From assembly GCF_016638705.1 (NCBI RefSeq), contig NZ_CP067341.1, positions 3,971,501 through 4,035,500 on the forward strand: DNA of 64,000 nucleotides, written 5' to 3'. Below are positions 1-64,000 of the stretch, piece after piece. Position numbers and translations under genes: made by a program. The stretch comes from Lysinibacillus agricola (GTDB taxonomy: Bacteria; Bacillota; Bacilli; Bacillales_A; Planococcaceae). How positions within the stretch are numbered: the stretch's first letter is position 1; the number at the start of each line of letters is the position of its first letter. The notes under the pieces are model-generated. The model was not told the DNA's origin and ran no database searches. It saw only the letters and a list, made by a program, of their open reading frames with translations.

Positions 1-24
1 TGATTGTAATAAAGTTGAAGTCAT
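1..24 (-). CDS. rsfS: Start of ribosomal silencing factor gene, cut by window edge
   Basis: Only the first eight codons are present (MTSTLLQS). The ATG overlaps the yqeK stop as ATGA, which indicates translational coupling. In B. subtilis yqeL (rsfS), the factor that binds L14 and blocks subunit joining, follows yqeK directly. The identification therefore rests on gene order and the short peptide, not on a domain. Confidence 0.55.
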
Positions 25-593
25 CCTTCACTGTCCTCTCTTTTCATCATATCGTTATAACATTCTATTGATAATGGATAAATTGGTTGTTTTGTATCAA
101 TTAAAAATACCAATGTATGGCGCACACAAGCACTCATCGCTTTATCCAAATTTTTCTTTACTTTTTTTCGTAGACGATCAACACCATCAAATTTACGATT
201 AGGTTCAATCATATCTGCAACAAAAATAATTTTTTCTAAACGGCTCATGCCCGCGCGTCCTGTTGTATGAAAACGAATAGAATTTAACATATCCTCATCT
301 GTAATGCCAAATTCGCTTTCTGCAATATATGCACCTACTGGACCATGCAGTAATTCACTACCCCAGCCAATAAGGCGAGCATCTAATTTTTCATCACGGA
401 CGATTTTCTCCATCCATTCGATATCTGCATATTTCGCAATATCGTGAAGGATGGCAGCTATCTCAGCCTTTTTTTCATCCTCACCATATAATGTTGCTAG
501 CTCAATGGCTGTTTCCATTACACCAATGGTATGAATATAGCGCTTCTCAGGCATGCGTGGCTTAATCGCCGCCAAGTACTGTTCGCGTTCCAT
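21..593 (-). CDS. yqeK: HD-domain hydrolase YqeK, probable symmetrical Ap4A hydrolase
   Basis: This 190-residue protein has HD phosphohydrolase metal ligands: a His near residue 21, the LHDIAK motif near residue 50, His residues near 83 and 109, and an Asp in VADMIEP. YqeK-family enzymes cut diadenosine tetraphosphate symmetrically into two ADP. The start overlaps the end of nadD by about 30 bases and the stop overlaps rsfS, so it is expressed as part of the yqeG-rsfS operon. Length and neighbours match the B. subtilis gene. Confidence 0.9.
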   Translation of the reverse strand: MEREQYLAAIKPRMPEKRYIHTIGVMETAIELATLYGEDEKKAEIAAILHDIAKYADIEWMEKIVRDEKLDARLIGWGSELLHGPVGAYIAESEFGITDEDMLNSIRFHTTGRAGMSRLEKIIFVADMIEPNRKFDGVDRLRKKVKKNLDKAMSACVRHTLVFLIDTKQPIYPLSIECYNDMMKREDSEG

Positions 594-1152
594 ATAGACC
601 TTCCTCTCGTATGAACGTCTCTACCGTTTCTGGCAGTAAAAAAGTAACCGTTCCTCCAGTGGCAAGGCGTTCACGAATCAGTGTGGACGACAAATCGATT
701 TGGGGAGCTTCCACCATTAGTATAGGATACTCTGTTAGGGCCTCTGTTCCTGGACGCTTTACTCCTACAAATTGCACAAGCTTCACTAATTCATCAATAC
801 AGTACCATGTGTGAAGCGAATCAATCATGTCGCCGCCAATGATAAAGTAAAATTTCACATTAGGTTCTCTTATACACAACGAAGTAAGTGTCTTATATGA
901 ATAGGATACGCCACCCTTCTCTACCTCATACGACTCCACAGAAAAATGCGGATATGGACTTATTGCACGCTTTACCATTTCAAGGCGCTCCACATCACTG
1001 GCATCATGACGTGCAAACTTATGTGGTGGTAACGCATTTGGCATAAAGCGAACTTCATCTAAATCCAATGCATGCAGTACTTCATTAGCCATCATTAAGT
1101 GTCCATTATGTGGTGGATTAAATGTGCCTCCCAGTAAACCGACCTTTTTCAT
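562..1152 (-). CDS. nadD: Nicotinate-nucleotide adenylyltransferase
   Basis: The enzyme transfers AMP from ATP to nicotinate mononucleotide, giving deamido-NAD for NAD synthesis in the cytoplasm. The 196-residue protein opens with GGTFNPPHNGHL, the nucleotidyltransferase HxGH signature, at residues 8-19. It carries the second signature SSTLIR near residue 156. It lies between yhbY and yqeK as in B. subtilis, overlapping yqeK. Confidence 0.96.
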   Translation of the reverse strand: MKKVGLLGGTFNPPHNGHLMMANEVLHALDLDEVRFMPNALPPHKFARHDASDVERLEMVKRAISPYPHFSVESYEVEKGGVSYSYKTLTSLCIREPNVKFYFIIGGDMIDSLHTWYCIDELVKLVQFVGVKRPGTEALTEYPILMVEAPQIDLSSTLIRERLATGGTVTFLLPETVETFIREEGLYGTRTVLGGD

Positions 1153-1161
1153 CGTCTCACC

Positions 1162-1464
1162 TTATTTCGTTGCTTTTGGTAATACAATCTTTTTATGATT
1201 GCGTGATTCTTTATATAAAACAACTGTCAGTCCAATTAATTGCACAAGCTCTGCATGAGCACCCTTTGCAAGTGCTTCTGCAACTTCATGCTTGTCCTCC
1301 TCACAGTTATCTAAAATACGTACTTTAATCAGCTCTCGTACTTCCAATGCTTCACGAATTTGTTTTGTCATTTCGTCATTAACGCCGCCTTTTCCTACTT
1401 GGAAAATTGGTGTTAGATTGTGTGCTTCTGCACGTAAAAAACGTTTTTGTTTACCTGTTAACAT
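1162..1464 (-). CDS. yhbY: CRM-domain RNA-binding protein YhbY/YqeI, ribosome assembly
   Basis: This 100-residue single CRM-domain protein carries the GKGG loop near residue 23 that contacts RNA in this family. YhbY associates with pre-50S ribosomal particles. It lies 9 bp upstream of nadD and 5 bp downstream of aroE in one operon, the usual Bacillus position of yqeI. Nothing is unusual about it. Confidence 0.93.
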   Translation of the reverse strand: MLTGKQKRFLRAEAHNLTPIFQVGKGGVNDEMTKQIREALEVRELIKVRILDNCEEDKHEVAEALAKGAHAELVQLIGLTVVLYKESRNHKKIVLPKATK

Positions 1465-1469
1465 AAAAA

Positions 1470-2300
1470 TTAATATCCTCCTAATTGCGCTTTCAGTTGC
1501 GCAATCATTGAATTTGTATTTGGGTATTCACCAAGCCAGTGCTCAAAAGCAATAGCCCCTTGATGAACGAACATTCCAAGACCCGTAACGACGGTTGCTC
1601 CTTTTTCCTCAGCCGCTTTTAAAAAAGGCGTCATTAATGGATTATACACAATATCGGCCACAATTGCGCCTTTTGCAAGTCGTTCTAGTGAAAATGGCAT
1701 TGAAAAATTGCCCGTAGCAAGTCCAGCCGATGTCATTTGCACTAAAATGCCGAAATCAGCTAATGTTTCCTCAGCCTCTGCTAAAGAAATAGCATGACCT
1801 ATACCCATTTCATCGACAATTGCTTGGGCATTTGCCACTGTGCGATTGGCAATGGTTAAATTCGTGTAACCTTGCTGTTGCATAGCAAAGGCAATACCGC
1901 GAGCAGCACCGCCTGCACCAATAAGAAGGACTGGCTTATCCTTATGAGACTTACCAACCGCTTCTTCTAGCGAGCGCACAAAACCAATACCGTCTGTATT
2001 GTATCCTTTTAATTTACCTTCTTTTGTTCGGACAACCGTATTGACAGCTCCCATTTTTTCTGCCAACTCATCTAGCTCATCTAAATAAGGAATGATCGCT
2101 GTTTTATGTGGGATTGTAATGTTCCAGCCACTTGCACCTAATGTTTTTAGGCCAGCAACCGCTGACTCCATATTTTCAGAAGATACATGCACTGGAATAT
2201 ACGTCGCATCTATCGTCAGTTCCTCAAACCAAGCATTGTGCATTGCTGGGGATTTTGAATGTTCAATCGGATCACCAATAACCGCAAACCATTTCTTCAT
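1470..2300 (-). CDS. aroE: Shikimate dehydrogenase (NADP)
   Basis: Reduces 3-dehydroshikimate to shikimate in aromatic amino acid synthesis. The 276-residue protein shows the substrate-binding SKSPAMHN segment (about residues 14-21), the catalytic Lys in TIPHKT (about residue 65), Asp in NTDGIGF, the Rossmann motif GAGGAARG and the C-terminal GLGMFVHQG with substrate-binding Gln. Gene order yqeH-aroE-yhbY matches B. subtilis aroD. Confidence 0.96.
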   Translation of the reverse strand: MKKWFAVIGDPIEHSKSPAMHNAWFEELTIDATYIPVHVSSENMESAVAGLKTLGASGWNITIPHKTAIIPYLDELDELAEKMGAVNTVVRTKEGKLKGYNTDGIGFVRSLEEAVGKSHKDKPVLLIGAGGAARGIAFAMQQQGYTNLTIANRTVANAQAIVDEMGIGHAISLAEAEETLADFGILVQMTSAGLATGNFSMPFSLERLAKGAIVADIVYNPLMTPFLKAAEEKGATVVTGLGMFVHQGAIAFEHWLGEYPNTNSMIAQLKAQLGGY

Positions 2301-2330
2301 TTCCTAGTCCCTCTTCTCTACTTGTACATC

Positions 2331-3434
2331 CTAAATTAGTGATGGGCGAATTGAAACTTGTACACCTTTTGGCGCAAAAGCTGCTACAACTACATTTGCA
2401 TGCTGCACAGTAATCCATCCAAGACCAGAGAAGACAACGTCTGTTTTCGCTTCTTTGATGGAGAACTCATGACGCACTAATGGCGGTAGCTGGTCTATAA
2501 AGTCTGCAGTTGGAGGTGCAAGTAATTCACCCTTATGCTCTGCATACAATGCATCTGCCTTCTCAAGCTTTGTGCGGTGAATTGGTAAGTCATTGGCCAC
2601 ATGCACCGTAAATGCCGAACGATCACCTTGTATAAAGTCAAAACGAGCAAGAGCACCGATAAATAAAGTTTGTCCCGCATTTTGTTGGTAAACTTTCGGC
2701 TTTATTTCTTTTTTAGGCATAATATATTTTAATTCACTAGCGTCAATATGGTGTGCCATCTGATGATGATTAATAATCCCTGGTGTATCATATAATGCAC
2801 TGCCATCATCTAATGGAATTTCAATCATATCCAAAGTTGTACCCGGGAAATGAGAAGTTGTAATAACCTCACCTTCACCTGTTGCCTGCTTGATAATACG
2901 ATTAATGAACGTGGATTTCCCAACATTTGTACAACCTACAACGTAAACATTTTGTCCATTACGATACTCGTCAACGGCTTCCATCGCTTCAGTCATTCCT
3001 TTACCTTTATGGGCACTCACTAAAAGTACATCGACAGGTTGTAGACCAAGAGCCTTCGCTTCACGTTTTAGCCAATTAATCACTTTTTTCGGTTTCACAG
3101 ATTTCGGTAATAAATCGGCTTTATTCGCGATTAATAATACAGGATTTTTCCCAACGAAGCGGTGAAGTCCTGGTAACCAGCTCCCATTGAAGTCAAAAAT
3201 ATCAACAATTTTTACGATTAAGCCTTGCTGTGTTCCAAGACCGTTTAATATGCGTAAAAAGTCGTCATCTGTTAATGACACTGGTTGAATTTCATTATAG
3301 TTTTTCAAACGGAAGCAACGTTGGCAAATGACCACGTCTTTTTCTAATGATGATTGGGGTGCATACCCAACTGCTGTTTTATCTTCTGTTTGAATTGTTG
3401 TACCACAGCCAATACAATTTGGCATTTCGTTCAT
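2331..3434 (-). CDS. yqeH: Circularly permuted GTPase YqeH, 30S assembly
   Basis: YqeH is a GTPase needed for 30S subunit assembly. An N-terminal zinc finger (CIGC...CQRC) precedes a permuted G domain in which the G4 motif NKAD comes before the P-loop GCTNVGKST. I place the start at MNEMPNCIGC (367 residues): its ATG overlaps the yqeG stop as ATGA and GGGAGG lies just upstream. A longer reading adds only five residues. It is coupled to yqeG. Confidence 0.95.
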   Translation of the reverse strand: MNEMPNCIGCGTTIQTEDKTAVGYAPQSSLEKDVVICQRCFRLKNYNEIQPVSLTDDDFLRILNGLGTQQGLIVKIVDIFDFNGSWLPGLHRFVGKNPVLLIANKADLLPKSVKPKKVINWLKREAKALGLQPVDVLLVSAHKGKGMTEAMEAVDEYRNGQNVYVVGCTNVGKSTFINRIIKQATGEGEVITTSHFPGTTLDMIEIPLDDGSALYDTPGIINHHQMAHHIDASELKYIMPKKEIKPKVYQQNAGQTLFIGALARFDFIQGDRSAFTVHVANDLPIHRTKLEKADALYAEHKGELLAPPTADFIDQLPPLVRHEFSIKEAKTDVVFSGLGWITVQHANVVVAAFAPKGVQVSIRPSLI

Positions 3435-3952
3435 TCTTTTTCCTCCCAAGTAATGATTCCTTTTCGTTTTAAATCATTGAACACGCGACGTTCAATGAAT
3501 CGATTGAATTTTGTTACGAGCCCATCTGATTGTGCAACTGGTTTTACTAGTACTGTGTGCAAGCCTAAGCGATTTGCACCCATTACATCCGTTAGTAGTT
3601 GGTCTCCTACCATTACTACTTCCTGTGGACGTAGCCCTAATTGAATAACTGCATTATAAAAGGCATTACGAAGTGGCTTTTTAGCCTTATGAATATACGG
3701 AATATCTAGTGGCTCGGCAAAATGCTTGACACGTGCTTCATTATTATTCGACGCAATAATAACACGAATGCCTGATTCTTTCATAATGCGAAGCCAAATA
3801 ATAAGCTCTTCCGTTGCATCTGCACGGTCCCATTCCACAAGCGTATTATCTAAATCCGTAATGATTCCTTTAATGCCTATGTCTTGAAGTTTTTCCGGTG
3901 TAATTTCAAAAATGCTCGTTACAAATTCATCTGGTAATAAAAAATTATACAA
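3431..3952 (-). CDS. yqeG: HAD-family phosphatase YqeG
   Basis: This 173-residue HAD-IIIA phosphatase shows the nucleophile motif DLDNTLV, motif II near SNNNE and the metal-binding GDQLLTDV. The substrate is unknown; homologues are annotated as phosphatidylglycerophosphate phosphatase-like. It is the first gene of the yqeG-yqeH-aroE-yhbY-nadD-yqeK-rsfS operon, followed by yqeH with a 4-base stop/start overlap. Confidence 0.92.
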   Translation of the reverse strand: MYNFLLPDEFVTSIFEITPEKLQDIGIKGIITDLDNTLVEWDRADATEELIIWLRIMKESGIRVIIASNNNEARVKHFAEPLDIPYIHKAKKPLRNAFYNAVIQLGLRPQEVVMVGDQLLTDVMGANRLGLHTVLVKPVAQSDGLVTKFNRFIERRVFNDLKRKGIITWEEKE

Positions 3953-3988
3953 AATAGTGACCCCTAATCTAAATGTATTATTCGACCA

Positions 3989-4771
3989 TTATAGCATATT
4001 TGCAAAGGCTTCACCCATTCGAATTGGGCTTCCTTGCACAACATTATCGGTAAATTCTATTGCATCCTTTTCAAATAGCATAACTACTGTTGAGCCGAAT
4101 GAAAAATATCCGATTTCTTCACCCTTACGCCACTGTGTTGTGGTATTAGTGAGTACGATAGAGTTTACAAAGGTAGCACCAACTTTAATAAACGCTACCT
4201 GCTGATTTTTAACCACTTTCAGCTCCGTTACTGAACGATAATTGTGTGAAATTGGTTTTCTACCGTATGTAAGACCTAGCTGATTAACGGGATAGGATTT
4301 TTGCCCAAGCGTATATTGTCTTAGCACTCGCCCATCAATTGGGCTATGAATACGGTGATAATCTGCAGGACTCAAGTAAAACACAATAAAATGTCCATCT
4401 GCATATTGTGCAGCACGTTCTGTATTGCCAAGTAAATCTTGTAATGCATAAGGCTTACCCTTTACAAGAAACGTCATATCCCATTCGATACGTCCAAATG
4501 ACTCTATTTTCGCATCCACTGGACTTACATAGGTAGTGGTATTTTGTTCAATTGGACGTGCATCTTCTAAAAGCTCTCTTGTGAAAAAATCATGTAAACT
4601 TGAAAATTGTTGTTGTTTTTTTGAAACCTCTTCAAGTTTAATATCGTATACCTTCATGTAACTAGGAATAATACGTTTACTCCACTTTGCTTTTGCAATA
4701 GTTTGCAAAAGCTGGGAGGATTGCTTGCCATTTGTTAATTCAATCAAGCGTTGATATAGTTTTTCTTTCAT
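3989..4771 (-). CDS. psd: Phosphatidylserine decarboxylase
   Basis: Decarboxylates phosphatidylserine to phosphatidylethanolamine at the membrane. The 260-residue proenzyme carries HRIHSPIDG and the C-terminal FGSTVVMLFE, where cleavage before Ser generates the pyruvoyl group. The usual LGST is FGST here, which is common in Bacillales. It is transcribed divergently from pssA, whose product makes its substrate. Confidence 0.95.
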   Translation of the reverse strand: MKEKLYQRLIELTNGKQSSQLLQTIAKAKWSKRIIPSYMKVYDIKLEEVSKKQQQFSSLHDFFTRELLEDARPIEQNTTTYVSPVDAKIESFGRIEWDMTFLVKGKPYALQDLLGNTERAAQYADGHFIVFYLSPADYHRIHSPIDGRVLRQYTLGQKSYPVNQLGLTYGRKPISHNYRSVTELKVVKNQQVAFIKVGATFVNSIVLTNTTTQWRKGEEIGYFSFGSTVVMLFEKDAIEFTDNVVQGSPIRMGEAFANML

Positions 4772-4799
4772 AAAACAAAACCCCTATCGATTAATTTAG

Positions 4800-4845
4800 A
4801 CTGTCAATTTTTTCGCATTCGAAGTATAATGGTAAAATATCTTAA
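4800..4845 (+). promoter_or_regulatory. Probable promoter between psd and pssA
   Basis: A TATAAT hexamer lies about 40 bases upstream of the pssA start in the 94 bp divergent gap. The sequence at the -35 distance is weak. The promoter is inferred. Confidence 0.4.
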
Positions 4846-4865
4846 GTGTAAAGGAGTGATCCCCC

Positions 4866-5408
4866 TTGTTTTTTTATCACAAGTTGGTGGATACCACGGT
4901 TAAGAAAATGAAATCGCAAACAGCAAACTTCATTACAATCAGTAATATGTCCTTTGGTGGCGCGGCCATTATGGCTACACTACATGAATATTATAGCTAC
5001 AGTGTCTTGTTTATCTTTATTGCTGCCCTTCTTGATCGCTATGATGGAAAGGTAGCTAGAGCACTCGGACAAGTGTCTGATCTAGGTAAACAATTAGACT
5101 CTATGAGTGATATTATATCATTTGGTGTGGCACCTGCATTATTAATGTATGAAGTTGTCTTAGTCGACTTTGGTTTTGTCGGCATGATGATGACAGTACT
5201 GTACATCGTCTGCGGTGCAATGAGATTAGCTCGCTTCAATATTAGTGAAGCAAACGGTTATTTCACAGGGTTACCAATTACTGCGGCAGGTACGCTTATA
5301 ACTTTAACGTATTTTGCCTCTAATACGTTCCACCCGGCATTTTATCTTTTCCTTTTCCCAATACTAGCATTACTAATGATTAGTACAATCACGTTAAAAA
5401 AAGTGTAA
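4866..5408 (+). CDS. pssA: CDP-diacylglycerol-serine O-phosphatidyltransferase
   Basis: Condenses CDP-diacylglycerol with serine to phosphatidylserine. The 180-residue membrane protein contains the CDP-alcohol phosphatidyltransferase signature: DG, then AR, then G and two spaced Asp residues, about residues 59-81. Several hydrophobic helices follow. The start is a TTG placed after AAAGGAGTGATC. It is divergent from psd, making a two-step phosphatidylethanolamine module. Confidence 0.94.
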   Translation: MFFYHKLVDTTVKKMKSQTANFITISNMSFGGAAIMATLHEYYSYSVLFIFIAALLDRYDGKVARALGQVSDLGKQLDSMSDIISFGVAPALLMYEVVLVDFGFVGMMMTVLYIVCGAMRLARFNISEANGYFTGLPITAAGTLITLTYFASNTFHPAFYLFLFPILALLMISTITLKKV

Positions 5409-5437
5409 CAGCGCATTTGCTGTTGCACTTTTTTTCA
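5396..5437 (+). terminator. Intrinsic terminator of pssA
   Basis: A hairpin with arms containing AACAGC/GCTGTT, extended by A-rich and T-rich flanks and ending in a run of Ts. It overlaps the pssA stop codon. Confidence 0.8.
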
Positions 5438-5495
5438 TTTAACGCAGTTTCTTAACATATACTGTCGAAAAATGGGGAAAGGATGAAATCATTCA

Positions 5496-6203
5496 ATGAG
5501 CGGAATTTTTACATCTATGTTGCAGTTATGGCTTGAGATCCCAGCGTTACTTGGCTATTTAAAGGGGCAAACTTTCCATAAACCCTTTTCAAAAGAAGAG
5601 GAAGCTGCTTGTATTGAACGATTTTTAGGCGGTGATGAGCAAGCGCGTCTTGATCTAATTGAGCGTAATATGAGGCTCGTTGCACACGTTGTGAAAAAAT
5701 TCCACCCAAAACATGAACAACTTGATGATTATATTTCCATCGGTACTATTGGTCTTATGAAAGCTGTAGAAAGTTATACGCCTGACAAAAAAACCCGTCT
5801 TGCCACTTATGCTGCCCGTTGTATCGAAAATGAAATTTTAATGCATTTGCGTACTCAGAAAAAAGTGCAAAAAGATGTTTCCTTATTTGAGCCAATCGGT
5901 ACAGATAAAGATGGTAATGCCCTACAAATCCGAGATCTATTACAATGCGATGAAGAGAGTGCAACAGAAAAACTTGAACATAAAGAGCATGTTGCACAAC
6001 TATACCATTATTTGCATATGCTTGATGCTCGTGAGCTAGAAATCGTTACCCTTCGCTATGGTTTAAACCAACAGGATGCACTTACGCAAAAGGAAATCGC
6101 TGCACGTTTAAATATTTCTCGTAGTTATGTATCTCGCATTGAAAAGCGAGCGCTTATTAAACTCTATCAATTATATAAAAGAGATCAAAAGTCTATTGAA
6201 TAA
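5496..6203 (+). CDS. sigK: RNA polymerase sigma-K factor, uninterrupted
   Basis: This 235-residue sigma-70-type factor has a hydrophobic N-terminal pro-sequence of about 20 residues, like pro-sigma-K, which SpoIVFB cleaves in the mother cell. Region 2 contains RLVAHVVKKF, DYISIGTIGLMKAVESY and TYAARCIENEI. Region 4 ends with a helix-turn-helix (ISRSYVSRIEKRAL). The gene is intact, with no skin-type excision element. Its presence is the strongest sign of an endospore former. Confidence 0.93.
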   Translation: MSGIFTSMLQLWLEIPALLGYLKGQTFHKPFSKEEEAACIERFLGGDEQARLDLIERNMRLVAHVVKKFHPKHEQLDDYISIGTIGLMKAVESYTPDKKTRLATYAARCIENEILMHLRTQKKVQKDVSLFEPIGTDKDGNALQIRDLLQCDEESATEKLEHKEHVAQLYHYLHMLDARELEIVTLRYGLNQQDALTQKEIAARLNISRSYVSRIEKRALIKLYQLYKRDQKSIE

Positions 6204-6279
6204 TATACTGTAAATTGATAATTGTAAAATTTCAATAAATCCATTAGATTAATCGGCAATTAATCTTGTATTTTTTTGA

Positions 6280-6404
6280 TTATCACCATAACATGTGGTT
6301 GATTTCCGTTCCGATTGAGCGCTTTCCTGGAGGGGCTGATGAGCCACTTTGCGCGAAAGCGAAGCGTCAGCGGCAGATGGTTTTTGCACTTTTGGTAATG
6401 AGCC
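6280..6404. repeat. Mosaic palindromic repeat, copy 1
   Basis: Contains the end module (TATCACCATAAC...GGTTGATTTCCGTTCCG), the CGATGAGCC-like module and one GCGAAAGCGAAGCG core. It ends in TTTTGGTAATGAGCC, the inverted counterpart of the left end. It lies in the convergent gap after sigK. Confidence 0.8.
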
Positions 6405-6439
6405 AATCCTTAGAAAGTTAGCGAAACTAATTAAACTGT

Positions 6440-6482
6440 AAAAAGCTCCCTTGCGATATTGAATGTCGCAAGAGAGCTTTTT
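6440..6482. terminator. Bidirectional terminator between sigK and a small ORF
   Basis: A 16 bp stem (arms containing AAAAGCTC and CTTGCGA) with A and T tracts on both sides. It follows the minus-strand 30-codon ORF by three bases and could also serve sigK. Confidence 0.8.
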
Positions 6483-6484
6483 CC

Positions 6485-6577
6485 TCAATGAAATTCTACA
6501 GATTCTGAAAGTTCTGCTGAAATAAGTGTACCTAGTAACGTCGTAATAATGACTACACCTGCTGTTAAAAATAGCAC
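6485..6577 (-). CDS. Possible 30-residue membrane peptide
   Basis: A GTG start with GGGAGG eight bases upstream opens a 30-codon frame. It encodes one hydrophobic helix (FLTAGVVIITTLLGTLI) and a polar acidic tail ending ESVEFH. A strong terminator follows the stop immediately. In the same frame hydrophobic sequence continues upstream (FGWEAFRV) to an in-frame TAA, so this may instead be the tail of a longer broken gene. I do not recognise the family. Confidence 0.4.
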   Translation of the reverse strand: MLFLTAGVVIITTLLGTLISAELSESVEFH

Positions 6578-6700
6578 CCGGAATGCCTCCCATCCAAATA
6601 TGAAGAGATTTAATTAACAACAGTTTAGCATTGGTGAGACTTTCAAACTGTGATTTTTCTCACACTACAGACCACTCATTTTGACCATTCTGTGTACTTT

Positions 6701-6796
6701 ATCCCACATTAACGGGCAATAAAAATACGATTGGTGAAAACTAATAATCAGCGGGGCGATAAAAAACTCCCCCTCTGATTAAAGTTTAACTTTATA
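6701..6796. repeat. Second repeat family, copy near mtnN
   Basis: Contains ATCCCACATTAACGGGCA and then a hairpin with arms TAATCAG/CTGATTA enclosing GGGG/CCCC. The same two blocks occur at 44530-44718. The hairpin lies just past the mtnN stop and may act as its terminator. Confidence 0.6.
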
Positions 6797-7484
6797 ACGT
6801 TTCAATAGCTTTTAGTACTATTTGTGTCGAATGCTTTGCAGCTACTGGCAAAAACTCATCGAAACTGATATTCGATTCTTTTCCAGCAATATCTGATAAA
6901 GCACGAATAACAACAAACGGAGTATCAAATTGATAGCAAACTTGTGCAACAGCTGCAGCTTCCATCTCTACAGCCTTCATTTGTGGGAAATGGCGACGAG
7001 CAGCTTCTACACGAATAGGATCATTCATAAAAGCATCGCCTGAGCAAATTAAACCAACACCGTACTGGTGCTCTCCAACTGCCTTTACTGCCTCTTCAGC
7101 CACTTTCATAAGTTTTTCATCTGATTTGTAAGCTGCTGGCATACCAGCCATCTGACCAATTTCATAACCGAAAATCGTTACATCTACATCATGATGACGG
7201 ACTTCATCTGAAATAACGACTGCGCCTACTTCAAGAGTCTCATCATAGCCCCCGGCAGAGCCCGTATTAATGACTACATCAGGCTTGAATTCATGTAATA
7301 GAATAGTAGTTGACATTGCAGCATTCACTTTACCAATACCACTTTTTAATAAAACTACCTCTTTCCCTTCATAAGTTCCAGTTGTATATTCACTGCCTGC
7401 TATTGTTGTGCTTTTTGCATGATCTAATGATGCTCGTAAAAGCTCTACTTCTTCTTCCATTGCGCCGATTACTGCAATTTTCAT
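6792..7484 (-). CDS. mtnN: 5'-methylthioadenosine/S-adenosylhomocysteine nucleosidase
   Basis: Hydrolyses MTA and SAH to adenine plus the thioribose compound, feeding methionine salvage and the activated-methyl cycle. The 230-residue protein has the N-terminal [10 protein letters not shown], the GSAGGYD phosphate/ribose segment, [10 protein letters not shown] with the substrate-binding Glu, and the catalytic Asp in ALSDIAG. yrrS lies 60 bp upstream on the same strand. Confidence 0.95.
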
Positions 7485-7544
7485 ATCTCTGTTAATTCCC
7501 TTCTTTATTAGCTCTATTAAAAATAAACAAACGAGTTATTTTCG

Positions 7545-8198
7545 TCAATAGGCGCCATTTAATGTATTTAGTTGCTCAAGTTGAACTGGTAGCCAACCTT
7601 CATTGTCGACCCATTCCATGCTAACACGATACATTTTTGTCTTATCATTCGTTGAGACTGTTGCAATAGCCGAATTAGCACTACCGTTATTACCTATACG
7701 CCAGACAATCATCTGATCCTTTTCGATACCTGTAACGGCTGTAACTGTTGCGACCTTTTCAGCCCAGTCTACTGATTTATCATCGTAAGAAGACACATGC
7801 TGGCCTGTTTGTGTTGTAGGTGTAGGCTCCCAACTTTTATTTGTTATGACCTTGTCAACAATTGGGTTGTCTGAAGTAGTTTCAGTAGTAGCGTCCTGTT
7901 CAGATGTTTGAGTTTCTTCTGTGGGCTCTTCCTTTGCAGGTTTTTCCTCTTGAGCTGCAACATCATTATTTTGCTCTTTAGAAGGCTCTTCCTTCACATC
8001 TTCTTTGTCGTTCTTCTGCTCCTGTATTGGCTCGTCTTTCTCAGCTTTTCCTGCATCATCCTGCCATTTAAACACGTATGTTGCTGTTATAATAATTAAT
8101 ATCACGACAATACCAATTAAAACATTCAATAGTTTATCTAGCTTTTTATTATGAGATGGCTGCAAATGACGACTGCTTCGAGTTTGTCGTTCACTCAT
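7545..8198 (-). CDS. yrrS: YrrS-like DUF1510 membrane-anchored protein
   Basis: 217 residues: a basic cytoplasmic N terminus, one transmembrane helix (about residues 24-44, VLIGIVVILIIITATYVF), a long Glu/Lys/Thr-rich low-complexity linker, and a C-terminal globular domain of about 90 residues typical of DUF1510. In B. subtilis yrrS accompanies a penicillin-binding protein gene between greA and mtnN. No PBP is present at this locus. The function is unknown. Confidence 0.8.
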   Translation of the reverse strand: MSERQTRSSRHLQPSHNKKLDKLLNVLIGIVVILIIITATYVFKWQDDAGKAEKDEPIQEQKNDKEDVKEEPSKEQNNDVAAQEEKPAKEEPTEETQTSEQDATTETTSDNPIVDKVITNKSWEPTPTTQTGQHVSSYDDKSVDWAEKVATVTAVTGIEKDQMIVWRIGNNGSANSAIATVSTNDKTKMYRVSMEWVDNEGWLPVQLEQLNTLNGAY

Positions 8199-8320
8199 GA
8201 AGTCTCCCCCTCTCTAGCCAATATTCTATCAAGTTCAACAGTACTTGCAAAATAATTGTGCTCATATATTTTTTCATAGAGAAAAATAAAGACATCTCGA
8301 CGTATTTTCCAAAGATTTTT
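8199..8320. other. Upstream region of yrrS
   Basis: AT-rich sequence with a GGGGGAGA ribosome binding site before yrrS. I see no gene. The repeat copies at 8321-8470 and 8527-8700 fill the rest of the gap to greA. Confidence 0.4.
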
Positions 8321-8470
8321 GGATCATCACCAAAACGTGTGGTTGATTTCCGCTCCGACTGGGCGCTTTGTAGCTGCTGTCGCTAATCCCCAAGGAGTCA
8401 CCCAGCCGTAACGAAAATCAACCTATTTACATAGTATACGTTTTAGCAAATGTCATCCACAACTTTCGAT
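8321..8470. repeat. Mosaic palindromic repeat, copy 2
   Basis: Left end ATCATCACCAAAACGTGTGG, then TTGATTTCCGCTCCGACTGGGCG. The right half contains CCCCAAGGAGTCACCCAG and the end block TGTCATCCACAACTTTCGAT. The two halves are inverted versions of each other, so the whole can fold. Confidence 0.8.
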
Positions 8471-8526
8471 AAAGAACCATTTTTTACCATTTGCGTGAAA
8501 ATTTAAACGGAATATGGATTCAAGAA

Positions 8527-8700
8527 TCAATTTCTCCTTGGCGTAATTGCTGTTGTCGCTTCGCTTTCGCACAGATAAACCCTGTTGTTGCTGTCGCTTC
8601 GCTTTCGCACAGATAAACCCTGTTGTTGCTGTCGCTTCGCTTTCGCACAGATAAACCCTGTTGTTGCTGTCGCTACAAAAAAACATTTGCGGATGAAGAA
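8527..8700. repeat. Tandem core array, 38 bp unit
   Basis: Three copies of a unit containing GTCGCTTCGCTTTCGCACAG, bounded by TCAATTTCTCCTTGGCGTAA on one side and AACATTTGCGGATGAAGA on the other. The same two boundary blocks occur around other arrays (25801-26067, 45948-46117). Confidence 0.8.
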
Positions 8701-8741
8701 AAAGCAGCTAGCTCTCTTTTAAAAGATAAGCTAACTGCTTG
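8700..8741 (-). terminator. Terminator of greA
   Basis: On the minus strand, arms AAGCAGTTAGCTT and AGCTAGCTGCTT are followed by a T run. It lies ten bases after the greA stop. Confidence 0.75.
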
Positions 8742-8750
8742 TACAAAAAA

Positions 8751-9239
8751 TTATTTTATTGAAATAATTTTAACTTTCATTTCGCCACCAGGTGTTTGTA
8801 CGACAACCTCTTCGCCTTCAGCACGACCTAGCAAGCCTTTAGCAATTGGTGATTCATTAGAAATGCGGAATTCCATTGGATCTGCCTCAGCCGAACCAAC
8901 AATCGTGTAAGATTCCTCTTCTGTTGATGGTTTTCCATTAATAATTTCTACAAATGTAACCGTTTTCCCTAGTGATACCGCACTGTTGTCCGTTTCATCC
9001 TCAGAAATAATAACTGCGTTACGAATCATTGATTTTAATGTAGAAATTCGACCTTCCAGAAAGGCTTGTTCTTCTTTTGCCGAATCATACTCAGCGTTCT
9101 CAGAAAGATCCCCGAAATCACGAGCGATTTTAATACGTTCTACGATTTCCTTACGTGTTTCTGTTTCTAATTTTACTAATTCTTCTTCTAATTTTCTCTT
9201 ACCTTCAGCTGTCATTGGGAACTGTTTTTCGTTTGCCAA
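8751..9239 (-). CDS. greA: Transcription elongation factor GreA
   Basis: GreA rescues backtracked RNA polymerase by stimulating transcript cleavage. The 162-residue protein has the N-terminal coiled coil with acidic tip ([19 protein letters not shown]) and a C-terminal FKBP-like domain ending VKIISIK. The start is a TTG preceded by AAGGAG at good spacing. It is the last gene of the trmR-trhP1-trhP2-udk-greA series, with a terminator on each side. Confidence 0.96.
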
Positions 9240-9276
9240 AGTTCTTCACTCCTTATTTTCGTCAATATAAAAACAT

Positions 9277-9320
9277 AAAACTCGATTAAATGCCTAGTAG
9301 GGTACATTTAATCGAATTTT
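9277..9320 (-). terminator. Terminator of udk
   Basis: A 16 bp near-perfect stem with arms containing CGATTAAATG and CATTTAATCG, followed on the minus strand by TTTT. It separates udk from greA. Confidence 0.8.
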
Positions 9321-9426
9321 ATTATTTTTAAACGTTTTCAAATTACTCTTTGACCTAATAGTATGCATGCCTTTCCGAAATATGCACAGATACGCATGTA
9401 AATATTGTCAATACCACTCTATCTTA

Positions 9427-10065
9427 TTACAATACGTTGTCGGTTTCAAGAATAGTTTTAATTTTCGTTACCATCAAATCAATTGCAACCTCATTATCCC
9501 CACCCTCAGGAATAATAATATCAGCATAACGTTTCGTCGGCTCAATAAATAAATTATGCATTGGACGTACTGCTGTTAAATATTGTTCGATTACAGAATC
9601 TGTTGTACGCCCACGCTCTTTTATATCACGCATTATACGACGAATAATACGTATATCTGAGTCCGTATCTACAAATAATTTAATGTCCATTAAATCACGT
9701 AAATCTGCATCCTCTAACACTAAAATACCTTCTAATATAATAACATCTACAGGTTCAACATGAATAACTTCTTGTGCTCTTGTATGTTGTACATAATCAT
9801 ACACAGGCTTGTTAATTGGTTGACGTAGCAATAATTTTTTTATGTGCTCAATTAACAAATCATTATCAAACGCTAACGGATGGTCATAGTTTGTACCTAA
9901 ACGCTCCTCAAACGTTAAATGACTTTGATCTTTATAGTAAAAATCTTGTTCAATTACAACTACTGAATGGTCACGGAAAACATCATAAATGGCATTGGTC
10001 ACACTTGTTTTTCCCGAGCATGAGCCACCAGCGATTCCGATGACGACTGGACGCTTCGCTGCCAT
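9427..10065 (-). CDS. udk: Uridine kinase
   Basis: Phosphorylates uridine and cytidine for pyrimidine salvage. The 212-residue protein has the P-loop GGSCSGKTS (residues 14-22), a nucleoside-binding segment with EQDFYYKDQ and FDHPLAFD-type residues, and the RIIRRIMRD lid arginines. It follows trhP2 with no gap, as in B. subtilis yrrO-udk. Confidence 0.96.
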
Positions 10066-11345
10066 TAATTATTCTCCTTTCGCATCATGTTATGCGGTTT
10101 TAATGGTGTGTCGCATTTAAATTTAATAATTTGTAGTGGATGACGAGCAGCATCTAAGCTATTGCCATCCTCATCCCAAATTTCACCCATTGTAAAACGG
10201 AAATTTTCGATTTCTGGCCCAAAGAATTCTACCTCATCGCCAGGTTTAAAATAGTTACGTTGTTGCATTGTAACCATTTTCGTTTCTGGGTCATGCTCTA
10301 AAATTAGTCCAGCAAACTCATAAGTCGTTTTACGGCCATGTACACCAAACATTTGCTCCTCGTAACCAGGTGCATCGTGGAAGAATGCTTCAGCAGTATC
10401 ACGGTTAGCACATTTGTCTAATTCCTCGAGCCACTCACGTTTAATTTTGAAATTGTCAGGGTCAGCACAATAAGCATCAATCACTTTACGGTACACTGAA
10501 ACAACTGTAGCAACATAGTGAATTGATTTCATACGACCTTCTACTTTTAATGAATCAATACCAAGTTCAATCATATGTGGAATTGCTTCAATTAGCTTTA
10601 AGTCTTTCGGACTCATCGCAAAAGATGCGTGATTATCATCGAAAAGTGCCTTTTCTTCGCCATCTTCTACCTCGTATAAATCATAGTCCCAGCGACAAGA
10701 TTGACAGCAACCCCCACGGTTAGAATCACGAGCAGTCATGTGATTCGAAAGTACACAGCGACCAGAATAAGCGATACACATCGCTCCATGAACGAATGCT
10801 TCAATTTCAATATCGACTTTTTCCTTCATAAGCTGCATTTCTTCGCCGCCTACTTCACGAGCTAATACTACACGATGTAAGCCTTCTTCTTTCCAATACT
10901 GTACAGCCTTCCAGTTTGATAAAGATTGCTGTGTAGAAAGGTGAATTTCAAGCTTTGGTGCAGCAGTACGGCATGTTTCGATGATAAGAGGGTCCGCTAC
11001 AATAATGCCTGTAACACCCGCAGATTCAATATCTTTTAAATACTGCTCTAAGCCGTCCATATTTTCATTGTGGGCGAAAATATTTGTAGTAACATAGATT
11101 TTGGCACCGTATTTATTGGCGAATTCAACACCCTCACGCATTTCTTCAATTGAGAAGTTATCTGCGTTTGAACGTAGGCCGAACTCTTGTCCACCAATAA
11201 ATACCGCATCCGCACCGTAATGAACTGCTACTTTTAATTTTTCTAGACTACCTGCAGGGGCAAGTAGCTCTGGTTTTTTTGTAATGACACGTTTACCGTC
11301 TACAATCTCACGGATTTTGTCATTTTGTTGTAATGCTAATGCCAT
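10065..11345 (-). CDS. trhP2: tRNA prephenate-dependent hydroxylation protein, U32 peptidase family (TrhP2/YrrO)
   Basis: A 426-residue U32-family protein. The family signature is intact: [19 protein letters not shown] with its conserved Cys residues, and further Cys pairs in GGCCQSCRW could hold an iron-sulfur cluster. In B. subtilis TrhP1/TrhP2 install 5-hydroxyuridine at tRNA position 34 using prephenate, a better-supported role than protease. It sits directly after trhP1. The start follows AGGAGGTGG. Confidence 0.9.
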
Positions 11346-11359
11346 GTTCTTGCCACCTC

Positions 11360-12292
11360 CTAGTAAACTGTTTCCTTGAAGATAAAGCCAGTATCAAGAG
11401 GTCTGATGGCAGGCTGAATTTCTTCAATTTTTGCTAATAAATCATCTTTAATATCTTCATACGCATCTTCTGATTCGTCAAAATATGTGTCGATTGCTTG
11501 ACGATAAGCTTCTGTTACTGTGGCCACATATTCTGGTGTTTGAAGTACACCCTCAATTTTCAATGCATCAATGCCACCTTCGAATAATTCGCCTAGCTCA
11601 TCAATAGTGCACATATCGTTTGGACTGAAAATATGCGTACCATTAACATCCTCATAAATTGGATATTTATTATTACGTTCATCATCATGAAGGAACATAT
11701 TACGATTTTCCTTACGATTCTCAATTTCCATTACTTTATCCTGATATAAGAAATAATGGCCTAGTAATGGACGTTTTGATTGGAACATACATGTCATCCC
11801 ATGTACTTGAACCTCAATCTCTACTTCCGCGCTTTCTTTAATTTCTAGCACTTCATCTAAAGAAAGTTCACGAGCAAGTATTGCGCGAGTTGCTCCTCTT
11901 TTTCCCCAATAATTTGCCGTAAACCAGTTCGTTGCAGTTGTTTCAGGATTCCAGTGTAACGGTATTGTTACACCTTGCTCACGACGAATGATTAATACTG
12001 CTGGATCACCGTAAATTAAACGGTCAACGCCAATACGTTGCATTTCTTTTAAATATTCGGCAAGCGCATCCAATTTTTCATTATGGAATAGCGCATTTAC
12101 CGCAACATACACCTTTTTACCCGCTGCATGAATCAGCTTTGTAGCTTCTTCTACTTCACTAACAGAAAAGTCTCCTGCTAGTCGAAGACCAAATTGTTGT
12201 TCACCAATGACAAAAGCATCTGCTCCAGCATGTAAAAGTACTTTTACATGGTCCACTGATTGCGGTGTAACAAGCAATTCCGGTTTTTTCAT
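11360..12292 (-). CDS. trhP1: U32 family partner protein (TrhP1/YrrN)
   Basis: A 310-residue U32-family paralogue of the downstream gene. The signature is degenerate: EVQVHGMTCMFQSKRPLL keeps one Cys and lacks the GxC half. This is typical of YrrN, which forms a pair with YrrO for tRNA U34 hydroxylation. I start at MKKPELLV because AGAGGTGACT lies just upstream. A longer frame would overlap trmR by 16 bases. Confidence 0.88.
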   Translation of the reverse strand: MKKPELLVTPQSVDHVKVLLHAGADAFVIGEQQFGLRLAGDFSVSEVEEATKLIHAAGKKVYVAVNALFHNEKLDALAEYLKEMQRIGVDRLIYGDPAVLIIRREQGVTIPLHWNPETTATNWFTANYWGKRGATRAILARELSLDEVLEIKESAEVEIEVQVHGMTCMFQSKRPLLGHYFLYQDKVMEIENRKENRNMFLHDDERNNKYPIYEDVNGTHIFSPNDMCTIDELGELFEGGIDALKIEGVLQTPEYVATVTEAYRQAIDTYFDESEDAYEDIKDDLLAKIEEIQPAIRPLDTGFIFKETVY

Positions 12293-12297
12293 AATAG

Positions 12298-12930
12298 TCA
12301 CCTCTTCAAACATAGTAATAAGCCGTCACCGACTGGTAAAAATGCACTTGTATAATCTGGGTGCTGCATAATCCATTCAGTGAAGTTTTTTAAATTGCGA
12401 ATCATTGTACGCTTGCGACGCGGTACATCCTTTAAATCCAAATCTGATAAGCCATGCATATACATATTATCGATATATAGAACTCCGCCAGATTTTACAA
12501 GAGGCGCGTACTTTTCAAAAAAGCGTTGATATTGCCCCTTTGCAGCATCGATAAAAACTGCATCGAATGTTGTATGGATTGCCTCATCTTTTACCTCTAA
12601 GGCGTCTCCTTCAATGACGGTAATACGATTTGATACTGTAGAACGTTCAATATAAGCCTTCGCTCTCGCAACACGCTCTGTATCACGCTCGATTGTAACG
12701 ATATGCACATTTGGTAAAGCCTCTGCCATTCTTATTGCAGAATAACCAATTGCTGTCCCAATCTCTAAAATTTTTGACGGATTTTGAATACGTAGCAGTT
12801 GATTCAAAGCATCAATGCCTGCAAGCTGCATAATCGGTACATGATTCTCCTCCGCAAATGCTTCCATTTCTAAAAGCAAATCATTACGTGGTTGAATAAA
12901 TGATTGTATATATGCATCTGATAATTCCAT
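12298..12930 (-). CDS. trmR: tRNA 5-hydroxyuridine O-methyltransferase (TrmR/YrrM)
   Basis: A class I SAM-dependent methyltransferase of the catechol O-methyltransferase-like group. The SAM motif is LEIGTAIGYS and the metal-binding acidic motif is VFIDAAKGQY. In B. subtilis TrmR methylates ho5U34 to mo5U34, the step after TrhP1/P2, so the three genes form a wobble-modification operon. The start at MELSDAYIQ (210 residues) has AGGGTGG upstream. Six more codons are possible. Confidence 0.88.
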   Translation of the reverse strand: MELSDAYIQSFIQPRNDLLLEMEAFAEENHVPIMQLAGIDALNQLLRIQNPSKILEIGTAIGYSAIRMAEALPNVHIVTIERDTERVARAKAYIERSTVSNRITVIEGDALEVKDEAIHTTFDAVFIDAAKGQYQRFFEKYAPLVKSGGVLYIDNMYMHGLSDLDLKDVPRRKRTMIRNLKNFTEWIMQHPDYTSAFLPVGDGLLLCLKR

Positions 12931-13241
12931 TGTTAAATCCACCCTCATTTAAAAGGCAACGAGCAATCTCTCGTTGTCTGTACTTCATCATTTAGCAACA
13001 AAAAGAAAAAGACCAAACGTGATGTCTTGGTACTTCGTCATACAAAAATGAGCAATTGTTTTTGTATAAGCTCATAACAATTGCCACCACGTATATTATC
13101 CCGCATTAACGGACTGATTGAATTTATTCCATGCGGATTGATCAAAAATCACAACTTATAATAGCACGAAAATAGAAGGAAAGCTATTTTTCTTTCCTTC
13201 TATCCACATTATTGTTATTTATTTTTTCTATTTTAAAGACA
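12931..13241. other. Gap between mltG and trmR
   Basis: Holds the mltG terminator (13172-13203), a small hairpin near 12960-12978 (AACGAG/CTCGTT) and a fragment of the second repeat family at 13097-13115 (TATCCCGCATTAACGGACT). No gene is seen. Confidence 0.5.
13172..13203 (-). terminator. Terminator of mltG
   Basis: A perfect 12 bp stem (ATAGAAGGAAAG and its complement) with an 8-base loop, about 40 bases past the mltG stop. Confidence 0.7.
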
Positions 13242-14369
13242 TTACTCTGACTTGCGCAAATATTTTTCTACTTTTTGTAAATGTTCATCATATGTTTTCG
13301 AGAAGTGGTTGACACCCTCTTTATCCGCTAAGAAGAATAGGTAATCTGTTTTACTTGGATTTAGCGATGCTTCAATCGAAGTTTTTCCAGCACCTGCAAT
13401 AGGACCTGGTGGTAAGCCTTTATTTTTATAAGTATTATAGACATTATCTACTTCTAAATCTTCATATAGTACACGATCTTTATGGGAACCAAGCGCATAT
13501 AAAACAGTTGGGTCTGTTTGTAGTGGCATCCCTTGATCCATACGATTATAGAATACGCTCGCTATCGTTTCTCGATCTGTTTGGGCAGTAGCTTCTTCTT
13601 CCAATAATGAAGCAAATGTTAATAATTGATGCACAGACATTTTCTTTTCAGCTAGAACATCGCTGTAATTCTTCACAATCTTGTCCATAGCCCCCACCAT
13701 TTCATCTACAATCGATTCTAATGAAGGTTTTTCTTCAAAGTAAGAATAAGTTGCAGGGAATAAATAGCCCTCTAAATCATAGCGAATATTATCGGCTAAA
13801 ACCGCATCTGTCACAAGCTCAGGGTAGTTAGCCTTCATTTGTTGAACAAATGTATCGCTTGTTACTAAGTCCATAAATTCCTTTTCAGTGTATGGCGTTT
13901 TCTTTTCAACAATATTACCAATTTGTTCAAGCGTTAAACCTTCTGGAATCGTCATCGTAAAGACTGGCTTACGGTATACCTTCCCAGTTTTTAAACTTTC
14001 TATTAGCTCATCAAATGTCATTGCCTGAGTTAAATCATAATCCCCTGCTTGGAATTTTGATTCATTTTTAAATTTGGCATAGTATTTAAAAACACGAGAA
14101 TCTTTAATAATGCCTTCTTTCTCTAGTAAAGTCGAAATAGAGCCTAAACTTGAACCAATTGGTACTTCAACTGCTATTGTTTTAGTCGCATCCGGATCTA
14201 TTGGTTTTAAGGCACTCTTCACATAATTATAGCCTAGTAAACCGACAATCCCTAATATTAGAACAAAAGCAATTGTAACAATAGCAACGATTTTTCTCAC
14301 AATTTTTACCTCGGATTTTCTTTCTTGCATTTTTGAAAACATTTCTTGTTTTTTTGAACCGTTATTCAC
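13242..14369 (-). CDS. mltG: Endolytic murein transglycosylase MltG (YrrL)
   Basis: MltG cuts nascent glycan strands at the membrane and sets chain length. 375 residues: a cytoplasmic basic segment, one membrane helix (VAIVTIAFVLILGIVGLLGY), a LysM-like region, then the YceG domain with the catalytic Glu in FASLLEEEA and the conserved TDPTVLYALG. A GTG start is chosen because AGGGGGG sits six bases upstream. It lies upstream of trmR as in B. subtilis. Confidence 0.92.
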   Translation of the reverse strand: MNNGSKKQEMFSKMQERKSEVKIVRKIVAIVTIAFVLILGIVGLLGYNYVKSALKPIDPDATKTIAVEVPIGSSLGSISTLLEKEGIIKDSRVFKYYAKFKNESKFQAGDYDLTQAMTFDELIESLKTGKVYRKPVFTMTIPEGLTLEQIGNIVEKKTPYTEKEFMDLVTSDTFVQQMKANYPELVTDAVLADNIRYDLEGYLFPATYSYFEEKPSLESIVDEMVGAMDKIVKNYSDVLAEKKMSVHQLLTFASLLEEEATAQTDRETIASVFYNRMDQGMPLQTDPTVLYALGSHKDRVLYEDLEVDNVYNTYKNKGLPPGPIAGAGKTSIEASLNPSKTDYLFFLADKEGVNHFSKTYDEHLQKVEKYLRKSE

Positions 14370-14744
14370 GGGTTTCCCCCCTATCACTTCATTATCATAC
14401 TAGAAATCAACTTTCACGACAAACAGAAATAGATAATTCAGTAGAAAAAGCACACAGAAAAAACAGGTTACGACAAAAGAAAAAATATAGTTAATATGAA
14501 GCAATAAATAAAAGTTGATTTTCACAGGGTTAATTAACAAGCTGAAACCAAAATAGTTTTATGGCTTCAATGGAAATATAAAAATCCAGGTAAAATTAAT
14601 GAGAGTTTGATTATGGAAAGCTCGCCATGGAGAAAACAAAAATCTACCAACTATTTTGTTAAGATTATTTTCCCACATTAACGGTCAGAAAACTTATTAT
14701 CTCAATATAAAGTGATAACGTGTCACTTATTTCAGACTATAATT
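14370..14744. other. AT-rich gap upstream of mltG
   Basis: No ORF with a convincing ribosome binding site. A fragment of the second repeat family is present at 14669-14690 (TTCCCACATTAACGGTCAG). Confidence 0.4.
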
Positions 14745-15055
14745 GAAAAGATTCTTGTTTGATATCGACTAGTAACCCCTTTGCAAGCTGTGAGATAACC
14801 ACATCATCTGTCGGAGGATTGAAGCGGCTATATCTCTAGCTAATTGTTCTTGTGCTAATAACATTTCATAAAGAGAAATTTCCTCGCCGCCATATTTTTT
14901 TCAATTTTAAAATGCTCAAACGGAAATCCTCCGCTCTCATCATATTTAGTAGCTGTCTTGTCAATTTGTTGGGCCAATTCACGAGTATCCTGGACTAGCT
15001 GTTGCTCACGTTCGTTACGAGTATAAACATCACTCAGCTCTGAGGCACCTTGCTT
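14745..15055 (-). pseudogene. Remnant of a DszC/SfnB-type acyl-CoA dehydrogenase-like flavoprotein
   Basis: Translation in two minus-strand frames gives the N-terminal part of an acyl-CoA dehydrogenase-like protein: RELAQQIDKTATKYDESGGF, then PFEHFKI, and after a frameshift GGEEISLYEMLLAQEQLARD. The frame ends soon after and the rest of the gene is missing. In organosulfur loci such proteins work with a FMN monooxygenase, and a remnant of one lies next door. Confidence 0.6.
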
Positions 15056-15078
15056 TTAGTAAATCTATTTTGTGGTTT

Positions 15079-15290
15079 TTATAGCCCTAAATATTCTCTT
15101 AGTGTTGAACCTATATACTCTTTCCGATAAATGCCACGTTCTTGTAAAATTGGCACAACGTTGTTCACAAAGTCCTCAAAATCACGTGGTAATATTTGTA
15201 ATATCCTCAACTGTATAATCACTTTCCTTTGCTTGTGCAGCCTGCCAACAAACCTATCTCAATACACTGACCAGTAGTCCACATAATGTC
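15079..15290 (-). pseudogene. Remnant of an NtaA/SnaA/DszA-type FMN monooxygenase
   Basis: The last 42 or so codons read LPRDFEDFVNNVVPILQERG then IYRKEY...LREYLGL and stop, the typical C terminus of NtaA/SnaA/DszA-type bacterial luciferase-like monooxygenases. Further upstream the matching text (WQAAQAKESDYTVEDI) is in another frame, so at least one frameshift is present. No N-terminal half remains. Confidence 0.65.
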
Positions 15291-15530
15291 ATCATCTTAT
15301 TCCATTCTTTATAAATAAGCTTACTTGGTTTAATTAAAACAAATCTTATCTACTTACTCACAATTGGTCAATACTTCATTTTCCACACCATCCCTAACCA
15401 TCTAAAAATCCTGATAAAACACTTCGTAAAAAAATGTTTTTTTCTCGAAAGTTCATTACATTCAATCGAAAATACACAAATTCCATTTACAGATAGCATA
15501 CTTTTACATATTAATACCCACTTACATAAA
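15291..15530. other. Gap after the decayed monooxygenase remnant
   Basis: AT-rich sequence with no recognisable coding content. A minus-strand open frame of about 70 codons here has no ribosome binding site and unusual composition. Confidence 0.35.
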
Positions 15531-15568
15531 AAAACTCTGAGTAGCTTTATTAAGCACTCAGAGTTTTT
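15531..15568 (-). terminator. Terminator of the tandem DUF1292 gene
   Basis: Perfect arms AACTCTGAGT/ACTCAGAGTT with a T run on the minus strand, right after the gene. Confidence 0.8.
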
Positions 15569-15569
15569 G

Positions 15570-16097
15570 TTACAAATCATTTAATACATCTTCAACAAAT
15601 GCCCATTCTTCATCTGTTTCAATGGGTAATAATTCTTCAATTGTTCCGTCATTTCCAGGTACGTATTGGGCAGCAAAAATATCTCGTTCCTCTATCGGTT
15701 CGTCCGTTGACAGAACATATAGTACATAGGATTTGCCAAACTGTTCTGACGAAAATGTATGAATGACCTCACAAACCTGATCTGATCCATCCTCATCTGT
15801 TACTGTAATTAGCTGCGGCTCCTCCTGAAACTCGTCTAGAAGTGTTAGGACTACCTCATTAATCATTTCCCATTCTGCCTCAGTTTCAACAGGCTGTAAA
15901 TTTGTCATTTCTCCATTGTTATCATCGTAATCAAATGTCATAGCAGAAATGTCTCCAGGAATTTCGTTACCATCTTCGTCAATTAACGAAAACAATACAT
16001 ATGATTTCTCCTCTGCATCGAAGGTAAAGACCACACGGCATTTTTGCTCCTTGCCATCCTCTCCAACTATAAGAAACTCTTGTGTTTCTTCACTCAT
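15570..16097 (-). CDS. Tandem DUF1292 protein
   Basis: 175 acidic residues made of two DUF1292 units (about 1-90 and 93-175). Each has the pattern of a strand with E/D-rich turns, KSYVLF/KSYVLY, and a closing P-E-T-E-EW motif (LQPVETEAEWEMI and LLPIETDEEWAFV). The single-unit paralogue YrzB lies about 600 bp upstream, so this looks like a duplication and fusion. AAGGAGGAG precedes the ATG. The function of the family is unknown. Confidence 0.75.
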   Translation of the reverse strand: MSEETQEFLIVGEDGKEQKCRVVFTFDAEEKSYVLFSLIDEDGNEIPGDISAMTFDYDDNNGEMTNLQPVETEAEWEMINEVVLTLLDEFQEEPQLITVTDEDGSDQVCEVIHTFSSEQFGKSYVLYVLSTDEPIEERDIFAAQYVPGNDGTIEELLPIETDEEWAFVEDVLNDL

Positions 16098-16224
16098 TTA
16101 ATCTCCTCCTTAATTAGGCTAAATTATGTTTCAAACTTTGATACGAGTCATTTTTTGGGTGACACAAAAATCTCACCTTTAATTCATTGGATTCGCCATA
16201 GTCTCACATAACCTCACAGCTTAT

Positions 16225-16623
16225 GGCTCATCACCATAACGTGTGGTTGATTTCCGTTCCGACTGGGCGCTTTGTAGCTGACGCTTCGCTTTCGCACAGA
16301 TAAAACAATTGTAGCTGACGCTTCGCTTTCGCACAGATAAAACAATTGTAGCTGACGCTTCGCTTTCGCACAGAGCAAAGCTTCCTGGGGGCGTCCGATG
16401 AGCCGCTTGGGGCAACAAGTGTTTTTTTGTGCGAAAGCGTAGTGCAAACGTAGCGGCAACGACACGATGTTGGTCACAAAGGCGTTATCACAGGACGTGA
16501 TGGTCTTAGCCTTCGTTCCTCTATTGCTGATCCCCAAGGAATCGTCCAGTCGTAACGAAGATCAACTAATATACAGAGCATATATTTTTAAAAATGTCAT
16601 CCACAACTTTTAGTGATGAGCCA
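16225..16623. repeat. Mosaic palindromic repeat, longest complete copy
   Basis: Starts GGCTCATCACCATAACGTGTGG and ends with the inverted block CACAACTTTTAGTGATGAGCC. Inside, in order, are TTGATTTCCGTTCCGACTGG, three 37-38 bp GCTTCGCTTTCGC units, the TCCGATGAGCCGCTTGGG module, GATGTTGGTCACAAAGGCG, TATCACAGGACGTGATGG and CCCCAAGGAATCGTCCAG. It fills the gap between the two DUF1292 genes. Confidence 0.85.
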
Positions 16624-16645
16624 GCTTTATTCTTTCAAAAGTAAA

Positions 16646-16682
16646 AAAGGAACAAGGAGTGCTTGTTGCCATCCTTGTTCCA
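16646..16682 (-). terminator. Terminator of yrzB
   Basis: Arms GGAACAAGGA/TCCTTGTTCC followed on the minus strand by TTTTTT, 20 bases past the gene. Confidence 0.8.
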
Positions 16683-16700
16683 CACTTTTAAAGATTACGA

Positions 16701-17009
16701 TTAGTCCTCGTTTTCATCCTCTAAAGCGTTTAATACGTCTTCTACCATATCCCACTCTGCTTCTGTTTCGATTGGTGTTAACTCACCATCTTCACCATTT
16801 TCAGATGGTACAAATGAAGATACGAAGATTTCTACAGAACCATCTGCATCTTCTTCTGCACCTACCATAGAGTAAAATACGTATGATTTACCAAATTCAG
16901 CCGATTCATGTACGTGAATCACTTCACAAAGCTGTTCGTTTCCGTTCTCGTCAATCACTGTAATGTGTTGTACATGTAATTCTTCTTCATGGTTGTGCTC
17001 GTGTGCCAT
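16701..17009 (-). CDS. yrzB: DUF1292 protein YrzB
   Basis: A 102-residue acidic protein with an N-terminal His/Glu-rich stretch (HEHNHEEE) and one DUF1292 unit (KSYVFYSMV and LTPIETEAEWDMV). It follows ruvX by 19 bp, the conserved yrzL-yrrK-yrzB order of Bacillales downstream of alaS. The function is unknown. The downstream paralogue at 15570 is a doubled version. Confidence 0.88.
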   Translation of the reverse strand: MAHEHNHEEELHVQHITVIDENGNEQLCEVIHVHESAEFGKSYVFYSMVGAEEDADGSVEIFVSSFVPSENGEDGELTPIETEAEWDMVEDVLNALEDENED

Positions 17010-17028
17010 GTGCTTGTCACCTCATCAA

Positions 17029-17445
17029 TTAATTTTTGCTATCTAAATAGCCTTGTAAAATCATCACAGCAGCCATTTTATCAATGACTTGCTTACGCTT
17101 TTTGCGACTTACGTCCGCATCGATTAGCATACGCTCTGCAGCCATCGTTGTTAAACGTTCATCCCAAAGCTTGACCGGTAATGAAAATGTATCTTCTAAA
17201 AGCTTTTTATAGTCTTCAGAAGCCTCTCCACGCGGTCCCACCGTATTATTCATGTTTTTCGGGTATCCTACAACAAATTCTGTTATAACATATTCCTTTA
17301 CTAGCTCGGCTATACGGTCAATTCCGAACTCGCCGTTTGCTTCATCAATTTTTACGGTTTCAATACCTTGGGCCGTCCACCCTAGAGCATCACTAACGGC
17401 AACGCCTACGGTTTTTGACCCAACGTCTAATCCCATAATTCTCAT
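17029..17445 (-). CDS. ruvX: Holliday junction resolvase-like protein RuvX/YqgF (YrrK)
   Basis: An RNase H-fold nuclease family protein of 138 residues with [14 protein letters not shown] (first catalytic Asp), [11 protein letters not shown] and the last acidic motif [11 protein letters not shown]. In E. coli the homologue matures the 16S rRNA 5' end. The gene lies 2 bp downstream of ireB and shares its operon. Confidence 0.93.
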
Positions 17446-17447
17446 TT

Positions 17448-17714
17448 CTAGCCCTCGTTATTCTTTTTAATATAAAATTTAACAAGCTCTTCTAGAATTT
17501 CATCACGCTCAAGCTTGCGAATTAAATTACGAGCATCCTGATGGCGAGGAATATACGCCGGATCACCAGAAAGTAAATAACCGACAATCTGATTGATAGG
17601 ATTATATCCCTTTTCCTCTAAAGAAGAATGTACTTTCAACATTACCTGCTTGACTTCCTGTTCCATTGATTCTTCTGGAAAATTAAATTTCATCGTTTGA
17701 TCAAATGAACTCAT
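17448..17714 (-). CDS. ireB: IreB-family regulatory protein (DUF965, YrzL)
   Basis: An 88-residue helical protein of the DUF965/IreB family ([14 protein letters not shown] at the N terminus, [14 protein letters not shown] in the middle). In Enterococcus IreB is phosphorylated by the Ser/Thr kinase IreK. The start at MSSFDQT has GAGGTG upstream. It sits between alaS and ruvX, the conserved Bacillales position. Confidence 0.9.
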
Positions 17715-17776
17715 GACCAGCACCTCGCTTTCAGAAATAAGGAGATGTGCAAAAAGCTCATCTCCAATTTCTCTTT

Positions 17777-17782
17777 ATTATA
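17777..17782 (-). promoter_or_regulatory. Possible -10 box for ireB-ruvX-yrzB
   Basis: A perfect TATAAT on the minus strand in the alaS-ireB gap, about 63 bases before the ireB start. The -35 is not clear. A hairpin with GGAGATG/CATCTCC arms follows at 17741-17765. Confidence 0.35.
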
Positions 17783-17801
17783 ACATGATTTGGCGTATTA
17801 T

Positions 17802-20462
17802 TTAAATGGATTTAACATAATCATACACAGAAAGTAGTGCTTCATCAAGTTTTGATGCATCTTTTGCACCTGCCATCGCCATATCTGGACGACCGCCACC
17901 TTTACCAGCACATGCTTCTGCTACCATTTTTACGATATTTCCTGCATGGTAATTGCCACCAACTAAATCTTTTGTGACACCCGCACATAGCATAACCTTA
18001 TCGCCATCGACAGCACCAAGAACGATAACAGCTTTAGGCATTTTAGCTTTTAAGTCATCCATCATTTGGCGCAGTTGATTATTATCCTTCGCCTCAACTT
18101 TGGTAGAAAGAACTGTTACATCACCAAAAGTTTGCGCTGCATCCACAATAGCACCCGCTTGTGCATTTGCGATTTTTTGAGATAATGCCTCATTTTCACG
18201 TTGTAATTCTTTGTAGTCAGCTTGTAACGCATGTACTTTTGTCACAATATCTTTTGGATTTGCTTTTAATAAAGCTGCTGCATCGTTTAATAACGCTTCT
18301 TCTTCTTTTACTGTTTCATATGCAACTTTACCTGTAACGGCCTCAATACGGCGAGTACCTGCACCGATACCACCTTCTGAAACAATTTTGAAGAAGCCAA
18401 TTTCAGAAGAACGTTTTACGTGAATACCACCGCAAAGCTCAATAGAGTAGTCACCAATTGAAACAACGCGAACAACATCACCATATTTCTCACCGAATAA
18501 TGCCATTGCACCCATAGCTTTTGCTTCATCGATGCCCTTTTCTTCAATCACAACCTCTATATCATCCCACACTTTTTCATTTACGATACGTTCAATTTGC
18601 TGTAATTCCTCTTTTGTCACTTGACCGAAGTGAGAAAAGTCGAAGCGTAAACGATCAGGTCCTACATATGAACCTGCTTGGTTAACATGATCACCTAGTA
18701 CATCTTTTAATGCACGTTGCATAATATGTGTTGCTGTATGGTTTTTAATAATTAAATTACGTTCATCACGGTTAACTACTGCTTTCACCGCATCTTCAAC
18801 ATGCATTTCGCCAGATTCTACAAGTACTGTATGAAGCGGCTGACCATTTGGTGCTTTTTGTACATCTTTTACAATGGCAGTAAAGCTATCATTAGCAATA
18901 ACACCGCTATCCGCAATTTGACCACCCATTTCAGCATAGAATGGTGTTTTAGCTAAAATAACTAGTGCTTCTTGACCTTCAGATGCTACTTTTGTTACTT
19001 GACCATTAACAATCATCGCCGCAATTTCTGTGTCTACAGATAATGCATCAAAGCCTACAAATTCACTTGCAACCGTCAAGTTTGCTAACACTTCACTTTG
19101 TACTTGCATAGAGTCCACATCTTGACGAGCTGCACGTGCGCGTTCACGTTGTTCTTCCATTGCTGCTTCAAAGCCTTCATGGTCTACCTTCATGCCTACT
19201 TCTTCCGCATACTCTTCTGTTAATTCGATTGGGAAACCGTAAGTATCATATAAACGGAACGCATCTGCACCTGGAATATAGTCATGGCCAGCTGCTTTTT
19301 GAGCCTCTACTACTTCGTTAAAGATAGCAAGACCACCGTCTAATGTTTCATGGAAGCGAATTTCTTCATTTTTAATAACACGTTGGATAAACTCACATTT
19401 TTCCGTTACTTCTGGGTAGAAATCATTCATAATTTCACCAACAGTTGGTACTAATTCAAACATAAATGGCTTTTCAATACCGATTTGTTTTGCATAGCGC
19501 ACAGCTCGACGTAGTAAACGACGTAATACATAACCACGACCTTCATTTGAAGGAAGAGCACCATCACCAATGGCAAACGCCACTGTACGGATATGGTCCG
19601 CGATAACTTTAAATGGTGTGTTGATATCTTCTTCTGAACCGAAGATTTCACTTAGCGCTACTTCACCTGGAAGTTTATATTTGCGATTTGCTAACTGCTC
19701 GATTTTTTCAATAATAGGCATGAATAAATCAGTATCAAAGTTCGTTGGAACATTTTGAACAACTGATACGATACGCTCTAGACCCATACCAGTATCAATA
19801 TTTTGCTTTGGTAGCGGTGTATATGTGCCATCAGGATTATGGTTGAATTGAGAGAACACTAAGTTCCAAATTTCAAGATAGCGTTCATTTTCACCACCTG
19901 GATACATCTCTGGATCATTTTCATCTGAACCGTATTCTTCCCCACGGTCATAAAAAATTTCTGAGTTAGGACCAGATGGACCTTCACCAATATCCCAGAA
20001 GTTCCCCTCTAGTCGGATTAAACGCTCTTCAGGAATACCAATTTCGTTATGCCAAACGTCATACGCTTCTTGATCTTCAGGATGGATAGTAATAGATAAA
20101 AGCTCCGGATCAAAGCCCATCCATTTTTTATTTGTTAAGAATTCCCATGCAAAATGAATAGCTTCTTTTTTAAAGTAATCCCCAATTGAGAAGTTACCAA
20201 GCATTTCAAAAAACGTATGGTGTCGAGCCGTTTTACCTACGTTTTCAATATCATTTGTACGAATTGATTTTTGAGCATTTGTAATACGTGGATTGTCAGG
20301 AATGATACGACCATCGAAATATGGTTTAAGTGTTGCAACACCTGAGTTAATCCAAAGTAATGATGGGTCATTGATTGGCACAAGCGGTGCTGATGGCTCA
20401 TGATGATGACCTTTTTCTTTAAAGAATTCTAAATACATGCGGCGAATTTCTACTGCTTTCAT
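17802..20462 (-). CDS. alaS: Alanyl-tRNA synthetase
   Basis: Charges tRNA-Ala. The 886-residue protein has class II motif 1 near [20 protein letters not shown] and [10 protein letters not shown], the editing-domain zinc motif (HTATHIM and, downstream, ELCGGIHV with the Cys), and a C-terminal DHHA1 domain with [11 protein letters not shown] start at [10 protein letters not shown], preceded by TTGGGAGGAA. The longer open frame runs into the T-box leader and is not coding. Confidence 0.97.
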
Positions 20463-20522
20463 ATGAAAAGTTCCTCCCAATATGTTTTGTAAAATCACGA
20501 TATGAATCCGCAAATCAACATA

Positions 20523-20757
20523 AAAAAAGCCCCCATCCCAATAAAGGGACGAGGACTTGTGATTTTCTCGCGGTACCACCCTAGTTGTAAGTAAAAGTAT
20601 ACTTACCTCTTTAGCACTTGTAACGTAAGTGAACGGCAGGGATTAACTGCACTCTGGAGTAGCTTTCGGTATTTGCTATTGTGAGGATTTTTTCAGCCAA
20701 GAAATCCCTTTCTTTTACACGCACAAATACGTACTTGTTCCATCATTGTTTTTACTA
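20523..20757 (-). promoter_or_regulatory. T-box riboswitch leader of alaS
   Basis: On the minus strand the T-box sequence AGGGTGGTACCGCG (20569-20582) pairs with uncharged tRNA. It is followed by a terminator built on CGTCCC/GGGATG arms and a T run (20523-20555). Upstream is a stem-I region of about 150 nt with AGTA-type bulge sequence. By position the specifier should be an Ala codon; a GCT in the stem-I loop is a candidate. Confidence 0.9.
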
Positions 20758-20759
20758 TT

Positions 20760-20982
20760 TTCTAACGAGCATTATAAAAAAAATATTTTCTTCTGTCAAT
20801 TGGTACTATAATTGCTAATCGTAACAAAGCTCATTTGAGTTCGTCATTTAAGTGTTTATAGAATAGTAGATTTTCTTCTTCAATTACTGAAAAATTCTTA
20901 TTGTGACGTATCATATTAAAGTATTCGTTTACTTCAACATTAGAATTTATTCTATTAAAATGGTATAAGTCATTCCACTATG
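20760..20982. other. Gap between the corA triplet and the alaS leader
   Basis: AT-rich and without an ORF or a strong terminator. It must contain the alaS promoter, which I could not place with confidence. Confidence 0.3.
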
Positions 20983-21936
20983 CTATCGAGAAAAATAATT
21001 TTTTTTGTAAAAAACGAAGGTAGACAAACCAGTCAACAAGACCATTACGACCATTACTACCCAAAATGCATTTGATGTATTTTGATATGGTAGCGGCACA
21101 TTCATCCCATAAATGCTGGCAATTAACATCGGCACCGACAATATGATTGTAAATGAAGCGAGTAATTTGAGTACTTGGCTTACGTTGTTTTGAATTACGT
21201 TACCATATGCATCCATAATATTATTTAAATTAACTTGATTGATTTCCGTCACTTCATACGCTTGATCTATCTCAATAAGCACGTCGTCTAAAATATTTGC
21301 ATCGTCTTCATCTAATATGATATTGCTCCCCTGTAATGTTTTTTGCATAGTAAATTTCATCTGTTTTAGTGATGTTACCATATATATAAGACTTTCATTC
21401 AAGTATAGTAATGTGTACAACTCACTATTACGATATGACTTGGCAAGTTCCCTTTCTGCTAAAGAGACTTCCCGTTCAATAGTAGCTAAAATATCAATAT
21501 ACGCCCGCGCAGTTATACTTAATATATTTAAGGTGTTGCGCGTTTTCATGTGTGTCTCAAAAAGAGTCATCTCGCCATTAAACAGATCTTTCATGAAAGG
21601 TAGCTCTTCTCTACATATCGTAATCATATGATGTTCAGTGTGAACGATACCCATAGGAATTGTTCGATATTTCACGTCTTGAGAAGAGCTCTCAACATCT
21701 ATTCGATCATAAGGAATATGAATAACAATCAAGACAGCCCCGTCACGTTCTTCAATTCGCGGGCGTTCTTCTATATCGAGTGAATCGGTTAAAAAATCGC
21801 TTGGAATAGCAAGAGCTGCCATCACATGTTCAATTTCACTGGATGTTGGTGCTTCGAGATGAAGCCAACTGTTATAACCAATATTTGATGTTTGCTCAAA
21901 CTTACCTTCAGAATTACTTTTGTATATTAAAAGCAT
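20983..21936 (-). CDS. CorA-family magnesium transporter, copy C
   Basis: A 317-residue CorA protein: an N-terminal cytoplasmic funnel domain, a long helix, then two C-terminal membrane helices (about 255-275 and 290-310). The signature YGMN and following VPLP are intact between them. It is third of three tandem corA genes behind one M-box leader. Pairwise the three proteins share motifs (DSLDI.ERPR, YRTIP.GI) but differ widely, so the duplication is old. A role in Mg2+ (or Co2+/Ni2+) transport follows from the family. Confidence 0.9.
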   Translation of the reverse strand: MLLIYKSNSEGKFEQTSNIGYNSWLHLEAPTSSEIEHVMAALAIPSDFLTDSLDIEERPRIEERDGAVLIVIHIPYDRIDVESSSQDVKYRTIPMGIVHTEHHMITICREELPFMKDLFNGEMTLFETHMKTRNTLNILSITARAYIDILATIEREVSLAERELAKSYRNSELYTLLYLNESLIYMVTSLKQMKFTMQKTLQGSNIILDEDDANILDDVLIEIDQAYEVTEINQVNLNNIMDAYGNVIQNNVSQVLKLLASFTIILSVPMLIASIYGMNVPLPYQNTSNAFWVVMVVMVLLTGLSTFVFYKKNYFSR

Positions 21937-21975
21937 TTTGATACACTTCCTTTCTTATATACAGTGTAAAAAATA

Positions 21976-22926
21976 TTAAAAACGTAAAAATTTTGTTTTG
22001 TAAAATACGTAGACAAGACCTCCACTAATGCCTGCCATGAGCCCAATAATCACCGTAAACATGAATGGTTGATCTTCATAAGGCAATGGAACGTTCATTG
22101 CGAAAATACTCCCCATAATAGTTGGAATCATCAGGACAATAGTAATGGTAGTTAGTATTTTCAAAACGCTATTTAGGTTATTATGAGTGATTGCCGCGTA
22201 CGCATCCATTAGATTACTTAAACTAAGACTACGCATTTCCGTTACTTCCGCTGCTTGTTCAAGGTCTACTAGCGCATTATGCAGCATTTTCTCATCTTCT
22301 TCATATAGTTTTATATCTTGCCCTTTGGAAAGGTGTAAAAATACATTGTGCATAGCTCTCAAAGATGTTGAAAAATATACTAAACTTTTATTGATATTAA
22401 TCAAGCCGAATAGCTCGCGGTTGTTATGTGATTCTTTCAATTCTTGTTGTAATCGTCCAACTTGTACTTTTATTCGCTTGAGAAAATCAAGATACGACTG
22501 GGCAATTGCTTCAAAAAGTAGCAATGTTATTCGAGTCTTCATATGCGTTTGAAATGTTCCATACTTCCCTGAAAATATATCTCTACATATTGGATTGTCT
22601 TTTTTTGTAACAATCACCAAATGATCTTTCACATGGATAATGCCGATTGGTATCGTCCGATAAGGAATTTCTTCGTACAAACGTTCCTCATTCATCGCCA
22701 CAGGAGAATTGAGAATGATGACCATTGACGAATCATCCTTTTCAATCCGAGGTCGCTCATTGATGTCTAAGGAATCGCGAATAAAATCTTTTGGAATATT
22801 AAGTTTATTTGAAACTTGAGAAATTTCGGTATCTGTCGGATCCACAAGATAAAGCAACGTGTTGTGGACAATGTTAGATACCAGTTGTAATTGACCTGAT
22901 GAATTACTTTGGTATATCGTAAGCAT
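21976..22926 (-). CDS. CorA-family protein with altered GMN motif, copy B
   Basis: A 316-residue CorA-like protein with the same layout as its neighbours, but the signature reads FAMNVPLP: the Gly of GMN is Ala (codon GCA). In studied CorA channels the GMN loop forms the ion selectivity filter and most substitutions stop transport. The rest of the protein and the second membrane helix are intact, so this is not simple decay. It may have other selectivity or act within mixed pentamers. Confidence 0.88.
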   Translation of the reverse strand: MLTIYQSNSSGQLQLVSNIVHNTLLYLVDPTDTEISQVSNKLNIPKDFIRDSLDINERPRIEKDDSSMVIILNSPVAMNEERLYEEIPYRTIPIGIIHVKDHLVIVTKKDNPICRDIFSGKYGTFQTHMKTRITLLLFEAIAQSYLDFLKRIKVQVGRLQQELKESHNNRELFGLININKSLVYFSTSLRAMHNVFLHLSKGQDIKLYEEDEKMLHNALVDLEQAAEVTEMRSLSLSNLMDAYAAITHNNLNSVLKILTTITIVLMIPTIMGSIFAMNVPLPYEDQPFMFTVIIGLMAGISGGLVYVFYKTKFLRF

Positions 22927-22947
22927 CTTTTTTCCTCACTTTCTCTT

Positions 22948-23883
22948 TTAAAATAGCTTTGTTTTGTAAAATATCCATCCTGTCAACAAGCTAATGACTG
23001 TGGAGATGGACATAAGGACTGCTAATGCGTATTCTTCATCCTGCTTTGGTAATGGGAAATTCATCCCATATATCGTTGCGACCATCGTCGGAAACGTCAA
23101 GATAATCGTAAAAGCAGTTAAAACTTTCACTACGACACTAAGGTTAATTTCAATTGCAGCAGAATAAGCGTCCATTAAATTACTTAAATTTTCGTTGTAA
23201 ATTTGTGATGTATCGAATGCTTGCTGCATCTCATTAAAAGTAGCTTGCATCCGTTTTTCATCTTCTTCGTTCATCTCCAAGTTCAGCACTCTTGACAATT
23301 TTTTCAGCATCACAAGATTGACTTTTAGCGCCTTTGAGAAATAAACAAGACTTTTATTTATATTGAGCAAAGTATACACTTCACTGTTTTTTATCGATTT
23401 TTGTATTATTTTTTCAGATACAATAACTTTTTGATCAATATCATCAAGGCAATGTAAATAGTAACGGGCCGAAACAAGCAATAGCTGTAAAATATAAGAT
23501 GCGCTCATATTGGGGTAAATATCCTTAACAAGAATATTGCTAAATTCCTGTAAAATAGGATGATTGACGCGACAAATTATAACAATTACATCATTTGTTT
23601 GAATAATACCAATCGGAATTGTCCTATATGGTATAACTTCACCATTTGGCATTTTTATTGGCACATTGACAATCATCAAAAAATCATTCCCATTTTTTTC
23701 TACACGTGATCGTTCATCAATATCGAGGGAGTCACTGATAAAGTCAATTGGTACTCCAAGGTGACTAACAACGTACTGAATCTCCTCTTCTGATGGTTCC
23801 GTGAGATATACACAGCTACCCTGAACGATCTTGGACTGTTCTTGCAGTAGCCCTTCTCCGCCACTTTTATAGATTTTAAGCAT
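22948..23883 (-). CDS. CorA-family magnesium transporter, copy A
   Basis: A 311-residue CorA protein with intact YGMNFPLP between its two C-terminal helices. It is first of the three tandem copies and follows the M-box leader directly, so low magnesium should raise its expression. GGAGGACGATTCG sits before the ATG, and that site lies within an overlapping upstream ORF (23700-23969) that has an even stronger ribosome binding site. Confidence 0.9.
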   Translation of the reverse strand: MLKIYKSGGEGLLQEQSKIVQGSCVYLTEPSEEEIQYVVSHLGVPIDFISDSLDIDERSRVEKNGNDFLMIVNVPIKMPNGEVIPYRTIPIGIIQTNDVIVIICRVNHPILQEFSNILVKDIYPNMSASYILQLLLVSARYYLHCLDDIDQKVIVSEKIIQKSIKNSEVYTLLNINKSLVYFSKALKVNLVMLKKLSRVLNLEMNEEDEKRMQATFNEMQQAFDTSQIYNENLSNLMDAYSAAIEINLSVVVKVLTAFTIILTFPTMVATIYGMNFPLPKQDEEYALAVLMSISTVISLLTGWIFYKTKLF

Positions 23884-23969
23884 CGAATCGTCCTCCTAAT
23901 CTGTTGAATTAAAACAGATCTTAGTTTTTTACTCCTACTATCTCCATCGGTCATACTTGGACTCTCCAT
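23700..23969 (-). CDS. Possible upstream ORF overlapping corA copy A
   Basis: An 89-codon frame whose ATG follows AAAGGAGGGGGTC, the best ribosome binding site in the operon. It runs through the corA start in another frame for about 180 bases. The product (MESPSMTDGDSRSKKLRS...) matches no family I know. It could be a regulatory uORF between the M-box and corA, or only its first 28 codons may matter. Confidence 0.3.
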   Translation of the reverse strand: MESPSMTDGDSRSKKLRSVLIQQIRRTIRCLKSIKVAEKGYCKNSPRSFRVAVYISRNHQKRRFSTLLVTLEYQLTLSVTPSILMNDHV

Positions 23970-24050
23970 CTTGACCCCCTCCTTTCTGAAAGTGAACTCT
24001 TATTCTCTTGCTAAAAGGGCAATGTGTAATAAGATTCTTTTTGTGAAACT

Positions 24051-24077
24051 AAAAAACCCTCTAGGAGTCCTAGAGGG
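24051..24077 (-). terminator. M-box-controlled terminator before the corA operon
   Basis: Hairpin CCCTCTAGGACTCCTAGAGGG followed by TTTTTT on the minus strand, about 50 nt after the M-box aptamer. Confidence 0.85.
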
Positions 24078-24125
24078 TATAAAAAAGTGCACAAAAAATA
24101 AAGCAGCACAAAAAAGCACTTTCGA

Positions 24126-24289
24126 TTCCCCCTAGTCGAGTTTTAGCACTATACACCGTAAAGAAATGGAATCATCTCTTAGCCACCTTATGAAAAGCCT
24201 TAATCCGGCAGTTCCTGTTCTACCCATGGGTATCTTTCGATATTTCTGGGCAGTGGCCTATGTTTGTATAGGAGCCTCACCTAACGAGG
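24126..24289 (-). promoter_or_regulatory. M-box (ykoK) magnesium riboswitch, corA side
   Basis: The conserved M-box text is present in order: CGTTAGGTGAGGCTCCTAT, CATAGGCCACTGCCCAGAAA, TCGAAAGATACCCATGGGT, GGATTAAGGCTTTTCATAAG, and GTGCTAAAACTCGACTAGG. M-boxes bind Mg2+ and, when occupied, favour the downstream terminator. It differs from the + strand copy at 25315 by only two bases over the whole aptamer. Confidence 0.95.
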
Positions 24290-24309
24290 TAATATTTAAT
24301 TTCCTCGCC

Positions 24310-24338
24310 ATCGTAATCCCTATTTTTAAATTTGTCAA
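24310..24338 (-). promoter_or_regulatory. Sigma-A promoter of the corA M-box leader
   Basis: TTGACA (24333-24338), 17 bases, TACGAT (24310-24315) on the minus strand, placing the transcript start about 14 bases before the M-box. Confidence 0.75.
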
Positions 24339-24339
24339 G

Positions 24340-24973
24340 AGTATATTAATATTCCCAAAGTACTTTTTATTACAAATTTCTGTTTAAAACAAGCGGTGAA
24401 TGGAGGAGTCTTCACTTTAAAATTTGCTGTAGTTTACAAAAAAAATTTTAATCAAGACAGATAAAAAACATTCGTAATTTATATTTATACTCTGTTTTAA
24501 ACCACTTTCTCTATTCCATTCAGTTGTTCAAGTGAAGAAGTGATGAGAAACTTTTACGCTGTTAACCTAGCGACTCACATATCACCAAAAGGATATATTT
24601 TAGAGGCTCTTCACCAAAATATGTACTTAACTGCACATTCCCCGCGGGCGTGTCCTCCCTCTCGCCTCCATGCGTTTTCATAACCTACTTTTTTAATCAA
24701 GAGCAGAGTTTAGTCTTGACCCTTTTTAGATTAACAAAAATTTTTTAATCTTATATCGAGGCATTGAAACTAAGTAAATCAACTGTATTTTTTGTTCAGC
24801 TAAAGCAATTCGAATCCAAGAAACATACGTATTATGAAAAGAACTTAACAGCTTTAGATTGTTACAGAGGCTATTGATTATCATAAATAGTGATTGCACA
24901 AATCTGTTTATTCACTTCAACCCCATAATTTGATTTGAGGTTGAAAGACATGCCTTTGTAAGCATAAAAATAA
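24340..24973. other. Spacer between the two M-box leaders
   Basis: AT-rich and without a supported gene. It includes a short GC-rich patch near 24640-24680 (CCCGCGGGCG) and fragments resembling repeat ends. Confidence 0.4.
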
Positions 24974-25210
24974 GGCTCATCACCAAAAATTAGAAATAAC
25001 ATTTGTTAAAACGTATGTCATTTGTATAAGTAGATTGGAATAGAGGCTGGGCGACTCATTGGGGATCACAGCGTCACAAATGAGTACCTGGAGCGAGGGC
25101 AGTAGAGGAACGTGGGCTAAAAGCATCCCTGTGATAACGTCTTCGTGACCAACATCCTGCTACTGACGCTTTGCTTTCGCTACTAAAACATTTGCTGAAT
25201 GAAGATAAAC
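24974..25210. repeat. Mosaic palindromic repeat, copy between the M-boxes
   Basis: An inverted copy: GGCTCATCACCAAAAATTAG at the left, AACGTATGTCATTT, GGCTGGGCGACTCATTGGGG, CCTGTGATAACGTCTTCGTG, then one GCTTTGCTTTCGC core and the boundary block AACATTTGCTGAATGAAGAT. Confidence 0.75.
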
Positions 25211-25266
25211 TATTTCCCTGATACAGTTTTAAGATTTTAACTTTCAGAAAAATAAATAATTGGTTG

Positions 25267-25295
25267 TTGACAATAAAAATTATTCAGAGTACAAT
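25267..25295 (+). promoter_or_regulatory. Sigma-A promoter of the second M-box leader
   Basis: TTGACA (25267-25272), 17 bases, TACAAT (25290-25295), about 20 bases before the M-box. Confidence 0.8.
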
Positions 25296-25314
25296 TCACC
25301 TGAAAACAATAAGT

Positions 25315-25478
25315 CCTCGTTAGGTGAGGCTCCTATGCAAACATAGGCCACTGCCCAGAAATATCGAAAGATGCCCATGGGTAGAACAGGAACTGCCGGA
25401 TTAAGGCTTTTCATAAGGTGGCTAAGAGATGATTCCATTTCTTTACGGTGTATAGTGCTAAAACTCGACTAGGGGGAA
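25315..25478 (+). promoter_or_regulatory. M-box magnesium riboswitch, mgtC side
   Basis: Same conserved blocks as the corA-side copy and nearly identical to it in inverted orientation; the match continues into GGGGAATCGAAAGTGC. It faces rightward toward mgtC, but between them lie its own terminator, a small ORF and a second terminator. Confidence 0.95.
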
Positions 25479-25527
25479 TCGAAAGTGCTTTTTTGTGTTT
25501 TTTTGTTTTTTTTGCGCGCTTTTCACC

Positions 25528-25555
25528 CCCTCTAAATCGTTAGAGGGTTTTTTTA
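25528..25555 (+). terminator. M-box-controlled terminator
   Basis: CCCTCTAAATCGTTAGAGGG followed by a run of Ts, matching the position of the corA-side terminator. Confidence 0.85.
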
Positions 25556-25586
25556 TTTTATTTGACTTAAAAGGGGGAAACATGTG

Positions 25587-25694
25587 ATGGATAGTTATTC
25601 GATATGGCAATTCATATTTTTAAATAATTCAAATACGGCAAAAGGCAGAGTTTTTGTGTTCAGTCCGCACATGTCCCTTTCATTAATAATCTGA
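25587..25694 (+). CDS. Possible 35-residue ORF behind the M-box
   Basis: ATG preceded by AAAGGGGGAAAC, the first start codon with a ribosome binding site after the riboswitch terminator. The peptide begins MDSYSIWQFIFLNN and ends SPHMSLSLII. It could be the stump of a deleted transporter gene or a genuine small protein. A terminator follows at 25773. I do not recognise it. Confidence 0.35.
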   Translation: MDSYSIWQFIFLNNSNTAKGRVFVFSPHMSLSLII

Positions 25695-25772
25695 TTATTA
25701 ATTTACATTAAATTAGAAATATTAAGATAGGTTTATTGATGTGTACTTCGAACAAGATACATTCTAAGCAAG

Positions 25773-25800
25773 AAGCTCCCTTTTTTATGGGAGCTTTTTT
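25773..25800 (+). terminator. Terminator after the M-box small ORF
   Basis: AAGCTCCC/GGGAGCTT arms followed by a T tract. It would stop read-through from the M-box before mgtC. Confidence 0.8.
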
Positions 25801-26067
25801 ATCTGTGCGAAAGCAAAGCGGCAGCTACAAATGTTTTCTGTAGCGAAAGCGAAGCGACAGCTACAAGTGTTTTCTGTAGCGAAAGCGAAGCGACAGCTAC
25901 AAGTGTTTTCTGTAGCGAAAGCGAAGCGGCAGCTACAAGTGTTTTCTGTAGCGAAAGCGAAGCGACAGCTACAAGTGTTTTCTGTAGCGAAAGCGAAGCG
26001 ACAGCTACAAGTGTTTTCTGTAGCGAAAGCGAAGCGACAGCTACAATTACGCCAAGGCGAAATTGAT
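25801..26067. repeat. Tandem array of 36 bp units
   Basis: Six near-perfect 36 bp units plus a diverged first one, unit TGTTTTCTGTAGCGAAAGCG followed by AAGCGACAGCTACAAG. Each unit can pair TGTAGC with GCTACA. There is no spacer between units. The right boundary is ACAATTACGCCAAGGCGAAA, seen inverted at 8527 and 45948. The unit length keeps a reading frame open, which explains a spurious 84-codon ORF. Confidence 0.9.
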
Positions 26068-26131
26068 ATTATTTTTTTATTTTAGTGGCATTCTACAAAC
26101 AGAAGTGAAGACATTGAAGAGGTGATCGATA

Positions 26132-26848
26132 ATGATAGTGACAATGACAGTAGAAATGATAATCAAGCTAAGTATGGCTTTACTATTCGGATTATTGATT
26201 GGGATTGACAGACAGATTAAACAAAAACAACTTGGCCTAAGACCTAGTATGGTCATTTGTATTGCTAGTTGTTTACTAACAATCGTCTCCATAGAAGCAT
26301 TCGGAAAAATTCGAGGTGCAAATCATCCGAATATGGATCCAATGCGACTTGCCGCTCAAATTGTAAGTGGGGTTGGTTTCATTGGTGCTGGCGTTATTTT
26401 ACGAAGAAGTAACGAGGTTATTTCCGGCCTTACTTCCGCTGCGCTAATCTGGTCAGCTTCTGCCCTTGGAATTACTATTGGGGCGGGGTTTTATCTAGAA
26501 GCAACATGTGCTGTAATCCTCTTGATGGGGGCTGTCAACATTGTCCCTTTTCTCATTAAAACTTTAGGTCTATCAACTCTCAATCGCCAGGAAATCTCAT
26601 TAAAGATTATAGTGGAATCTAATTATCGTATGACTGAATTAATTAAAATGATTGAGCATAGAGGACAAAATGAACTATCTAAAAAAATAGAGTATAAAAT
26701 TCGGCATTTTAAGCTCAAAGATATTGATAATGATCACCAATTAATTGACTTAGTTCTTTCCGTACCAGAAGATCAATATACGACGGAAATTTATTATTAT
26801 GTCAAAAAGATTGATCACGTTCTTAGTGTCGAAATTGAGGATTTGTAA
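26132..26848 (+). CDS. mgtC: MgtC/SapB family membrane protein
   Basis: 238 residues: four to five membrane helices in the first 150 residues with the family motifs GLLIGIDRQ, SGVGFIGAGVILR and GLTSAALIWSASALG, then a soluble ACT-like C-terminal domain. MgtC proteins help bacteria live with low magnesium, not by transport but by affecting ATP synthase or other targets. GAGGTGATCG precedes the ATG. It is followed 18 bp on by the MgtE-like sensor gene, so the two form an operon. Confidence 0.9.
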   Translation: MIVTMTVEMIIKLSMALLFGLLIGIDRQIKQKQLGLRPSMVICIASCLLTIVSIEAFGKIRGANHPNMDPMRLAAQIVSGVGFIGAGVILRRSNEVISGLTSAALIWSASALGITIGAGFYLEATCAVILLMGAVNIVPFLIKTLGLSTLNRQEISLKIIVESNYRMTELIKMIEHRGQNELSKKIEYKIRHFKLKDIDNDHQLIDLVLSVPEDQYTTEIYYYVKKIDHVLSVEIEDL

Positions 26849-26866
26849 TAGAGAGGAGCATCTAAA

Positions 26867-27640
26867 ATGATTAGACTAAATCAATATAAATATAAAGAAG
26901 AGTACACATACTACATGTTGCAATCTTTAAAAGATGGAAAAAAAGATTCTTTTCGAAAGGATTTTCTAGATTTACACCCTATGGATCAAGCAACATTTTT
27001 TATCGAACTCAGTGAGGAAAGACGCTTCAAAATTTATTCTTTTTTAACTCCTTGTGAATTTGGAGAAATTTTTAGTGAGCTAGAACCATCCTTGCAGAAA
27101 AAATGCATTATAGAACTTGACCGTCCGTTTGCAGTGGAGATGTTAAATGATTTACCTCCAGATGACGCTACAGATTTTTTTGGACTACTATCATATAAAG
27201 AAGCTGACTTTTATTTAGAACGGATGGAAAAAGATGAAGCCGATGATATTAAACAATTGCTTAAATACAAAAAAGGAACAATCGGATCCTTGATGACAAC
27301 AGACGTAGTAACAGTTGCAAAAGATGACTCAGTAATCGATGTTTTTGAGCGCCTAAAGCATAACGAAGTAGATGCCGAAACTTTTTACTACTTATATGTT
27401 ACAGATTCAAATAAACAATTACTTGGAGTCGTATCATTACGAGAGCTAATTATTTCTGCTCCAGAATGTCGAATGGTTGAAATTATGAACGCTGGAATCA
27501 TTTCAGTGTCTGCCGATACAAACCAATCCGAGGTAATCCAAATCATACGCAAGTATGCTCTTTTAGCAGTCCCTGTAGTAACAGAGAACTATGAACTCCT
27601 TGGAATCGTTACTTTTGATGATGTGCTGTCTTATCTATAA
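26867..27640 (+). CDS. Stand-alone MgtE N-domain plus CBS pair, no channel
   Basis: 257 residues matching the cytosolic half of MgtE: an armadillo-like N domain (LNDLPPDDATDFFG, MEKDEADDIKQLL, YKKGTIGSLMTTD) and two CBS domains (about 135-195 and 200-257). In MgtE this part binds Mg2+ and closes the channel. The transmembrane half is absent: the frame ends cleanly at the second CBS with no continuation in other frames. Paired with mgtC it may act as a separate magnesium sensor. Confidence 0.85.
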   Translation: MIRLNQYKYKEEYTYYMLQSLKDGKKDSFRKDFLDLHPMDQATFFIELSEERRFKIYSFLTPCEFGEIFSELEPSLQKKCIIELDRPFAVEMLNDLPPDDATDFFGLLSYKEADFYLERMEKDEADDIKQLLKYKKGTIGSLMTTDVVTVAKDDSVIDVFERLKHNEVDAETFYYLYVTDSNKQLLGVVSLRELIISAPECRMVEIMNAGIISVSADTNQSEVIQIIRKYALLAVPVVTENYELLGIVTFDDVLSYL

Positions 27641-27696
27641 GGATACTAACATTTCTTATGGAATTGATATTTTTTACTGTAAATCATGCTCAAAGC

Positions 27697-27732
27697 GAAG
27701 TAACTGTTTAGACTAGTTTAAACAGTTACTTC
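27697..27732 (+). terminator. Hairpin after the mgtC operon
   Basis: A 14 bp stem GAAGTAACTGTTTA/TAAACAGTTACTTC. The T tract is weak. Confidence 0.6.
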
Positions 27733-27804
27733 TTCAAAATTAATTATTATTTTTCCAGGTGTGTTGATTAACCATTTTTATCCATCTCGATTAATTAGAA
27801 GGCT

Positions 27805-27903
27805 CTGATTTCCGCTACGGGCTACTCGCTTTCCCTGCGAAGCTTTGCTCTGCGACGAAAGCGAAGCGACAGGAGCACTCGAGTAGCCCTACGCTACAAT
27901 CAG
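27805..27903. repeat. Mosaic palindromic repeat, short variant
   Basis: Arms CTGATTTCCGCTACGGGCTA and the inverse TAGCCCTACGCTACAATCAG flank one GCGAAAGC-type core with GAAGCGACAGG. It lies between two convergent genes. Confidence 0.7.
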
Positions 27904-27976
27904 TTAAAATGGACATATATTAGCAAAGTATCAACAAAAAAATCCTTCTATCACTCAATAATAAACCTATATTTTC

Positions 27977-29422
27977 CTAATCAACATGCTTATTATTTTT
28001 TAAAAAACTTTCTACTCTATTAACTAATTCTTCTCTATTATAAGTTTTATAAAGTGCAGTGGCTAAACGGACTGGGTCACCAAAGAAAAAGCGCTCATAC
28101 AGTGTTTGTCGTGTACCAAAGTTACTCATCGTTAAATCCCAGGCTAAACGGAATTTTTTGACGCGCTCCTCTCCACCATCCTGAAAAGACTGTAAATAAT
28201 GCTCAAGGTCACCGTCATCCGCTGCAAAGGCTTTTTCATTTGGAATGGACATTAATCCACTTGCGCCAAGTAGTTGGATAATTTCTGTAAAGGTCGGATA
28301 CACTTTAGGGAAAATCTGAATAGCTACTTGTACGGTCGCATGGTCGGGTCTTATAAAACCAAAAGCATCTTTTTTTGCTTCTATTTCAGACTTTAACAGT
28401 AAGGCCTTCATCGTTTCTAATGTCACGATAATATCAACAACTTTTTGCTGCACATGTTGGTATTCGCCGATATTGATCGTATTTACAATTGACTGTACAA
28501 CACCTAAGACAAATTCTGTTTTGACAATTTGACGTGTAAGAACTTGATGTAAACCATATGTTTGAAAACCACTTACGTTCAAAAAGTTATTAGCAACTTC
28601 CACATTCTCATAATAAAAGACGCGTTCCCACGGTACTACAACATTATCAAATACAACGATTGCATCCATTTCCTCGTAACGACTACTTAATGGATAATCA
28701 AAAACCGATTCCCCTCCGACAAATGATTGTCTACATAAAAACTTTAAACCTTTTGTATTACTTGGTATTGAGAAAGCAAAGCCTTTTCCTTCATCATAAC
28801 CATTTGTTGATATAACAAGGAGTTCATCTGTAATTCCTCCCTGTGTCGCTAGTAATCTCGCCCCTTTAATTACTAACCCCTCACTCGTTTTATCTACAAT
28901 TTTAGCAGCAATTGTAACATCTTCATCTTCAAAATAAAATTTTTGACGGTTTACTTGTGGCTCGATAAATGTATGTGTCATAGTCAAATCGTTCTCACGA
29001 GCATACTCATAAAATTTTAATAAATGCTGCGGGAAGCAATTTTTCTTATCTTTCAAATATTCCGCAACCGATGCTAGTGCCATTAGTGTCGTATTCATGT
29101 AATCTGGACTTCTCCCCATAAGGCCATGAGTGGATAATGCCCATTCTCGTGTTGCATTACGTCTTTTCACGAGATCGTCAACTGTCTTCGCTTGAAGGAA
29201 AGACATACCTACGCGCTTATTACTCGTTGGTGACACATATGTCATCCTCTCAAGCAATGCCTTTTCATTTTGTAAATCAAAAAGCCTTGCCTGACTCTGC
29301 ATAACTCCCTTAAATGCTGGATGCTCCGACACCTTGCCTGTGACAACTTCCCCATCAATCGAAATATATGTTTGTAAAGCGTCAATACGGTCAATATATT
29401 GCTTTCCTGTAATTACTGGCAT
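27977..29422 (-). CDS. 4-hydroxyphenylacetate 3-hydroxylase-type flavin monooxygenase (HpaB/YoaI family)
   Basis: 481 residues of the HpaB family, two-component FADH2-dependent hydroxylases with an acyl-CoA dehydrogenase fold. Recognisable blocks include the N-terminal TGKQYIDRIDAL, GRSPDYMN, MTHTFIEPQVNR, DNVVVPWERVF and the C-terminal FGTRQTLYERFFFGDP. No HpaC flavin reductase or aromatic catabolic gene is nearby, so the substrate and reductase are unknown. Confidence 0.88.
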   Translation of the reverse strand: MPVITGKQYIDRIDALQTYISIDGEVVTGKVSEHPAFKGVMQSQARLFDLQNEKALLERMTYVSPTSNKRVGMSFLQAKTVDDLVKRRNATREWALSTHGLMGRSPDYMNTTLMALASVAEYLKDKKNCFPQHLLKFYEYARENDLTMTHTFIEPQVNRQKFYFEDEDVTIAAKIVDKTSEGLVIKGARLLATQGGITDELLVISTNGYDEGKGFAFSIPSNTKGLKFLCRQSFVGGESVFDYPLSSRYEEMDAIVVFDNVVVPWERVFYYENVEVANNFLNVSGFQTYGLHQVLTRQIVKTEFVLGVVQSIVNTINIGEYQHVQQKVVDIIVTLETMKALLLKSEIEAKKDAFGFIRPDHATVQVAIQIFPKVYPTFTEIIQLLGASGLMSIPNEKAFAADDGDLEHYLQSFQDGGEERVKKFRLAWDLTMSNFGTRQTLYERFFFGDPVRLATALYKTYNREELVNRVESFLKNNKHVD

Positions 29423-29767
29423 GCAATCACCCCTAAACGTTACAAATTGTTTTTATACTCATTTAGTATATGAAACCCCCTAATATTCGGTTCCTATTTA
29501 GACAACTGTATTATATCAAACCTCCAAATCACCTAAACTGTACTACTTTATAAATACAGCTAAAAACCCACCTTTATTGTACAATTTTTCAGTTACTTTA
29601 GATAAAAACGGTTTCAATTAGCGCTTTTTATACAAGTTCAATTTTGCGTCACATTCACAAAAAAGTCATCTCCGACTAGTACAGAGTTGCTAGATTTTTT
29701 ATATATGCAGGTGTAAGATAACTTCGTAACCAAAGCAAATACATCTTTTTATTAAAGGAGAATATAT
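29423..29767. promoter_or_regulatory. Upstream region of the HpaB gene with a possible cre site
   Basis: The minus strand at 29603-29616 reads TGAAACCGTTTTTA, one mismatch from the CcpA consensus TGWAANCGNTNWCA. It is about 180 bases from the gene. Nothing else is clear in this AT-rich gap. Confidence 0.35.
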
Positions 29768-29956
29768 ATGAATCATCAAATCATCTCGTACGTAGCGAAA
29801 ATGGAAGCTGCTTTAATGAATAAAATGGAGGATCATAATGAAGAAAATCTTTTATTTTCTATTGCTTCAGATATGATTGCCAAAGAAAAAGATCAATTTA
29901 AAAATGTTTGCCAAGCATATGAAGTAGTGAAACATCACTTAGTTGGTCTCCACTAA
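29768..29956 (+). CDS. Small protein of unknown function
   Basis: 62 residues, helical and Glu/Lys-rich, beginning MNHQIISYVAKMEAALMNKM. AAAGGAGAATATAT precedes the ATG and a terminator follows 16 bases after the stop, so it looks like an independent gene. No family recognised. Confidence 0.65.
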   Translation: MNHQIISYVAKMEAALMNKMEDHNEENLLFSIASDMIAKEKDQFKNVCQAYEVVKHHLVGLH

Positions 29957-29972
29957 ATTCAAACGTTTAGCA

Positions 29973-30002
29973 AAAAGTCGCATCTATAGACACGGCTTTT
30001 TT
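29973..30002 (+). terminator. Terminator of the 62-residue gene
   Basis: AAAAGTCG pairs with CGGCTTTT across a 12-14 base loop, then more Ts. Confidence 0.65.
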
Positions 30003-30057
30003 CATGCTGTTGAAAAACTATTGTGTCATTAAAAAAAGTATGGCTCTTCGGCAAAAC

Positions 30058-30463
30058 GAGGGGATGATTTCCATTCCGACCGAGCGCTTTCCTTGGGGTG
30101 TCCGATGAGCCGCTTCACTTAGCATATATCTTCTGGCATGTTACTTTAATTTATAGTGATAAAACGAAACTTCAGCAATGTTTTATCTGTGCGAAAGCAA
30201 AGCGACAGCAACAACAAATGTTTTTTGTGCGAAAGCGAAGCGGCAGCAACAACAATGTTTATCTGCGCGAAAGCGAAGCGGCAGCAACAACAATGTTTAT
30301 CTGCGCGAAAGCGAAGCGGCAGCAACAACAATGTTTATCTGCGCGAAAACGAAGTGTCAGCGGCAACAATGTTTATCTGCGCGAAAACGAAGTGTCAGCG
30401 GCAAAGGAAGCGGCTCGACGCTCGCCACAGGAAAGCGAGTAGCCTGGAACGGAAATCCCCCTC
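30058..30463. repeat. Mosaic palindromic repeat with tandem 38 bp array
   Basis: Outer arms GAGGGGATGATTTCCATTCC and GGAACGGAAATCCCCCTC pair. Between them are the TCCGATGAGCCGCTTCACT module and six units carrying GCGAAAGCGAAGCG or decayed forms such as GCGAAAACGAAGTG. The units drift progressively toward the right end. Confidence 0.85.
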
Positions 30464-30522
30464 ATTAAAGCGCCACAACATTCACAAAGATTTCTTGACC
30501 ATTTTGTTTTTCAACACTATGC

Positions 30523-30554
30523 AAAAAAACCCGATCAATTCGAATTGATCGGGT
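30523..30554 (-). terminator. Terminator of recD2
   Basis: A perfect palindrome ACCCGATCAATTCGAATTGA continuing to GGGT, with a T run on the minus strand. The 118 bp between it and recD2 holds nothing else. Confidence 0.75.
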
Positions 30555-30672
30555 AAAGTTTTTGTTGCACATATGGTAGAACCATCTTTTGGAATTGTTC
30601 AAATGTTGTTTTTTGATTACTGGACAAGCGTTAATAATATGCGTTCCACTTTATTCACATCATAAAAAAAAT

Positions 30673-33105
30673 TTAATCATCTAAATAATCATACGGTGAG
30701 ACACCATCCATTCCAATCAATGGATGGATATATGGCTCCGTTTCTACCGTTAACTTGAAATCAATTGATGTTTTTTCTTTCTGTAAATCCTCGTTCATTG
30801 GAACCGTTTCTACTTCTGCAACTTCCTCTACCACATTCATTGGATTGAGCCTTGCACGTAAAGACGTAAAGCGCTGTAAATCATCCGTACGCTGTAAGCC
30901 ATCTGCTAACACATCCGGCTCACCACATAAAATCAAGAAATTTTTTGCACGCGTAATACCTGTATATAACAAATTACGACGTAACATTTTAGAATAGCCA
31001 CGTACAACCGGCATTATAACTGTTTGGAACTCAGAGCCTTGCGATTTATGAATTGAACAACAGTAGGCAAGTGTCAATTGATTGAGTTCACTACGCTGAT
31101 AAGTTACTTCAATACCGTCGAATGACACAACAAGCAAATCTTGTTTCTCAATTGTTTCCTTTGCCTTAATAATACTGATTACCTCACCCATATCACCATT
31201 AAAAACATTGCTCTCTGGTTGATTAACAAGCTGTAAAACTTTATCCTTTATGCGATATGTGACATCACCAAAGACGAGCTCTTTTCTAGTACCAGTATCG
31301 TTTGGATTAATAAGATCCTGAATCATTTTATTTAAATTGTCTATTCCTGCGGGACCTTTGTACATTGGTGCTAACACTTGGATATTACGAATTTCTTGAC
31401 CTTTGGCAACCGCACTTTTCACAACTTGTGTGACAACGTTTGCTACCTGATCTGAAGAGGCTTTAATAAATGAACGGTCCGTCGTTTTTAACGTTAGGTC
31501 ATTTGTGATATTACCACGTTTAATTTGATGAGCAAGTTCAATAATCGTTGAGCCCTCTGCTTGCCGATATACATCTGTTAATTCAACAGTAGGTATTTGC
31601 CCGGAAGCCAACAAATCCTTTAACACCTGTCCTGGTCCTACCGGTGGAAGCTGATCTTGATCGCCAACAAATACAACTTGAACATCCTCATGCAAGGATT
31701 TTAATAATTGATGCGCGAGCCAAGTATCAACCATCGACATTTCGTCTACAATAATGAGTTTCCCTGTAACCTCACGCTCAGTTTCTTCCTCTTTCTCCTG
31801 GCCAGTAAAGCCTAGCAGTCGATGAATTGTCATTGCTGGAAGTTCTGTTGATTCCGATAAACGCTTGGCAGCACGTCCTGTTGGAGCACATAAAATAATC
31901 GGAAAGGGCTCTTCTTTTTGTGCGTATTCCTTCGGGTTTAATGATAGTCCGTGTAGCTTTGCATACACTTCTACTACACCCCGAACAACAGTTGTTTTAC
32001 CAGTACCAGGTCCACCAGTTAAAATCATAACGGCTGAGTTTAAGGCCTGTTCAATAGCATTCGCTTGTGTTTCGGCATATGCGACATTAAGCATTTCTTC
32101 AGTTTCACCAATCGTTTTGCGTATTTCGTCCTTGCTAAAATGCTCAGCCTTATTGTTACGTTCGATTAAAGCTACTATTTTTGATGCAATTCCGACTTCT
32201 GAGAAATATAGAGATGGTAAATATAATCTCGTTTCTTCCCCACAAATTTTATTTTCCTCACGCAATTCGATGCAAGCTTTAGAAATGGTCTCAAAAGGAA
32301 TTTCCTCTCGTTGGCTTTGCTCAAGCATATCTTTTACTAGCGGTAAAACATGTTCTGCATCTAAATATACATGCCCGTCCGATAAAGCTGCTATATTCAG
32401 AGTATGTAAAATCGCCGCCTTAATACGGTCTGGATGATTACCAGTAATCCCTAATTTTGAACCTAACTCATCCGCACGAAAGAAACCTACACCCTCAACA
32501 TCTTCAATAAGGCGGTATGGATTTTCAGTTAATAATTCAATTGCCTCTGTCCGATATGTTTGATAAATTTTCATGCCGAGCTGTGGTCCAAAACCCCATT
32601 CATTAAGTTGAATCATCACTCGTTCTAAGCCTAGATTTTGTTCAATCGTACGATGGATAACTTCTTTTTTTTCAGCAGATAAGCGTGGTACAACATCAAG
32701 CACATTTGGGTCCTCTAAAATAAGACGCAAAGCATTTGCCCCTAGCTTCTCTACAATTGTTTCAGCCGTTTTTTTCCCGATTCCAACAAATAAATCGCTC
32801 GATAAGTAGTGTATAATTCCTTGCTCTGTAGCTGGCACTTCTTTTGTAAACGTCTCAATTTGAAATTGCACACCATATTTTGGATGTTGTTTCAATAAAC
32901 CTGTAAAACGATATTGCTCATCCATCTGTAACGGCGGAAAGTATCCAACAACTATTATTTCTTTATCCTCATACTGTAAGTTGGTCTCTTGAATTTTCAC
33001 ACGAACTATCGAATACATATTTTGTGCATTATGGAAGATAGAGACGATTGGACGCCCGAGTATAAAAAATTTATTTAGTTCAAATAAATCAAGATTATCT
33101 GCCAT
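30673..33105 (-). CDS. recD2: ATP-dependent DNA helicase RecD2 (YrrC)
   Basis: An 810-residue SF1B 5'-3' helicase. The N-terminal region has OB and helix-hairpin-helix sequence (GIGKKTAETIVEKLG, VEGVGFFRADELG). Walker A is GGPGTGKTT near residue 362 and Walker B VDEMSM. Later motifs include GDQDQLPPVGPG and the C-terminal YCCSIHKSQGSEF. RecD2 acts in mismatch and recombination repair without RecBC. In B. subtilis the gene lies in this same neighbourhood. Confidence 0.95.
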   Translation of the reverse strand: MADNLDLFELNKFFILGRPIVSIFHNAQNMYSIVRVKIQETNLQYEDKEIIVVGYFPPLQMDEQYRFTGLLKQHPKYGVQFQIETFTKEVPATEQGIIHYLSSDLFVGIGKKTAETIVEKLGANALRLILEDPNVLDVVPRLSAEKKEVIHRTIEQNLGLERVMIQLNEWGFGPQLGMKIYQTYRTEAIELLTENPYRLIEDVEGVGFFRADELGSKLGITGNHPDRIKAAILHTLNIAALSDGHVYLDAEHVLPLVKDMLEQSQREEIPFETISKACIELREENKICGEETRLYLPSLYFSEVGIASKIVALIERNNKAEHFSKDEIRKTIGETEEMLNVAYAETQANAIEQALNSAVMILTGGPGTGKTTVVRGVVEVYAKLHGLSLNPKEYAQKEEPFPIILCAPTGRAAKRLSESTELPAMTIHRLLGFTGQEKEEETEREVTGKLIIVDEMSMVDTWLAHQLLKSLHEDVQVVFVGDQDQLPPVGPGQVLKDLLASGQIPTVELTDVYRQAEGSTIIELAHQIKRGNITNDLTLKTTDRSFIKASSDQVANVVTQVVKSAVAKGQEIRNIQVLAPMYKGPAGIDNLNKMIQDLINPNDTGTRKELVFGDVTYRIKDKVLQLVNQPESNVFNGDMGEVISIIKAKETIEKQDLLVVSFDGIEVTYQRSELNQLTLAYCCSIHKSQGSEFQTVIMPVVRGYSKMLRRNLLYTGITRAKNFLILCGEPDVLADGLQRTDDLQRFTSLRARLNPMNVVEEVAEVETVPMNEDLQKEKTSIDFKLTVETEPYIHPLIGMDGVSPYDYLDD

Positions 33106-33208
33106 TTTCGGTTCGTCCTTTCCCGTTCATTTCAATCATTATATTTTACCACACCCAAACTTGAAAAATCGTTTAAAAAGAGAATTCACTAAATTCTTTA
33201 ACATTATT

Positions 33209-33236
33209 TTGACAAATGACATTTCACGTCTATTAT
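33209..33236 (+). promoter_or_regulatory. Promoter of the HisA-like gene
   Basis: TTGACA (33209-33214), 16 bases, TATTAT (33231-33236). A start upstream at 33216 would lie inside this promoter, which argues for the downstream TTG or GTG start. Confidence 0.65.
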
Positions 33237-33293
33237 CAACCTTTCCATGCTATGATAGAGAAGAATTTGTTGCGCGGAAGGATTGTGAAGCTA

Positions 33294-34061
33294 TTGGAAT
33301 TTAGACCTTGCATCGATTTACACGATGGCAAAGTAAAACAAATTGTAGGCAGCACATTGGGGCATACAGATCAAGAGGTCATCGAAAACTTTATTTCAAA
33401 TCATGACTCTAGCTATTATGCAAAAATGTTTGCCAAAGATCAATTAACAGGTGGTCACGTCATTATGCTTGGTGATGGAAACGAAGAAGCCGCATTAGCA
33501 GCACTAGCGGCATACCCTCTAGGTTTGCAGGTTGGTGGCGGCATCACCACAGAAAATGCAAAAAAGTATATTGATGCGGGTGCATCCCATGTTATTGTCA
33601 CATCATTTATATTCTATGATGGTAAGCTCAATTTAGATCGACTAAAAAAATTAGTACAGATTATCGGTAAACAGCATCTTGTCATCGATTTAAGCTGCCG
33701 TATGCGCGATGGGAAATGGTTTGTTGTTACTGATAAATGGACAAAGTTTAGTGATTTCGAAGTAAATGCTGAATCCATTGCCTATATCGAAAATTTCTGT
33801 GATGAACTACTCATTCACGCTGTTGACGTAGAAGGAAAAAAAGGCGGTATGCAGGAAAGCTTAGTGCGTGATTTAGCCGCTTGGACAACAAATCCAACAA
33901 CATATGCTGGTGGAATCCGTTCTCTAGACGACTTAGAGAAATTTAAAAAAATAGCAAATGGTAAGCTTCATGTTACAATTGGTAGCGCTCTTTCAATTTT
34001 TGGTGGAGATTTACCATATTCAGACGCGGTGAAGTATTGCAAAAAAGGCGGGGTATTGTGA
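33294..34061 (+). CDS. Eukaryote-type HisA (HIS6-like) isomerase
   Basis: A TIM-barrel protein of about 255 residues that resembles fungal HIS6 more than bacterial HisA: FRPCIDLHDGKVKQIVGSTL, SSYYAKMF, LQVGGGI, VIVTSFIF, VIDLSCRMRDGKW, HAVDVEGKKGG, TYAGGIRSLDDL, TIGSALSIFGGDL. HisA enzymes open the ProFAR ring in histidine synthesis. I prefer the TTG start (AAGGA 11 bases upstream, MEFRPCID). The GTG at 33285 is an alternative. There are no other his genes here. It overlaps the next gene by 4 bases. Confidence 0.85.
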   Translation: MEFRPCIDLHDGKVKQIVGSTLGHTDQEVIENFISNHDSSYYAKMFAKDQLTGGHVIMLGDGNEEAALAALAAYPLGLQVGGGITTENAKKYIDAGASHVIVTSFIFYDGKLNLDRLKKLVQIIGKQHLVIDLSCRMRDGKWFVVTDKWTKFSDFEVNAESIAYIENFCDELLIHAVDVEGKKGGMQESLVRDLAAWTTNPTTYAGGIRSLDDLEKFKKIANGKLHVTIGSALSIFGGDLPYSDAVKYCKKGGVL

Positions 34062-34345
34062 AGTTAATATATAAGGATTATGTTTTTCCTTTTCAAGAAA
34101 CAAATTTAGAACGCATTATTGATGGTAAATATTTCAAGGTAAATACAAAAGATAATTCTCTTTCGTTGCACGTGCAGCTAGATAATGAACAAATGCTGCT
34201 TGAGTTTTCGAAATCATTAAAGGCAACATGCGGTTTCCTACGTGACCAAGAAACAGAGCCTTATATTGGCATTTATATCGATTTACAAATATTCGTGGAT
34301 GAATTTAATAAACGATACAACTTAAATGCTGAAATTATCGTTTAA
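34058..34345 (+). CDS. Small protein coupled to the HisA-like gene
   Basis: 95 residues starting at a GTG that overlaps the upstream stop (GTGA), so translation is coupled. Sequence begins KLIYKDYVFPFQETNLERII and has a mixed strand/helix pattern with acidic patches, no membrane helix and no Cys motif. I do not recognise it. The coupling suggests it serves the same process as the HisA-like enzyme. Confidence 0.65.
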   Translation: MKLIYKDYVFPFQETNLERIIDGKYFKVNTKDNSLSLHVQLDNEQMLLEFSKSLKATCGFLRDQETEPYIGIYIDLQIFVDEFNKRYNLNAEIIV

Positions 34346-34350
34346 TTACT

Positions 34351-34376
34351 AAGGGGACTAAACACCCCTTTTTTTT
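34351..34376 (+). terminator. Terminator of the HisA-like operon
   Basis: AAGGGG/CCCCTT arms with an 8-base loop and a T run. Confidence 0.8.
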
Positions 34377-34464
34377 ATTTTCATATCAAGAATACTATAC
34401 TTAGTGTCAGAGCACATATTTCTATTTAGTAGTTATTTTTGTTAAGCTAATAGTAGTGAGAAAA

Positions 34465-34772
34465 TTGATTGGAGTGGAGGCTGCGCGACTCCTTGGGATT
34501 AGCGATAGAGGAACGCGAGTGAAGCGGCTCATCGGCGCCCCCAGGAAGCTCTGCGCGAAAGCGAAGCGTCAGCAACAATGTTTTATCTGTGCGAAAGCGA
34601 AGCGACAGCAACAATGTTTTATCTGTGCGAAAGCGAAGCGACAGCAACAACAAATGTTTTCTGTAGCGAAAGCATAGCGACAGCTACAATTGTTTTATCT
34701 GTGCGAAAGCGAAGCGACAGCAACAAAGCGCTCAGTCGGAATGGAAATCAACCACACGTTATGGTGATGATC
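34465..34772. repeat. Mosaic palindromic repeat with five-unit array
   Basis: Inverted orientation: GATTGGAGTGGAGGCTGCGC, CTCCTTGGGATTAGCGATAG, GAAGCGGCTCATCGG, five 36 bp-type units with GCGAAAGCGAAGCGACAGCA (one mutated to GCATAGCG), and the closing CGGAATGGAAATCAACCACA then CGTTATGGTGATGATCC. Confidence 0.85.
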
Positions 34773-34829
34773 CATAAATTTAGTTATTAGTAGTCCGCTT
34801 ATTAATTAGAAGAAAGGATTTAATGAAGT

Positions 34830-35573
34830 ATGAAAAATGAACTCGAAGCAACCACTTTAAAAACCCTACAAACAGAGTTAACTCGCTTCTTTTTAGCGTA
34901 TAAATTTGCTTTACATGAAATCGAAACGAAAATAAATATTTTACAAGAAGAGTTTAAATTAATTCATGAATATAACCCAATAGAACATGTATCAACTCGA
35001 GTAAAATCACCAAAAAGTATATTGATGAAGATCAAAAAAAAGAACCTCGAGCCATCTATCGAAGCAATTCGTGAAAGCATTCGTGATATTGCAGGTGTGC
35101 GAATCACATGCTCCTTTGTAGAAGATATATATAAAGTGAGTGCGATGCTACAAGCACAACATGATATAGAAGTTATAGATGTAAAGGATTATATTGCATA
35201 TCCAAAAGAAAATGGCTATCAAAGCTTGCATCTTATTATTAAGATTCCAATTTTTATGTCTGATCGTATGGAGAAGGTGTATACCGAAATTCAAATTCGT
35301 ACAATTGCAATGGATTTCTGGGCAAGCCTTGAACATAAAATCTATTACAAATATAACAAGGAAGTACCTGAACATATCCGTTTTGAATTGAAGGAGGCTG
35401 CCATTCAAGCAGCTGAACTGGATCGAAAGATGGAACGACTAAATAAAGAAATAAATATTTTAAAAGCGAACGAAGCAGATTCGGCAATATTAGATCCAAC
35501 CCCTATTGCGAATTTAGCACAATATTTATCTCAGCTACCATTTTATTATCCTTCTAAGGATGAACAAGACTAA
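34830..35573 (+). CDS. Small alarmone synthetase, YwaC/RelP type
   Basis: A 247-residue single-domain (p)ppGpp synthetase with no hydrolase, TGS or ACT domain. Synthetase motifs: RVKSPKSILMKIKKK, IRDIAGVRITCSF, NGYQSLHLIIKIP and EIQIRTIAMDFWASLEHKIYYK. Sequence is closer to B. subtilis YwaC (SAS2) than YjbM, and about 35 residues longer at the C terminus. Such enzymes make ppGpp on cell-wall or alkaline stress. A full-length relA lies at the end of this window. Confidence 0.9.
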   Translation: MKNELEATTLKTLQTELTRFFLAYKFALHEIETKINILQEEFKLIHEYNPIEHVSTRVKSPKSILMKIKKKNLEPSIEAIRESIRDIAGVRITCSFVEDIYKVSAMLQAQHDIEVIDVKDYIAYPKENGYQSLHLIIKIPIFMSDRMEKVYTEIQIRTIAMDFWASLEHKIYYKYNKEVPEHIRFELKEAAIQAAELDRKMERLNKEINILKANEADSAILDPTPIANLAQYLSQLPFYYPSKDEQD

Positions 35574-35582
35574 AATAAATTT

Positions 35583-35754
35583 AAAAAGGATGCCGAAGTA
35601 AGTTGAAGGCACTGAAAAAGTCGATTTGCCACAAAAAATGTGATGCAAATCGACTTTTTTGAGTTTCTAAATCCAACAAAAGACAGATTTATAATATAAA
35701 AAAATGAATTTCTTTAGTTTTTCAGTGCCCTCAAGTAAGTTTCGGCATCCTTTT
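35583..35754. terminator. Bidirectional terminator split by a 128 bp insertion
   Basis: Outer arms AAAGGATGCCGAA (from 35586) and TTCGGCATCCTTT (to about 35753) form the ends of an originally compact hairpin between the convergent alarmone synthetase and TPR genes. Removing the insertion and one 9 bp repeat restores AAGGATGCCGAAGTAAGTTT followed by CGGCATCCTT. Confidence 0.8.
35605..35732. mobile_element. 128 bp MITE-like element with 9 bp target duplication
   Basis: Flanked by the direct repeat AAGTAAGTT at 35596-35604 and 35733-35741. Terminal inverted repeats: GAAGGCACTGAAAAA at the left and the complement of GAGGGCACTGAAAAA at the right. Inside is a 15 bp perfect hairpin (35615-35629 with 35645-35659) that ends in Ts, itself a terminator. 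No coding capacity. Likely moved by a transposase encoded elsewhere. Confidence 0.85.
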
Positions 35755-35760
35755 AGTATT

Positions 35761-36420
35761 TTAGTTAAATCGCTGTGCAATCATATCGTAAATATAACGC
35801 GCTTGGTCGTATTCTGGCTGTAATGTAAAGGCCTGTTTCAGATGGTACATAGCATCTTCTGTTTGTTCAGTGGATACTGCATAAAGTACACCTAAATTAT
35901 AATGTGCATCTGCATTATTCCAATCCTGTTCAATTAAGTAATCTAATTCCTTCTTACCATCTTCAAACATTTCTAAAGCACATAGCACAATTGCATATGC
36001 CAGACGAATTTGATTATCCTCTGGGGCAAGTTCTGCCGCTCGTTGTAAATATGGCAGTGCAAGCTTCGGATTTTCCATTCGCTCAAAGCATTTGCCCATC
36101 ATATAATAAACATCCGCGCCTTCAATTTTATGCTTTAATGCTTGCTCATAAAGCTTTACTGCCTCTGCGTATCGTTCTGCATTAAAATATAAATTTGCTA
36201 AGCCATAATAAGCAGTTGCTGCTGTTTCATCAACAGTGATTGCTTTTTGAAAGAAACGCTCTGCACGTTCAGTATCCTCTAAGACCGCTAAGAGATTTCC
36301 AAAATTCACATAACCAATTGCGTTTTCAGGTTCTTCTTCAATTGCTTGTGTAAAAAGTTGTGCAGCATCCTCGTAGCGCTTTTCTTGAAATGCTTGAATG
36401 CCCTGCTCGTTAAAATTCAT
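35761..36420 (-). CDS. yrrB: TPR repeat protein (YrrB-like)
   Basis: 219 residues made of about six tetratricopeptide repeats (ALKHKIEGADVYYMMGKCFE, AIGYVNFGNLLAVLEDTERA and similar), a helical scaffold for protein contacts. It lies downstream of mnmA, the same place as B. subtilis yrrB. No catalytic domain. Confidence 0.88.
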   Translation of the reverse strand: MNFNEQGIQAFQEKRYEDAAQLFTQAIEEEPENAIGYVNFGNLLAVLEDTERAERFFQKAITVDETAATAYYGLANLYFNAERYAEAVKLYEQALKHKIEGADVYYMMGKCFERMENPKLALPYLQRAAELAPEDNQIRLAYAIVLCALEMFEDGKKELDYLIEQDWNNADAHYNLGVLYAVSTEQTEDAMYHLKQAFTLQPEYDQARYIYDMIAQRFN

Positions 36421-36442
36421 TATTTTTGTTCACCTCTATGTA

Positions 36443-36505
36443 GCGAAAGACTGCCTAAATTCTATACGCCTCATTCAGGAAAGGCAGTATAAGCAGTCTT
36501 TTCGC
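36443..36505 (-). terminator. Hairpin after mnmA
   Basis: Arms GCGAAAGACTGC and GCAGTCTTTTCGC enclose a smaller inner stem. It lies in the 88 bp gap before the TPR gene. Confidence 0.55.
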
Positions 36506-36508
36506 GTT

Positions 36509-37651
<1,143 letters not shown>

Positions 37652-37691
37652 TCATCAAATTCCTTTATAACCCGTTACAGTTTTTAGCAAA

Positions 37692-38840
37692 TTATTTTTT
37701 CGCTAGTCTTTTGACAATCGCTGCTGTTTTTTCAGCCGCATGTTGTACATCATTTTCCGTTAAATCTTGACCGAAGCTAAAGCGGATTGAGTTACGTAAT
37801 TCCTCTGCCCCTTGTCCAAACATCGCAACTAAAACATGAGATGGATCAATGGAGCCAGCAGTGCACGCAGAACCACTTGATACGCAAATACCTGCCATAT
37901 CAAGATTCACTAGAAATGACTCTACTTCCATACTAGAAAAACTTACATTTAAAACGTGTGGAAGCGTATGTTCTAAATCTCCATTCACATGAAATGCTAG
38001 TTTTTCCTGCATGAAAACATCAAGCATAATTTGCTTAAAGCGATTGTATAGTGCACGCTTCTCTTCGCGCAATTCATTTGCAATTTGCACCGCAGTCGCA
38101 AAACCAATCACTGCAGGCACATTTTCAGTACCTGCACGACGTTTTTTCTCGTGTGCTCCCCCTAATGCATAACTAGTGAATGGTGTTCCTGCTTTTTGAT
38201 AAAGGAAGCCAATCCCCTTAGGACCATTAATTTTATGTGCGGAAACACTTAGTAAATCAACTTGTAAATCAGCAACATTAATTGCCTCTAATCCATATAC
38301 CTGAACAGCATCGGTATGGAAAATAGCCTTATGTTCACGCAACAAGTCACCAATTTCAGCAATCGGTTGAATCGTACCAACTTCATTATTGCCGTACATA
38401 ATCGTTACTAAAATTGTATCCTCACGTAATGCATTTCGCACGTCTTCTACAGAAACACGTCCGTTTTCATCAACCGGCAAATATGTCACATCAAAGCCAT
38501 CTCGCTCAAGCTTTTCACAAGTATGTAACACCGCGTGATGTTCAATTTGAGTGGTAATTATATGCTTCCCTTCCGCAGCACGTGCATATACAGTACCAAA
38601 AATAGCCGTATTATCCGCCTCGGTTCCGCCACTTGTTATAATAATTTCCCCAGGTTGAGCACCAATTGATTTGGCTAATATTTCACGTGCATCATCTAAA
38701 TATTTGCGCGCCTCTCGACCTGCCCCATGAATACTTGATGCATTTCCATAAACCTGTTGCATTGCTGTAGTCATAGCGTCTATTACTTTGTCATTCATTG
38801 GCGAAGACGCTGCATGATCGAGATAAATATATGAATTCAT
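37692..38840 (-). CDS. iscS: Cysteine desulfurase (YrvO type)
   Basis: A PLP enzyme of 382 residues taking sulfur from cysteine. The PLP Lys is in SAHKINGPKG and the persulfide Cys in SSGSACTAGS. HAASSPM near the N terminus and ITSGGTEADN bind PLP. It is adjacent to mnmA, so it most probably supplies tRNA thiolation as YrvO does in B. subtilis. cymR, which represses cysteine metabolism genes, lies upstream. Confidence 0.95.
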   Translation of the reverse strand: MNSYIYLDHAASSPMNDKVIDAMTTAMQQVYGNASSIHGAGREARKYLDDAREILAKSIGAQPGEIIITSGGTEADNTAIFGTVYARAAEGKHIITTQIEHHAVLHTCEKLERDGFDVTYLPVDENGRVSVEDVRNALREDTILVTIMYGNNEVGTIQPIAEIGDLLREHKAIFHTDAVQVYGLEAINVADLQVDLLSVSAHKINGPKGIGFLYQKAGTPFTSYALGGAHEKKRRAGTENVPAVIGFATAVQIANELREEKRALYNRFKQIMLDVFMQEKLAFHVNGDLEHTLPHVLNVSFSSMEVESFLVNLDMAGICVSSGSACTAGSIDPSHVLVAMFGQGAEELRNSIRFSFGQDLTENDVQHAAEKTAAIVKRLAKK

Positions 38841-38849
38841 GTTGAAAAC

Positions 38850-38940
38850 TCCTTTGTACGAAAAGCGCTAAAGATCCGTATCCCTGCCACAGGGTATGGC
38901 ACGACATTGCGTCGACTTAGGGAGCGGTACTTTAGCCTAA
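38850..38940 (-). other. Structured gap between cymR and iscS
   Basis: Outer arms GCTAAAGTACCG and CGGATCTTTAGC pair with an internal loop, and inner CTCCCT/AGGGAT and GGCA/TGCC segments can extend the fold; CTTTT follows. It could be a terminator or a leader element for iscS-mnmA. Confidence 0.45.
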
Positions 38941-38945
38941 ACATA

Positions 38946-39365
38946 TTAAATATAGAACATATAGCCTTCCGCTACATTTTCCTCAGTATATTGCGCTAAA
39001 TCCTCGATTGACGTTGTATCCAATACATTTTTCACAGCATCGCGAATGCGAAGCCACAACTCTCGCTGAGGTGCTTCTTCATTTTCAATTCCTTCTACTG
39101 GCTGAATTGGACCCTCTAACACACTAATAACATTAGCCGCTGAAATTTCACTTGGTGGATTCGCTAGCATGTACCCACCATATGCACCGCGTACACTTTT
39201 AACTAAGCCTGAATTACGTAGTGGTGATACCAATTGCTCTAAGTATGCTTCAGAAAGTTCTTTTTCAGCAGCAATTTTTCGTAGTGGAATAGGTCCTTCT
39301 CCATAATGCTTTGCTAATTCAATCATAATCGTTAGCCCATAACGGCCCTTTGTAGAAATTTTCAT
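38946..39365 (-). CDS. cymR: Cysteine metabolism repressor CymR (Rrf2 family)
   Basis: A 139-residue Rrf2-type winged-helix regulator beginning MKISTKGRYGLTIMIELA, with GAYGGYMLANPP in the wing. The three Cys residues of iron-sulfur Rrf2 proteins (IscR type) are absent, as in CymR, which instead binds CysK. The start is set by GAGGGTGA upstream; the longer frame adds 13 residues without support. Order cymR-yrvO matches B. subtilis. Confidence 0.92.
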   Translation of the reverse strand: MKISTKGRYGLTIMIELAKHYGEGPIPLRKIAAEKELSEAYLEQLVSPLRNSGLVKSVRGAYGGYMLANPPSEISAANVISVLEGPIQPVEGIENEEAPQRELWLRIRDAVKNVLDTTSIEDLAQYTEENVAEGYMFYI

Positions 39366-39579
39366 TTTATCACCCTCTAATAGTCTAGTCGAAAATACTA
39401 CCAACAGTATATCATAATCTCCTCTTGAAGAACTCGGAAATACTCTTGGAAGGTTATGATATACTATTAATTACGCCTTATTATAGTTAGGCAAAATACT
39501 ATTAACGCTTCATTTTAACGCAAAAAAACATTTAGCAATCAAAAATCATTGAAAACTGTTGAAAGGGGAATTTTTTTAA

Positions 39580-40869
39580 ATGCATAATGAACCACTCGCT
39601 TATCGCATGCGTCCATTAACCCTTGATGAAATTGTAGGACACCAAGATTTTATCGGTCCTACTACCGCTCTTTATAAAATGATTCAAAATGAACATATTC
39701 CATCCATGCTACTATACGGTGAGCCAGGTATTGGCAAAACGTCAATAGCGAATGCCGTAGCAGGAAGCTCGAAGCTTCCCTTCTTCGCACTTAATGCTAC
39801 TCGCGCTGGTAAAAAAGACGTTGAGGATATTGTACAGGAAGCTCGAATCTCGGGGAAAGTCCTACTTTTTTTAGATGAAATTCATCGTTTCAATAAATTA
39901 CAGCAGGATAATTTGTTGCCACATGTTGAAAATGGCTCAATCATATTAATTGGGGCTACGACGGAAAATCCGTATCATGATGTAAATCCCGCTATCCGCT
40001 CACGTTGTGGAGAAATATATCAACTAAAACGTTTAACGAAAGAAAATTTAATCGAGCTTATTAGAAAAGCACTTTCTGATGAAAAACGCGGGCTAGGTAA
40101 ACATCATTTTGCATTAACAGACGATCAAATTGCTCAAATTGCTGGAGCAGCTAATGGTGATGCGCGGAAGGCATTGACTTTGCTTGAATCGATTTATTAT
40201 GCAAGTGATGAAGTTGACGGTCAAACAATTGCAGCTGATCATATCATTGAGCATCTTATCGGAAGAATCGGTGTTTATGGTGATAAAAAAGGGTCGCATT
40301 TTTATAATTTGCTATCTGCGTTGCAAAAATCTGTTCGTGGAAGTGATACGAATGCAGCATTGTATTATTTAGCACATTTATTGGAAACAGGTGATTTAGT
40401 AGCTGTCAGCAGGCGCTTACTTGTTATGGCTTATGAGGATATAGGCCTTGCCAATCCTGATGTAGGGCCGCATATGCTTGCAGCCGTACAAGCAGCAGAG
40501 CGTTTAGGCTTACCTGAGGCGCGTATTCCTCTTGCAAGTGCTGTCATTGAAATGTGCCTTGCATCCAAATCCAATTCTGCAATTGCAGCCATCGATGCAG
40601 CAATTGCCAGCATTCACGAAGGAAAAACAGGCGATATCCCACATCATTTACGCGATGCTCATTATGAAGGGGCAAAAGATTTAGGTCATACAGGCTATCA
40701 ATATCCCCATAACAGCCCGATTGGAACATTTGGTGGCTGGGTAGACCAGCAATATTTACCCGATGAGCTTGTGGGCACAGAATTTTACAAGCCTGTCATT
40801 GCAGGTGAAGAAAAACGAATGGCAGGAATCTACGAAAAGCTTAAATCATTTCATAAGGATGAAAAGTAA
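39580..40869 (+). CDS. rarA: Replication-associated recombination protein RarA (MgsA, YrvN)
   Basis: A 429-residue AAA+ ATPase of the clamp-loader type that acts at stalled forks. Walker A GEPGIGKTS, Walker B LFLDEIHRF, sensor 1 IGATTENP, arginine finger near IRSRCGEIY, and the C-terminal tetramerisation part with YEDIGLANPD and HYEGAKDLGHTGYQYPH. GAAAGGGG precedes the ATG. It is divergent from cymR as in B. subtilis yrvN. Confidence 0.95.
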   Translation: MHNEPLAYRMRPLTLDEIVGHQDFIGPTTALYKMIQNEHIPSMLLYGEPGIGKTSIANAVAGSSKLPFFALNATRAGKKDVEDIVQEARISGKVLLFLDEIHRFNKLQQDNLLPHVENGSIILIGATTENPYHDVNPAIRSRCGEIYQLKRLTKENLIELIRKALSDEKRGLGKHHFALTDDQIAQIAGAANGDARKALTLLESIYYASDEVDGQTIAADHIIEHLIGRIGVYGDKKGSHFYNLLSALQKSVRGSDTNAALYYLAHLLETGDLVAVSRRLLVMAYEDIGLANPDVGPHMLAAVQAAERLGLPEARIPLASAVIEMCLASKSNSAIAAIDAAIASIHEGKTGDIPHHLRDAHYEGAKDLGHTGYQYPHNSPIGTFGGWVDQQYLPDELVGTEFYKPVIAGEEKRMAGIYEKLKSFHKDEK

Positions 40870-40919
40870 TATCGCTATATGACTAGGATACCGAAAAACA
40901 TATTATAAGATTATTTATG

Positions 40920-40960
40920 AAAATAAGGCACTTCAACTAAAACCAGGAGCACCTTATTTT
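40920..40960 (+). terminator. Terminator of rarA
   Basis: AAAATAAGG/CCTTATTTT arms followed by a further T, 50 bases after the stop. Confidence 0.65.
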
Positions 40961-41012
40961 TAGGTCTCTTCACCGTGCTACACATTCTACTCATAAGAGA
41001 CGATTTCCGCGA

Positions 41013-41050
41013 GCGAAATATGAGCGTCATCTTCGCTCATATTTCGCTTC
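41013..41050. other. Strong isolated hairpin after rarA
   Basis: A perfect 14 bp stem GCGAAATATGAGCG/CGCTCATATTTCGC with a 7-base loop, no T tract. It lies between the rarA terminator and the orphan genes. Purpose unknown. Confidence 0.5.
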
Positions 41051-41143
41051 ATGTGCTTTCATAGATTATCTCTTAATGTTCAACGATTTATATCTCTTCG
41101 ATTTAATTAATTTCCCAAAGAAACAGGATTGACAGCTAGGCAA

Positions 41144-41863
41144 TCATCCTGTAAAGGTTACTTTATTTGTTGTATAGCGCTTATTGTAAAATAGGTTCAA
41201 TGTATCTTCCACATTTCTCAACGATGGTAATTTATTCGTTTCTTTCTCCTCTTTTTCATTTTCTTTATCATGTAAATAATTAATAAAATTGTAGGTTTGA
41301 TAGAGTAGACTAGCAAACTCCTGTGAATTCTCCCTTACTTCAAAGCGAATTGCTTTTACAGCAACTGCTTGGCCAATCGATTGCTCCCTTGATGGAGAGG
41401 TTTGATCATCATCTACATTATCATCTGTAGTTCTGTATAATAATTTTAATGCCTCATAAACCTCTTTGTTATCACTAAATCGTTCCTTTATCCACTGCAA
41501 AACAAATTGTAATAGGACAACGGCATAAATAAGTGAAAGACGTTCATCTCCAAAAGATTTTTTCGACAAACGTTTAAAGTATTCCGCTTGTGTCACCTGC
41601 TCAAATATGATTAAACGAATTGGATACAGGAGCGCATGTCCACTGTTGATATATAATTTTTCTCGATCCTTATACATAGCCAACCAAAAATCCCTTACTA
41701 ATGAAATAGATTTTCTTGTCGAGAGAGCTAATTGACATTGGATAAGCTCATTTTCAAGTGTTGGTTGTATAAGCCGCAGAAATAAAAGTTCCTCATCCTC
41801 ACTCCCTAATAAGAGTGGTTTTTCTAAGTTCACCAAATCAATTTCAATACCGTTTATTAACAT
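41144..41863 (-). CDS. Orphan protein of unknown function, 239 residues
   Basis: A soluble, helical protein beginning MLINGIEIDLVNLEKPLLLG with an acidic Asp/Glu-rich centre (DDNVDDDQTSPS) and a Lys/Glu-rich linker near residue 205. There is no membrane helix or catalytic motif I can name. AGGAGGC lies before the ATG. It is one of three minus-strand orphans placed between rarA and tcdA, which are neighbours in B. subtilis. Confidence 0.7.
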   Translation of the reverse strand: MLINGIEIDLVNLEKPLLLGSEDEELLFLRLIQPTLENELIQCQLALSTRKSISLVRDFWLAMYKDREKLYINSGHALLYPIRLIIFEQVTQAEYFKRLSKKSFGDERLSLIYAVVLLQFVLQWIKERFSDNKEVYEALKLLYRTTDDNVDDDQTSPSREQSIGQAVAVKAIRFEVRENSQEFASLLYQTYNFINYLHDKENEKEEKETNKLPSLRNVEDTLNLFYNKRYTTNKVTFTG

Positions 41864-42203
41864 TGCACAGCCTCCTTCCTATAAATTCTTACAGCATTGA
41901 TAAACCTAACACACAGATTTTCAATTTTTTAACTATATTTCGACAAAAATCTATAAATACCTTTTAAGCAAAAAGTCCTTTTTTTATTTCCGTACAATAA
42001 AATTTTGACACTATTACGACAGCCATTCCACAATAATCTATTAACATTAACAAAAAAATCTGCAAAACTTTACGAAGTGGAAGCCCAATCATTCCCTCAC
42101 AAAGCCGAGCGCTGTAAGGAATGGAGGCTAAACCGCATAAAGTAAGCAGATTTTAGATTGTTATTCTATTTTCTGAAAAGTGATGCTACATCACCCTTAG
42201 AAA
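41864..42203. other. Gap with a long imperfect hairpin
   Basis: At about 42056-42156 AAATCTGC...ACTTTACG pairs with CATAAAGT...GCAGATTT, and inner AGCC...ATTCC with GGAATGG...GGCT. It probably terminates the upstream orphan gene. Nothing else is seen. Confidence 0.45.
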
Positions 42204-42755
42204 TTATTCATTATCAACAAATAGTTTAAATTGTTGCAAGCATTGTTTGACTGCGCCTTTTTGTTCAAGCACTGCATTTCGTAGTGATGCTATTTTCTCT
42301 TCATCTTCCACGACTTCACTATAAAGTGCGAAAATTGCCAATAATAATTGTTCATTCTCTTCTTGTTCAATGCTAGGTAAAGAAAAGGCAGCAATCGTTA
42401 ATAATTGCTCAACTTTTTCAGGTGTTTTTTGTAATTCATTGGATGAATAATACATTGATTCCGCTAAAAAATAGCAGAGCTTTGCACTACAATCTATAAA
42501 TAAATGCCAGTATGTATTGGCACCCGGTAATTCACCCGCTTTACTGTCAACATACTCTTTATAAAATGTAGTAACTTGTGTGTATAAAGGATTTAGTTCC
42601 CTCATAGCCTTTGGATAATTATTAGATGTATCCAAATAGTCAAATACAATTGTATTCATTTTCTCTTGAAGTTTTACAATATCTAAATGATCACGAATTA
42701 CTTGAATTTCCACTTTACCACTCTCCCATGTTCTCATTTGTTTTTTAAACGTCAT
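42204..42755 (-). CDS. Orphan protein of unknown function, 183 residues
   Basis: A mostly helical soluble protein, MTFKKQMRTWESGKVEIQVI at the start, acidic C-terminal half (PSIEQEENEQ, SEVVEDEEKI). No family recognised. It is the second of three orphans; each has its own intergenic region, so they may be separate transcripts. Confidence 0.65.
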   Translation of the reverse strand: MTFKKQMRTWESGKVEIQVIRDHLDIVKLQEKMNTIVFDYLDTSNNYPKAMRELNPLYTQVTTFYKEYVDSKAGELPGANTYWHLFIDCSAKLCYFLAESMYYSSNELQKTPEKVEQLLTIAAFSLPSIEQEENEQLLLAIFALYSEVVEDEEKIASLRNAVLEQKGAVKQCLQQFKLFVDNE

Positions 42756-42926
42756 TCCTACTCACCTAAGCAGTCCTGTACATTCCAAACAAACTGATTT
42801 ATTATCTATTGGAATTATTTAAATTATAGCAATAAACCAAATAAAGAAGTGAACACATGAACAAAATAAGGCAATTTCGTGAATTAATAGCATTTCGAGC
42901 ACATAATGCGAACAATTTTGGTAAAA
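42756..42926. other. Gap between orphan genes
   Basis: AT-rich with no feature beyond a probable promoter region. Confidence 0.3.
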
Positions 42927-43313
42927 TTATATCCTTTGTACATAATCATAAAATAAAGTTTGCTCTTTCGTCCGATCAACAATTTCTATAATACTTCCTT
43001 GCGCATATTTTTTTATTCTTTTCTGTGGTATATAAAAATAGGCATTGTTTGCAATTAACCACTCACTAAGCGTTAGCTCACTACCTGGCTGTTGATTTGT
43101 CAATATACGTTTATGTCGAAGTATATCCGCCATTTTGTAAAAGCCTTCTGATAGTTCGTAAGCAGAAACATCAAAATTAAAAATAGGGCTAACAACCTGT
43201 CCAATATCAAAAATGTGTATCGTTTGCCCTTCTTCATCAATAGCTAATTCTACTGTGCTTATTTCATCGAATAGATTTAAGCCCCTATATTCCATTTGAT
43301 AGATTTGCTCCAT
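42927..43313 (-). CDS. Orphan protein of unknown function, 128 residues
   Basis: Begins MEQIYQMEYRGLNLFDEIST and has a strand-rich first half (VELAIDEEGQTIHIFDIGQV) and a basic C-terminal part. AAAAGGAGGCG sits directly before the ATG. No family recognised. Confidence 0.65.
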   Translation of the reverse strand: MEQIYQMEYRGLNLFDEISTVELAIDEEGQTIHIFDIGQVVSPIFNFDVSAYELSEGFYKMADILRHKRILTNQQPGSELTLSEWLIANNAYFYIPQKRIKKYAQGSIIEIVDRTKEQTLFYDYVQRI

Positions 43314-43740
43314 TATAAAACGCCTCCTTTTATAGGTTTAATGTTAGAGAGTCATAATACGAAGCTTCTCCAATCGTTCCGGAACCTCTCTTTCTGACGT
43401 TCTATCCGTCACTTTGATGGTTCTGTTCTATCCGTCGTTTTATTTCTGCGAGCACAATGTGAAGCTTCCCAAACGTTCAATATGAATATCCTAGCAAATA
43501 ACGCTCCCATTGTAACATAGAAAAAGCAGCTGTCTTAAAGTGAGACAGCTACTTCTATGCTCATTCTCATAACGGGCCTTCTAGAATTTCTTCGCTTTTT
43601 ATTCTTATCGAGAAATTATTTGAGTTTATCGATAAATATTGTTAATTTATCGATGAAAGTTTTGAATTTATCGCCCAACTTTTTGAATTTATCGCCTAAC
43701 TATTTAAGTTTATCGACATATCAGATTTCGCTAAGTTGTA
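43314..43740. repeat. Gap with degenerate TTTATCG tandem repeats
   Basis: From about 43610 to 43720 the motif TTTATCG recurs six times at a spacing of 20-25 bases (for example GAATTTATCGCCCAACTTTT and GAATTTATCGCCTAACTATT). Earlier, GTTCTATCCGTC occurs twice near 43402-43440. A terminator hairpin is at 43520-43554. Confidence 0.65.
43520..43554 (-). terminator. Terminator downstream of tcdA
   Basis: On the minus strand AGCTGTCT/AGACAGCT arms followed by a T run. It is separated from tcdA by the TTTATCG repeats. Confidence 0.7.
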
Positions 43741-44502
43741 TTACCCTTGTACACGTGTAATTTTTACATCTTTTAAGATGGTATTCACTACCCAGCTTGC
43801 AGCAATTAAGCCTGCTACTGAAGGAACAAAAGCGTTGGAAGATGGAGGCATTTTTGCTTTACGGATGGCTGCATCTGGTTTTCCGACATGCTCCACAACA
43901 TCTGGACGAACTACAATAGGACTCTCATCTGAGAATACAACCGTTACTCCTTTATGAATACCATCCTTCCGTAATTTCGTACGAATTACTTTTGCCAATG
44001 GGTCCGTATGCGTTTTAGAAATATCCGCAATTTTAAAACGAGTCGGATCCATTTTATTGGCTGCACCCATACTCGATATAATTGGAATATTGCGCTTTAG
44101 ACATTCCTTCACAATATGAATTTTATACTTCACTGTGTCACTCGCATCAATAACATAATCTATGCCCTGCGCGAAAAATTCCTCATATGTTTCCTCGGTG
44201 TAAAACATATGCATATCAATTACTTCACATTCTTGATTAATATCAGCAATACGCTCTTTCATGACACCTGACTTTGATTTACCGACCGTTGAAAGATAGG
44301 CAACCAATTGACGATTTACATTTGTAATATCTACATTATCCTTATCTACTAAAATAATGCGGCCAATACCACTTCGTGCACATGCCTCAGCAGCAAATGA
44401 GCCTACACCGCCTACACCAAGAATGGCTACTGTTGTATTTTTTAATTTTTCGAGTCCCTCTGTTCCTATTGCGAGCTCGTTACGTGAAAATTGATGTAAC
44501 AT
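43741..44502 (-). CDS. tcdA: tRNA t6A dehydratase TcdA (YrvM)
   Basis: Cyclises t6A37 of tRNA to ct6A, using ATP. A 253-residue E1/ThiF-like enzyme with the nucleotide loop GVGGVGSFAAEA, LVDKDNVDITNVNRQ, and the IDASDTV segment. I start at MLHQFSRNE, which matches the usual family start and has GGAGAG seven bases upstream. B. subtilis yrvM has the same neighbours rarA and aspS with 6S RNA. Confidence 0.92.
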   Translation of the reverse strand: MLHQFSRNELAIGTEGLEKLKNTTVAILGVGGVGSFAAEACARSGIGRIILVDKDNVDITNVNRQLVAYLSTVGKSKSGVMKERIADINQECEVIDMHMFYTEETYEEFFAQGIDYVIDASDTVKYKIHIVKECLKRNIPIISSMGAANKMDPTRFKIADISKTHTDPLAKVIRTKLRKDGIHKGVTVVFSDESPIVVRPDVVEHVGKPDAAIRKAKMPPSSNAFVPSVAGLIAASWVVNTILKDVKITRVQG

Positions 44503-44529
44503 CCTTACACTCTCCATCTATCGAATTTT

Positions 44530-44718
44530 TTATCCCGCTCTAACGGGCAGTAACTTATCTGTACCGAAAGCGAAGCGCCAGGTACAAAACTTCCACCTTA
44601 AAATTCAGTGAAAGTAAAGAAGTTAGGTGGGAGATTAACTGCCCGTAAATACCTGAATGGTGAAGACTATAATCAGCGGGAGATGAAGCACCCCTACTGA
44701 TTATAGTTTCACTTTATT
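44530..44718. repeat. Second repeat family, longest copy
   Basis: TATCCCGCTCTAACGGGCAG pairs with GATTAACTGCCCGTAA about 100 bases later and encloses one GCGAAAGC-type core flanked by GTACC/GGTAC. It is followed by ACTATAATCAGCGGG and CCCCTACTGATTATAGT, another hairpin. Partial copies lie at 6701, 13097 and 14669. Confidence 0.7.
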
Positions 44719-44945
44719 AGTAAACCTAGTTATATACTAAGATAAAATCAAACCTATATTACATTTTATCATGATATTCTTCAAGTGAAAATTATAACTA
44801 GAAAAAAGAATTCCTCATCAAAATACTTTTTATATGTAAAAGTAAGTTTGGCCTGAATATAAAAGACTATGCATCCGCTCTACTTAAAGTAAAAAGAGCA
44901 ATTGAAATAAGATTACTTCAATTGCCTTTAGTCCCGACGCTTTCA
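44719..44945. other. AT-rich gap before the sugar kinase end
   Basis: No gene seen. Near 44896-44935 CAATTGAA and TTCAATTG arms suggest the kinase terminator. Confidence 0.4.
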
Positions 44946-45926
44946 TTAACTTCCTACCTGTTCATAATTTTTTAGAAAAGCTTCTACAAAATCTGAACCG
45001 AGCTGAACATTTATTTGCTTGAAAGCTGCTATTACTGCCCCACCTATTGGTTGTAAAACTGGTGTCAAAAATTGCAATGGTAGCTCATCAGCTTGTGTGA
45101 ATTGCTGTAATTTAGGTATAAAGAAAGCTTCATTATTAAAGACGCCACCCACTAATACGACAGGTACGTTCCCTTGTTCCCAAGCCATATGAAAGTAACA
45201 TGCTTTGATCGCTACATAATATTTCTTACAAGCATCTTCAATGATGCTAATGGCAGCATGATCTCCTTTTTCTGCTACATCAAAAACATATTTGCTTAAC
45301 GGCGCCATTACTGTCCGAGGATGCTCCGCTCCATAAATACACTCTATTAATTGTGGTACATTTTCCACAGAAAAATAACGTAAAACAACGTCTGTTAAAG
45401 CTGTTGAGTCTCCTCTTCCATCATAGCTTTGAAAAATAGTTTTCAGCACTTGAACGCCTAAATCATAGCCACTTCCCTCATCATCAAAAAGATACCCCCA
45501 GCCCCCTACTCGATGAAAATGTTGCTCACTATCATAACCCATTGTGATAGCACCTGTCCCTGCAATTTGCACAATACCTGCCTTCCCAAGTGTGCCTGCG
45601 TAAAGTGCTATTAAGGCATCATTATCAACAAAAATAGCTACTGTTTTATCGACATATTGGCGTACTATTGATACTACAACTTCCTCTGCTTGTAGCTCCT
45701 TTACCCCGGCCATGCCAGCAAAACAACTATCTATGGCTGCAAATACTTGTGGATTTTGTTGTTGTAAATTCTGTAGTATATCGTGAATCGTTGACTTAAA
45801 ATACTGAACATCCATTGCTGTTGGGTTACTACGATTAGTTACTACTTTGGCGTAAATATTGCCTTGCTCATCACAAATTACTGCAGACGTTTTCGTTCCA
45901 CCACCGTCAATCGCTAATACATACAT
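44946..45926 (-). CDS. BadF/BadG-type amino sugar kinase (NagK/MurK-like)
   Basis: 326 residues of the ASKHA fold: phosphate loop IDGGGTKTSAV, second loop GTGAITMG, GGWGYLFDDEGSGYDLG and adenosine motif VLVGGVFNN. Family members phosphorylate free GlcNAc and/or MurNAc. A longer frame adds about 69 residues encoded by the repeat array, so it is not real. AAAGGAG sits before MYVLAIDGG. Separated from mupG by a terminator and the repeat. Confidence 0.85.
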   Translation of the reverse strand: MYVLAIDGGGTKTSAVICDEQGNIYAKVVTNRSNPTAMDVQYFKSTIHDILQNLQQQNPQVFAAIDSCFAGMAGVKELQAEEVVVSIVRQYVDKTVAIFVDNDALIALYAGTLGKAGIVQIAGTGAITMGYDSEQHFHRVGGWGYLFDDEGSGYDLGVQVLKTIFQSYDGRGDSTALTDVVLRYFSVENVPQLIECIYGAEHPRTVMAPLSKYVFDVAEKGDHAAISIIEDACKKYYVAIKACYFHMAWEQGNVPVVLVGGVFNNEAFFIPKLQQFTQADELPLQFLTPVLQPIGGAVIAAFKQINVQLGSDFVEAFLKNYEQVGS

Positions 45927-45947
45927 AACTATGCTCCTTTCATCTCC

Positions 45948-46117
45948 ATCAATTTCGCATTGGTGTAATTGTAGCTGTCGCTTTGCTTTCGTTACAAAAA
46001 AACATTTGTTGCTTTCGCTCAGAAAACACTTGGAGCTGTCACTTTGCTTTCGCTCAGAAAACACTTGTTGCTGTCGCTTCGCTTTCGCTACAGAAAACAC
46101 TTGCTGAATGAAGATAA
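45948..46117. repeat. Tandem core array upstream of the sugar kinase
   Basis: Three to four degenerate units with GTCGCTTCGCTTTCGC or GCTTTGCTTTCG, bounded by CATCAATTTCGCATTGGTGT and CTTGCTGAATGAAGATAAA. It lies between the mupG terminator and the kinase ribosome binding site. Confidence 0.8.
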
Positions 46118-46119
46118 AA

Positions 46120-46157
46120 AAGGGATTAAGCACTATCAGCTGATGGCTTAATCCCTT
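46120..46157 (-). terminator. Terminator of the PTS-mupG operon
   Basis: A perfect 12 bp stem AAGGGATTAAGC/GCTTAATCCCTT followed on the minus strand by T residues, ten bases after the mupG stop. Confidence 0.85.
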
Positions 46158-46166
46158 CTTCTGTAA

Positions 46167-47249
46167 TCATTTCGTAAAGCTAAATGATGCCCATGGCTGA
46201 ATCTGTGCTAATAAGAATTTTTCTTCTTCTACAACTCTCGCAACAACATTTGTTGATCCGACATTCGGCATTTCCTTTAAAACAATTTGTAGCTCACCTT
46301 TATAACGTACATCTAAATTATTATCGATTGTCACATCCCCAAATTTTAATGGGTAGATATCATGTGCAGGGAAGTCACCATTTTTATATTTCACACGAGA
46401 TTGTGTACTACGGATTACATACTCAGAAACATCCCCACGATTAAAATGTGGCTCTTTAAAAAGTACCGCTTCTTCTAAAATAGACGTCTCAGCAAACTGC
46501 TCAATCTTCAGCTCTAGCTTATAGCGATTTAATTGGCCTAATGCACGTATTTCTTCCTCCGAAGCATACATATTGCCAATAATACAATCATCTATTAAAC
46601 CAGTGTGCCATAAATCCTTAGCCTGCACAGTAATTGGCAGATGTCGATGCTCTTCTAATGTTGGCAAGCCATACTCGGTTTTCTCCCAGGGTCCAAACAT
46701 GGCATGCTGCGATGAAATCATAGCTGCTGTTCGAATATGATTAGCTTTAAATTGTTGAGACGTTTGTAAAAAATGTTGACGTGAAAGACCTGTAAAACGT
46801 CTTGGATAAAAATTATGGCAGCCAATAATATTATCTCTATTCGGTTGGTAGGATAATATATTTTCTACATATTTCGTGCCGTTACTAATATTTAACTCTA
46901 TTTTTAAATTACTAGCATCAAGAGACATAAACGCTTCTTCCTGGCCAGAGAAGCCCATATCTAAGCGTAATGCCGCTAAATGATAATGCTCCTTAAAGTA
47001 ACTAATATCTTTATAGGTTAAGCCTAAATCTTCAAAAACAGCTGGTGCAATATCAGCTGAAATGTCAAAGCCTAGCTGCTGCGCAAATTCATTTATTTGC
47101 AGTAATTTATGTCGTTCCTGATCGTTATTTAATGACATAAGACATGTAAATATTCGATCAAAACCATTGTCATGAGCGAGCTGAACATATCGCTTCATAT
47201 CTTCTAGTGTACTATGCTGAGGATATAGTGAAATCCCTAATCTTTTCAA
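46167..47249 (-). CDS. mupG: 6-phospho-N-acetylmuramidase MupG (DUF871)
   Basis: 360 residues: a TIM-barrel domain (about 1-230; GISLYPQHSTLEDMKRY, ADIAPAVFEDLG, LRLDMGFSG, NFYPRRFTGLS) and a C-terminal beta domain of about 110 residues with IQPWASFSF at the end. S. aureus MupG splits MurNAc-6-P-GlcNAc entering through a PTS. Here it follows a cellobiose-type EIIC by 25 bp. Confidence 0.88.
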   Translation of the reverse strand: MKRLGISLYPQHSTLEDMKRYVQLAHDNGFDRIFTCLMSLNNDQERHKLLQINEFAQQLGFDISADIAPAVFEDLGLTYKDISYFKEHYHLAALRLDMGFSGQEEAFMSLDASNLKIELNISNGTKYVENILSYQPNRDNIIGCHNFYPRRFTGLSRQHFLQTSQQFKANHIRTAAMISSQHAMFGPWEKTEYGLPTLEEHRHLPITVQAKDLWHTGLIDDCIIGNMYASEEEIRALGQLNRYKLELKIEQFAETSILEEAVLFKEPHFNRGDVSEYVIRSTQSRVKYKNGDFPAHDIYPLKFGDVTIDNNLDVRYKGELQIVLKEMPNVGSTNVVARVVEEEKFLLAQIQPWASFSFTK

Positions 47250-47274
47250 TTTAAATACCTCCGTTAGTTCACAT

Positions 47275-48603
47275 TTACACTTCTACTTTTTGATTTTCTG
47301 ACTCTGTAACACGCTTTTCGTTTTGAGTTTCTGATTCAGCAGATGACTGTTCATTCTGCTTCGCCATACGATTTGCCATTGATAAGAATGGTAAGTAGAT
47401 ACATACAGCTATAATAAGTAAGACAATACTAAGCACTGCCCCTCGCCAAGATGCAGTTGCTAAAAATCCATTTATAATCGGTGGCGTTGTCCATGGTGGT
47501 GCAACTGTAGCTGCCGGCACAAAGCCCCACTTCGTTGCAAAGAAAGCTATTGTTACGTTAATCATTGGTGTCAAAATAAACGGTACAAATAATACTGGGT
47601 TTAACACAATTGGAAGACCGAAAAGTAATGGTTCATTAATATTGAAAAGCCCTGGTGCTGCCGACAATTTTCCGACGGTATTATATTGCTTATTCTTTCT
47701 AGAGATAATGAATATAGCAATAATAAGTGCTATTGTCGTACCGGAACCACCCATATTGATGAAGGCATCAAAGAATGGTTTATTTACGATGTATGGTGCT
47801 ACTTCACCAGATGAAATCGCTCTTACATTCGCTTCTATAGCTGGTAAATTTATTGTTTGCATAAATGGTTCGATAATGTTAGCACCATGAACACCTAATG
47901 TCCATAAAAACGTAGGAATGAATGCTAAAAGTAAAGCTGCAATCCATGAATTCGTTAAGCCCATAAACGGCTCTTGAATTGCAGAGTAGAAAGAACCGAC
48001 AATATCAGGAAGATCGAAGCCTGCCGAAATGATTGTACGAACTAGAGCAAACAAACCAATTGTAATCATAGCAGGTAGTAACGCTGCAAATGATTTTGAA
48101 ACAGCCGGTGGTACACCATTCGGCATTTTAATTAGTAGCTTAGGATTGCCAGCCAATCTACAAAATACTTCAGTTGAGAGCAAAGCAATAATCATGGCTA
48201 TAAATAAACCACCAGTACCTGTTGTTAACCCTGTTAATCCGCCATCACCAAAGGTACCAAATGTCATATAACTTGAAAGGCCGATTACCCCGGCAGAAAG
48301 TCCATCTTTGTCGTAGCTTTTGGCAAGATTGTAAGAAATTGAAAAGGCCAATAACAGTGAGAGAATTCCGAATGTTGCTCCCCAGATACTGCCGCCCCAC
48401 TGTGTCCAAGTTTCATGCTTCCAGATAGCATCGAGCGCATTTTGATAAAATTTGATCGGCAAATTATTAACAAGAATCGCGAGTGTTCCAAGAATTGTCA
48501 ATGGCATGATCGTAATAAATCCATCTCGAATGGCAACTAAATGACGCTGATTCCCTACTCTTGCAGCAACTGGCACGAATTTCTCTTCTAAAAAACGGAA
48601 CAT
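47275..48603 (-). CDS. PTS EIIC, lactose/cellobiose family
   Basis: A 442-residue membrane permease with about ten helices. Family blocks include the N-terminal FLEEKFVPVAARVGNQRHL, IRDGFITIMPLTI, ALPAMITIG-type helix, NSWIAALLLAF, LGVHG and FNINEPLLFGLPIVLNP. The start at MFRFLEEKF has AAGGAG nine bases upstream. Classical MurNAc or GlcNAc transporters are of the glucose family, so this is a different solution. Substrate is probably a disaccharide. Confidence 0.92.
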   Translation of the reverse strand: MFRFLEEKFVPVAARVGNQRHLVAIRDGFITIMPLTILGTLAILVNNLPIKFYQNALDAIWKHETWTQWGGSIWGATFGILSLLLAFSISYNLAKSYDKDGLSAGVIGLSSYMTFGTFGDGGLTGLTTGTGGLFIAMIIALLSTEVFCRLAGNPKLLIKMPNGVPPAVSKSFAALLPAMITIGLFALVRTIISAGFDLPDIVGSFYSAIQEPFMGLTNSWIAALLLAFIPTFLWTLGVHGANIIEPFMQTINLPAIEANVRAISSGEVAPYIVNKPFFDAFINMGGSGTTIALIIAIFIISRKNKQYNTVGKLSAAPGLFNINEPLLFGLPIVLNPVLFVPFILTPMINVTIAFFATKWGFVPAATVAPPWTTPPIINGFLATASWRGAVLSIVLLIIAVCIYLPFLSMANRMAKQNEQSSAESETQNEKRVTESENQKVEV

Positions 48604-48653
48604 TTCACACACTCCTTTATTTTTATTGTGACATCAGGCTTGATGCTATTCCC

Positions 48654-48974
48654 CTATTCCCCTTTGATTCGCTCATACAACTCAATCATTTCAGTTGCTA
48701 AATCACGAAACGTAATGGCATTCATTAAATGATCCTGCGCGTGAATTAACAGCATTGATACTTCTACTTTTTCTCCCCTTGCCTCTTGTGATAATAGAGC
48801 CGTCTGAGAATGATGCGCTTCAATCAATGCATCATTAGCTAATTGTATTTTTTCCTTTGCTTTCTGAATCTGTCCTTTTTTTGCTAGCTGAATAGCTTCC
48901 ATACACTCACTTTTCGTATTACCACTATGCACAATCAGTCCCATAATGGATTCCATTAAAACTGTTTCTTCCAT
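48654..48974 (-). CDS. PTS EIIA, lactose/cellobiose family
   Basis: A 106-residue three-helix protein. The phosphorylated His is residue 78 in LLIHAQDHLMNA, and Asp81 is the trimer metal ligand. The start at MEETVLMESI has AAGGGGGC upstream. The gene lies between EIIB and EIIC. The order EIIB-EIIA-EIIC followed by mupG is one operon. Confidence 0.93.
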   Translation of the reverse strand: MEETVLMESIMGLIVHSGNTKSECMEAIQLAKKGQIQKAKEKIQLANDALIEAHHSQTALLSQEARGEKVEVSMLLIHAQDHLMNAITFRDLATEMIELYERIKGE

Positions 48975-48987
48975 TGTCGTCGCCCCC

Positions 48988-49299
48988 TTAACCAATCAAC
49001 TGTAACGCCTGCTTTAAAACATTTTCACCATTCATCATGCCGTAATCCGCCATATTGATGACATCAATTGGAAAATTCATTGCCTTGTATTTTTTTTCAA
49101 ATGTCCCTTTTAAGTAACGGACTTGTGGACCTAGTAACAACACATCCGCCGTTTTAGCAGCTAATACTTTGTCAACCTCACCTTCAGCAATCGCATAAAT
49201 ATCCGCCTCAATGTTTTGTTCTTGTGCGGCTTTTTGCATCTTTGACACTAGTAAACTAGTACTCATACCCGCTACACACACTAGCATAATGTTTTTCAT
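48988..49299 (-). CDS. PTS EIIB, lactose/cellobiose family
   Basis: A 103-residue protein with phosphorylated Cys8 in LVCVAGMSTSLL, typical of EIIB-Cel. It is the first gene of the operon; AAAAGGAG precedes MKNIMLVC. Two dre-like palindromes lie 100-220 bases upstream. Confidence 0.93.
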   Translation of the reverse strand: MKNIMLVCVAGMSTSLLVSKMQKAAQEQNIEADIYAIAEGEVDKVLAAKTADVLLLGPQVRYLKGTFEKKYKAMNFPIDVINMADYGMMNGENVLKQALQLIG

Positions 49300-49400
49300 A
49301 AAAACACTCCTTTTCATAATTAAGTTCGTCTTTCTAACTTACTTTAATTTGGTGATTTTTTAACAATGAAATCGCTTTCTTATTTTGAGAATAGCACCTA

Positions 49401-49416
49401 TTGGTATATACCACAA
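49401..49416. promoter_or_regulatory. Candidate NagR (dre) operator 1 upstream of EIIB
   Basis: TTGGTATATACCACAA, a 12-base perfect palindrome core TGGTATATACCA. GntR/HutC regulators YvoA and DasR bind sites of the type TGGTNTANACCA. Confidence 0.6.
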
Positions 49417-49504
49417 TATGCTTTTTACACCATTTACTACCTAATGAAAGGACTTCAAAAATTGGGCTATATCTTTGTTATAGACAAATAAAAGGATTTG
49501 CTCA

Positions 49505-49520
49505 ACTGGTATAGTCCAGA
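49505..49520. promoter_or_regulatory. Candidate NagR (dre) operator 2 upstream of EIIB
   Basis: ACTGGTATAGTCCAGA, a near-palindrome close to the dre consensus, 100 bases from operator 1. No other feature is visible in the 270 bp gap. Confidence 0.5.
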
Positions 49521-49571
49521 AAAAAATTCAAAAATTTTTTTTAGTTCATAACCCTACTAGAACGTTAGTTA

Positions 49572-50747
49572 TTAAAAGTACTCATAGAAGGTTGGCTTAT
49601 CGGCGGGTAATGCCATTTGCCATCGATTAATAATCTCATCAGCCAATTGTTTATTTGCATACAAGACTGCATCCTTTACCGAAAGATAGCCAACCATCAT
49701 CGCTGAAAAAAGATTAATTGGTAATGTTAACATATGCATTTCTGGGATAGAATTTGTCTCAATTATCGAGACATCTCCATTTTTATTTATTTTATATACG
49801 TGATCATTCCAACTACAAAACGTATCTTCAATTTGAATATATAACGGCTCATGAATATCGCCCCACGGATAATGTTGCATAAACCGCAAAGCATCTACTA
49901 CTCTTACCATCACATCCTGAACGACCTCTCTTGTAAACTGTGGTTCTTTAAAATAGAAGCCAAATTGATGGTCGTTAGAGGTAACTCCTTTAATGCTGCT
50001 TACACTCGCAGCATGTGACGTTATAAAACGCCAAATGGCTTGTTCTGCTAGTAAATCTTCAGCTATAAAATCATGAATCTCAAATGTTCCATCCTGAATG
50101 ATATAGCGAATATAACCTGCAATTTTATCGTCCTTAAAATATGCCGCAAAATGACTATCGGGCATCCTTCTCTCTATTCTTTTCCACCAAGCATCATCTC
50201 GAAGCATACTTCCATTATTAATGAACGCTTGTGCATTATGAAAACCCTTAATCGCCTGAAAAAGATCACGATCTGGCCATTCAAAGCTCATACGTTTTAC
50301 TACATCTAGTTGTTTTCCGAAAGAAGGAAACATCAATTGCGGAATGGTGTAATATAGCTTCTCAAAAAATAATTCCCAGCCAAAGTAACGATAAAAGGAT
50401 ACCGAAAATGGTGCTAACACAGAAATGCTTTGCCCATTCTCTTGCATGTTCTTTAGTGCCTCTGTCATAAGCTTTTTGATAATACCTTGTTGTCGATATT
50501 CAGGATAGGTTGCAACAAAACCAATTCCGCCCATCTTATAATTTTCACCATGTATCATCATATTAAGTGGCAATATTAATAACTGACCAACTACTTTATG
50601 TTCATCGTAAGCACCTAATGTTGTGCTATGCTCAACCCAATAGTGAAAATCATCGCGCCGTGCACCCGTATACTTATTTGGAAAACAATAATCTCTTAAT
50701 TGATGTACCTGTAAATAATCTTTTGGTGGAATTATTTTTATTACCAT
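49572..50747 (-). CDS. Eis-like GNAT acetyltransferase
   Basis: 391 residues with the layout of Eis proteins: an N-terminal GNAT domain with acetyl-CoA loop YPEYRQQGIIKKLM, a central second GNAT-like domain, and a C-terminal sterol-carrier-like domain (SAMMVGYLSVKDAV). Such enzymes acetylate amines on aminoglycosides, peptides or sugars. AAAAGGGGTGAT precedes the ATG. It is the last gene after ptsI in the nag operon, 41 bp away; amino-sugar acetylation is only a guess. Confidence 0.82.
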   Translation of the reverse strand: MVIKIIPPKDYLQVHQLRDYCFPNKYTGARRDDFHYWVEHSTTLGAYDEHKVVGQLLILPLNMMIHGENYKMGGIGFVATYPEYRQQGIIKKLMTEALKNMQENGQSISVLAPFSVSFYRYFGWELFFEKLYYTIPQLMFPSFGKQLDVVKRMSFEWPDRDLFQAIKGFHNAQAFINNGSMLRDDAWWKRIERRMPDSHFAAYFKDDKIAGYIRYIIQDGTFEIHDFIAEDLLAEQAIWRFITSHAASVSSIKGVTSNDHQFGFYFKEPQFTREVVQDVMVRVVDALRFMQHYPWGDIHEPLYIQIEDTFCSWNDHVYKINKNGDVSIIETNSIPEMHMLTLPINLFSAMMVGYLSVKDAVLYANKQLADEIINRWQMALPADKPTFYEYF

Positions 50748-50788
50748 ATGTTAGATCACCCCTTTTCAATACTGAATTTTCGTGCAAT

Positions 50789-52507
50789 TTAAGATAAGCT
50801 TAATAGATTATTTTTCACATATTCCTCAACCTCTGAGGCCGTGGATAACAGTAAAATACGTTCATTGTGTGGCATTAGCTGCTGTTTCGAAAGCTTGGCG
50901 ATATGCGCACGAGTCTTTAGAATAGAGGAAGCACTCATGGAAAACTCGTTTAGTCCAAACCCAAGTAAAATCGGTAATGCTATTTCATCTGCTGCCATTT
51001 CACCACACATGCCTACCCATTTTCCATGGTGCTTTGCTGCATCAATGACATTTTTTATAAGTCTTAAAACAGCAGGATGGTACGGTTGGTATAAATAAGA
51101 AACATTTTCGTTCATCCGATCTGCTGCTAATGTGTACTGGATTAAATCATTTGTTCCAATTGAGAAAAAATCCACTTCCTTTGCAAATATATCTGCAATG
51201 ATGGCAGCCGACGGAATTTCAATCATCATCCCTACATCAAGCGTTTCAGACACAGGATAACCGTCACTTTCCAAATTTTGTTTTTCCTCAAGCAAAATTG
51301 CCTTCGCCATTTTAAATTCATCCAATGTAGCAATCATTGGAAACATAATTTTTAAATGGCCGTAAGCGCTTGCTCTTAGTAATGCGCGAAGCTGTACACG
51401 AAATATTTCTTGTTGCGTTAAACTGATTCGAATCGCTCGATAGCCAAGAAAAGGGTTCATCTCAGTAGCAAGCTTCAAATAAGGGAGTTGCTTATCGCCA
51501 CCAATATCTAATGTTCGAACAATCGTTGGCTTGCCTTGCATTTTCTCAAGTACGCTTTTATATGCTTGATACTGCTCCTCCTCTGTAGGTAGCTCCTGTC
51601 GTCCCATATATAAAAATTCCGTACGAAACAGGCCAATACCATCTCCACCAGCATTTGTGACCATATCCACATCTTCTGGCTTTCCTATATTCCCAGCAAT
51701 TTCTATAGAAAATCCATCCGCACTTAAGCTTGGTAACGAACGATACTGAAGAAGTTCTTCATGCTCTTCATTGTGTAAATGTTGCTGCTGCCTATAAAAG
51801 CTAGATACTTCCGATGTAGCGTTGACAATAATCTTGCCATTCGTTCCATCTAAAATAATCGGTGCTCCATGTTGAATATCTTGCGTGGCATGTTTCGTCC
51901 CTACTACCGCTGGAATCTCTAATGTTCGTGCGAGAATAGCAGAATGAGATGTTTTGCCACCAATATCCGTTATAAAGCCCTTTACATACTTTGTATCTAG
52001 CATCGCAGTCATAGACGGTGTTAAATCTTTAGCGATGATAATAACATCAGAGGTTAAACGATTCATATCCACCATTTCAACCCCTAACAAGTGGGCTAAT
52101 ACTCGTGTAGAGACATCTCGAATATCGGCAACTCGCTCCTGCATATAGACATTGTCTAGCCCTTCAAACATAGCTATAAACATAGTTGATACTTCATCTA
52201 ATGCAAATTCAGCATTCATCCCTGTTTGAATTTTCGCCTCAATAGCTGCCAGCATTTCAGGATCTTCTAGCACTAATAGATGTGCCGCAAAAATGGCAGC
52301 CTTTTCAGCACCAAATTTCTCCTGAGCTATTTCATAGATTTCTTGAAGTTCCACTTTCGTTTTCACTATAGCTGCCTTGAATCTTTCTAGTTCAGCATGT
52401 ACATCAGTGACCTTCACCGCCTCAAAAGATAAATCTGGTTCCTTTAAACAATAAGCATTCGCAAAGGCAATGCCCTCAGACACAGCAATTCCTTGTATTT
52501 CTAACAT
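50789..52507 (-). CDS. ptsI: Phosphoenolpyruvate-protein phosphotransferase (Enzyme I)
   Basis: 572 residues. The phosphorylated His is in GGKTSHSAILAR and the PEP-binding domain contains GIGLFRTEFLYM, MMIEIPSA, FSIGTNDLIQYT and the catalytic Cys in GMCGEMA. It passes phosphate from PEP to HPr. Its ATG overlaps the ptsH stop. It lies inside the amino-sugar operon rather than in a glucose ptsGHI locus. Confidence 0.97.
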   Translation of the reverse strand: MLEIQGIAVSEGIAFANAYCLKEPDLSFEAVKVTDVHAELERFKAAIVKTKVELQEIYEIAQEKFGAEKAAIFAAHLLVLEDPEMLAAIEAKIQTGMNAEFALDEVSTMFIAMFEGLDNVYMQERVADIRDVSTRVLAHLLGVEMVDMNRLTSDVIIIAKDLTPSMTAMLDTKYVKGFITDIGGKTSHSAILARTLEIPAVVGTKHATQDIQHGAPIILDGTNGKIIVNATSEVSSFYRQQQHLHNEEHEELLQYRSLPSLSADGFSIEIAGNIGKPEDVDMVTNAGGDGIGLFRTEFLYMGRQELPTEEEQYQAYKSVLEKMQGKPTIVRTLDIGGDKQLPYLKLATEMNPFLGYRAIRISLTQQEIFRVQLRALLRASAYGHLKIMFPMIATLDEFKMAKAILLEEKQNLESDGYPVSETLDVGMMIEIPSAAIIADIFAKEVDFFSIGTNDLIQYTLAADRMNENVSYLYQPYHPAVLRLIKNVIDAAKHHGKWVGMCGEMAADEIALPILLGFGLNEFSMSASSILKTRAHIAKLSKQQLMPHNERILLLSTASEVEEYVKNNLLSLS

Positions 52508-52770
52508 TCCTCACCAATTCCTTTAGAAACAATTAGTTCTGTTACTGTTTGAAAAAGCTGCTCAGCATCGGGTCCCTCTGCTGAAATTTCTACAATACTT
52601 TCAGGTGCTATTCCTTGTGCCATAACGCCCATAATTGATTTTAAATTGACCGATTTCTCTTTATAGGTTAACTGAACTTCACACTCAAATGGTGTTACAG
52701 CAGTTACAAGTAACGCTGCTGGCCTAGCATGTAATCCTTCTGGCGTTGTTATTTTAAACAATTTCTTCAT
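52501..52770 (-). CDS. ptsH: Phosphocarrier protein HPr
   Basis: 89 residues. His14 in GLHARPA is the PEP-dependent site (His15 in other HPrs). Ser45 in NLKSIMGV is the HPr-kinase site, so it can serve carbon catabolite repression with CcpA. The start MKKLFKI has GGAGGGAT upstream. It is coupled to ptsI. Confidence 0.96.
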   Translation of the reverse strand: MKKLFKITTPEGLHARPAALLVTAVTPFECEVQLTYKEKSVNLKSIMGVMAQGIAPESIVEISAEGPDAEQLFQTVTELIVSKGIGEEC

Positions 52771-52787
52771 CGATATCCCTCCGCTTG

Positions 52788-53507
52788 TCATTTAAAGTTA
52801 ATACGATGCTGATAATAGGCAATCATGGTCTCATTATGAGACAAATCCGAATCAACATTATTACTTTTAAAAACTGGTAATGCTTCGACAGATATTGCCA
52901 TGTTCTCAATGATTTCACTGAATAATGCATTTAAAATAATAGAACCAATAACTGTAGAGGATGGTGCATACTGTATTTCATTGTGACGAAGCAAACCATC
53001 GCCTATTGGTATATGCGTATCGATAACTAGATCCACTACATCCTCTAAGCGCTGCTCACTTCGATGACGTGTCGGTTGTTCACGGTAAGCAAGAGATTGC
53101 AGAGACATAACAAGTACCCCTGATTCTTTCGCTAAAAATGCTACATCTATAGGCGCTTGATTTCTCCCAGATGTCGATATAACAATGCAAACATCATTTT
53201 CATGAAAATCAAAATGATCTTTATATTGTTCAATTATAGTCGGGTCTTTCTCGTTTGTAGATGATGTCATAGCTCCTGCATGTAATGTTAAGGGTTCAAT
53301 AATTATAGGACGTACAGGTACAAGCCCTCCCGCACGATAAAATGCGTCCTGTGCTAAAAGGTGAGAATGGCCACAACCAAATAATTGGACAATCCCTCCG
53401 CGTTGAAGCCGTTGCACAATTAATTGAGCGGCTTCTGTTATTTGAGCATATTCTTGCTCCTTCACGACCTGCATTAGTTTTTGTATTTCTAGAAAATATG
53501 CATCCAT
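52788..53507 (-). CDS. SIS-domain phosphosugar protein (COG4821/UPF0309-like)
   Basis: 239 residues with one SIS domain: LFGCGHSHLLAQDAFYRAGG, ISTSGRNQAPIDVAFLA and IGDGLL near the end. This family binds phosphosugars but has no settled reaction. It is not MurQ by its motifs (no DASECPPT-like segment) and not NagB. It sits between nagR and ptsH, where nagB lies in B. subtilis. It may be a MurNAc-6-P etherase or GlcN-6-P deaminase analogue. AAAGGTGATC precedes the ATG. Confidence 0.85.
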   Translation of the reverse strand: MDAYFLEIQKLMQVVKEQEYAQITEAAQLIVQRLQRGGIVQLFGCGHSHLLAQDAFYRAGGLVPVRPIIIEPLTLHAGAMTSSTNEKDPTIIEQYKDHFDFHENDVCIVISTSGRNQAPIDVAFLAKESGVLVMSLQSLAYREQPTRHRSEQRLEDVVDLVIDTHIPIGDGLLRHNEIQYAPSSTVIGSIILNALFSEIIENMAISVEALPVFKSNNVDSDLSHNETMIAYYQHRINFK

Positions 53508-53511
53508 AGGA

Positions 53512-54246
53512 TCACCTTTTAATTTCACTAATGAATTTGTATCGATCAGCTCGATAAGTACTTCGCACAAGCTCAAACGGAATTCCATCTGATAAATAAC
53601 TTGTACGTTTAATAATTAACACAGGTGCAGTATGATTAATTTGCAGAAATTTACTATCCTCTTTCGAAACAATTGCTGCCTCCATTTGCTGAATAGCGTT
53701 TCCAATTTTTTGATGGAATTTTGCTTCAATTAAGGCATACAATGATCCCATTATTTTCTTTTCATCTAATTCAGGATATACTTTTACCGGAATATACGTT
53801 CTTTCGATTGCCATTGGCTTGGAATCTGCACTACGAATTCGTACAACGAAGAATACCTCTTCGCCTGGCTCTAACATTAAATCTCTTGCAATATCAGCGG
53901 GTGGTACGATTTTTTCAAAGCGTAAAACTTTACTGCTTGGTTCCATTCCTCTAGCCCGCATATCCTCTGTGAAACTTGTTAATCCTTTTAGCGGTTGCTC
54001 TAATTTTGGATTAGCGACATATGTACCTCTCCCTTTTTCACGATACAGCAATCCGCTATTGACTAAATTTGTAATCGATTGACGAACAGTCATTCTACTA
54101 ACATCAAACTGCATAGAAAGCTCTCGTTCAGAAGGTATATTTTCACCGATTTTGTATTCCTCTAAATAAATACGTTGTTTAATGATCTCTTCTATTTGTA
54201 TATAGATAGGTATATGAGAATTTTTATCTAACAAGTCTTGCACCAT
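53512..54246 (-). CDS. nagR: GntR/HutC-family regulator NagR (YvoA-like)
   Basis: 244 residues: an N-terminal winged helix (IPIYIQIEEIIKQRI, IPSERELSMQFDVSRMTVRQ) and a UTRA effector domain ending YRADRYKFISEI. YvoA/NagR represses nag genes and is released by GlcN-6-P or GlcNAc-6-P. It starts 13 bases after nagA; MVQDLLDK is the likeliest start though a TTG four codons on is possible. Candidate operators lie at 49401, 49505 and 55484. Confidence 0.9.
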   Translation of the reverse strand: MVQDLLDKNSHIPIYIQIEEIIKQRIYLEEYKIGENIPSERELSMQFDVSRMTVRQSITNLVNSGLLYREKGRGTYVANPKLEQPLKGLTSFTEDMRARGMEPSSKVLRFEKIVPPADIARDLMLEPGEEVFFVVRIRSADSKPMAIERTYIPVKVYPELDEKKIMGSLYALIEAKFHQKIGNAIQQMEAAIVSKEDSKFLQINHTAPVLIIKRTSYLSDGIPFELVRSTYRADRYKFISEIKR

Positions 54247-54259
54247 CCTTATCGCATCT

Positions 54260-55423
54260 TTACTTACATTTCTCAAATACAACTTTACCTCGACAAATAG
54301 TTTTTTGTACATTTAAATTTTCATCTAGTAATACAAAATCTGCATCATAGCCTTCTGCAATACGACCTTTAGTTGCAAGCTGTAATTGCTTAGCAGCATT
54401 CGTAGAGGACATTGCGACAATTTCTTGCAATGAGCAATTGGTGATTGCTTTCATATTTTTTACTGCTTGTTCCATCGTTAACACACTACCAGCTAAAGCC
54501 CCATTAGATAAATGAGCTCCGTCCTTAGAAACATGAACGGTTTGACCACCTAAATCATAATCACCATAATGTAAGCCTTTTGCCCGCATCGCATCGGTAA
54601 TTAAAATAATGCCCTTTGCGCCTTTCATACGATACGCTAGTTTTACAGCTTGAGGATGGCTATGCACGAAATCTACGATAATTTCGACCTTCACCTGATC
54701 CTCTAAAAGCACTGCTCCAACGACACCTGGATTGCGATGATGGAAAGGGCGCATTTGGTTATATAAATGTGTCGCCTGCCTTATTCCCAATGCTACTGCC
54801 CTATCCACCTCCTCAATTGTTGCGTCTGAATGGCCAATGGAAGCAATAATATTTAAATCCTTTAATGCTTCAATAAACGTAAAACCTCCCTCTACCTCAG
54901 GAGCAATTGTTACTTGTTTAATGCGTTGCTTACTTATTTTCTGCCAGGATGCGAATTGCTCAATAGACGGTAAAATAATGTACTCTATTGGCTGAGCGCC
55001 TGCCCGTTTTTTCGATACAAATGGCCCCTCTACATGTATACCTAATAAGCTTGCCTCATCATCATTATTTTCAAATTGGGCAACATTAGCTAAAGCGCTT
55101 TCAATTGCTTCTATAGATTGCGTCATAGTAGTAGCAAGGAAGCCTGTAACGCCTTCCTGAACTAAAGAGCGTGCCATTTGATGTAAAGCTAATTGCGTAG
55201 CATCCATCACATCATGCCCAGCAGAGCCATGTATGTGCATATCAACATAGCCGGGTAACAGTAACCAATTTTTATCTTTTCCATCTATATAGTGCTCGGC
55301 CTTATCAGATAAGTTATGACTTATTTTAACAATCCTACCATTATCAACGAATAAGTCGCCCTTAAACGGTGTTTCATCATGATTGACTATCGTAACATTA
55401 GATATTAAAAGCGTATTCTTCAA
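54260..55423 (-). CDS. nagA: N-acetylglucosamine-6-phosphate deacetylase
   Basis: Removes acetate from GlcNAc-6-P. 387 residues, amidohydrolase fold: HIHGSAGHDVMDA (near residue 64), metal Glu in GIHVEGPFVSKKRAGA, GHSDATIEE, His in FVHSHP and the catalytic Asp in LITDAMRAKG. First gene of the nagA-nagR-SIS-ptsH-ptsI-GNAT operon. Confidence 0.96.
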   Translation of the reverse strand: MKNTLLISNVTIVNHDETPFKGDLFVDNGRIVKISHNLSDKAEHYIDGKDKNWLLLPGYVDMHIHGSAGHDVMDATQLALHQMARSLVQEGVTGFLATTMTQSIEAIESALANVAQFENNDDEASLLGIHVEGPFVSKKRAGAQPIEYIILPSIEQFASWQKISKQRIKQVTIAPEVEGGFTFIEALKDLNIIASIGHSDATIEEVDRAVALGIRQATHLYNQMRPFHHRNPGVVGAVLLEDQVKVEIIVDFVHSHPQAVKLAYRMKGAKGIILITDAMRAKGLHYGDYDLGGQTVHVSKDGAHLSNGALAGSVLTMEQAVKNMKAITNCSLQEIVAMSSTNAAKQLQLATKGRIAEGYDADFVLLDENLNVQKTICRGKVVFEKCK

Positions 55424-55483
55424 TAGATCACCCCCTAAGCTTTTTTGAGGAGCTTTGCTGAAGTTAACAAGCTACCAATCTTT

Positions 55484-55520
55484 TTGGTATAGTTGTCTAT
55501 ACCAATTATATACGCTTTTA
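55484..55520 (-). promoter_or_regulatory. nagA promoter with dre-like operator
   Basis: TTGGTATAG TTGT CTATACCAA at 55484-55505 is a 9+4+9 palindrome. The minus strand reads ATTGGTATAGACAACT, close to known dre sites, and overlaps the end of a TATAAT (-10) box. This places NagR directly at the nagA start. Confidence 0.65.
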
Positions 55521-55567
55521 CAAAAATAAAAAGTATTTTTTCGTATTTTCTAAATTTTTAGCTAAAT

Positions 55568-55809
55568 TATCATAACGTGGAGTTGATCTCCGTTCTGGCT
55601 GAAGCGCTTTTCTGGGGGCGTCCAATGAGCCGCTTCACTCGCGATGCTCGCTCCAGGGTCTCGGGTCAACAGATGTTTTTTGCGCGAAGGCGAAGCGGCA
55701 GCGGCACCGTTGTTGGTCACGAAGGCGTTATCACAGGACGTGATGGTTGTAGCCTTCGTTCTTCTATTGCTGATCCCCAAGGAGTCTCCCAGCCTTCACT
55801 CCAATCAAC
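55568..55809. repeat. Mosaic palindromic repeat, copy near 6S RNA
   Basis: Modules in order: ATTATCATAACGTGGAGTTG, CGTCCAATGAGCCGCTTCAC, one GCGAAGGCGAAGCGGCAGC core, GTTGGTCACGAAGGCGTTAT, CACAGGACGTGATGG, TGATCCCCAAGGAGTCTCCC, TTCACTCCAATCAAC. Confidence 0.85.
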
Positions 55810-55877
55810 AAATTTGTTCTATTTTAAGTACTGCACAAGCAGTTGTCTCTTTGTAGATAACCATTTACATGCAGTAA

Positions 55878-55904
55878 AAAAGGAGCTATTTCAATGCTCC
55901 TTTT
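55878..55904 (-). terminator. Terminator of 6S RNA
   Basis: AAAAGGAGC/GCTCCTTTT with a 9-base loop, then a T run on the minus strand, 20 bases past the closing stem. Confidence 0.7.
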
Positions 55905-55923
55905 GTGCTTATTAATTATGTAT

Positions 55924-56123
55924 GACGAATCCCAATTGTGCCGTTATGCCAAGAACATTCGTTTTGAACCCGCAATTCGCAGGGGGGTGCCCGCTTTGCA
56001 GCTTTAAACGTCCCGCTCCGATGGGGCTTGTTTGCGACTACAAAATGAAGGCTCCCAATTCTATAGTGTTCGGTCAAAACTGTTAAGTAGAGTTAGCAGT
56101 AAGACAAACACATCAGGATTCGT
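55924..56123 (-). ncRNA. ssrS: 6S RNA
   Basis: On the minus strand the transcript begins near ACGAATCCTGATGTGTTTG, like B. subtilis 6S-1 (bsrA). The 3' end GGGATTCGT pairs with ACGAATCC to close a molecule of about 200 nt with a large central bubble and GC-rich apical stem (CCCCATCGGAGCGGGACG). The place, next to aspS and on the tcdA side, is that of bsrA. 6S RNA holds sigma-A RNA polymerase in stationary phase. Confidence 0.85.
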
Positions 56124-56204
56124 ATTACAGTTATAATAACACTATATTTCTGATAATTCAAACAATTTTCTTTTGAAACATCTAAATTCTTGCGAAAACG
56201 CAAA

Positions 56205-56250
56205 AAATACCTAGATTCTCAACAGTTTTTGCTAGAGAATCCAGGTATTT
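56205..56250 (-). terminator. Terminator of aspS
   Basis: A 16 bp stem (AAATACCTGGATTCTC and GAGAATCTAGGTATTT on the minus strand) followed by Ts. Confidence 0.8.
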
Positions 56251-56261
56251 AGACGTATTAA

Positions 56262-58031
56262 TTATTTTCTGAATGGTTTGATTCCTAGACTTAACTCGCT
56301 CAATTGTTCAGGAGACACTCCACTCGGTGCCTCTGTCATTAGGCAGCTAGCACTAGCTGTTTTCGGAAAGGCGATTGTGTCACGTAAATTATTGCGGCCC
56401 GCAAGTAGCATTACGAAACGGTCAAGACCAAATGCTAGACCTCCATGTGGTGGCACACCGTATTCAAATGCTTCTAATAAGAAACCAAATTGTGCCTTAG
56501 CTTCCTCTTCTGTGAAGCCAAGTAATTTAAACATTTTTTCTTGTAGATCGCGTTCATAAATACGTAATGAACCCCCACCAAGCTCATAACCGTTTAATAC
56601 GATATCATATGCTTGTGCTCGGACTGCCGAAGGATCAGTATCCATTAACGGGATATCTTCATCGAATGGACGTGTGAATGGATGATGTGCTGCATAGTAA
56701 CGACCATCTTCCTCAGAGTACTCAAATAATGGCCAATCCGTAATCCATAGGAATGCAAATTGTGATTCATCGATTAAGCCTAAATCTTGACCTAATTTCG
56801 TACGAAGTGCACCTAGAGATGCTGCTACAACAGACGCTTTATCAGCTACGAATACTAAAATATCGCCCACTTCAGCTTTCATATGTTCGATTAATGCAGC
56901 TGCTAATGCTTCGTCAAAGAATTTTGCAATTGGTCCGTTTAAGCCTTCTTCAGTTACTTTTAACCAAGCAAGACCTTTTGCTCCGTAAATACCAACAAAT
57001 TTTGTTAGTTCGTCCATGTCTTTACGAGAGTATTTATCTGCCGCACCTTTAATGTTGATACTTTTTACTTGCTTACCTTGTGCTACTGTATCAGCAAATA
57101 CTTTGAAATCGCAGCCATCAAAAATATCGTTTAATGCGACTAGTTCTAAACCGAAGCGTACGTCTGGTTTATCTGAGCCGTAACGATCCATCGCTTCCTG
57201 ATATTTCATCCGTTGGAATGGAGCAGGGATATCAATACCTTTTACTTCTTTCATAACAGATTGAATTAAGCGTTCGTTCATTTCTAAAACTTCTTCTTGT
57301 GTTAAGAAGCTTGTTTCAATATCAACTTGTGTAAACTCTGGCTGACGGTCAGCTCGTAAGTCTTCATCACGGAAGCAACGTGCAATTTGGAAGTACTTCT
57401 CAAAACCAGCCACCATTAATAATTGTTTAAATAGCTGAGGTGATTGTGGTAATGCATAGAATTCACCTTCATGAACACGTGATGGTACTAAATAGTCACG
57501 AGCACCTTCAGGAGTTGATTTCGTTAAAATTGGCGTCTCTACTTCTAAAAAGCCTTCGTTTTGTAAGAAGTTTCGAATTGTACGAGTAACGTCTGAACGC
57601 ATTTTAAATGTATCAAACATAGCAGGACGTCGCAGGTCGAGATAACGATATTTTAAACGTAAATCTTCAGATACGTCAGTGCGATCTTCGATTTGGAATG
57701 GTGTTGTTTTTGCCGTATTAATAACGATTAATTTTGTCGCTTCCACCTCAATTTTTCCGTTAGGTACATTGGGGTTAATTTGATCTTCTGCACGAAGAAT
57801 AACTGTTCCTTCCACTTCGATTACGTACTCACTACGCACTTTATCAGCTAAAGCATGTGCCTCAGCAACATCTGGACTGAACACAACTTGTGTGATTCCA
57901 GTACGGTCACGTAAATCAATGAAAATTAAACCACCAAGGTCGCGGCGACGTTGTACCCAACCTTTTAATACGACTTTTTCGCCTTGTAATGCTTCTGAAA
58001 GCTCGTTACTAGCATGTGTTCTTGTTGCCAT
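56262..58031 (-). CDS. aspS: Aspartyl-tRNA synthetase
   Basis: 589 residues, class IIb: N-terminal OB anticodon domain ([22 protein letters not shown]), motif 2 [16 protein letters not shown], bacterial GAD insertion, motif 3 [13 protein letters not shown]. It lies downstream of hisS as in B. subtilis; a mosaic repeat fills the gap between them. Confidence 0.97.
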
Positions 58032-58060
58032 TTATTTAATTCCTCCAAAATTTATTTGCC

Positions 58061-58312
58061 TATCACCATAATTTAGGGTTGATTTACGTTCCGACTGGGA
58101 GCGTCCGATGAGCCGCTTGGGCCAAAAGGATGTTGGTCACGAAGGCGTTATCACAGGACGTGATGTCTTAACCTTCGTTCCCTTGCTGGTTCGCCCCAGG
58201 GTCTCATCTGTGACGCTAATTCCCAAGGAGTCGCCCAGTCTTCACTCCAATCAACTTATCCACATGACATACGTTTTTACAAAATGTCATCCCTAACTTT
58301 TGGTGATGGACC
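58061..58312. repeat. Mosaic palindromic repeat between hisS and aspS
   Basis: Left end TATCACCATAATTTAGGGTT, then the GCGTCCGATGAGCCGCTTGG module, GATGTTGGTCACGAAGGCGT, CACAGGACGTGATG, CCCAAGGAGTCGCCCAGTCT, TCACTCCAATCAAC, and end block TGTCATCCCTAACTTTTGGT. It lacks the GCGAAAGC core, showing that the modules are independent. 58313-58493 holds nothing else. Confidence 0.85.
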
Positions 58313-58493
58313 ATTTATTTCACTTATGTAGCATACATTTCCTACTAAGTAGCGAATTGATGCCAAGGAAAATTAGATATCCGTTCATTGTTAAGGTGAA
58401 TTATCTGTCCAAAATGACATAGATATTTGGATCATTTAGACAGAAAATCCTGTATTGGCATAAACGATTTATGTTTTAACAGCTTGTGTTCGT

Positions 58494-59759
58494 TTATTGT
58501 TTTAATAGATAGTTCACTAATTCTGAGAACATGACTTTTTGTTGTTCACCTGATTCCATATGTTTAACAGTAGCTGCTTGCTCTTCAAGCTCTGTTTCAC
58601 CTAAAACGATCGTATATTTTGCACCTAAACGGTCTGCGGATTTCATCTGAGCTTTCATTTTACGATCTAAATAATCCATCTCCGTAGAAATGCCCTTTGC
58701 ACGGAAGGTACTTGTTAATTCTACCGTCTTTTGCTTTGCTTCATCGCCCATAGCAATCATATAGACATCGAGTCCTGATGCGGTATCTAATTCAACACCC
58801 TCAGCTTCAAGTGCAAGCAACAAACGTTCAATACTTAATGCAAAACCGATACCAGGTACTTCTGGTCCACCAATTTCTTGAACAAGACCATTATAGCGAC
58901 CTCCACCACAGAGTGTAGTAATTGCGCCAAAGCCAGAAGCCGTTGACATAATTTCAAAAGTCGTATGGTTGTAATAATCAAGACCTCTCACAAGATTTGG
59001 GTCGACCTCATACGTAATACCAAGTGTATCTAAATACGTTTTAACTTGAGCGAAATAGGCTGCTGACTCCTCTGTTAGGAAATCAGTTAACGCAGGAGCA
59101 GATTTCATTAATGGGTGCTCACGGTCTGCTTTACAGTCCAAAATACGCAGTGGATTTTTTTGCAAACGGTTTTGACAATCTGAACAAAACTCATGGATAT
59201 GTGGTTCAAAGTGTTGTAGCAGGGCTGTACGGTGTGTTTCACGTGTTTCTTTGTCGCCAAGTGAATTGATGACTAATTTTAAATCTTTTAAACCTGATGA
59301 TTCATAAACATCCATTGCTAGTGCTATTACTTCAGCATCAATAGCTGGGTCAGCTGAGCCAATTGCTTCTACACCGAATTGAACAAATTGACGATAGCGG
59401 CCTGCTTGTTGACGTTCATAACGGAACATTGGTCCTAAATATGAGAGCTTTACTGGTTGATCAGGTGCACCAAACATTTTATGTTCAACATAAGCACGAA
59501 CTACACCAGCTGTATTCTCCGGACGCAATGTTAACGAACGGCCACCGCGATCTTCAAATGTATACATTTCCTTTTGAACAACATCTGTTGTTTCACCGAC
59601 ACCACGCGCAAATAAATCTGTTTGCTCAAAAATTGGTGTACGAATTTCATTGTAGCGATAGACATGACAGATATCACGGATAATCGCTTCAACCTTTTGC
59701 CATTTTTCAGATTGACCAGGCAAAATATCTTGTGTCCCTCGCGGCACTTTAAAATTCAT
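58494..59759 (-). CDS. hisS: Histidyl-tRNA synthetase
   Basis: 421 residues, class II: N-terminal [10 protein letters not shown], motif 1 [10 protein letters not shown], motif 2 [17 protein letters not shown], His-A motif [14 protein letters not shown] and motif 3 [14 protein letters not shown], then an anticodon-binding domain. It is preceded by a T-box leader. Confidence 0.97.
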
Positions 59760-59845
59760 ATAAATACCTCCCTTATAGATTGCTTATGAGCAAGCTTACC
59801 TCTGGACTTCTCTCATGCTGAGCAACGTTCCCCTCAAATTTGTCC

Positions 59846-60122
59846 AATAAAAAAGCCCTCGCCACCTTGCATATTGCAAGGGACGAGAGCTGTATAAGCT
59901 TCCGCGGTTCCACCCTAGTTGACGCATCAAATACATGCGTCCTCCTCCTAATCGGATAACGGCCGATTCCGTTTTTTCCTACTAAGCATTACTTTTCAGA
60001 AAAAAGCCTCTCAAGTGTTGTTCACGTAATACATTTTTGTAGGAAAGATTGCAGCCTAGGTCTTTCCCTCTCTTTTCCAATAGAGGTACACGCTACTTGC
60101 TTGGTCATAAGCGGTTAATCAT
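59846..60122 (-). promoter_or_regulatory. T-box riboswitch leader of hisS
   Basis: On the minus strand AGGGTGGAACCGCGG (59902-59916) is the T-box sequence. The terminator is CTCTCGTCCCTTGC with GCAAGGTGGCGAGGGC and a T run (59846-59890). Upstream stem I includes an AGTA bulge in AAGCAAGTAGCG. The specifier should be a His codon; I could not fix it by eye. Confidence 0.9.
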
Positions 60123-60281
60123 TTTTTGATTACCCTTTATGTTAGTCACAACGAAAGGCAATGTCAACTGTTTTTGTTTTTTTTACAATACAGTCGTTAA
60201 AATAACAAATTCCATTACCTTTTTCCCACGAATTCTATTACTAAAGCATGGTAAAATAGCACAAGGAATAGGAGGAATCTG

Positions 60282-61856
60282 ATGAGGGCAAAATTTTTAC
60301 ATATTATAGTCATCTTCGCACTAGTGTTAACAATTGCGATTCCGAGTAAGAGCAATATTCAAAGTGCACTAGCCGACACCAGTGATCTAAAAGTAACTGG
60401 AACGATTCTTCATTTACGTGAGGGACCTGGACTGTCTTATCCAATCATAACAACATTAGAAGAGGGTGATCCGTTAACCTCTATTAATCGTGAGGGTGAC
60501 TGGATTCAAGTAAAAACAGGTAATTATGAAGGTTGGGTAGCATCCTGGCTTACAGCTCCAACTAACGCTAAACAAACGATTGATCAAACGTTGATTTCAC
60601 AGGTCGATCGTCTAAATATCCGTACTGAGCCTGATATTTCTTCAGCAGTTCTTGGACAATTATCAACAGGCAACCAAGCAAATCTTATTGAAAAAAATGG
60701 CGAATGGGCGAAAATAGATTGGAATGGACTAGTTGGTTGGGTATCCACGGACTATGTTACAATCAATGACCTACCTGAAAAAAAGGCTGAAGCTGATGAA
60801 CCTAAAGTCGAAGTATCTACAAAGAATGTCAACAAAGATACAACATTTACAGTTTTAGTGGATACACTTAATGTTCGTAAAGATCCAGACTTAAATGCTA
60901 AAAAAATAGGTACTGTTTCAAAAGGACAAGCCTATAAAGTACTGGCTCAGGAGCATAACTGGGTACAAATTCAATATAACGATAAAAAAGCAGGTTGGGT
61001 GTATAGCTTTTATGGTACTTTTTCAAATAAAAAAACGACATCAAAATCTTCTTCTTCGTCAGAGCTTGAATCTGTCACAATCATTTACAATGGGACAAAC
61101 CTTCGGACAGATGCAACAACAGCTGCTGATGTTGTTGAACGTGTAGATGCTGGTGAAACCTACCCTATTGTAGGTGCTAAAGATGACTTTTATGAAATAC
61201 AAGTAGATGATAAAACTGCATTTGTGGCGAACTGGGTTGTTACTACTACTTCGTCAAGCAAAGCTGCTACTGCAACAAAAGAGGAAAAACCCAAACCGCG
61301 CAAGAAAGGCACTTTAAATGGACTAACTATAGTCGTAGATGCTGGGCACGGTGGTAATGATCACGGCACTACCGGACAACGTGGAACAAATGAGAAGGAA
61401 ATTACTTTGAAAACAGCATCTCTCCTTGCTTCAAAGCTGAGTGCAGCTGGTGCAAATGTTATCATGACAAGAGAATCAGATGAGTATGTAGCACTCCGTA
61501 AACGTGTATCAATTGCGCACCAGTATGAAGCAGATGCTTTTATCAGTATTCATTATGATGCAACGGATGATAGCTCCATAAATGGCTTCACATCATATTA
61601 TATGAACAATAATCAACAGGGCCTTGCAGAGGCAATAAATGCCGGACTTTCAAGTAAAATCGATTTAAAGGATCGTGGTACTCAACAAGGTAATTATTTA
61701 GTTCTACGAGAAAATCGTCAAAAAGCTGTCCTCATTGAGCTAGGCTTCTTAAGTAATGCCAGTGAGGAACGTTTTATTACAACCGCTAAATTCCGAGAAC
61801 AAGCTTCTCTCGGCATCTATCAAGGCATTCTAAATTACTTTAACGAAAACCAATAA
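60282..61856 (+). CDS. Secreted N-acetylmuramoyl-L-alanine amidase with four SH3b domains
   Basis: 524 residues: signal peptide (about 1-31, cut near SALA), four bacterial SH3 domains (about 33-95, 103-165, 188-250, 262-325), a Lys/Pro linker and a zinc amidase_3 domain (about 345-520). Zinc and catalytic residues: His in DAGHGG, Glu in GTNEKEIT, His in ISIHYDA and Glu in LIELGFLSN. Cleaves the lactyl-Ala bond in peptidoglycan. Matches B. subtilis YrvJ by place, upstream of hisS. Confidence 0.93.
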   Translation: MRAKFLHIIVIFALVLTIAIPSKSNIQSALADTSDLKVTGTILHLREGPGLSYPIITTLEEGDPLTSINREGDWIQVKTGNYEGWVASWLTAPTNAKQTIDQTLISQVDRLNIRTEPDISSAVLGQLSTGNQANLIEKNGEWAKIDWNGLVGWVSTDYVTINDLPEKKAEADEPKVEVSTKNVNKDTTFTVLVDTLNVRKDPDLNAKKIGTVSKGQAYKVLAQEHNWVQIQYNDKKAGWVYSFYGTFSNKKTTSKSSSSSELESVTIIYNGTNLRTDATTAADVVERVDAGETYPIVGAKDDFYEIQVDDKTAFVANWVVTTTSSSKAATATKEEKPKPRKKGTLNGLTIVVDAGHGGNDHGTTGQRGTNEKEITLKTASLLASKLSAAGANVIMTRESDEYVALRKRVSIAHQYEADAFISIHYDATDDSSINGFTSYYMNNNQQGLAEAINAGLSSKIDLKDRGTQQGNYLVLRENRQKAVLIELGFLSNASEERFITTAKFREQASLGIYQGILNYFNENQ

Positions 61857-61958
61857 TTTTTCACTAAAAAAGCTGCTAAGGAAAGTAGAATTGTGCTTCC
61901 CTTGCAGCTTTTTTACTATTATCAGCCAAATTTGCGGTTTTAATATGATTTCTTTCAT
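61830..61958 (-). CDS. Doubtful 42-codon ORF with strong ribosome binding site
   Basis: AGAAAGGAGGGC lies five bases before an ATG opening MKEIILKPQIWLIIVKK. The frame passes through the amidase terminator and into its 3' end, which makes a full-length product doubtful. It may be the stump of a lost gene. Confidence 0.25.
   Translation of the reverse strand: MKEIILKPQIWLIIVKKLQGKHNSTFLSSFFSEKLLVFVKVI
61866..61914. terminator. Terminator of the amidase gene
   Basis: AAAAAAGCTGC/GCAGCTTTTTT outer arms with GGAAAG/CTTCC extension, ten bases after the stop. It is symmetric enough to work in both directions. Confidence 0.8.
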
Positions 61959-62215
61959 ATTATGCCCTCCTTTCTACTGCTCTTTTCTTAACTAACGCAA
62001 TTTCTTTTATTTTATTATAGATTATGCTTCTACAAATATTCCCAAGAAACCTTTTATACTATGATTATTCTTAGTGTAATCATTGCGTTGGTCTCATTAA
62101 TTTGGTGTAGGTAAATTTCTATCGATAAATAGGCGAATGCTTCTTACTGCTGAAATAAGTTAAAACAAAAAAGACCTCCAACTCATAGTATATGAGTATG
62201 AAGGTCCTTATGCGC
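61959..62215. other. Gap downstream of the DUF2642 gene
   Basis: AT-rich with no gene. At about 62167-62210 AAAAAAGACCT...AAGGTCCTT forms a probable terminator for the DUF2642 gene. Confidence 0.45.
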
Positions 62216-62431
62216 TTATTTTTTGTTTGTTGCCAATGTAACCCATAAAACTTCCTCCATGCGAATGAAGAACGGCGTACGGCTAACCTCTACAACGATA
62301 TCGTCAGGTAATACAGAGATTAATTTTCCTTGTTGGATATTTTTCTCGGTTTGCACTACGATTGGCTGACCAACCATCATGTTAAGAGTTTCGTATAAAT
62401 ATGGATTTGATATGCTTCCCATCTGCGTCAT
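62216..62431 (-). CDS. DUF2642 family protein (YuzF-like)
   Basis: 71 residues with a DUF2642 core: PYLYETLNMMVGQPIVVQTE, GKLISVLPDDIVVEV, TPFFIRMEEVLWV, a small Sm-like beta fold. Family members occur in spore formers, some in the spore coat. Starting at the ATG (MTQMGS) gives a ten-base gap to AAGGAAG; a TTG two codons earlier is possible. Function unknown. Confidence 0.8.
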   Translation of the reverse strand: MTQMGSISNPYLYETLNMMVGQPIVVQTEKNIQQGKLISVLPDDIVVEVSRTPFFIRMEEVLWVTLATNKK

Positions 62432-62503
62432 CTTCAATACACTTCCTTCCTACAAAACTAACCATACTTTTTAATGTATGAAGGAATTATAGGAAATGTA
62501 CCA

Positions 62504-62944
62504 CTATTTTGACTCAAGAAGTATTGTAATCGGACCATCATTTGTAAGTGCAACATCCATCATTGCACCAAATATCCCTGTCTCCACATGTAAACCGTGT
62601 TCACGTAAGGCATTATTAAAAGCCTCCCATAACGGTTTCGCAACTTCTGGTCTTGCCGCACTTGTAAAACTTGGGCGATTTCCTTTTTTTGCATCCCCAT
62701 ACAATGTAAATTGTGAGACGGATAGAATAGCTCCTCCACGCTCTAAAATGGAATGATTCATTTTTCCATCAGCATCTTCCCAAAGGCGGAGATTAGCTAC
62801 TTTTTTTGCTAAATATTCAACATCCTCTTGTGTGTCCTCATGTGTAATGCCTACCAGAAGAACATAACCGCTATCAATAGCTCCCGTTACTTTTCCGTCA
62901 ACAATAACAGAGGCTGCTTTACTACGTTGTAAAACTACTTTCAT
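62504..62944 (-). CDS. dtd: D-aminoacyl-tRNA deacylase
   Basis: 146 residues. Removes D-amino acids (and Gly from tRNA-Ala) from tRNA. Conserved blocks: N-terminal [30 protein letters not shown] and the cross-subunit [10 protein letters not shown] close to the C terminus. It follows relA as in most Bacilli. Confidence 0.96.
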
Positions 62945-63045
62945 TCTTTAAAACCTCAATTCTGCCATTGTATGCACCAGAAGATTCAATTTTGGTACAC
63001 AGTAAAGTTACTTTACCCAACTATCAATTCAGTAAAAAATATCAA

Positions 63046-64000
63046 TTAATTAATAACACGTTGTACTGAATATATATCAGGTGTTTGTTTAATACGTTCT
63101 ACCACTTTATGCAAATGCGAAATATTTGAAATCGAAATCGTTAAATGAATCGTTGCCATTTTTTCGCGATCTGCACGACCACTCACTGCTAAAATATTCG
63201 TTTTCGTTTCGCTAACAATTTGCATGATTTCATTTAAAATGCCTGGTCTGTCGAAGGCTGAAACTTCAATATCGACAGGGTATTCTTTTTTCTCAGGAGT
63301 AAGTCCGTGTTCCCATTCAACTTCTATTAAGCGCTCTTGCTCATCCTCAACTTGAATATTTGGACAATCTGCACGGTGCACTGAAACACCTCTACCTTTC
63401 GTAATGAAGCCTACAATTTCATCTCCTGGCACTGGTGTACAGCAACGTGAAAGTCGAATAAGCATATTGTCGATATCTTTTACGATAACACCCGATTCCG
63501 TACGTTTTTGCGGAATAGGATTTTTCATTTTTTGCTCAATTTTTTCGAGCGCTTCTTCCTGTTCACGCTCTTTGCGACGTTTTTCTGCTAGACGATTAAC
63601 AACTTGCTGTGCTGTTATACCATTCACACCGACAGCGGCATATAAATCTTCTTCGTTTGTATAGTTAAATTTGTCGAAAATACGTTTCAAATTTTCCGCT
63701 GACATCGTTTCTTTCATGTCAAAATCTTGTGCACGGATTTCCTTTTCTATCATCTCTTTACCTTTGATGATATTTTCCTCACGAAGATGACGTTTGAAGA
63801 ACTGCTTTATTTTATTTTTCGCCTGAGAGGATTGGGCTATTTTTAGCCAATCGCGGCTCGGACCAAAAGATTGCTTAGAAGTTAAAATTTCAATAATATC
63901 TCCCGTTTTTAACGGTGTATCAAGCGGTACCATTTTACCATTGATTTTCGCGCCAATTGTACGATTTCCAACTTCTGAATGCACACGGTATGCAAAGTCG
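63046..64000 (-). CDS. relA: Bifunctional (p)ppGpp synthetase/hydrolase, C-terminal part
   Basis: The last 318 codons of a Rel protein. The frame is open to the window edge (DFAYRVHSEVGN), so the start is outside. Present are the TGS domain (IGAKINGKMVPL, KTGDIIEILTS), a helical linker, the conserved-Cys region with RCCTPVPGDEIVGFI, and an ACT domain (FDRPGILNEIMQIVSETKTN). The catalytic domains lie beyond the edge. Order relA-dtd is conserved. Confidence 0.96.
   Translation of the reverse strand, partial: DFAYRVHSEVGNRTIGAKINGKMVPLDTPLKTGDIIEILTSKQSFGPSRDWLKIAQSSQAKNKIKQFFKRHLREENIIKGKEMIEKEIRAQDFDMKETMSAENLKRIFDKFNYTNEEDLYAAVGVNGITAQQVVNRLAEKRRKEREQEEALEKIEQKMKNPIPQKRTESGVIVKDIDNMLIRLSRCCTPVPGDEIVGFITKGRGVSVHRADCPNIQVEDEQERLIEVEWEHGLTPEKKEYPVDIEVSAFDRPGILNEIMQIVSETKTNILAVSGRADREKMATIHLTISISNISHLHKVVERIKQTPDIYSVQRVIN

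What the first reader, a model, noticed from the sequence alone, without database searches (positions are those of the whole stretch)
44946..55423. Muropeptide-sugar locus built on a cellobiose-type PTS with MupG, without MurP or MurQ
In S. aureus, MupG works with MurP (glucose-family EII) and MurQ. Here MupG is fused in operon with EIIB, EIIA and EIIC of the lactose/cellobiose family, plus a BadF-type kinase, NagA and NagR. The likely path is uptake of a MurNAc-GlcNAc disaccharide by a different transporter, splitting by MupG and rescue of the freed sugar by the kinase. This would be an alternative cell-wall recycling system.
Basis: partly seen in the sequence, partly recalled or inferred. 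Interest (0 to 1): 0.75.

Follow-up and report, generated by a model that had tools for sequence, protein, structure and literature searches.

The report
Chitobiose-type sugar uptake cluster in Lysinibacillus
This Lysinibacillus gene cluster most likely imports and splits a GlcNAc disaccharide (the building block of chitin) rather than a cell-wall muramic-acid disaccharide; a closely similar system has been shown genetically in Lacticaseibacillus, so it is a variant of something known.

Summary
The genes are as described: NagA, a GntR regulator, EIIB/EIIA/EIIC of the cellobiose class, a MupG-family (GH170) hydrolase and a BadF-type kinase, all on the minus strand. HPr, EI, a UPF0309 SIS protein and an Eis-like acetyltransferase lie in the same run. 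No other PF02378 EIIC (so no MurP) was found in the genome, but a MurQ was, beside an ABC transporter and a kinase. The muramic-acid reading is weakened: the GH170 protein lies in a cellobiose-PTS clade, apart from nearly all MurQ-only loci; its EIIC groups with EIICs of a DUF3284-type cluster; 4 of 14 cluster-bearing Lysinibacillus genomes have no MurQ; dre-like operators precede both halves. A 2026 paper shows that a cellobiose-type PTS, a GH170 enzyme and NagA are needed for N,N'-diacetylchitobiose growth in L. paracasei. Best reading: a nag-controlled (GlcNAc)2, possibly also GlcNAc, uptake unit with its own EI/HPr and a GlcNAc kinase; substrate untested. The UPF0309 protein keeps the NagS catalytic residues; its function in Bacillota is open.

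The parts
54260..55423 (-). NagA-type GlcNAc-6-phosphate deacetylase (amidohydrolase)
   Evidence: PF01979 99 bits; NagA name inferred, no NCBIfam scan of this protein
55493..55504 (.). dre-like operator upstream of NagA (TGGTATAGACAA on the minus strand)
   Evidence: 1 mismatch to TGGTMTAKACCA; same word upstream of NagA in L065 and L070, not found in L067, L079 or L074
53512..54312 (-). GntR/UTRA regulator, NagR-like
   Evidence: PF07702 143 bits, PF00392 69.7 bits; no NCBIfam model above cutoff, name NagR inferred from context
52788..53588 (-). UPF0309 SIS-domain protein, function unknown; NagS catalytic residues conserved (true start may lie further in, the ORF overlaps GntR by 77 bases)
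   Evidence: NF002805 245.9 bits; 3cvj 111 bits, NagS 9eol 105 bits; residues
52501..52791 (-). HPr phosphocarrier
   Evidence: TIGR01003 84.3 bits
50789..52507 (-). Enzyme I of the PTS
   Evidence: TIGR01417 763 bits
49572..50747 (-). Eis-like GNAT acetyltransferase, role unknown
   Evidence: PF13527, PF17668, PF13530
49402..49413 (.). dre-like operator TGGTATATACCA upstream of EIIB
   Evidence: 0 mismatches; an exact site upstream of EIIB in the window and 8 relatives, as TGGTATAGACCA in L072
49507..49518 (.). second dre-like operator upstream of EIIB (TGGACTATACCA)
   Evidence: 1 mismatch; present in the window and 8 relatives, with 2 mismatches in L074
48988..49317 (-). PTS EIIB, lactose/cellobiose class
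   Evidence: PF02302 78.6 bits
48654..48995 (-). PTS EIIA, lactose/cellobiose class
   Evidence: PF02255 124.7 bits
47275..48612 (-). PTS EIIC, cellobiose class; the only PF02378 EIIC found in the genome
   Evidence: TIGR00410 396.5 bits; 276 bits to EIIC 3qnq
46167..47249 (-). GH170 (MupG/DUF871 family) 6-phospho-glycosidase
   Evidence: PF19200 280.5 bits; 1x7f 368 bits; cellobiose-PTS clade
44946..45926 (-). BadF/NAGK-type amino-sugar kinase (corrected start)
   Evidence: PF01869 115.8 bits; nearest solved chain 8zo3, MurNAc/GlcNAc kinase, 130 bits; start from relatives

Best explanation
A nag-controlled catabolic unit for a beta-1,4 GlcNAc disaccharide, most likely N,N'-diacetylchitobiose. 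EI and HPr encoded here pass phosphate from PEP to EIIA and EIIB. EIIC imports the disaccharide and phosphorylates it at O6 of the non-reducing sugar. The GH170 enzyme cleaves it to GlcNAc-6-P and GlcNAc. The BadF kinase turns GlcNAc into GlcNAc-6-P. NagA deacetylates both to GlcN-6-P, which feeds cell-wall precursors or, through NagB elsewhere in relatives, glycolysis. The GntR protein represses both halves through dre-like operators. In genomes where this is the only EIIC it may also take up GlcNAc. Shown here: gene content, order, clades, operator-like words and conserved catalytic residues. Inferred: substrate, each reaction, regulation. The roles of the UPF0309 and GNAT proteins are not explained.
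For: GH170 tree of 96 proteins: window inside a 45-row cellobiose-PTS clade (support 100/98); 43 of 44 MurQ-only rows lie on the other side; three context labels need 8 changes against a shuffled mean of 31.1, 0 of 200 shuffles as low, 14 unlabelled rows not counted. EIIC tree of 40: window-type EIICs join L112, L113, L149 and L107 (100/99), none of the 8 MurQ-linked EIICs on that side; DUF3284 confirmed in L112. L. paracasei chbC, chbE (GH170) and nagA mutants fail or are defective on diacetylchitobiose (PMC12791066). MurQ is absent in 4 of 14 cluster-bearing Lysinibacillus genomes (G014, G063, G093, G133; listed 99-100% complete). Kinase and NagA in the run complete a GlcNAc-only route. Dre-like words before EIIB in the window and 8 of 8 relatives examined. 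GH170 invariant residues kept.
Against: No substrate was tested. MurQ is present in trans here and in 10 of 14 cluster-bearing genomes, this one included. Eight cellobiose-clade GH170 loci carry MurQ and share the window's clade-specific residues, so clade alone does not fix the substrate. Two rows break the GH170 split: L130 (MurQ only) at the base of the cellobiose side, L167 (cellobiose PTS) on the MurQ side. In the EIIC tree the MurQ label is not significantly clustered (57 of 500 shuffles as low) and the root is a midpoint. Some MurQ-bearing loci also have a GntR gene nearby (L086, L094), so the regulator class does not separate them. The kinase's nearest solved relative is named for both MurNAc and GlcNAc, and the kinase is missing in 3 of 8 window-type loci (L067, L078, L079). 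EIIC is 37% identical to 3qnq. A DUF871/cellobiose-PTS operon of B. coagulans took up cellobiose in E. coli (PMC6271610). L. sphaericus hardly grew on GlcNAc plates in one study (PMC3648570). The operator words were chosen after seeing them, and the relatives are close.
Confidence: 0.6

Rival explanations
1. One reading: the cellobiose-type PTS imports MurNAc-GlcNAc, GH170 gives MurNAc-6-P and GlcNAc, the kinase rescues GlcNAc, and MurQ encoded elsewhere (with the ABC/kinase/RpiR-like locus) converts MurNAc-6-P to GlcNAc-6-P for NagA.
For: MurQ present in this genome and in 10 of 14 cluster-bearing genomes; eight cellobiose-PTS/GH170 loci in other Bacilli contain MurQ, one of them with a confirmed AnmK (L092; L091 has a similar-sized gene in that place); the characterised family founder is a 6-phospho-N-acetylmuramidase (PMC6262408).
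Against: Four cluster-bearing genomes have no MurQ; window outside the clade with 43 of 44 MurQ-only loci; EIIC on the side without MurQ-linked EIICs; dre-like operators; MurNAc has a plausible route of its own here, ABC/kinase/MurQ.
Confidence: 0.22
2. The system carries another beta-glucoside such as cellobiose, or mainly free GlcNAc, and GH170 is a 6-phospho-beta-glucosidase.
For: B. coagulans CELO2 (PTS genes with DUF871 celX) gave cellobiose uptake when expressed in E. coli (PMC6271610, passages); in 6 of 20 Lysinibacillus genomes judged distinct this is the sole PF02378 EIIC, and a GlcNAc PTS was reported in B. sphaericus 2362 (PMC3648570 passage).
Against: NagA and dre-like sites point to acetylated amino sugars; free GlcNAc alone would need neither GH170 nor kinase.
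Confidence: 0.12
3. The UPF0309 SIS protein is a second MurNAc-6-P etherase that replaces MurQ, making the cluster a MurQ-free muropeptide-sugar pathway.
For: The nine NagS residues tested are kept in the window protein and in all 49 aligned rows (43 distinct sequences, window included, counted), apart from Thr for Ser91 in 2; NagS is a dehydratase related to MurQ (PMC12680351; that both chemistries are C3 eliminations is my inference); three distant homologues have no or negligible GlcNAc-6-P dehydratase activity, so their substrate is open; four cluster-bearing genomes lack MurQ.
Against: No anticorrelation of UPF0309 and MurQ in 151 genomes: both 23, UPF0309 only 28, MurQ only 36, neither 64 (recounted); G069 and G044 carry MurQ and UPF0309 within 15 kb (L152, L157); 37 of 60 UPF0309 genes lie within 10 kb of a NagB-family gene (recounted).
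Confidence: 0.05

Closest known systems
chb/nag clusters of Lacticaseibacillus paracasei BL23 (PMC12791066)
   Same: cellobiose-class EIIA/B/C plus a GH170 hydrolase, with NagA and a NagR; genetically required for N,N'-diacetylchitobiose
   Different: L. paracasei has ChbR and DUF3284 ChbD, nag genes elsewhere and no kinase in the operon; here NagA, GntR, UPF0309, HPr, EI, GNAT and kinase are in one run
S. aureus mupG-murQ-murP-murR (PMC6262408)
   Same: GH170-family enzyme acting after a PTS that phosphorylates a disaccharide
   Different: different PTS class, different GH170 clade, no MurQ or MurP in the cluster, GntR instead of MurR
Bacillus cereus EIIC 3qnq (that it is the chitobiose transporter of Cao et al. 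2011, cited in PMC12791066, is recalled)
   Same: cellobiose-class EIIC, aligned over residues 4-428 of 445
   Different: about 37% identity; falls on the other side of the EIIC tree
B. sphaericus GlcNAc PTS operon (Alice et al. 2003; not held; seen only as cited in PMC3724859 and PMC3648570; its gene order is recalled)
   Same: by recall, nag genes co-transcribed with ptsHI; probably the front half of this cluster
   Different: by recall, the EII was not identified there; this cluster offers a candidate
B. coagulans CELO2 (PMC6271610)
   Same: cellobiose PTS genes with a DUF871 gene
   Different: linked to cellobiose; no nag genes in the passages seen

Membership tests
GH170 / MupG (PF19200 + PF05913) | both Pfam domains above cut-off over the full protein | tested here: met
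   280.5 and 127.3 bits
GH170 / MupG (PF19200 + PF05913) | residues invariant in both GH170 clades kept | tested here: met
   D66, R95, D97, N146, Y148, E199, R202, R271, D273, E319 and others
S. aureus-type mup/mur system | GH170 in the MurQ/MurP-linked clade | tested here: not met
   the S. aureus protein itself was not knowingly in the tree, the clade is named from its gene context
S. aureus-type mup/mur system | MurP-type EIIBC and MurQ in the operon | tested here: not met
   MurQ elsewhere in genome
S. aureus-type mup/mur system | activity on MurNAc-6-P-GlcNAc | not testable with these tools
   no assay
chb-type PTS + GH170 (L. paracasei) | cellobiose-class EIIA, EIIB, EIIC with adjacent GH170 | tested here: met
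chb-type PTS + GH170 (L. paracasei) | EIIC grouping with chb-type EIICs | tested here: inconclusive
   joins L112, L113, L149 of unnamed family f26 (100/99), DUF3284 confirmed in L112 only; L. paracasei's own protein was not knowingly in the tree
chb-type PTS + GH170 (L. paracasei) | DUF3284 protein (ChbD) in cluster | tested here: not met
   none among the 9 proteins scanned with Pfam (EI and HPr not scanned); the paper says not all chbD homologues cluster with chbE
chb-type PTS + GH170 (L. paracasei) | required for growth on diacetylchitobiose | not testable with these tools
   no experiment
NagS (GlcNAc-6-P dehydratase) | essential residues H53, R64, E94, D179 | tested here: met
   H74, R85, E113, D197 in the window protein
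NagS (GlcNAc-6-P dehydratase) | close similarity to Streptomycetaceae NagS (58.7% identity or more in the paper) | tested here: not met
   only 105 bits to 9eol; paper figure
NagS (GlcNAc-6-P dehydratase) | dehydratase activity | not testable with these tools
   window protein untested; three homologues of 26-36% identity had none or negligible activity in the paper

The most novel reading that the evidence does not exclude
The UPF0309 SIS protein is a second, unrecognised MurNAc-6-phosphate etherase (or a closely related C3-elimination enzyme), so that Lysinibacillus lineages without MurQ still recycle MurNAc-GlcNAc through a cellobiose-class PTS and a GH170 hydrolase under nag control.
Probability: 0.05. 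Interest if true: 0.75.

Novelty: new variant of a known kind. Interest (0 to 1): 0.32.

Why it matters
If right, a genus reported not to use hexoses and pentoses carries, in some genomes as its only PF02378-type PTS transporter, a compact nag-controlled unit for GlcNAc disaccharides. That would give a candidate for the EII that (by recall) was left unidentified in B. sphaericus, and show that a MupG-family annotation should not be read as muramic acid recycling. The UPF0309 family, with a complete NagS-like active site and an open function in Bacillota, becomes a clear enzymology target.

Tried and rejected
UPF0309 as a replacement for NagB: first favoured because no NagB-family match was found in this genome. 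Dropped: all 15 other same-genus genomes searched have a PF01182 match, 37 of 60 UPF0309 genes lie within 10 kb of a NagB-family gene, and a QueG-like neighbour of nagB in relatives also gave no match here (that tool says an empty answer alone shows nothing), so a missing stretch is possible. Own stretches guessed by position for the nagB neighbourhood did not contain it.

UPF0309 as a MurQ substitute: kept only as the low-probability novel case, see rivals.

Residue differences between the GH170 clades (P10/L, S164/N, N226/D) do not separate MurQ-bearing from MurQ-free loci inside the cellobiose clade, so they were not used for specificity. Structure prediction was not run: it would not have fixed the substrate. 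Alice et al. 2003 was not held. Searches for print: Lysinibacillus with chitobiose and phosphotransferase gave 1 paper; GH170 gave 37, 15 listed; UPF0309, PRK02947 and one phrase gave none. Only open-licence PMC papers are held, so these say little about absence from print.


Full report
What is there. On the minus strand of 44946-55423 the order is NagA, GntR/UTRA, UPF0309 SIS, HPr, EI, Eis-like GNAT, EIIB, EIIA, EIIC, GH170 (MupG family), BadF-type kinase. Neighbouring ORFs from NagA to EI overlap; the largest gap, 254 bases, lies before EIIB. Two dre-like words lie in that gap and one before NagA. In the whole window the 12-base pattern with up to two mismatches is met 12 times against 5.85 expected (0 shuffles reach 12); the only exact match and the only two single-mismatch matches are these three. 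The pattern was chosen after I had seen the words. The two words before EIIB recur in 8 of 8 relatives examined, which are close kin; no shuffle was run there. The site name rests on passages on dre sites for NagR/DasR (PMC3648570); the 12-base consensus is recalled. A hairpin with a T run follows the GH170 gene in the window and in L065, L070, L072 and L078 (read by eye), so the kinase may depend on read-through. The kinase start should be 45926.

The genome. The window lies in a 5.29-Mb single-contig genome; the six named loci with a close UPF0309 relative are all Lysinibacillus. It has one PF02378 EIIC, this one. MurQ is present elsewhere, in a run of PBP4B/class-C-like protein, ABC binding protein, permease genes, BadF-type kinase, MurQ and an RpiR-like gene (the ABC and kinase hits are below their NCBIfam cutoffs, and the second permease and the regulator were named by reading, not by a family scan of their own). 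So MurNAc has a plausible route of its own.

Relatives. Of 24 handles searched, 22 have a GH170 gene. Two handles duplicate others, judged by identical coordinates (G512 of G133, so named L. sphaericus SDF0037; G513 of G093, so named L. xylanilyticus SR-86), and two are of other genera. Of the 20 Lysinibacillus genomes left, 18 have it (not G102, G115). For 14 of these 18 there are MurQ data: above cutoff in 10, absent in 4 (G014, G063, G093, G133), listed as 99-100% complete. In 6 of the 20 the only EIIC is this one (G000, G063, G093, G145, G510, G515); the others have further EIICs, or none (G102), or only another (G115).

Clades. PF19200 is found in 122 of 398 class-wide genomes. I fetched a hand-picked subset of those matches and, with loci, built a tree of 96 proteins, window included. 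One side holds loci beside MurQ, often with a 450-500-aa protein that in the one case tested is a MurNAc-PTS-like EIIBC (L127, 337 bits, cutoff 516). The other holds loci beside cellobiose-class PTS genes, with the window (support 100/98 for its 45-row clade). Exceptions: L130 (MurQ only) near the base of the second side, L167 (cellobiose PTS) in the first. Inside the second clade 8 loci also carry MurQ, needing 6 changes (9 of 500 shuffles as low): L086, L090, L091, L092, L094, L096, L097, L102. MurQ was confirmed by NCBIfam above cutoff in the three tested, L086, L094 and L097; the other five rest on similarity to this genome's MurQ. GH4 was confirmed in L086 and L094, AnmK in L092. None is of the window type. 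A tree of 40 EIICs puts window-type proteins with L112, L113, L149 and L107 and all 8 MurQ-linked EIICs plus 3qnq on the other side (100/99; midpoint root), but the MurQ label as such is not significantly clustered there (57 of 500 shuffles as low).

Literature. Kluj et al. (PMC6262408, abstract and passages) characterised MupG in S. aureus and expect remote DUF871 clades to differ in function. Garcia-Telles et al. (PMC12791066; abstract, passages, sections 15, 20, 21) showed that chbC, chbE and nagA are needed for diacetylchitobiose growth. The B. coagulans paper (PMC6271610, passages) links a DUF871 operon to cellobiose. Li et al. (PMC12680351; abstract, passages, sections 10 and 13) characterised NagS. 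PMC3724859, PMC3648570 and PMC7750189 were seen in passages only.

UPF0309. The window protein matches 3cvj and NagS. The residues essential in NagS are present in it and in all 49 aligned Bacillota rows, of which 43 are distinct. By distribution it is not a simple stand-in for NagB or MurQ; its role is open.

Verdict. I file the cluster as a variant of the chb-type PTS/GH170 system with nag control and its own EI, HPr and kinase. The substrate stays an inference.

Noticed in passing
L086, L090, L091, L092, L094, L096, L097, L102: Eight GH170/cellobiose-PTS loci in other Bacilli also carry MurQ (GH4 confirmed in two, AnmK in L092): better candidates for a cellobiose-class MurNAc-GlcNAc system than the window.
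   Followed up: partly
52788-53588: UPF0309 SIS protein with a complete NagS-like active site but open function in Bacillota; often beside NagB-family genes (37 of 60).
   Followed up: partly
G000:C1:309601-310473 (L058 and L002): MurQ in a run with ABC-transporter-like genes, a BadF-type kinase, an RpiR-like gene and a PBP4B/class-C beta-lactamase-like protein: a separate MurNAc route.
   Followed up: partly
G000 whole genome: No NagB-family match and no match for a QueG-like neighbour protein from G063, at 96% completeness: a stretch may be missing from the assembly.
   Followed up: partly
46009-46103: 35-bp tandem repeat, 2.7 copies, between the GH170 gene and the kinase; it creates a probably false GTG start for the kinase.
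   Followed up: yes
L067, L078, L079: In these three Lysinibacillus loci neither the kinase nor EI was called; G127 (L068) has a second nag locus with HPr and EI.
   Followed up: no
49572-50747: Eis-like GNAT acetyltransferase inside the PTS cluster, present in the relatives' loci too, role unknown.
   Followed up: no
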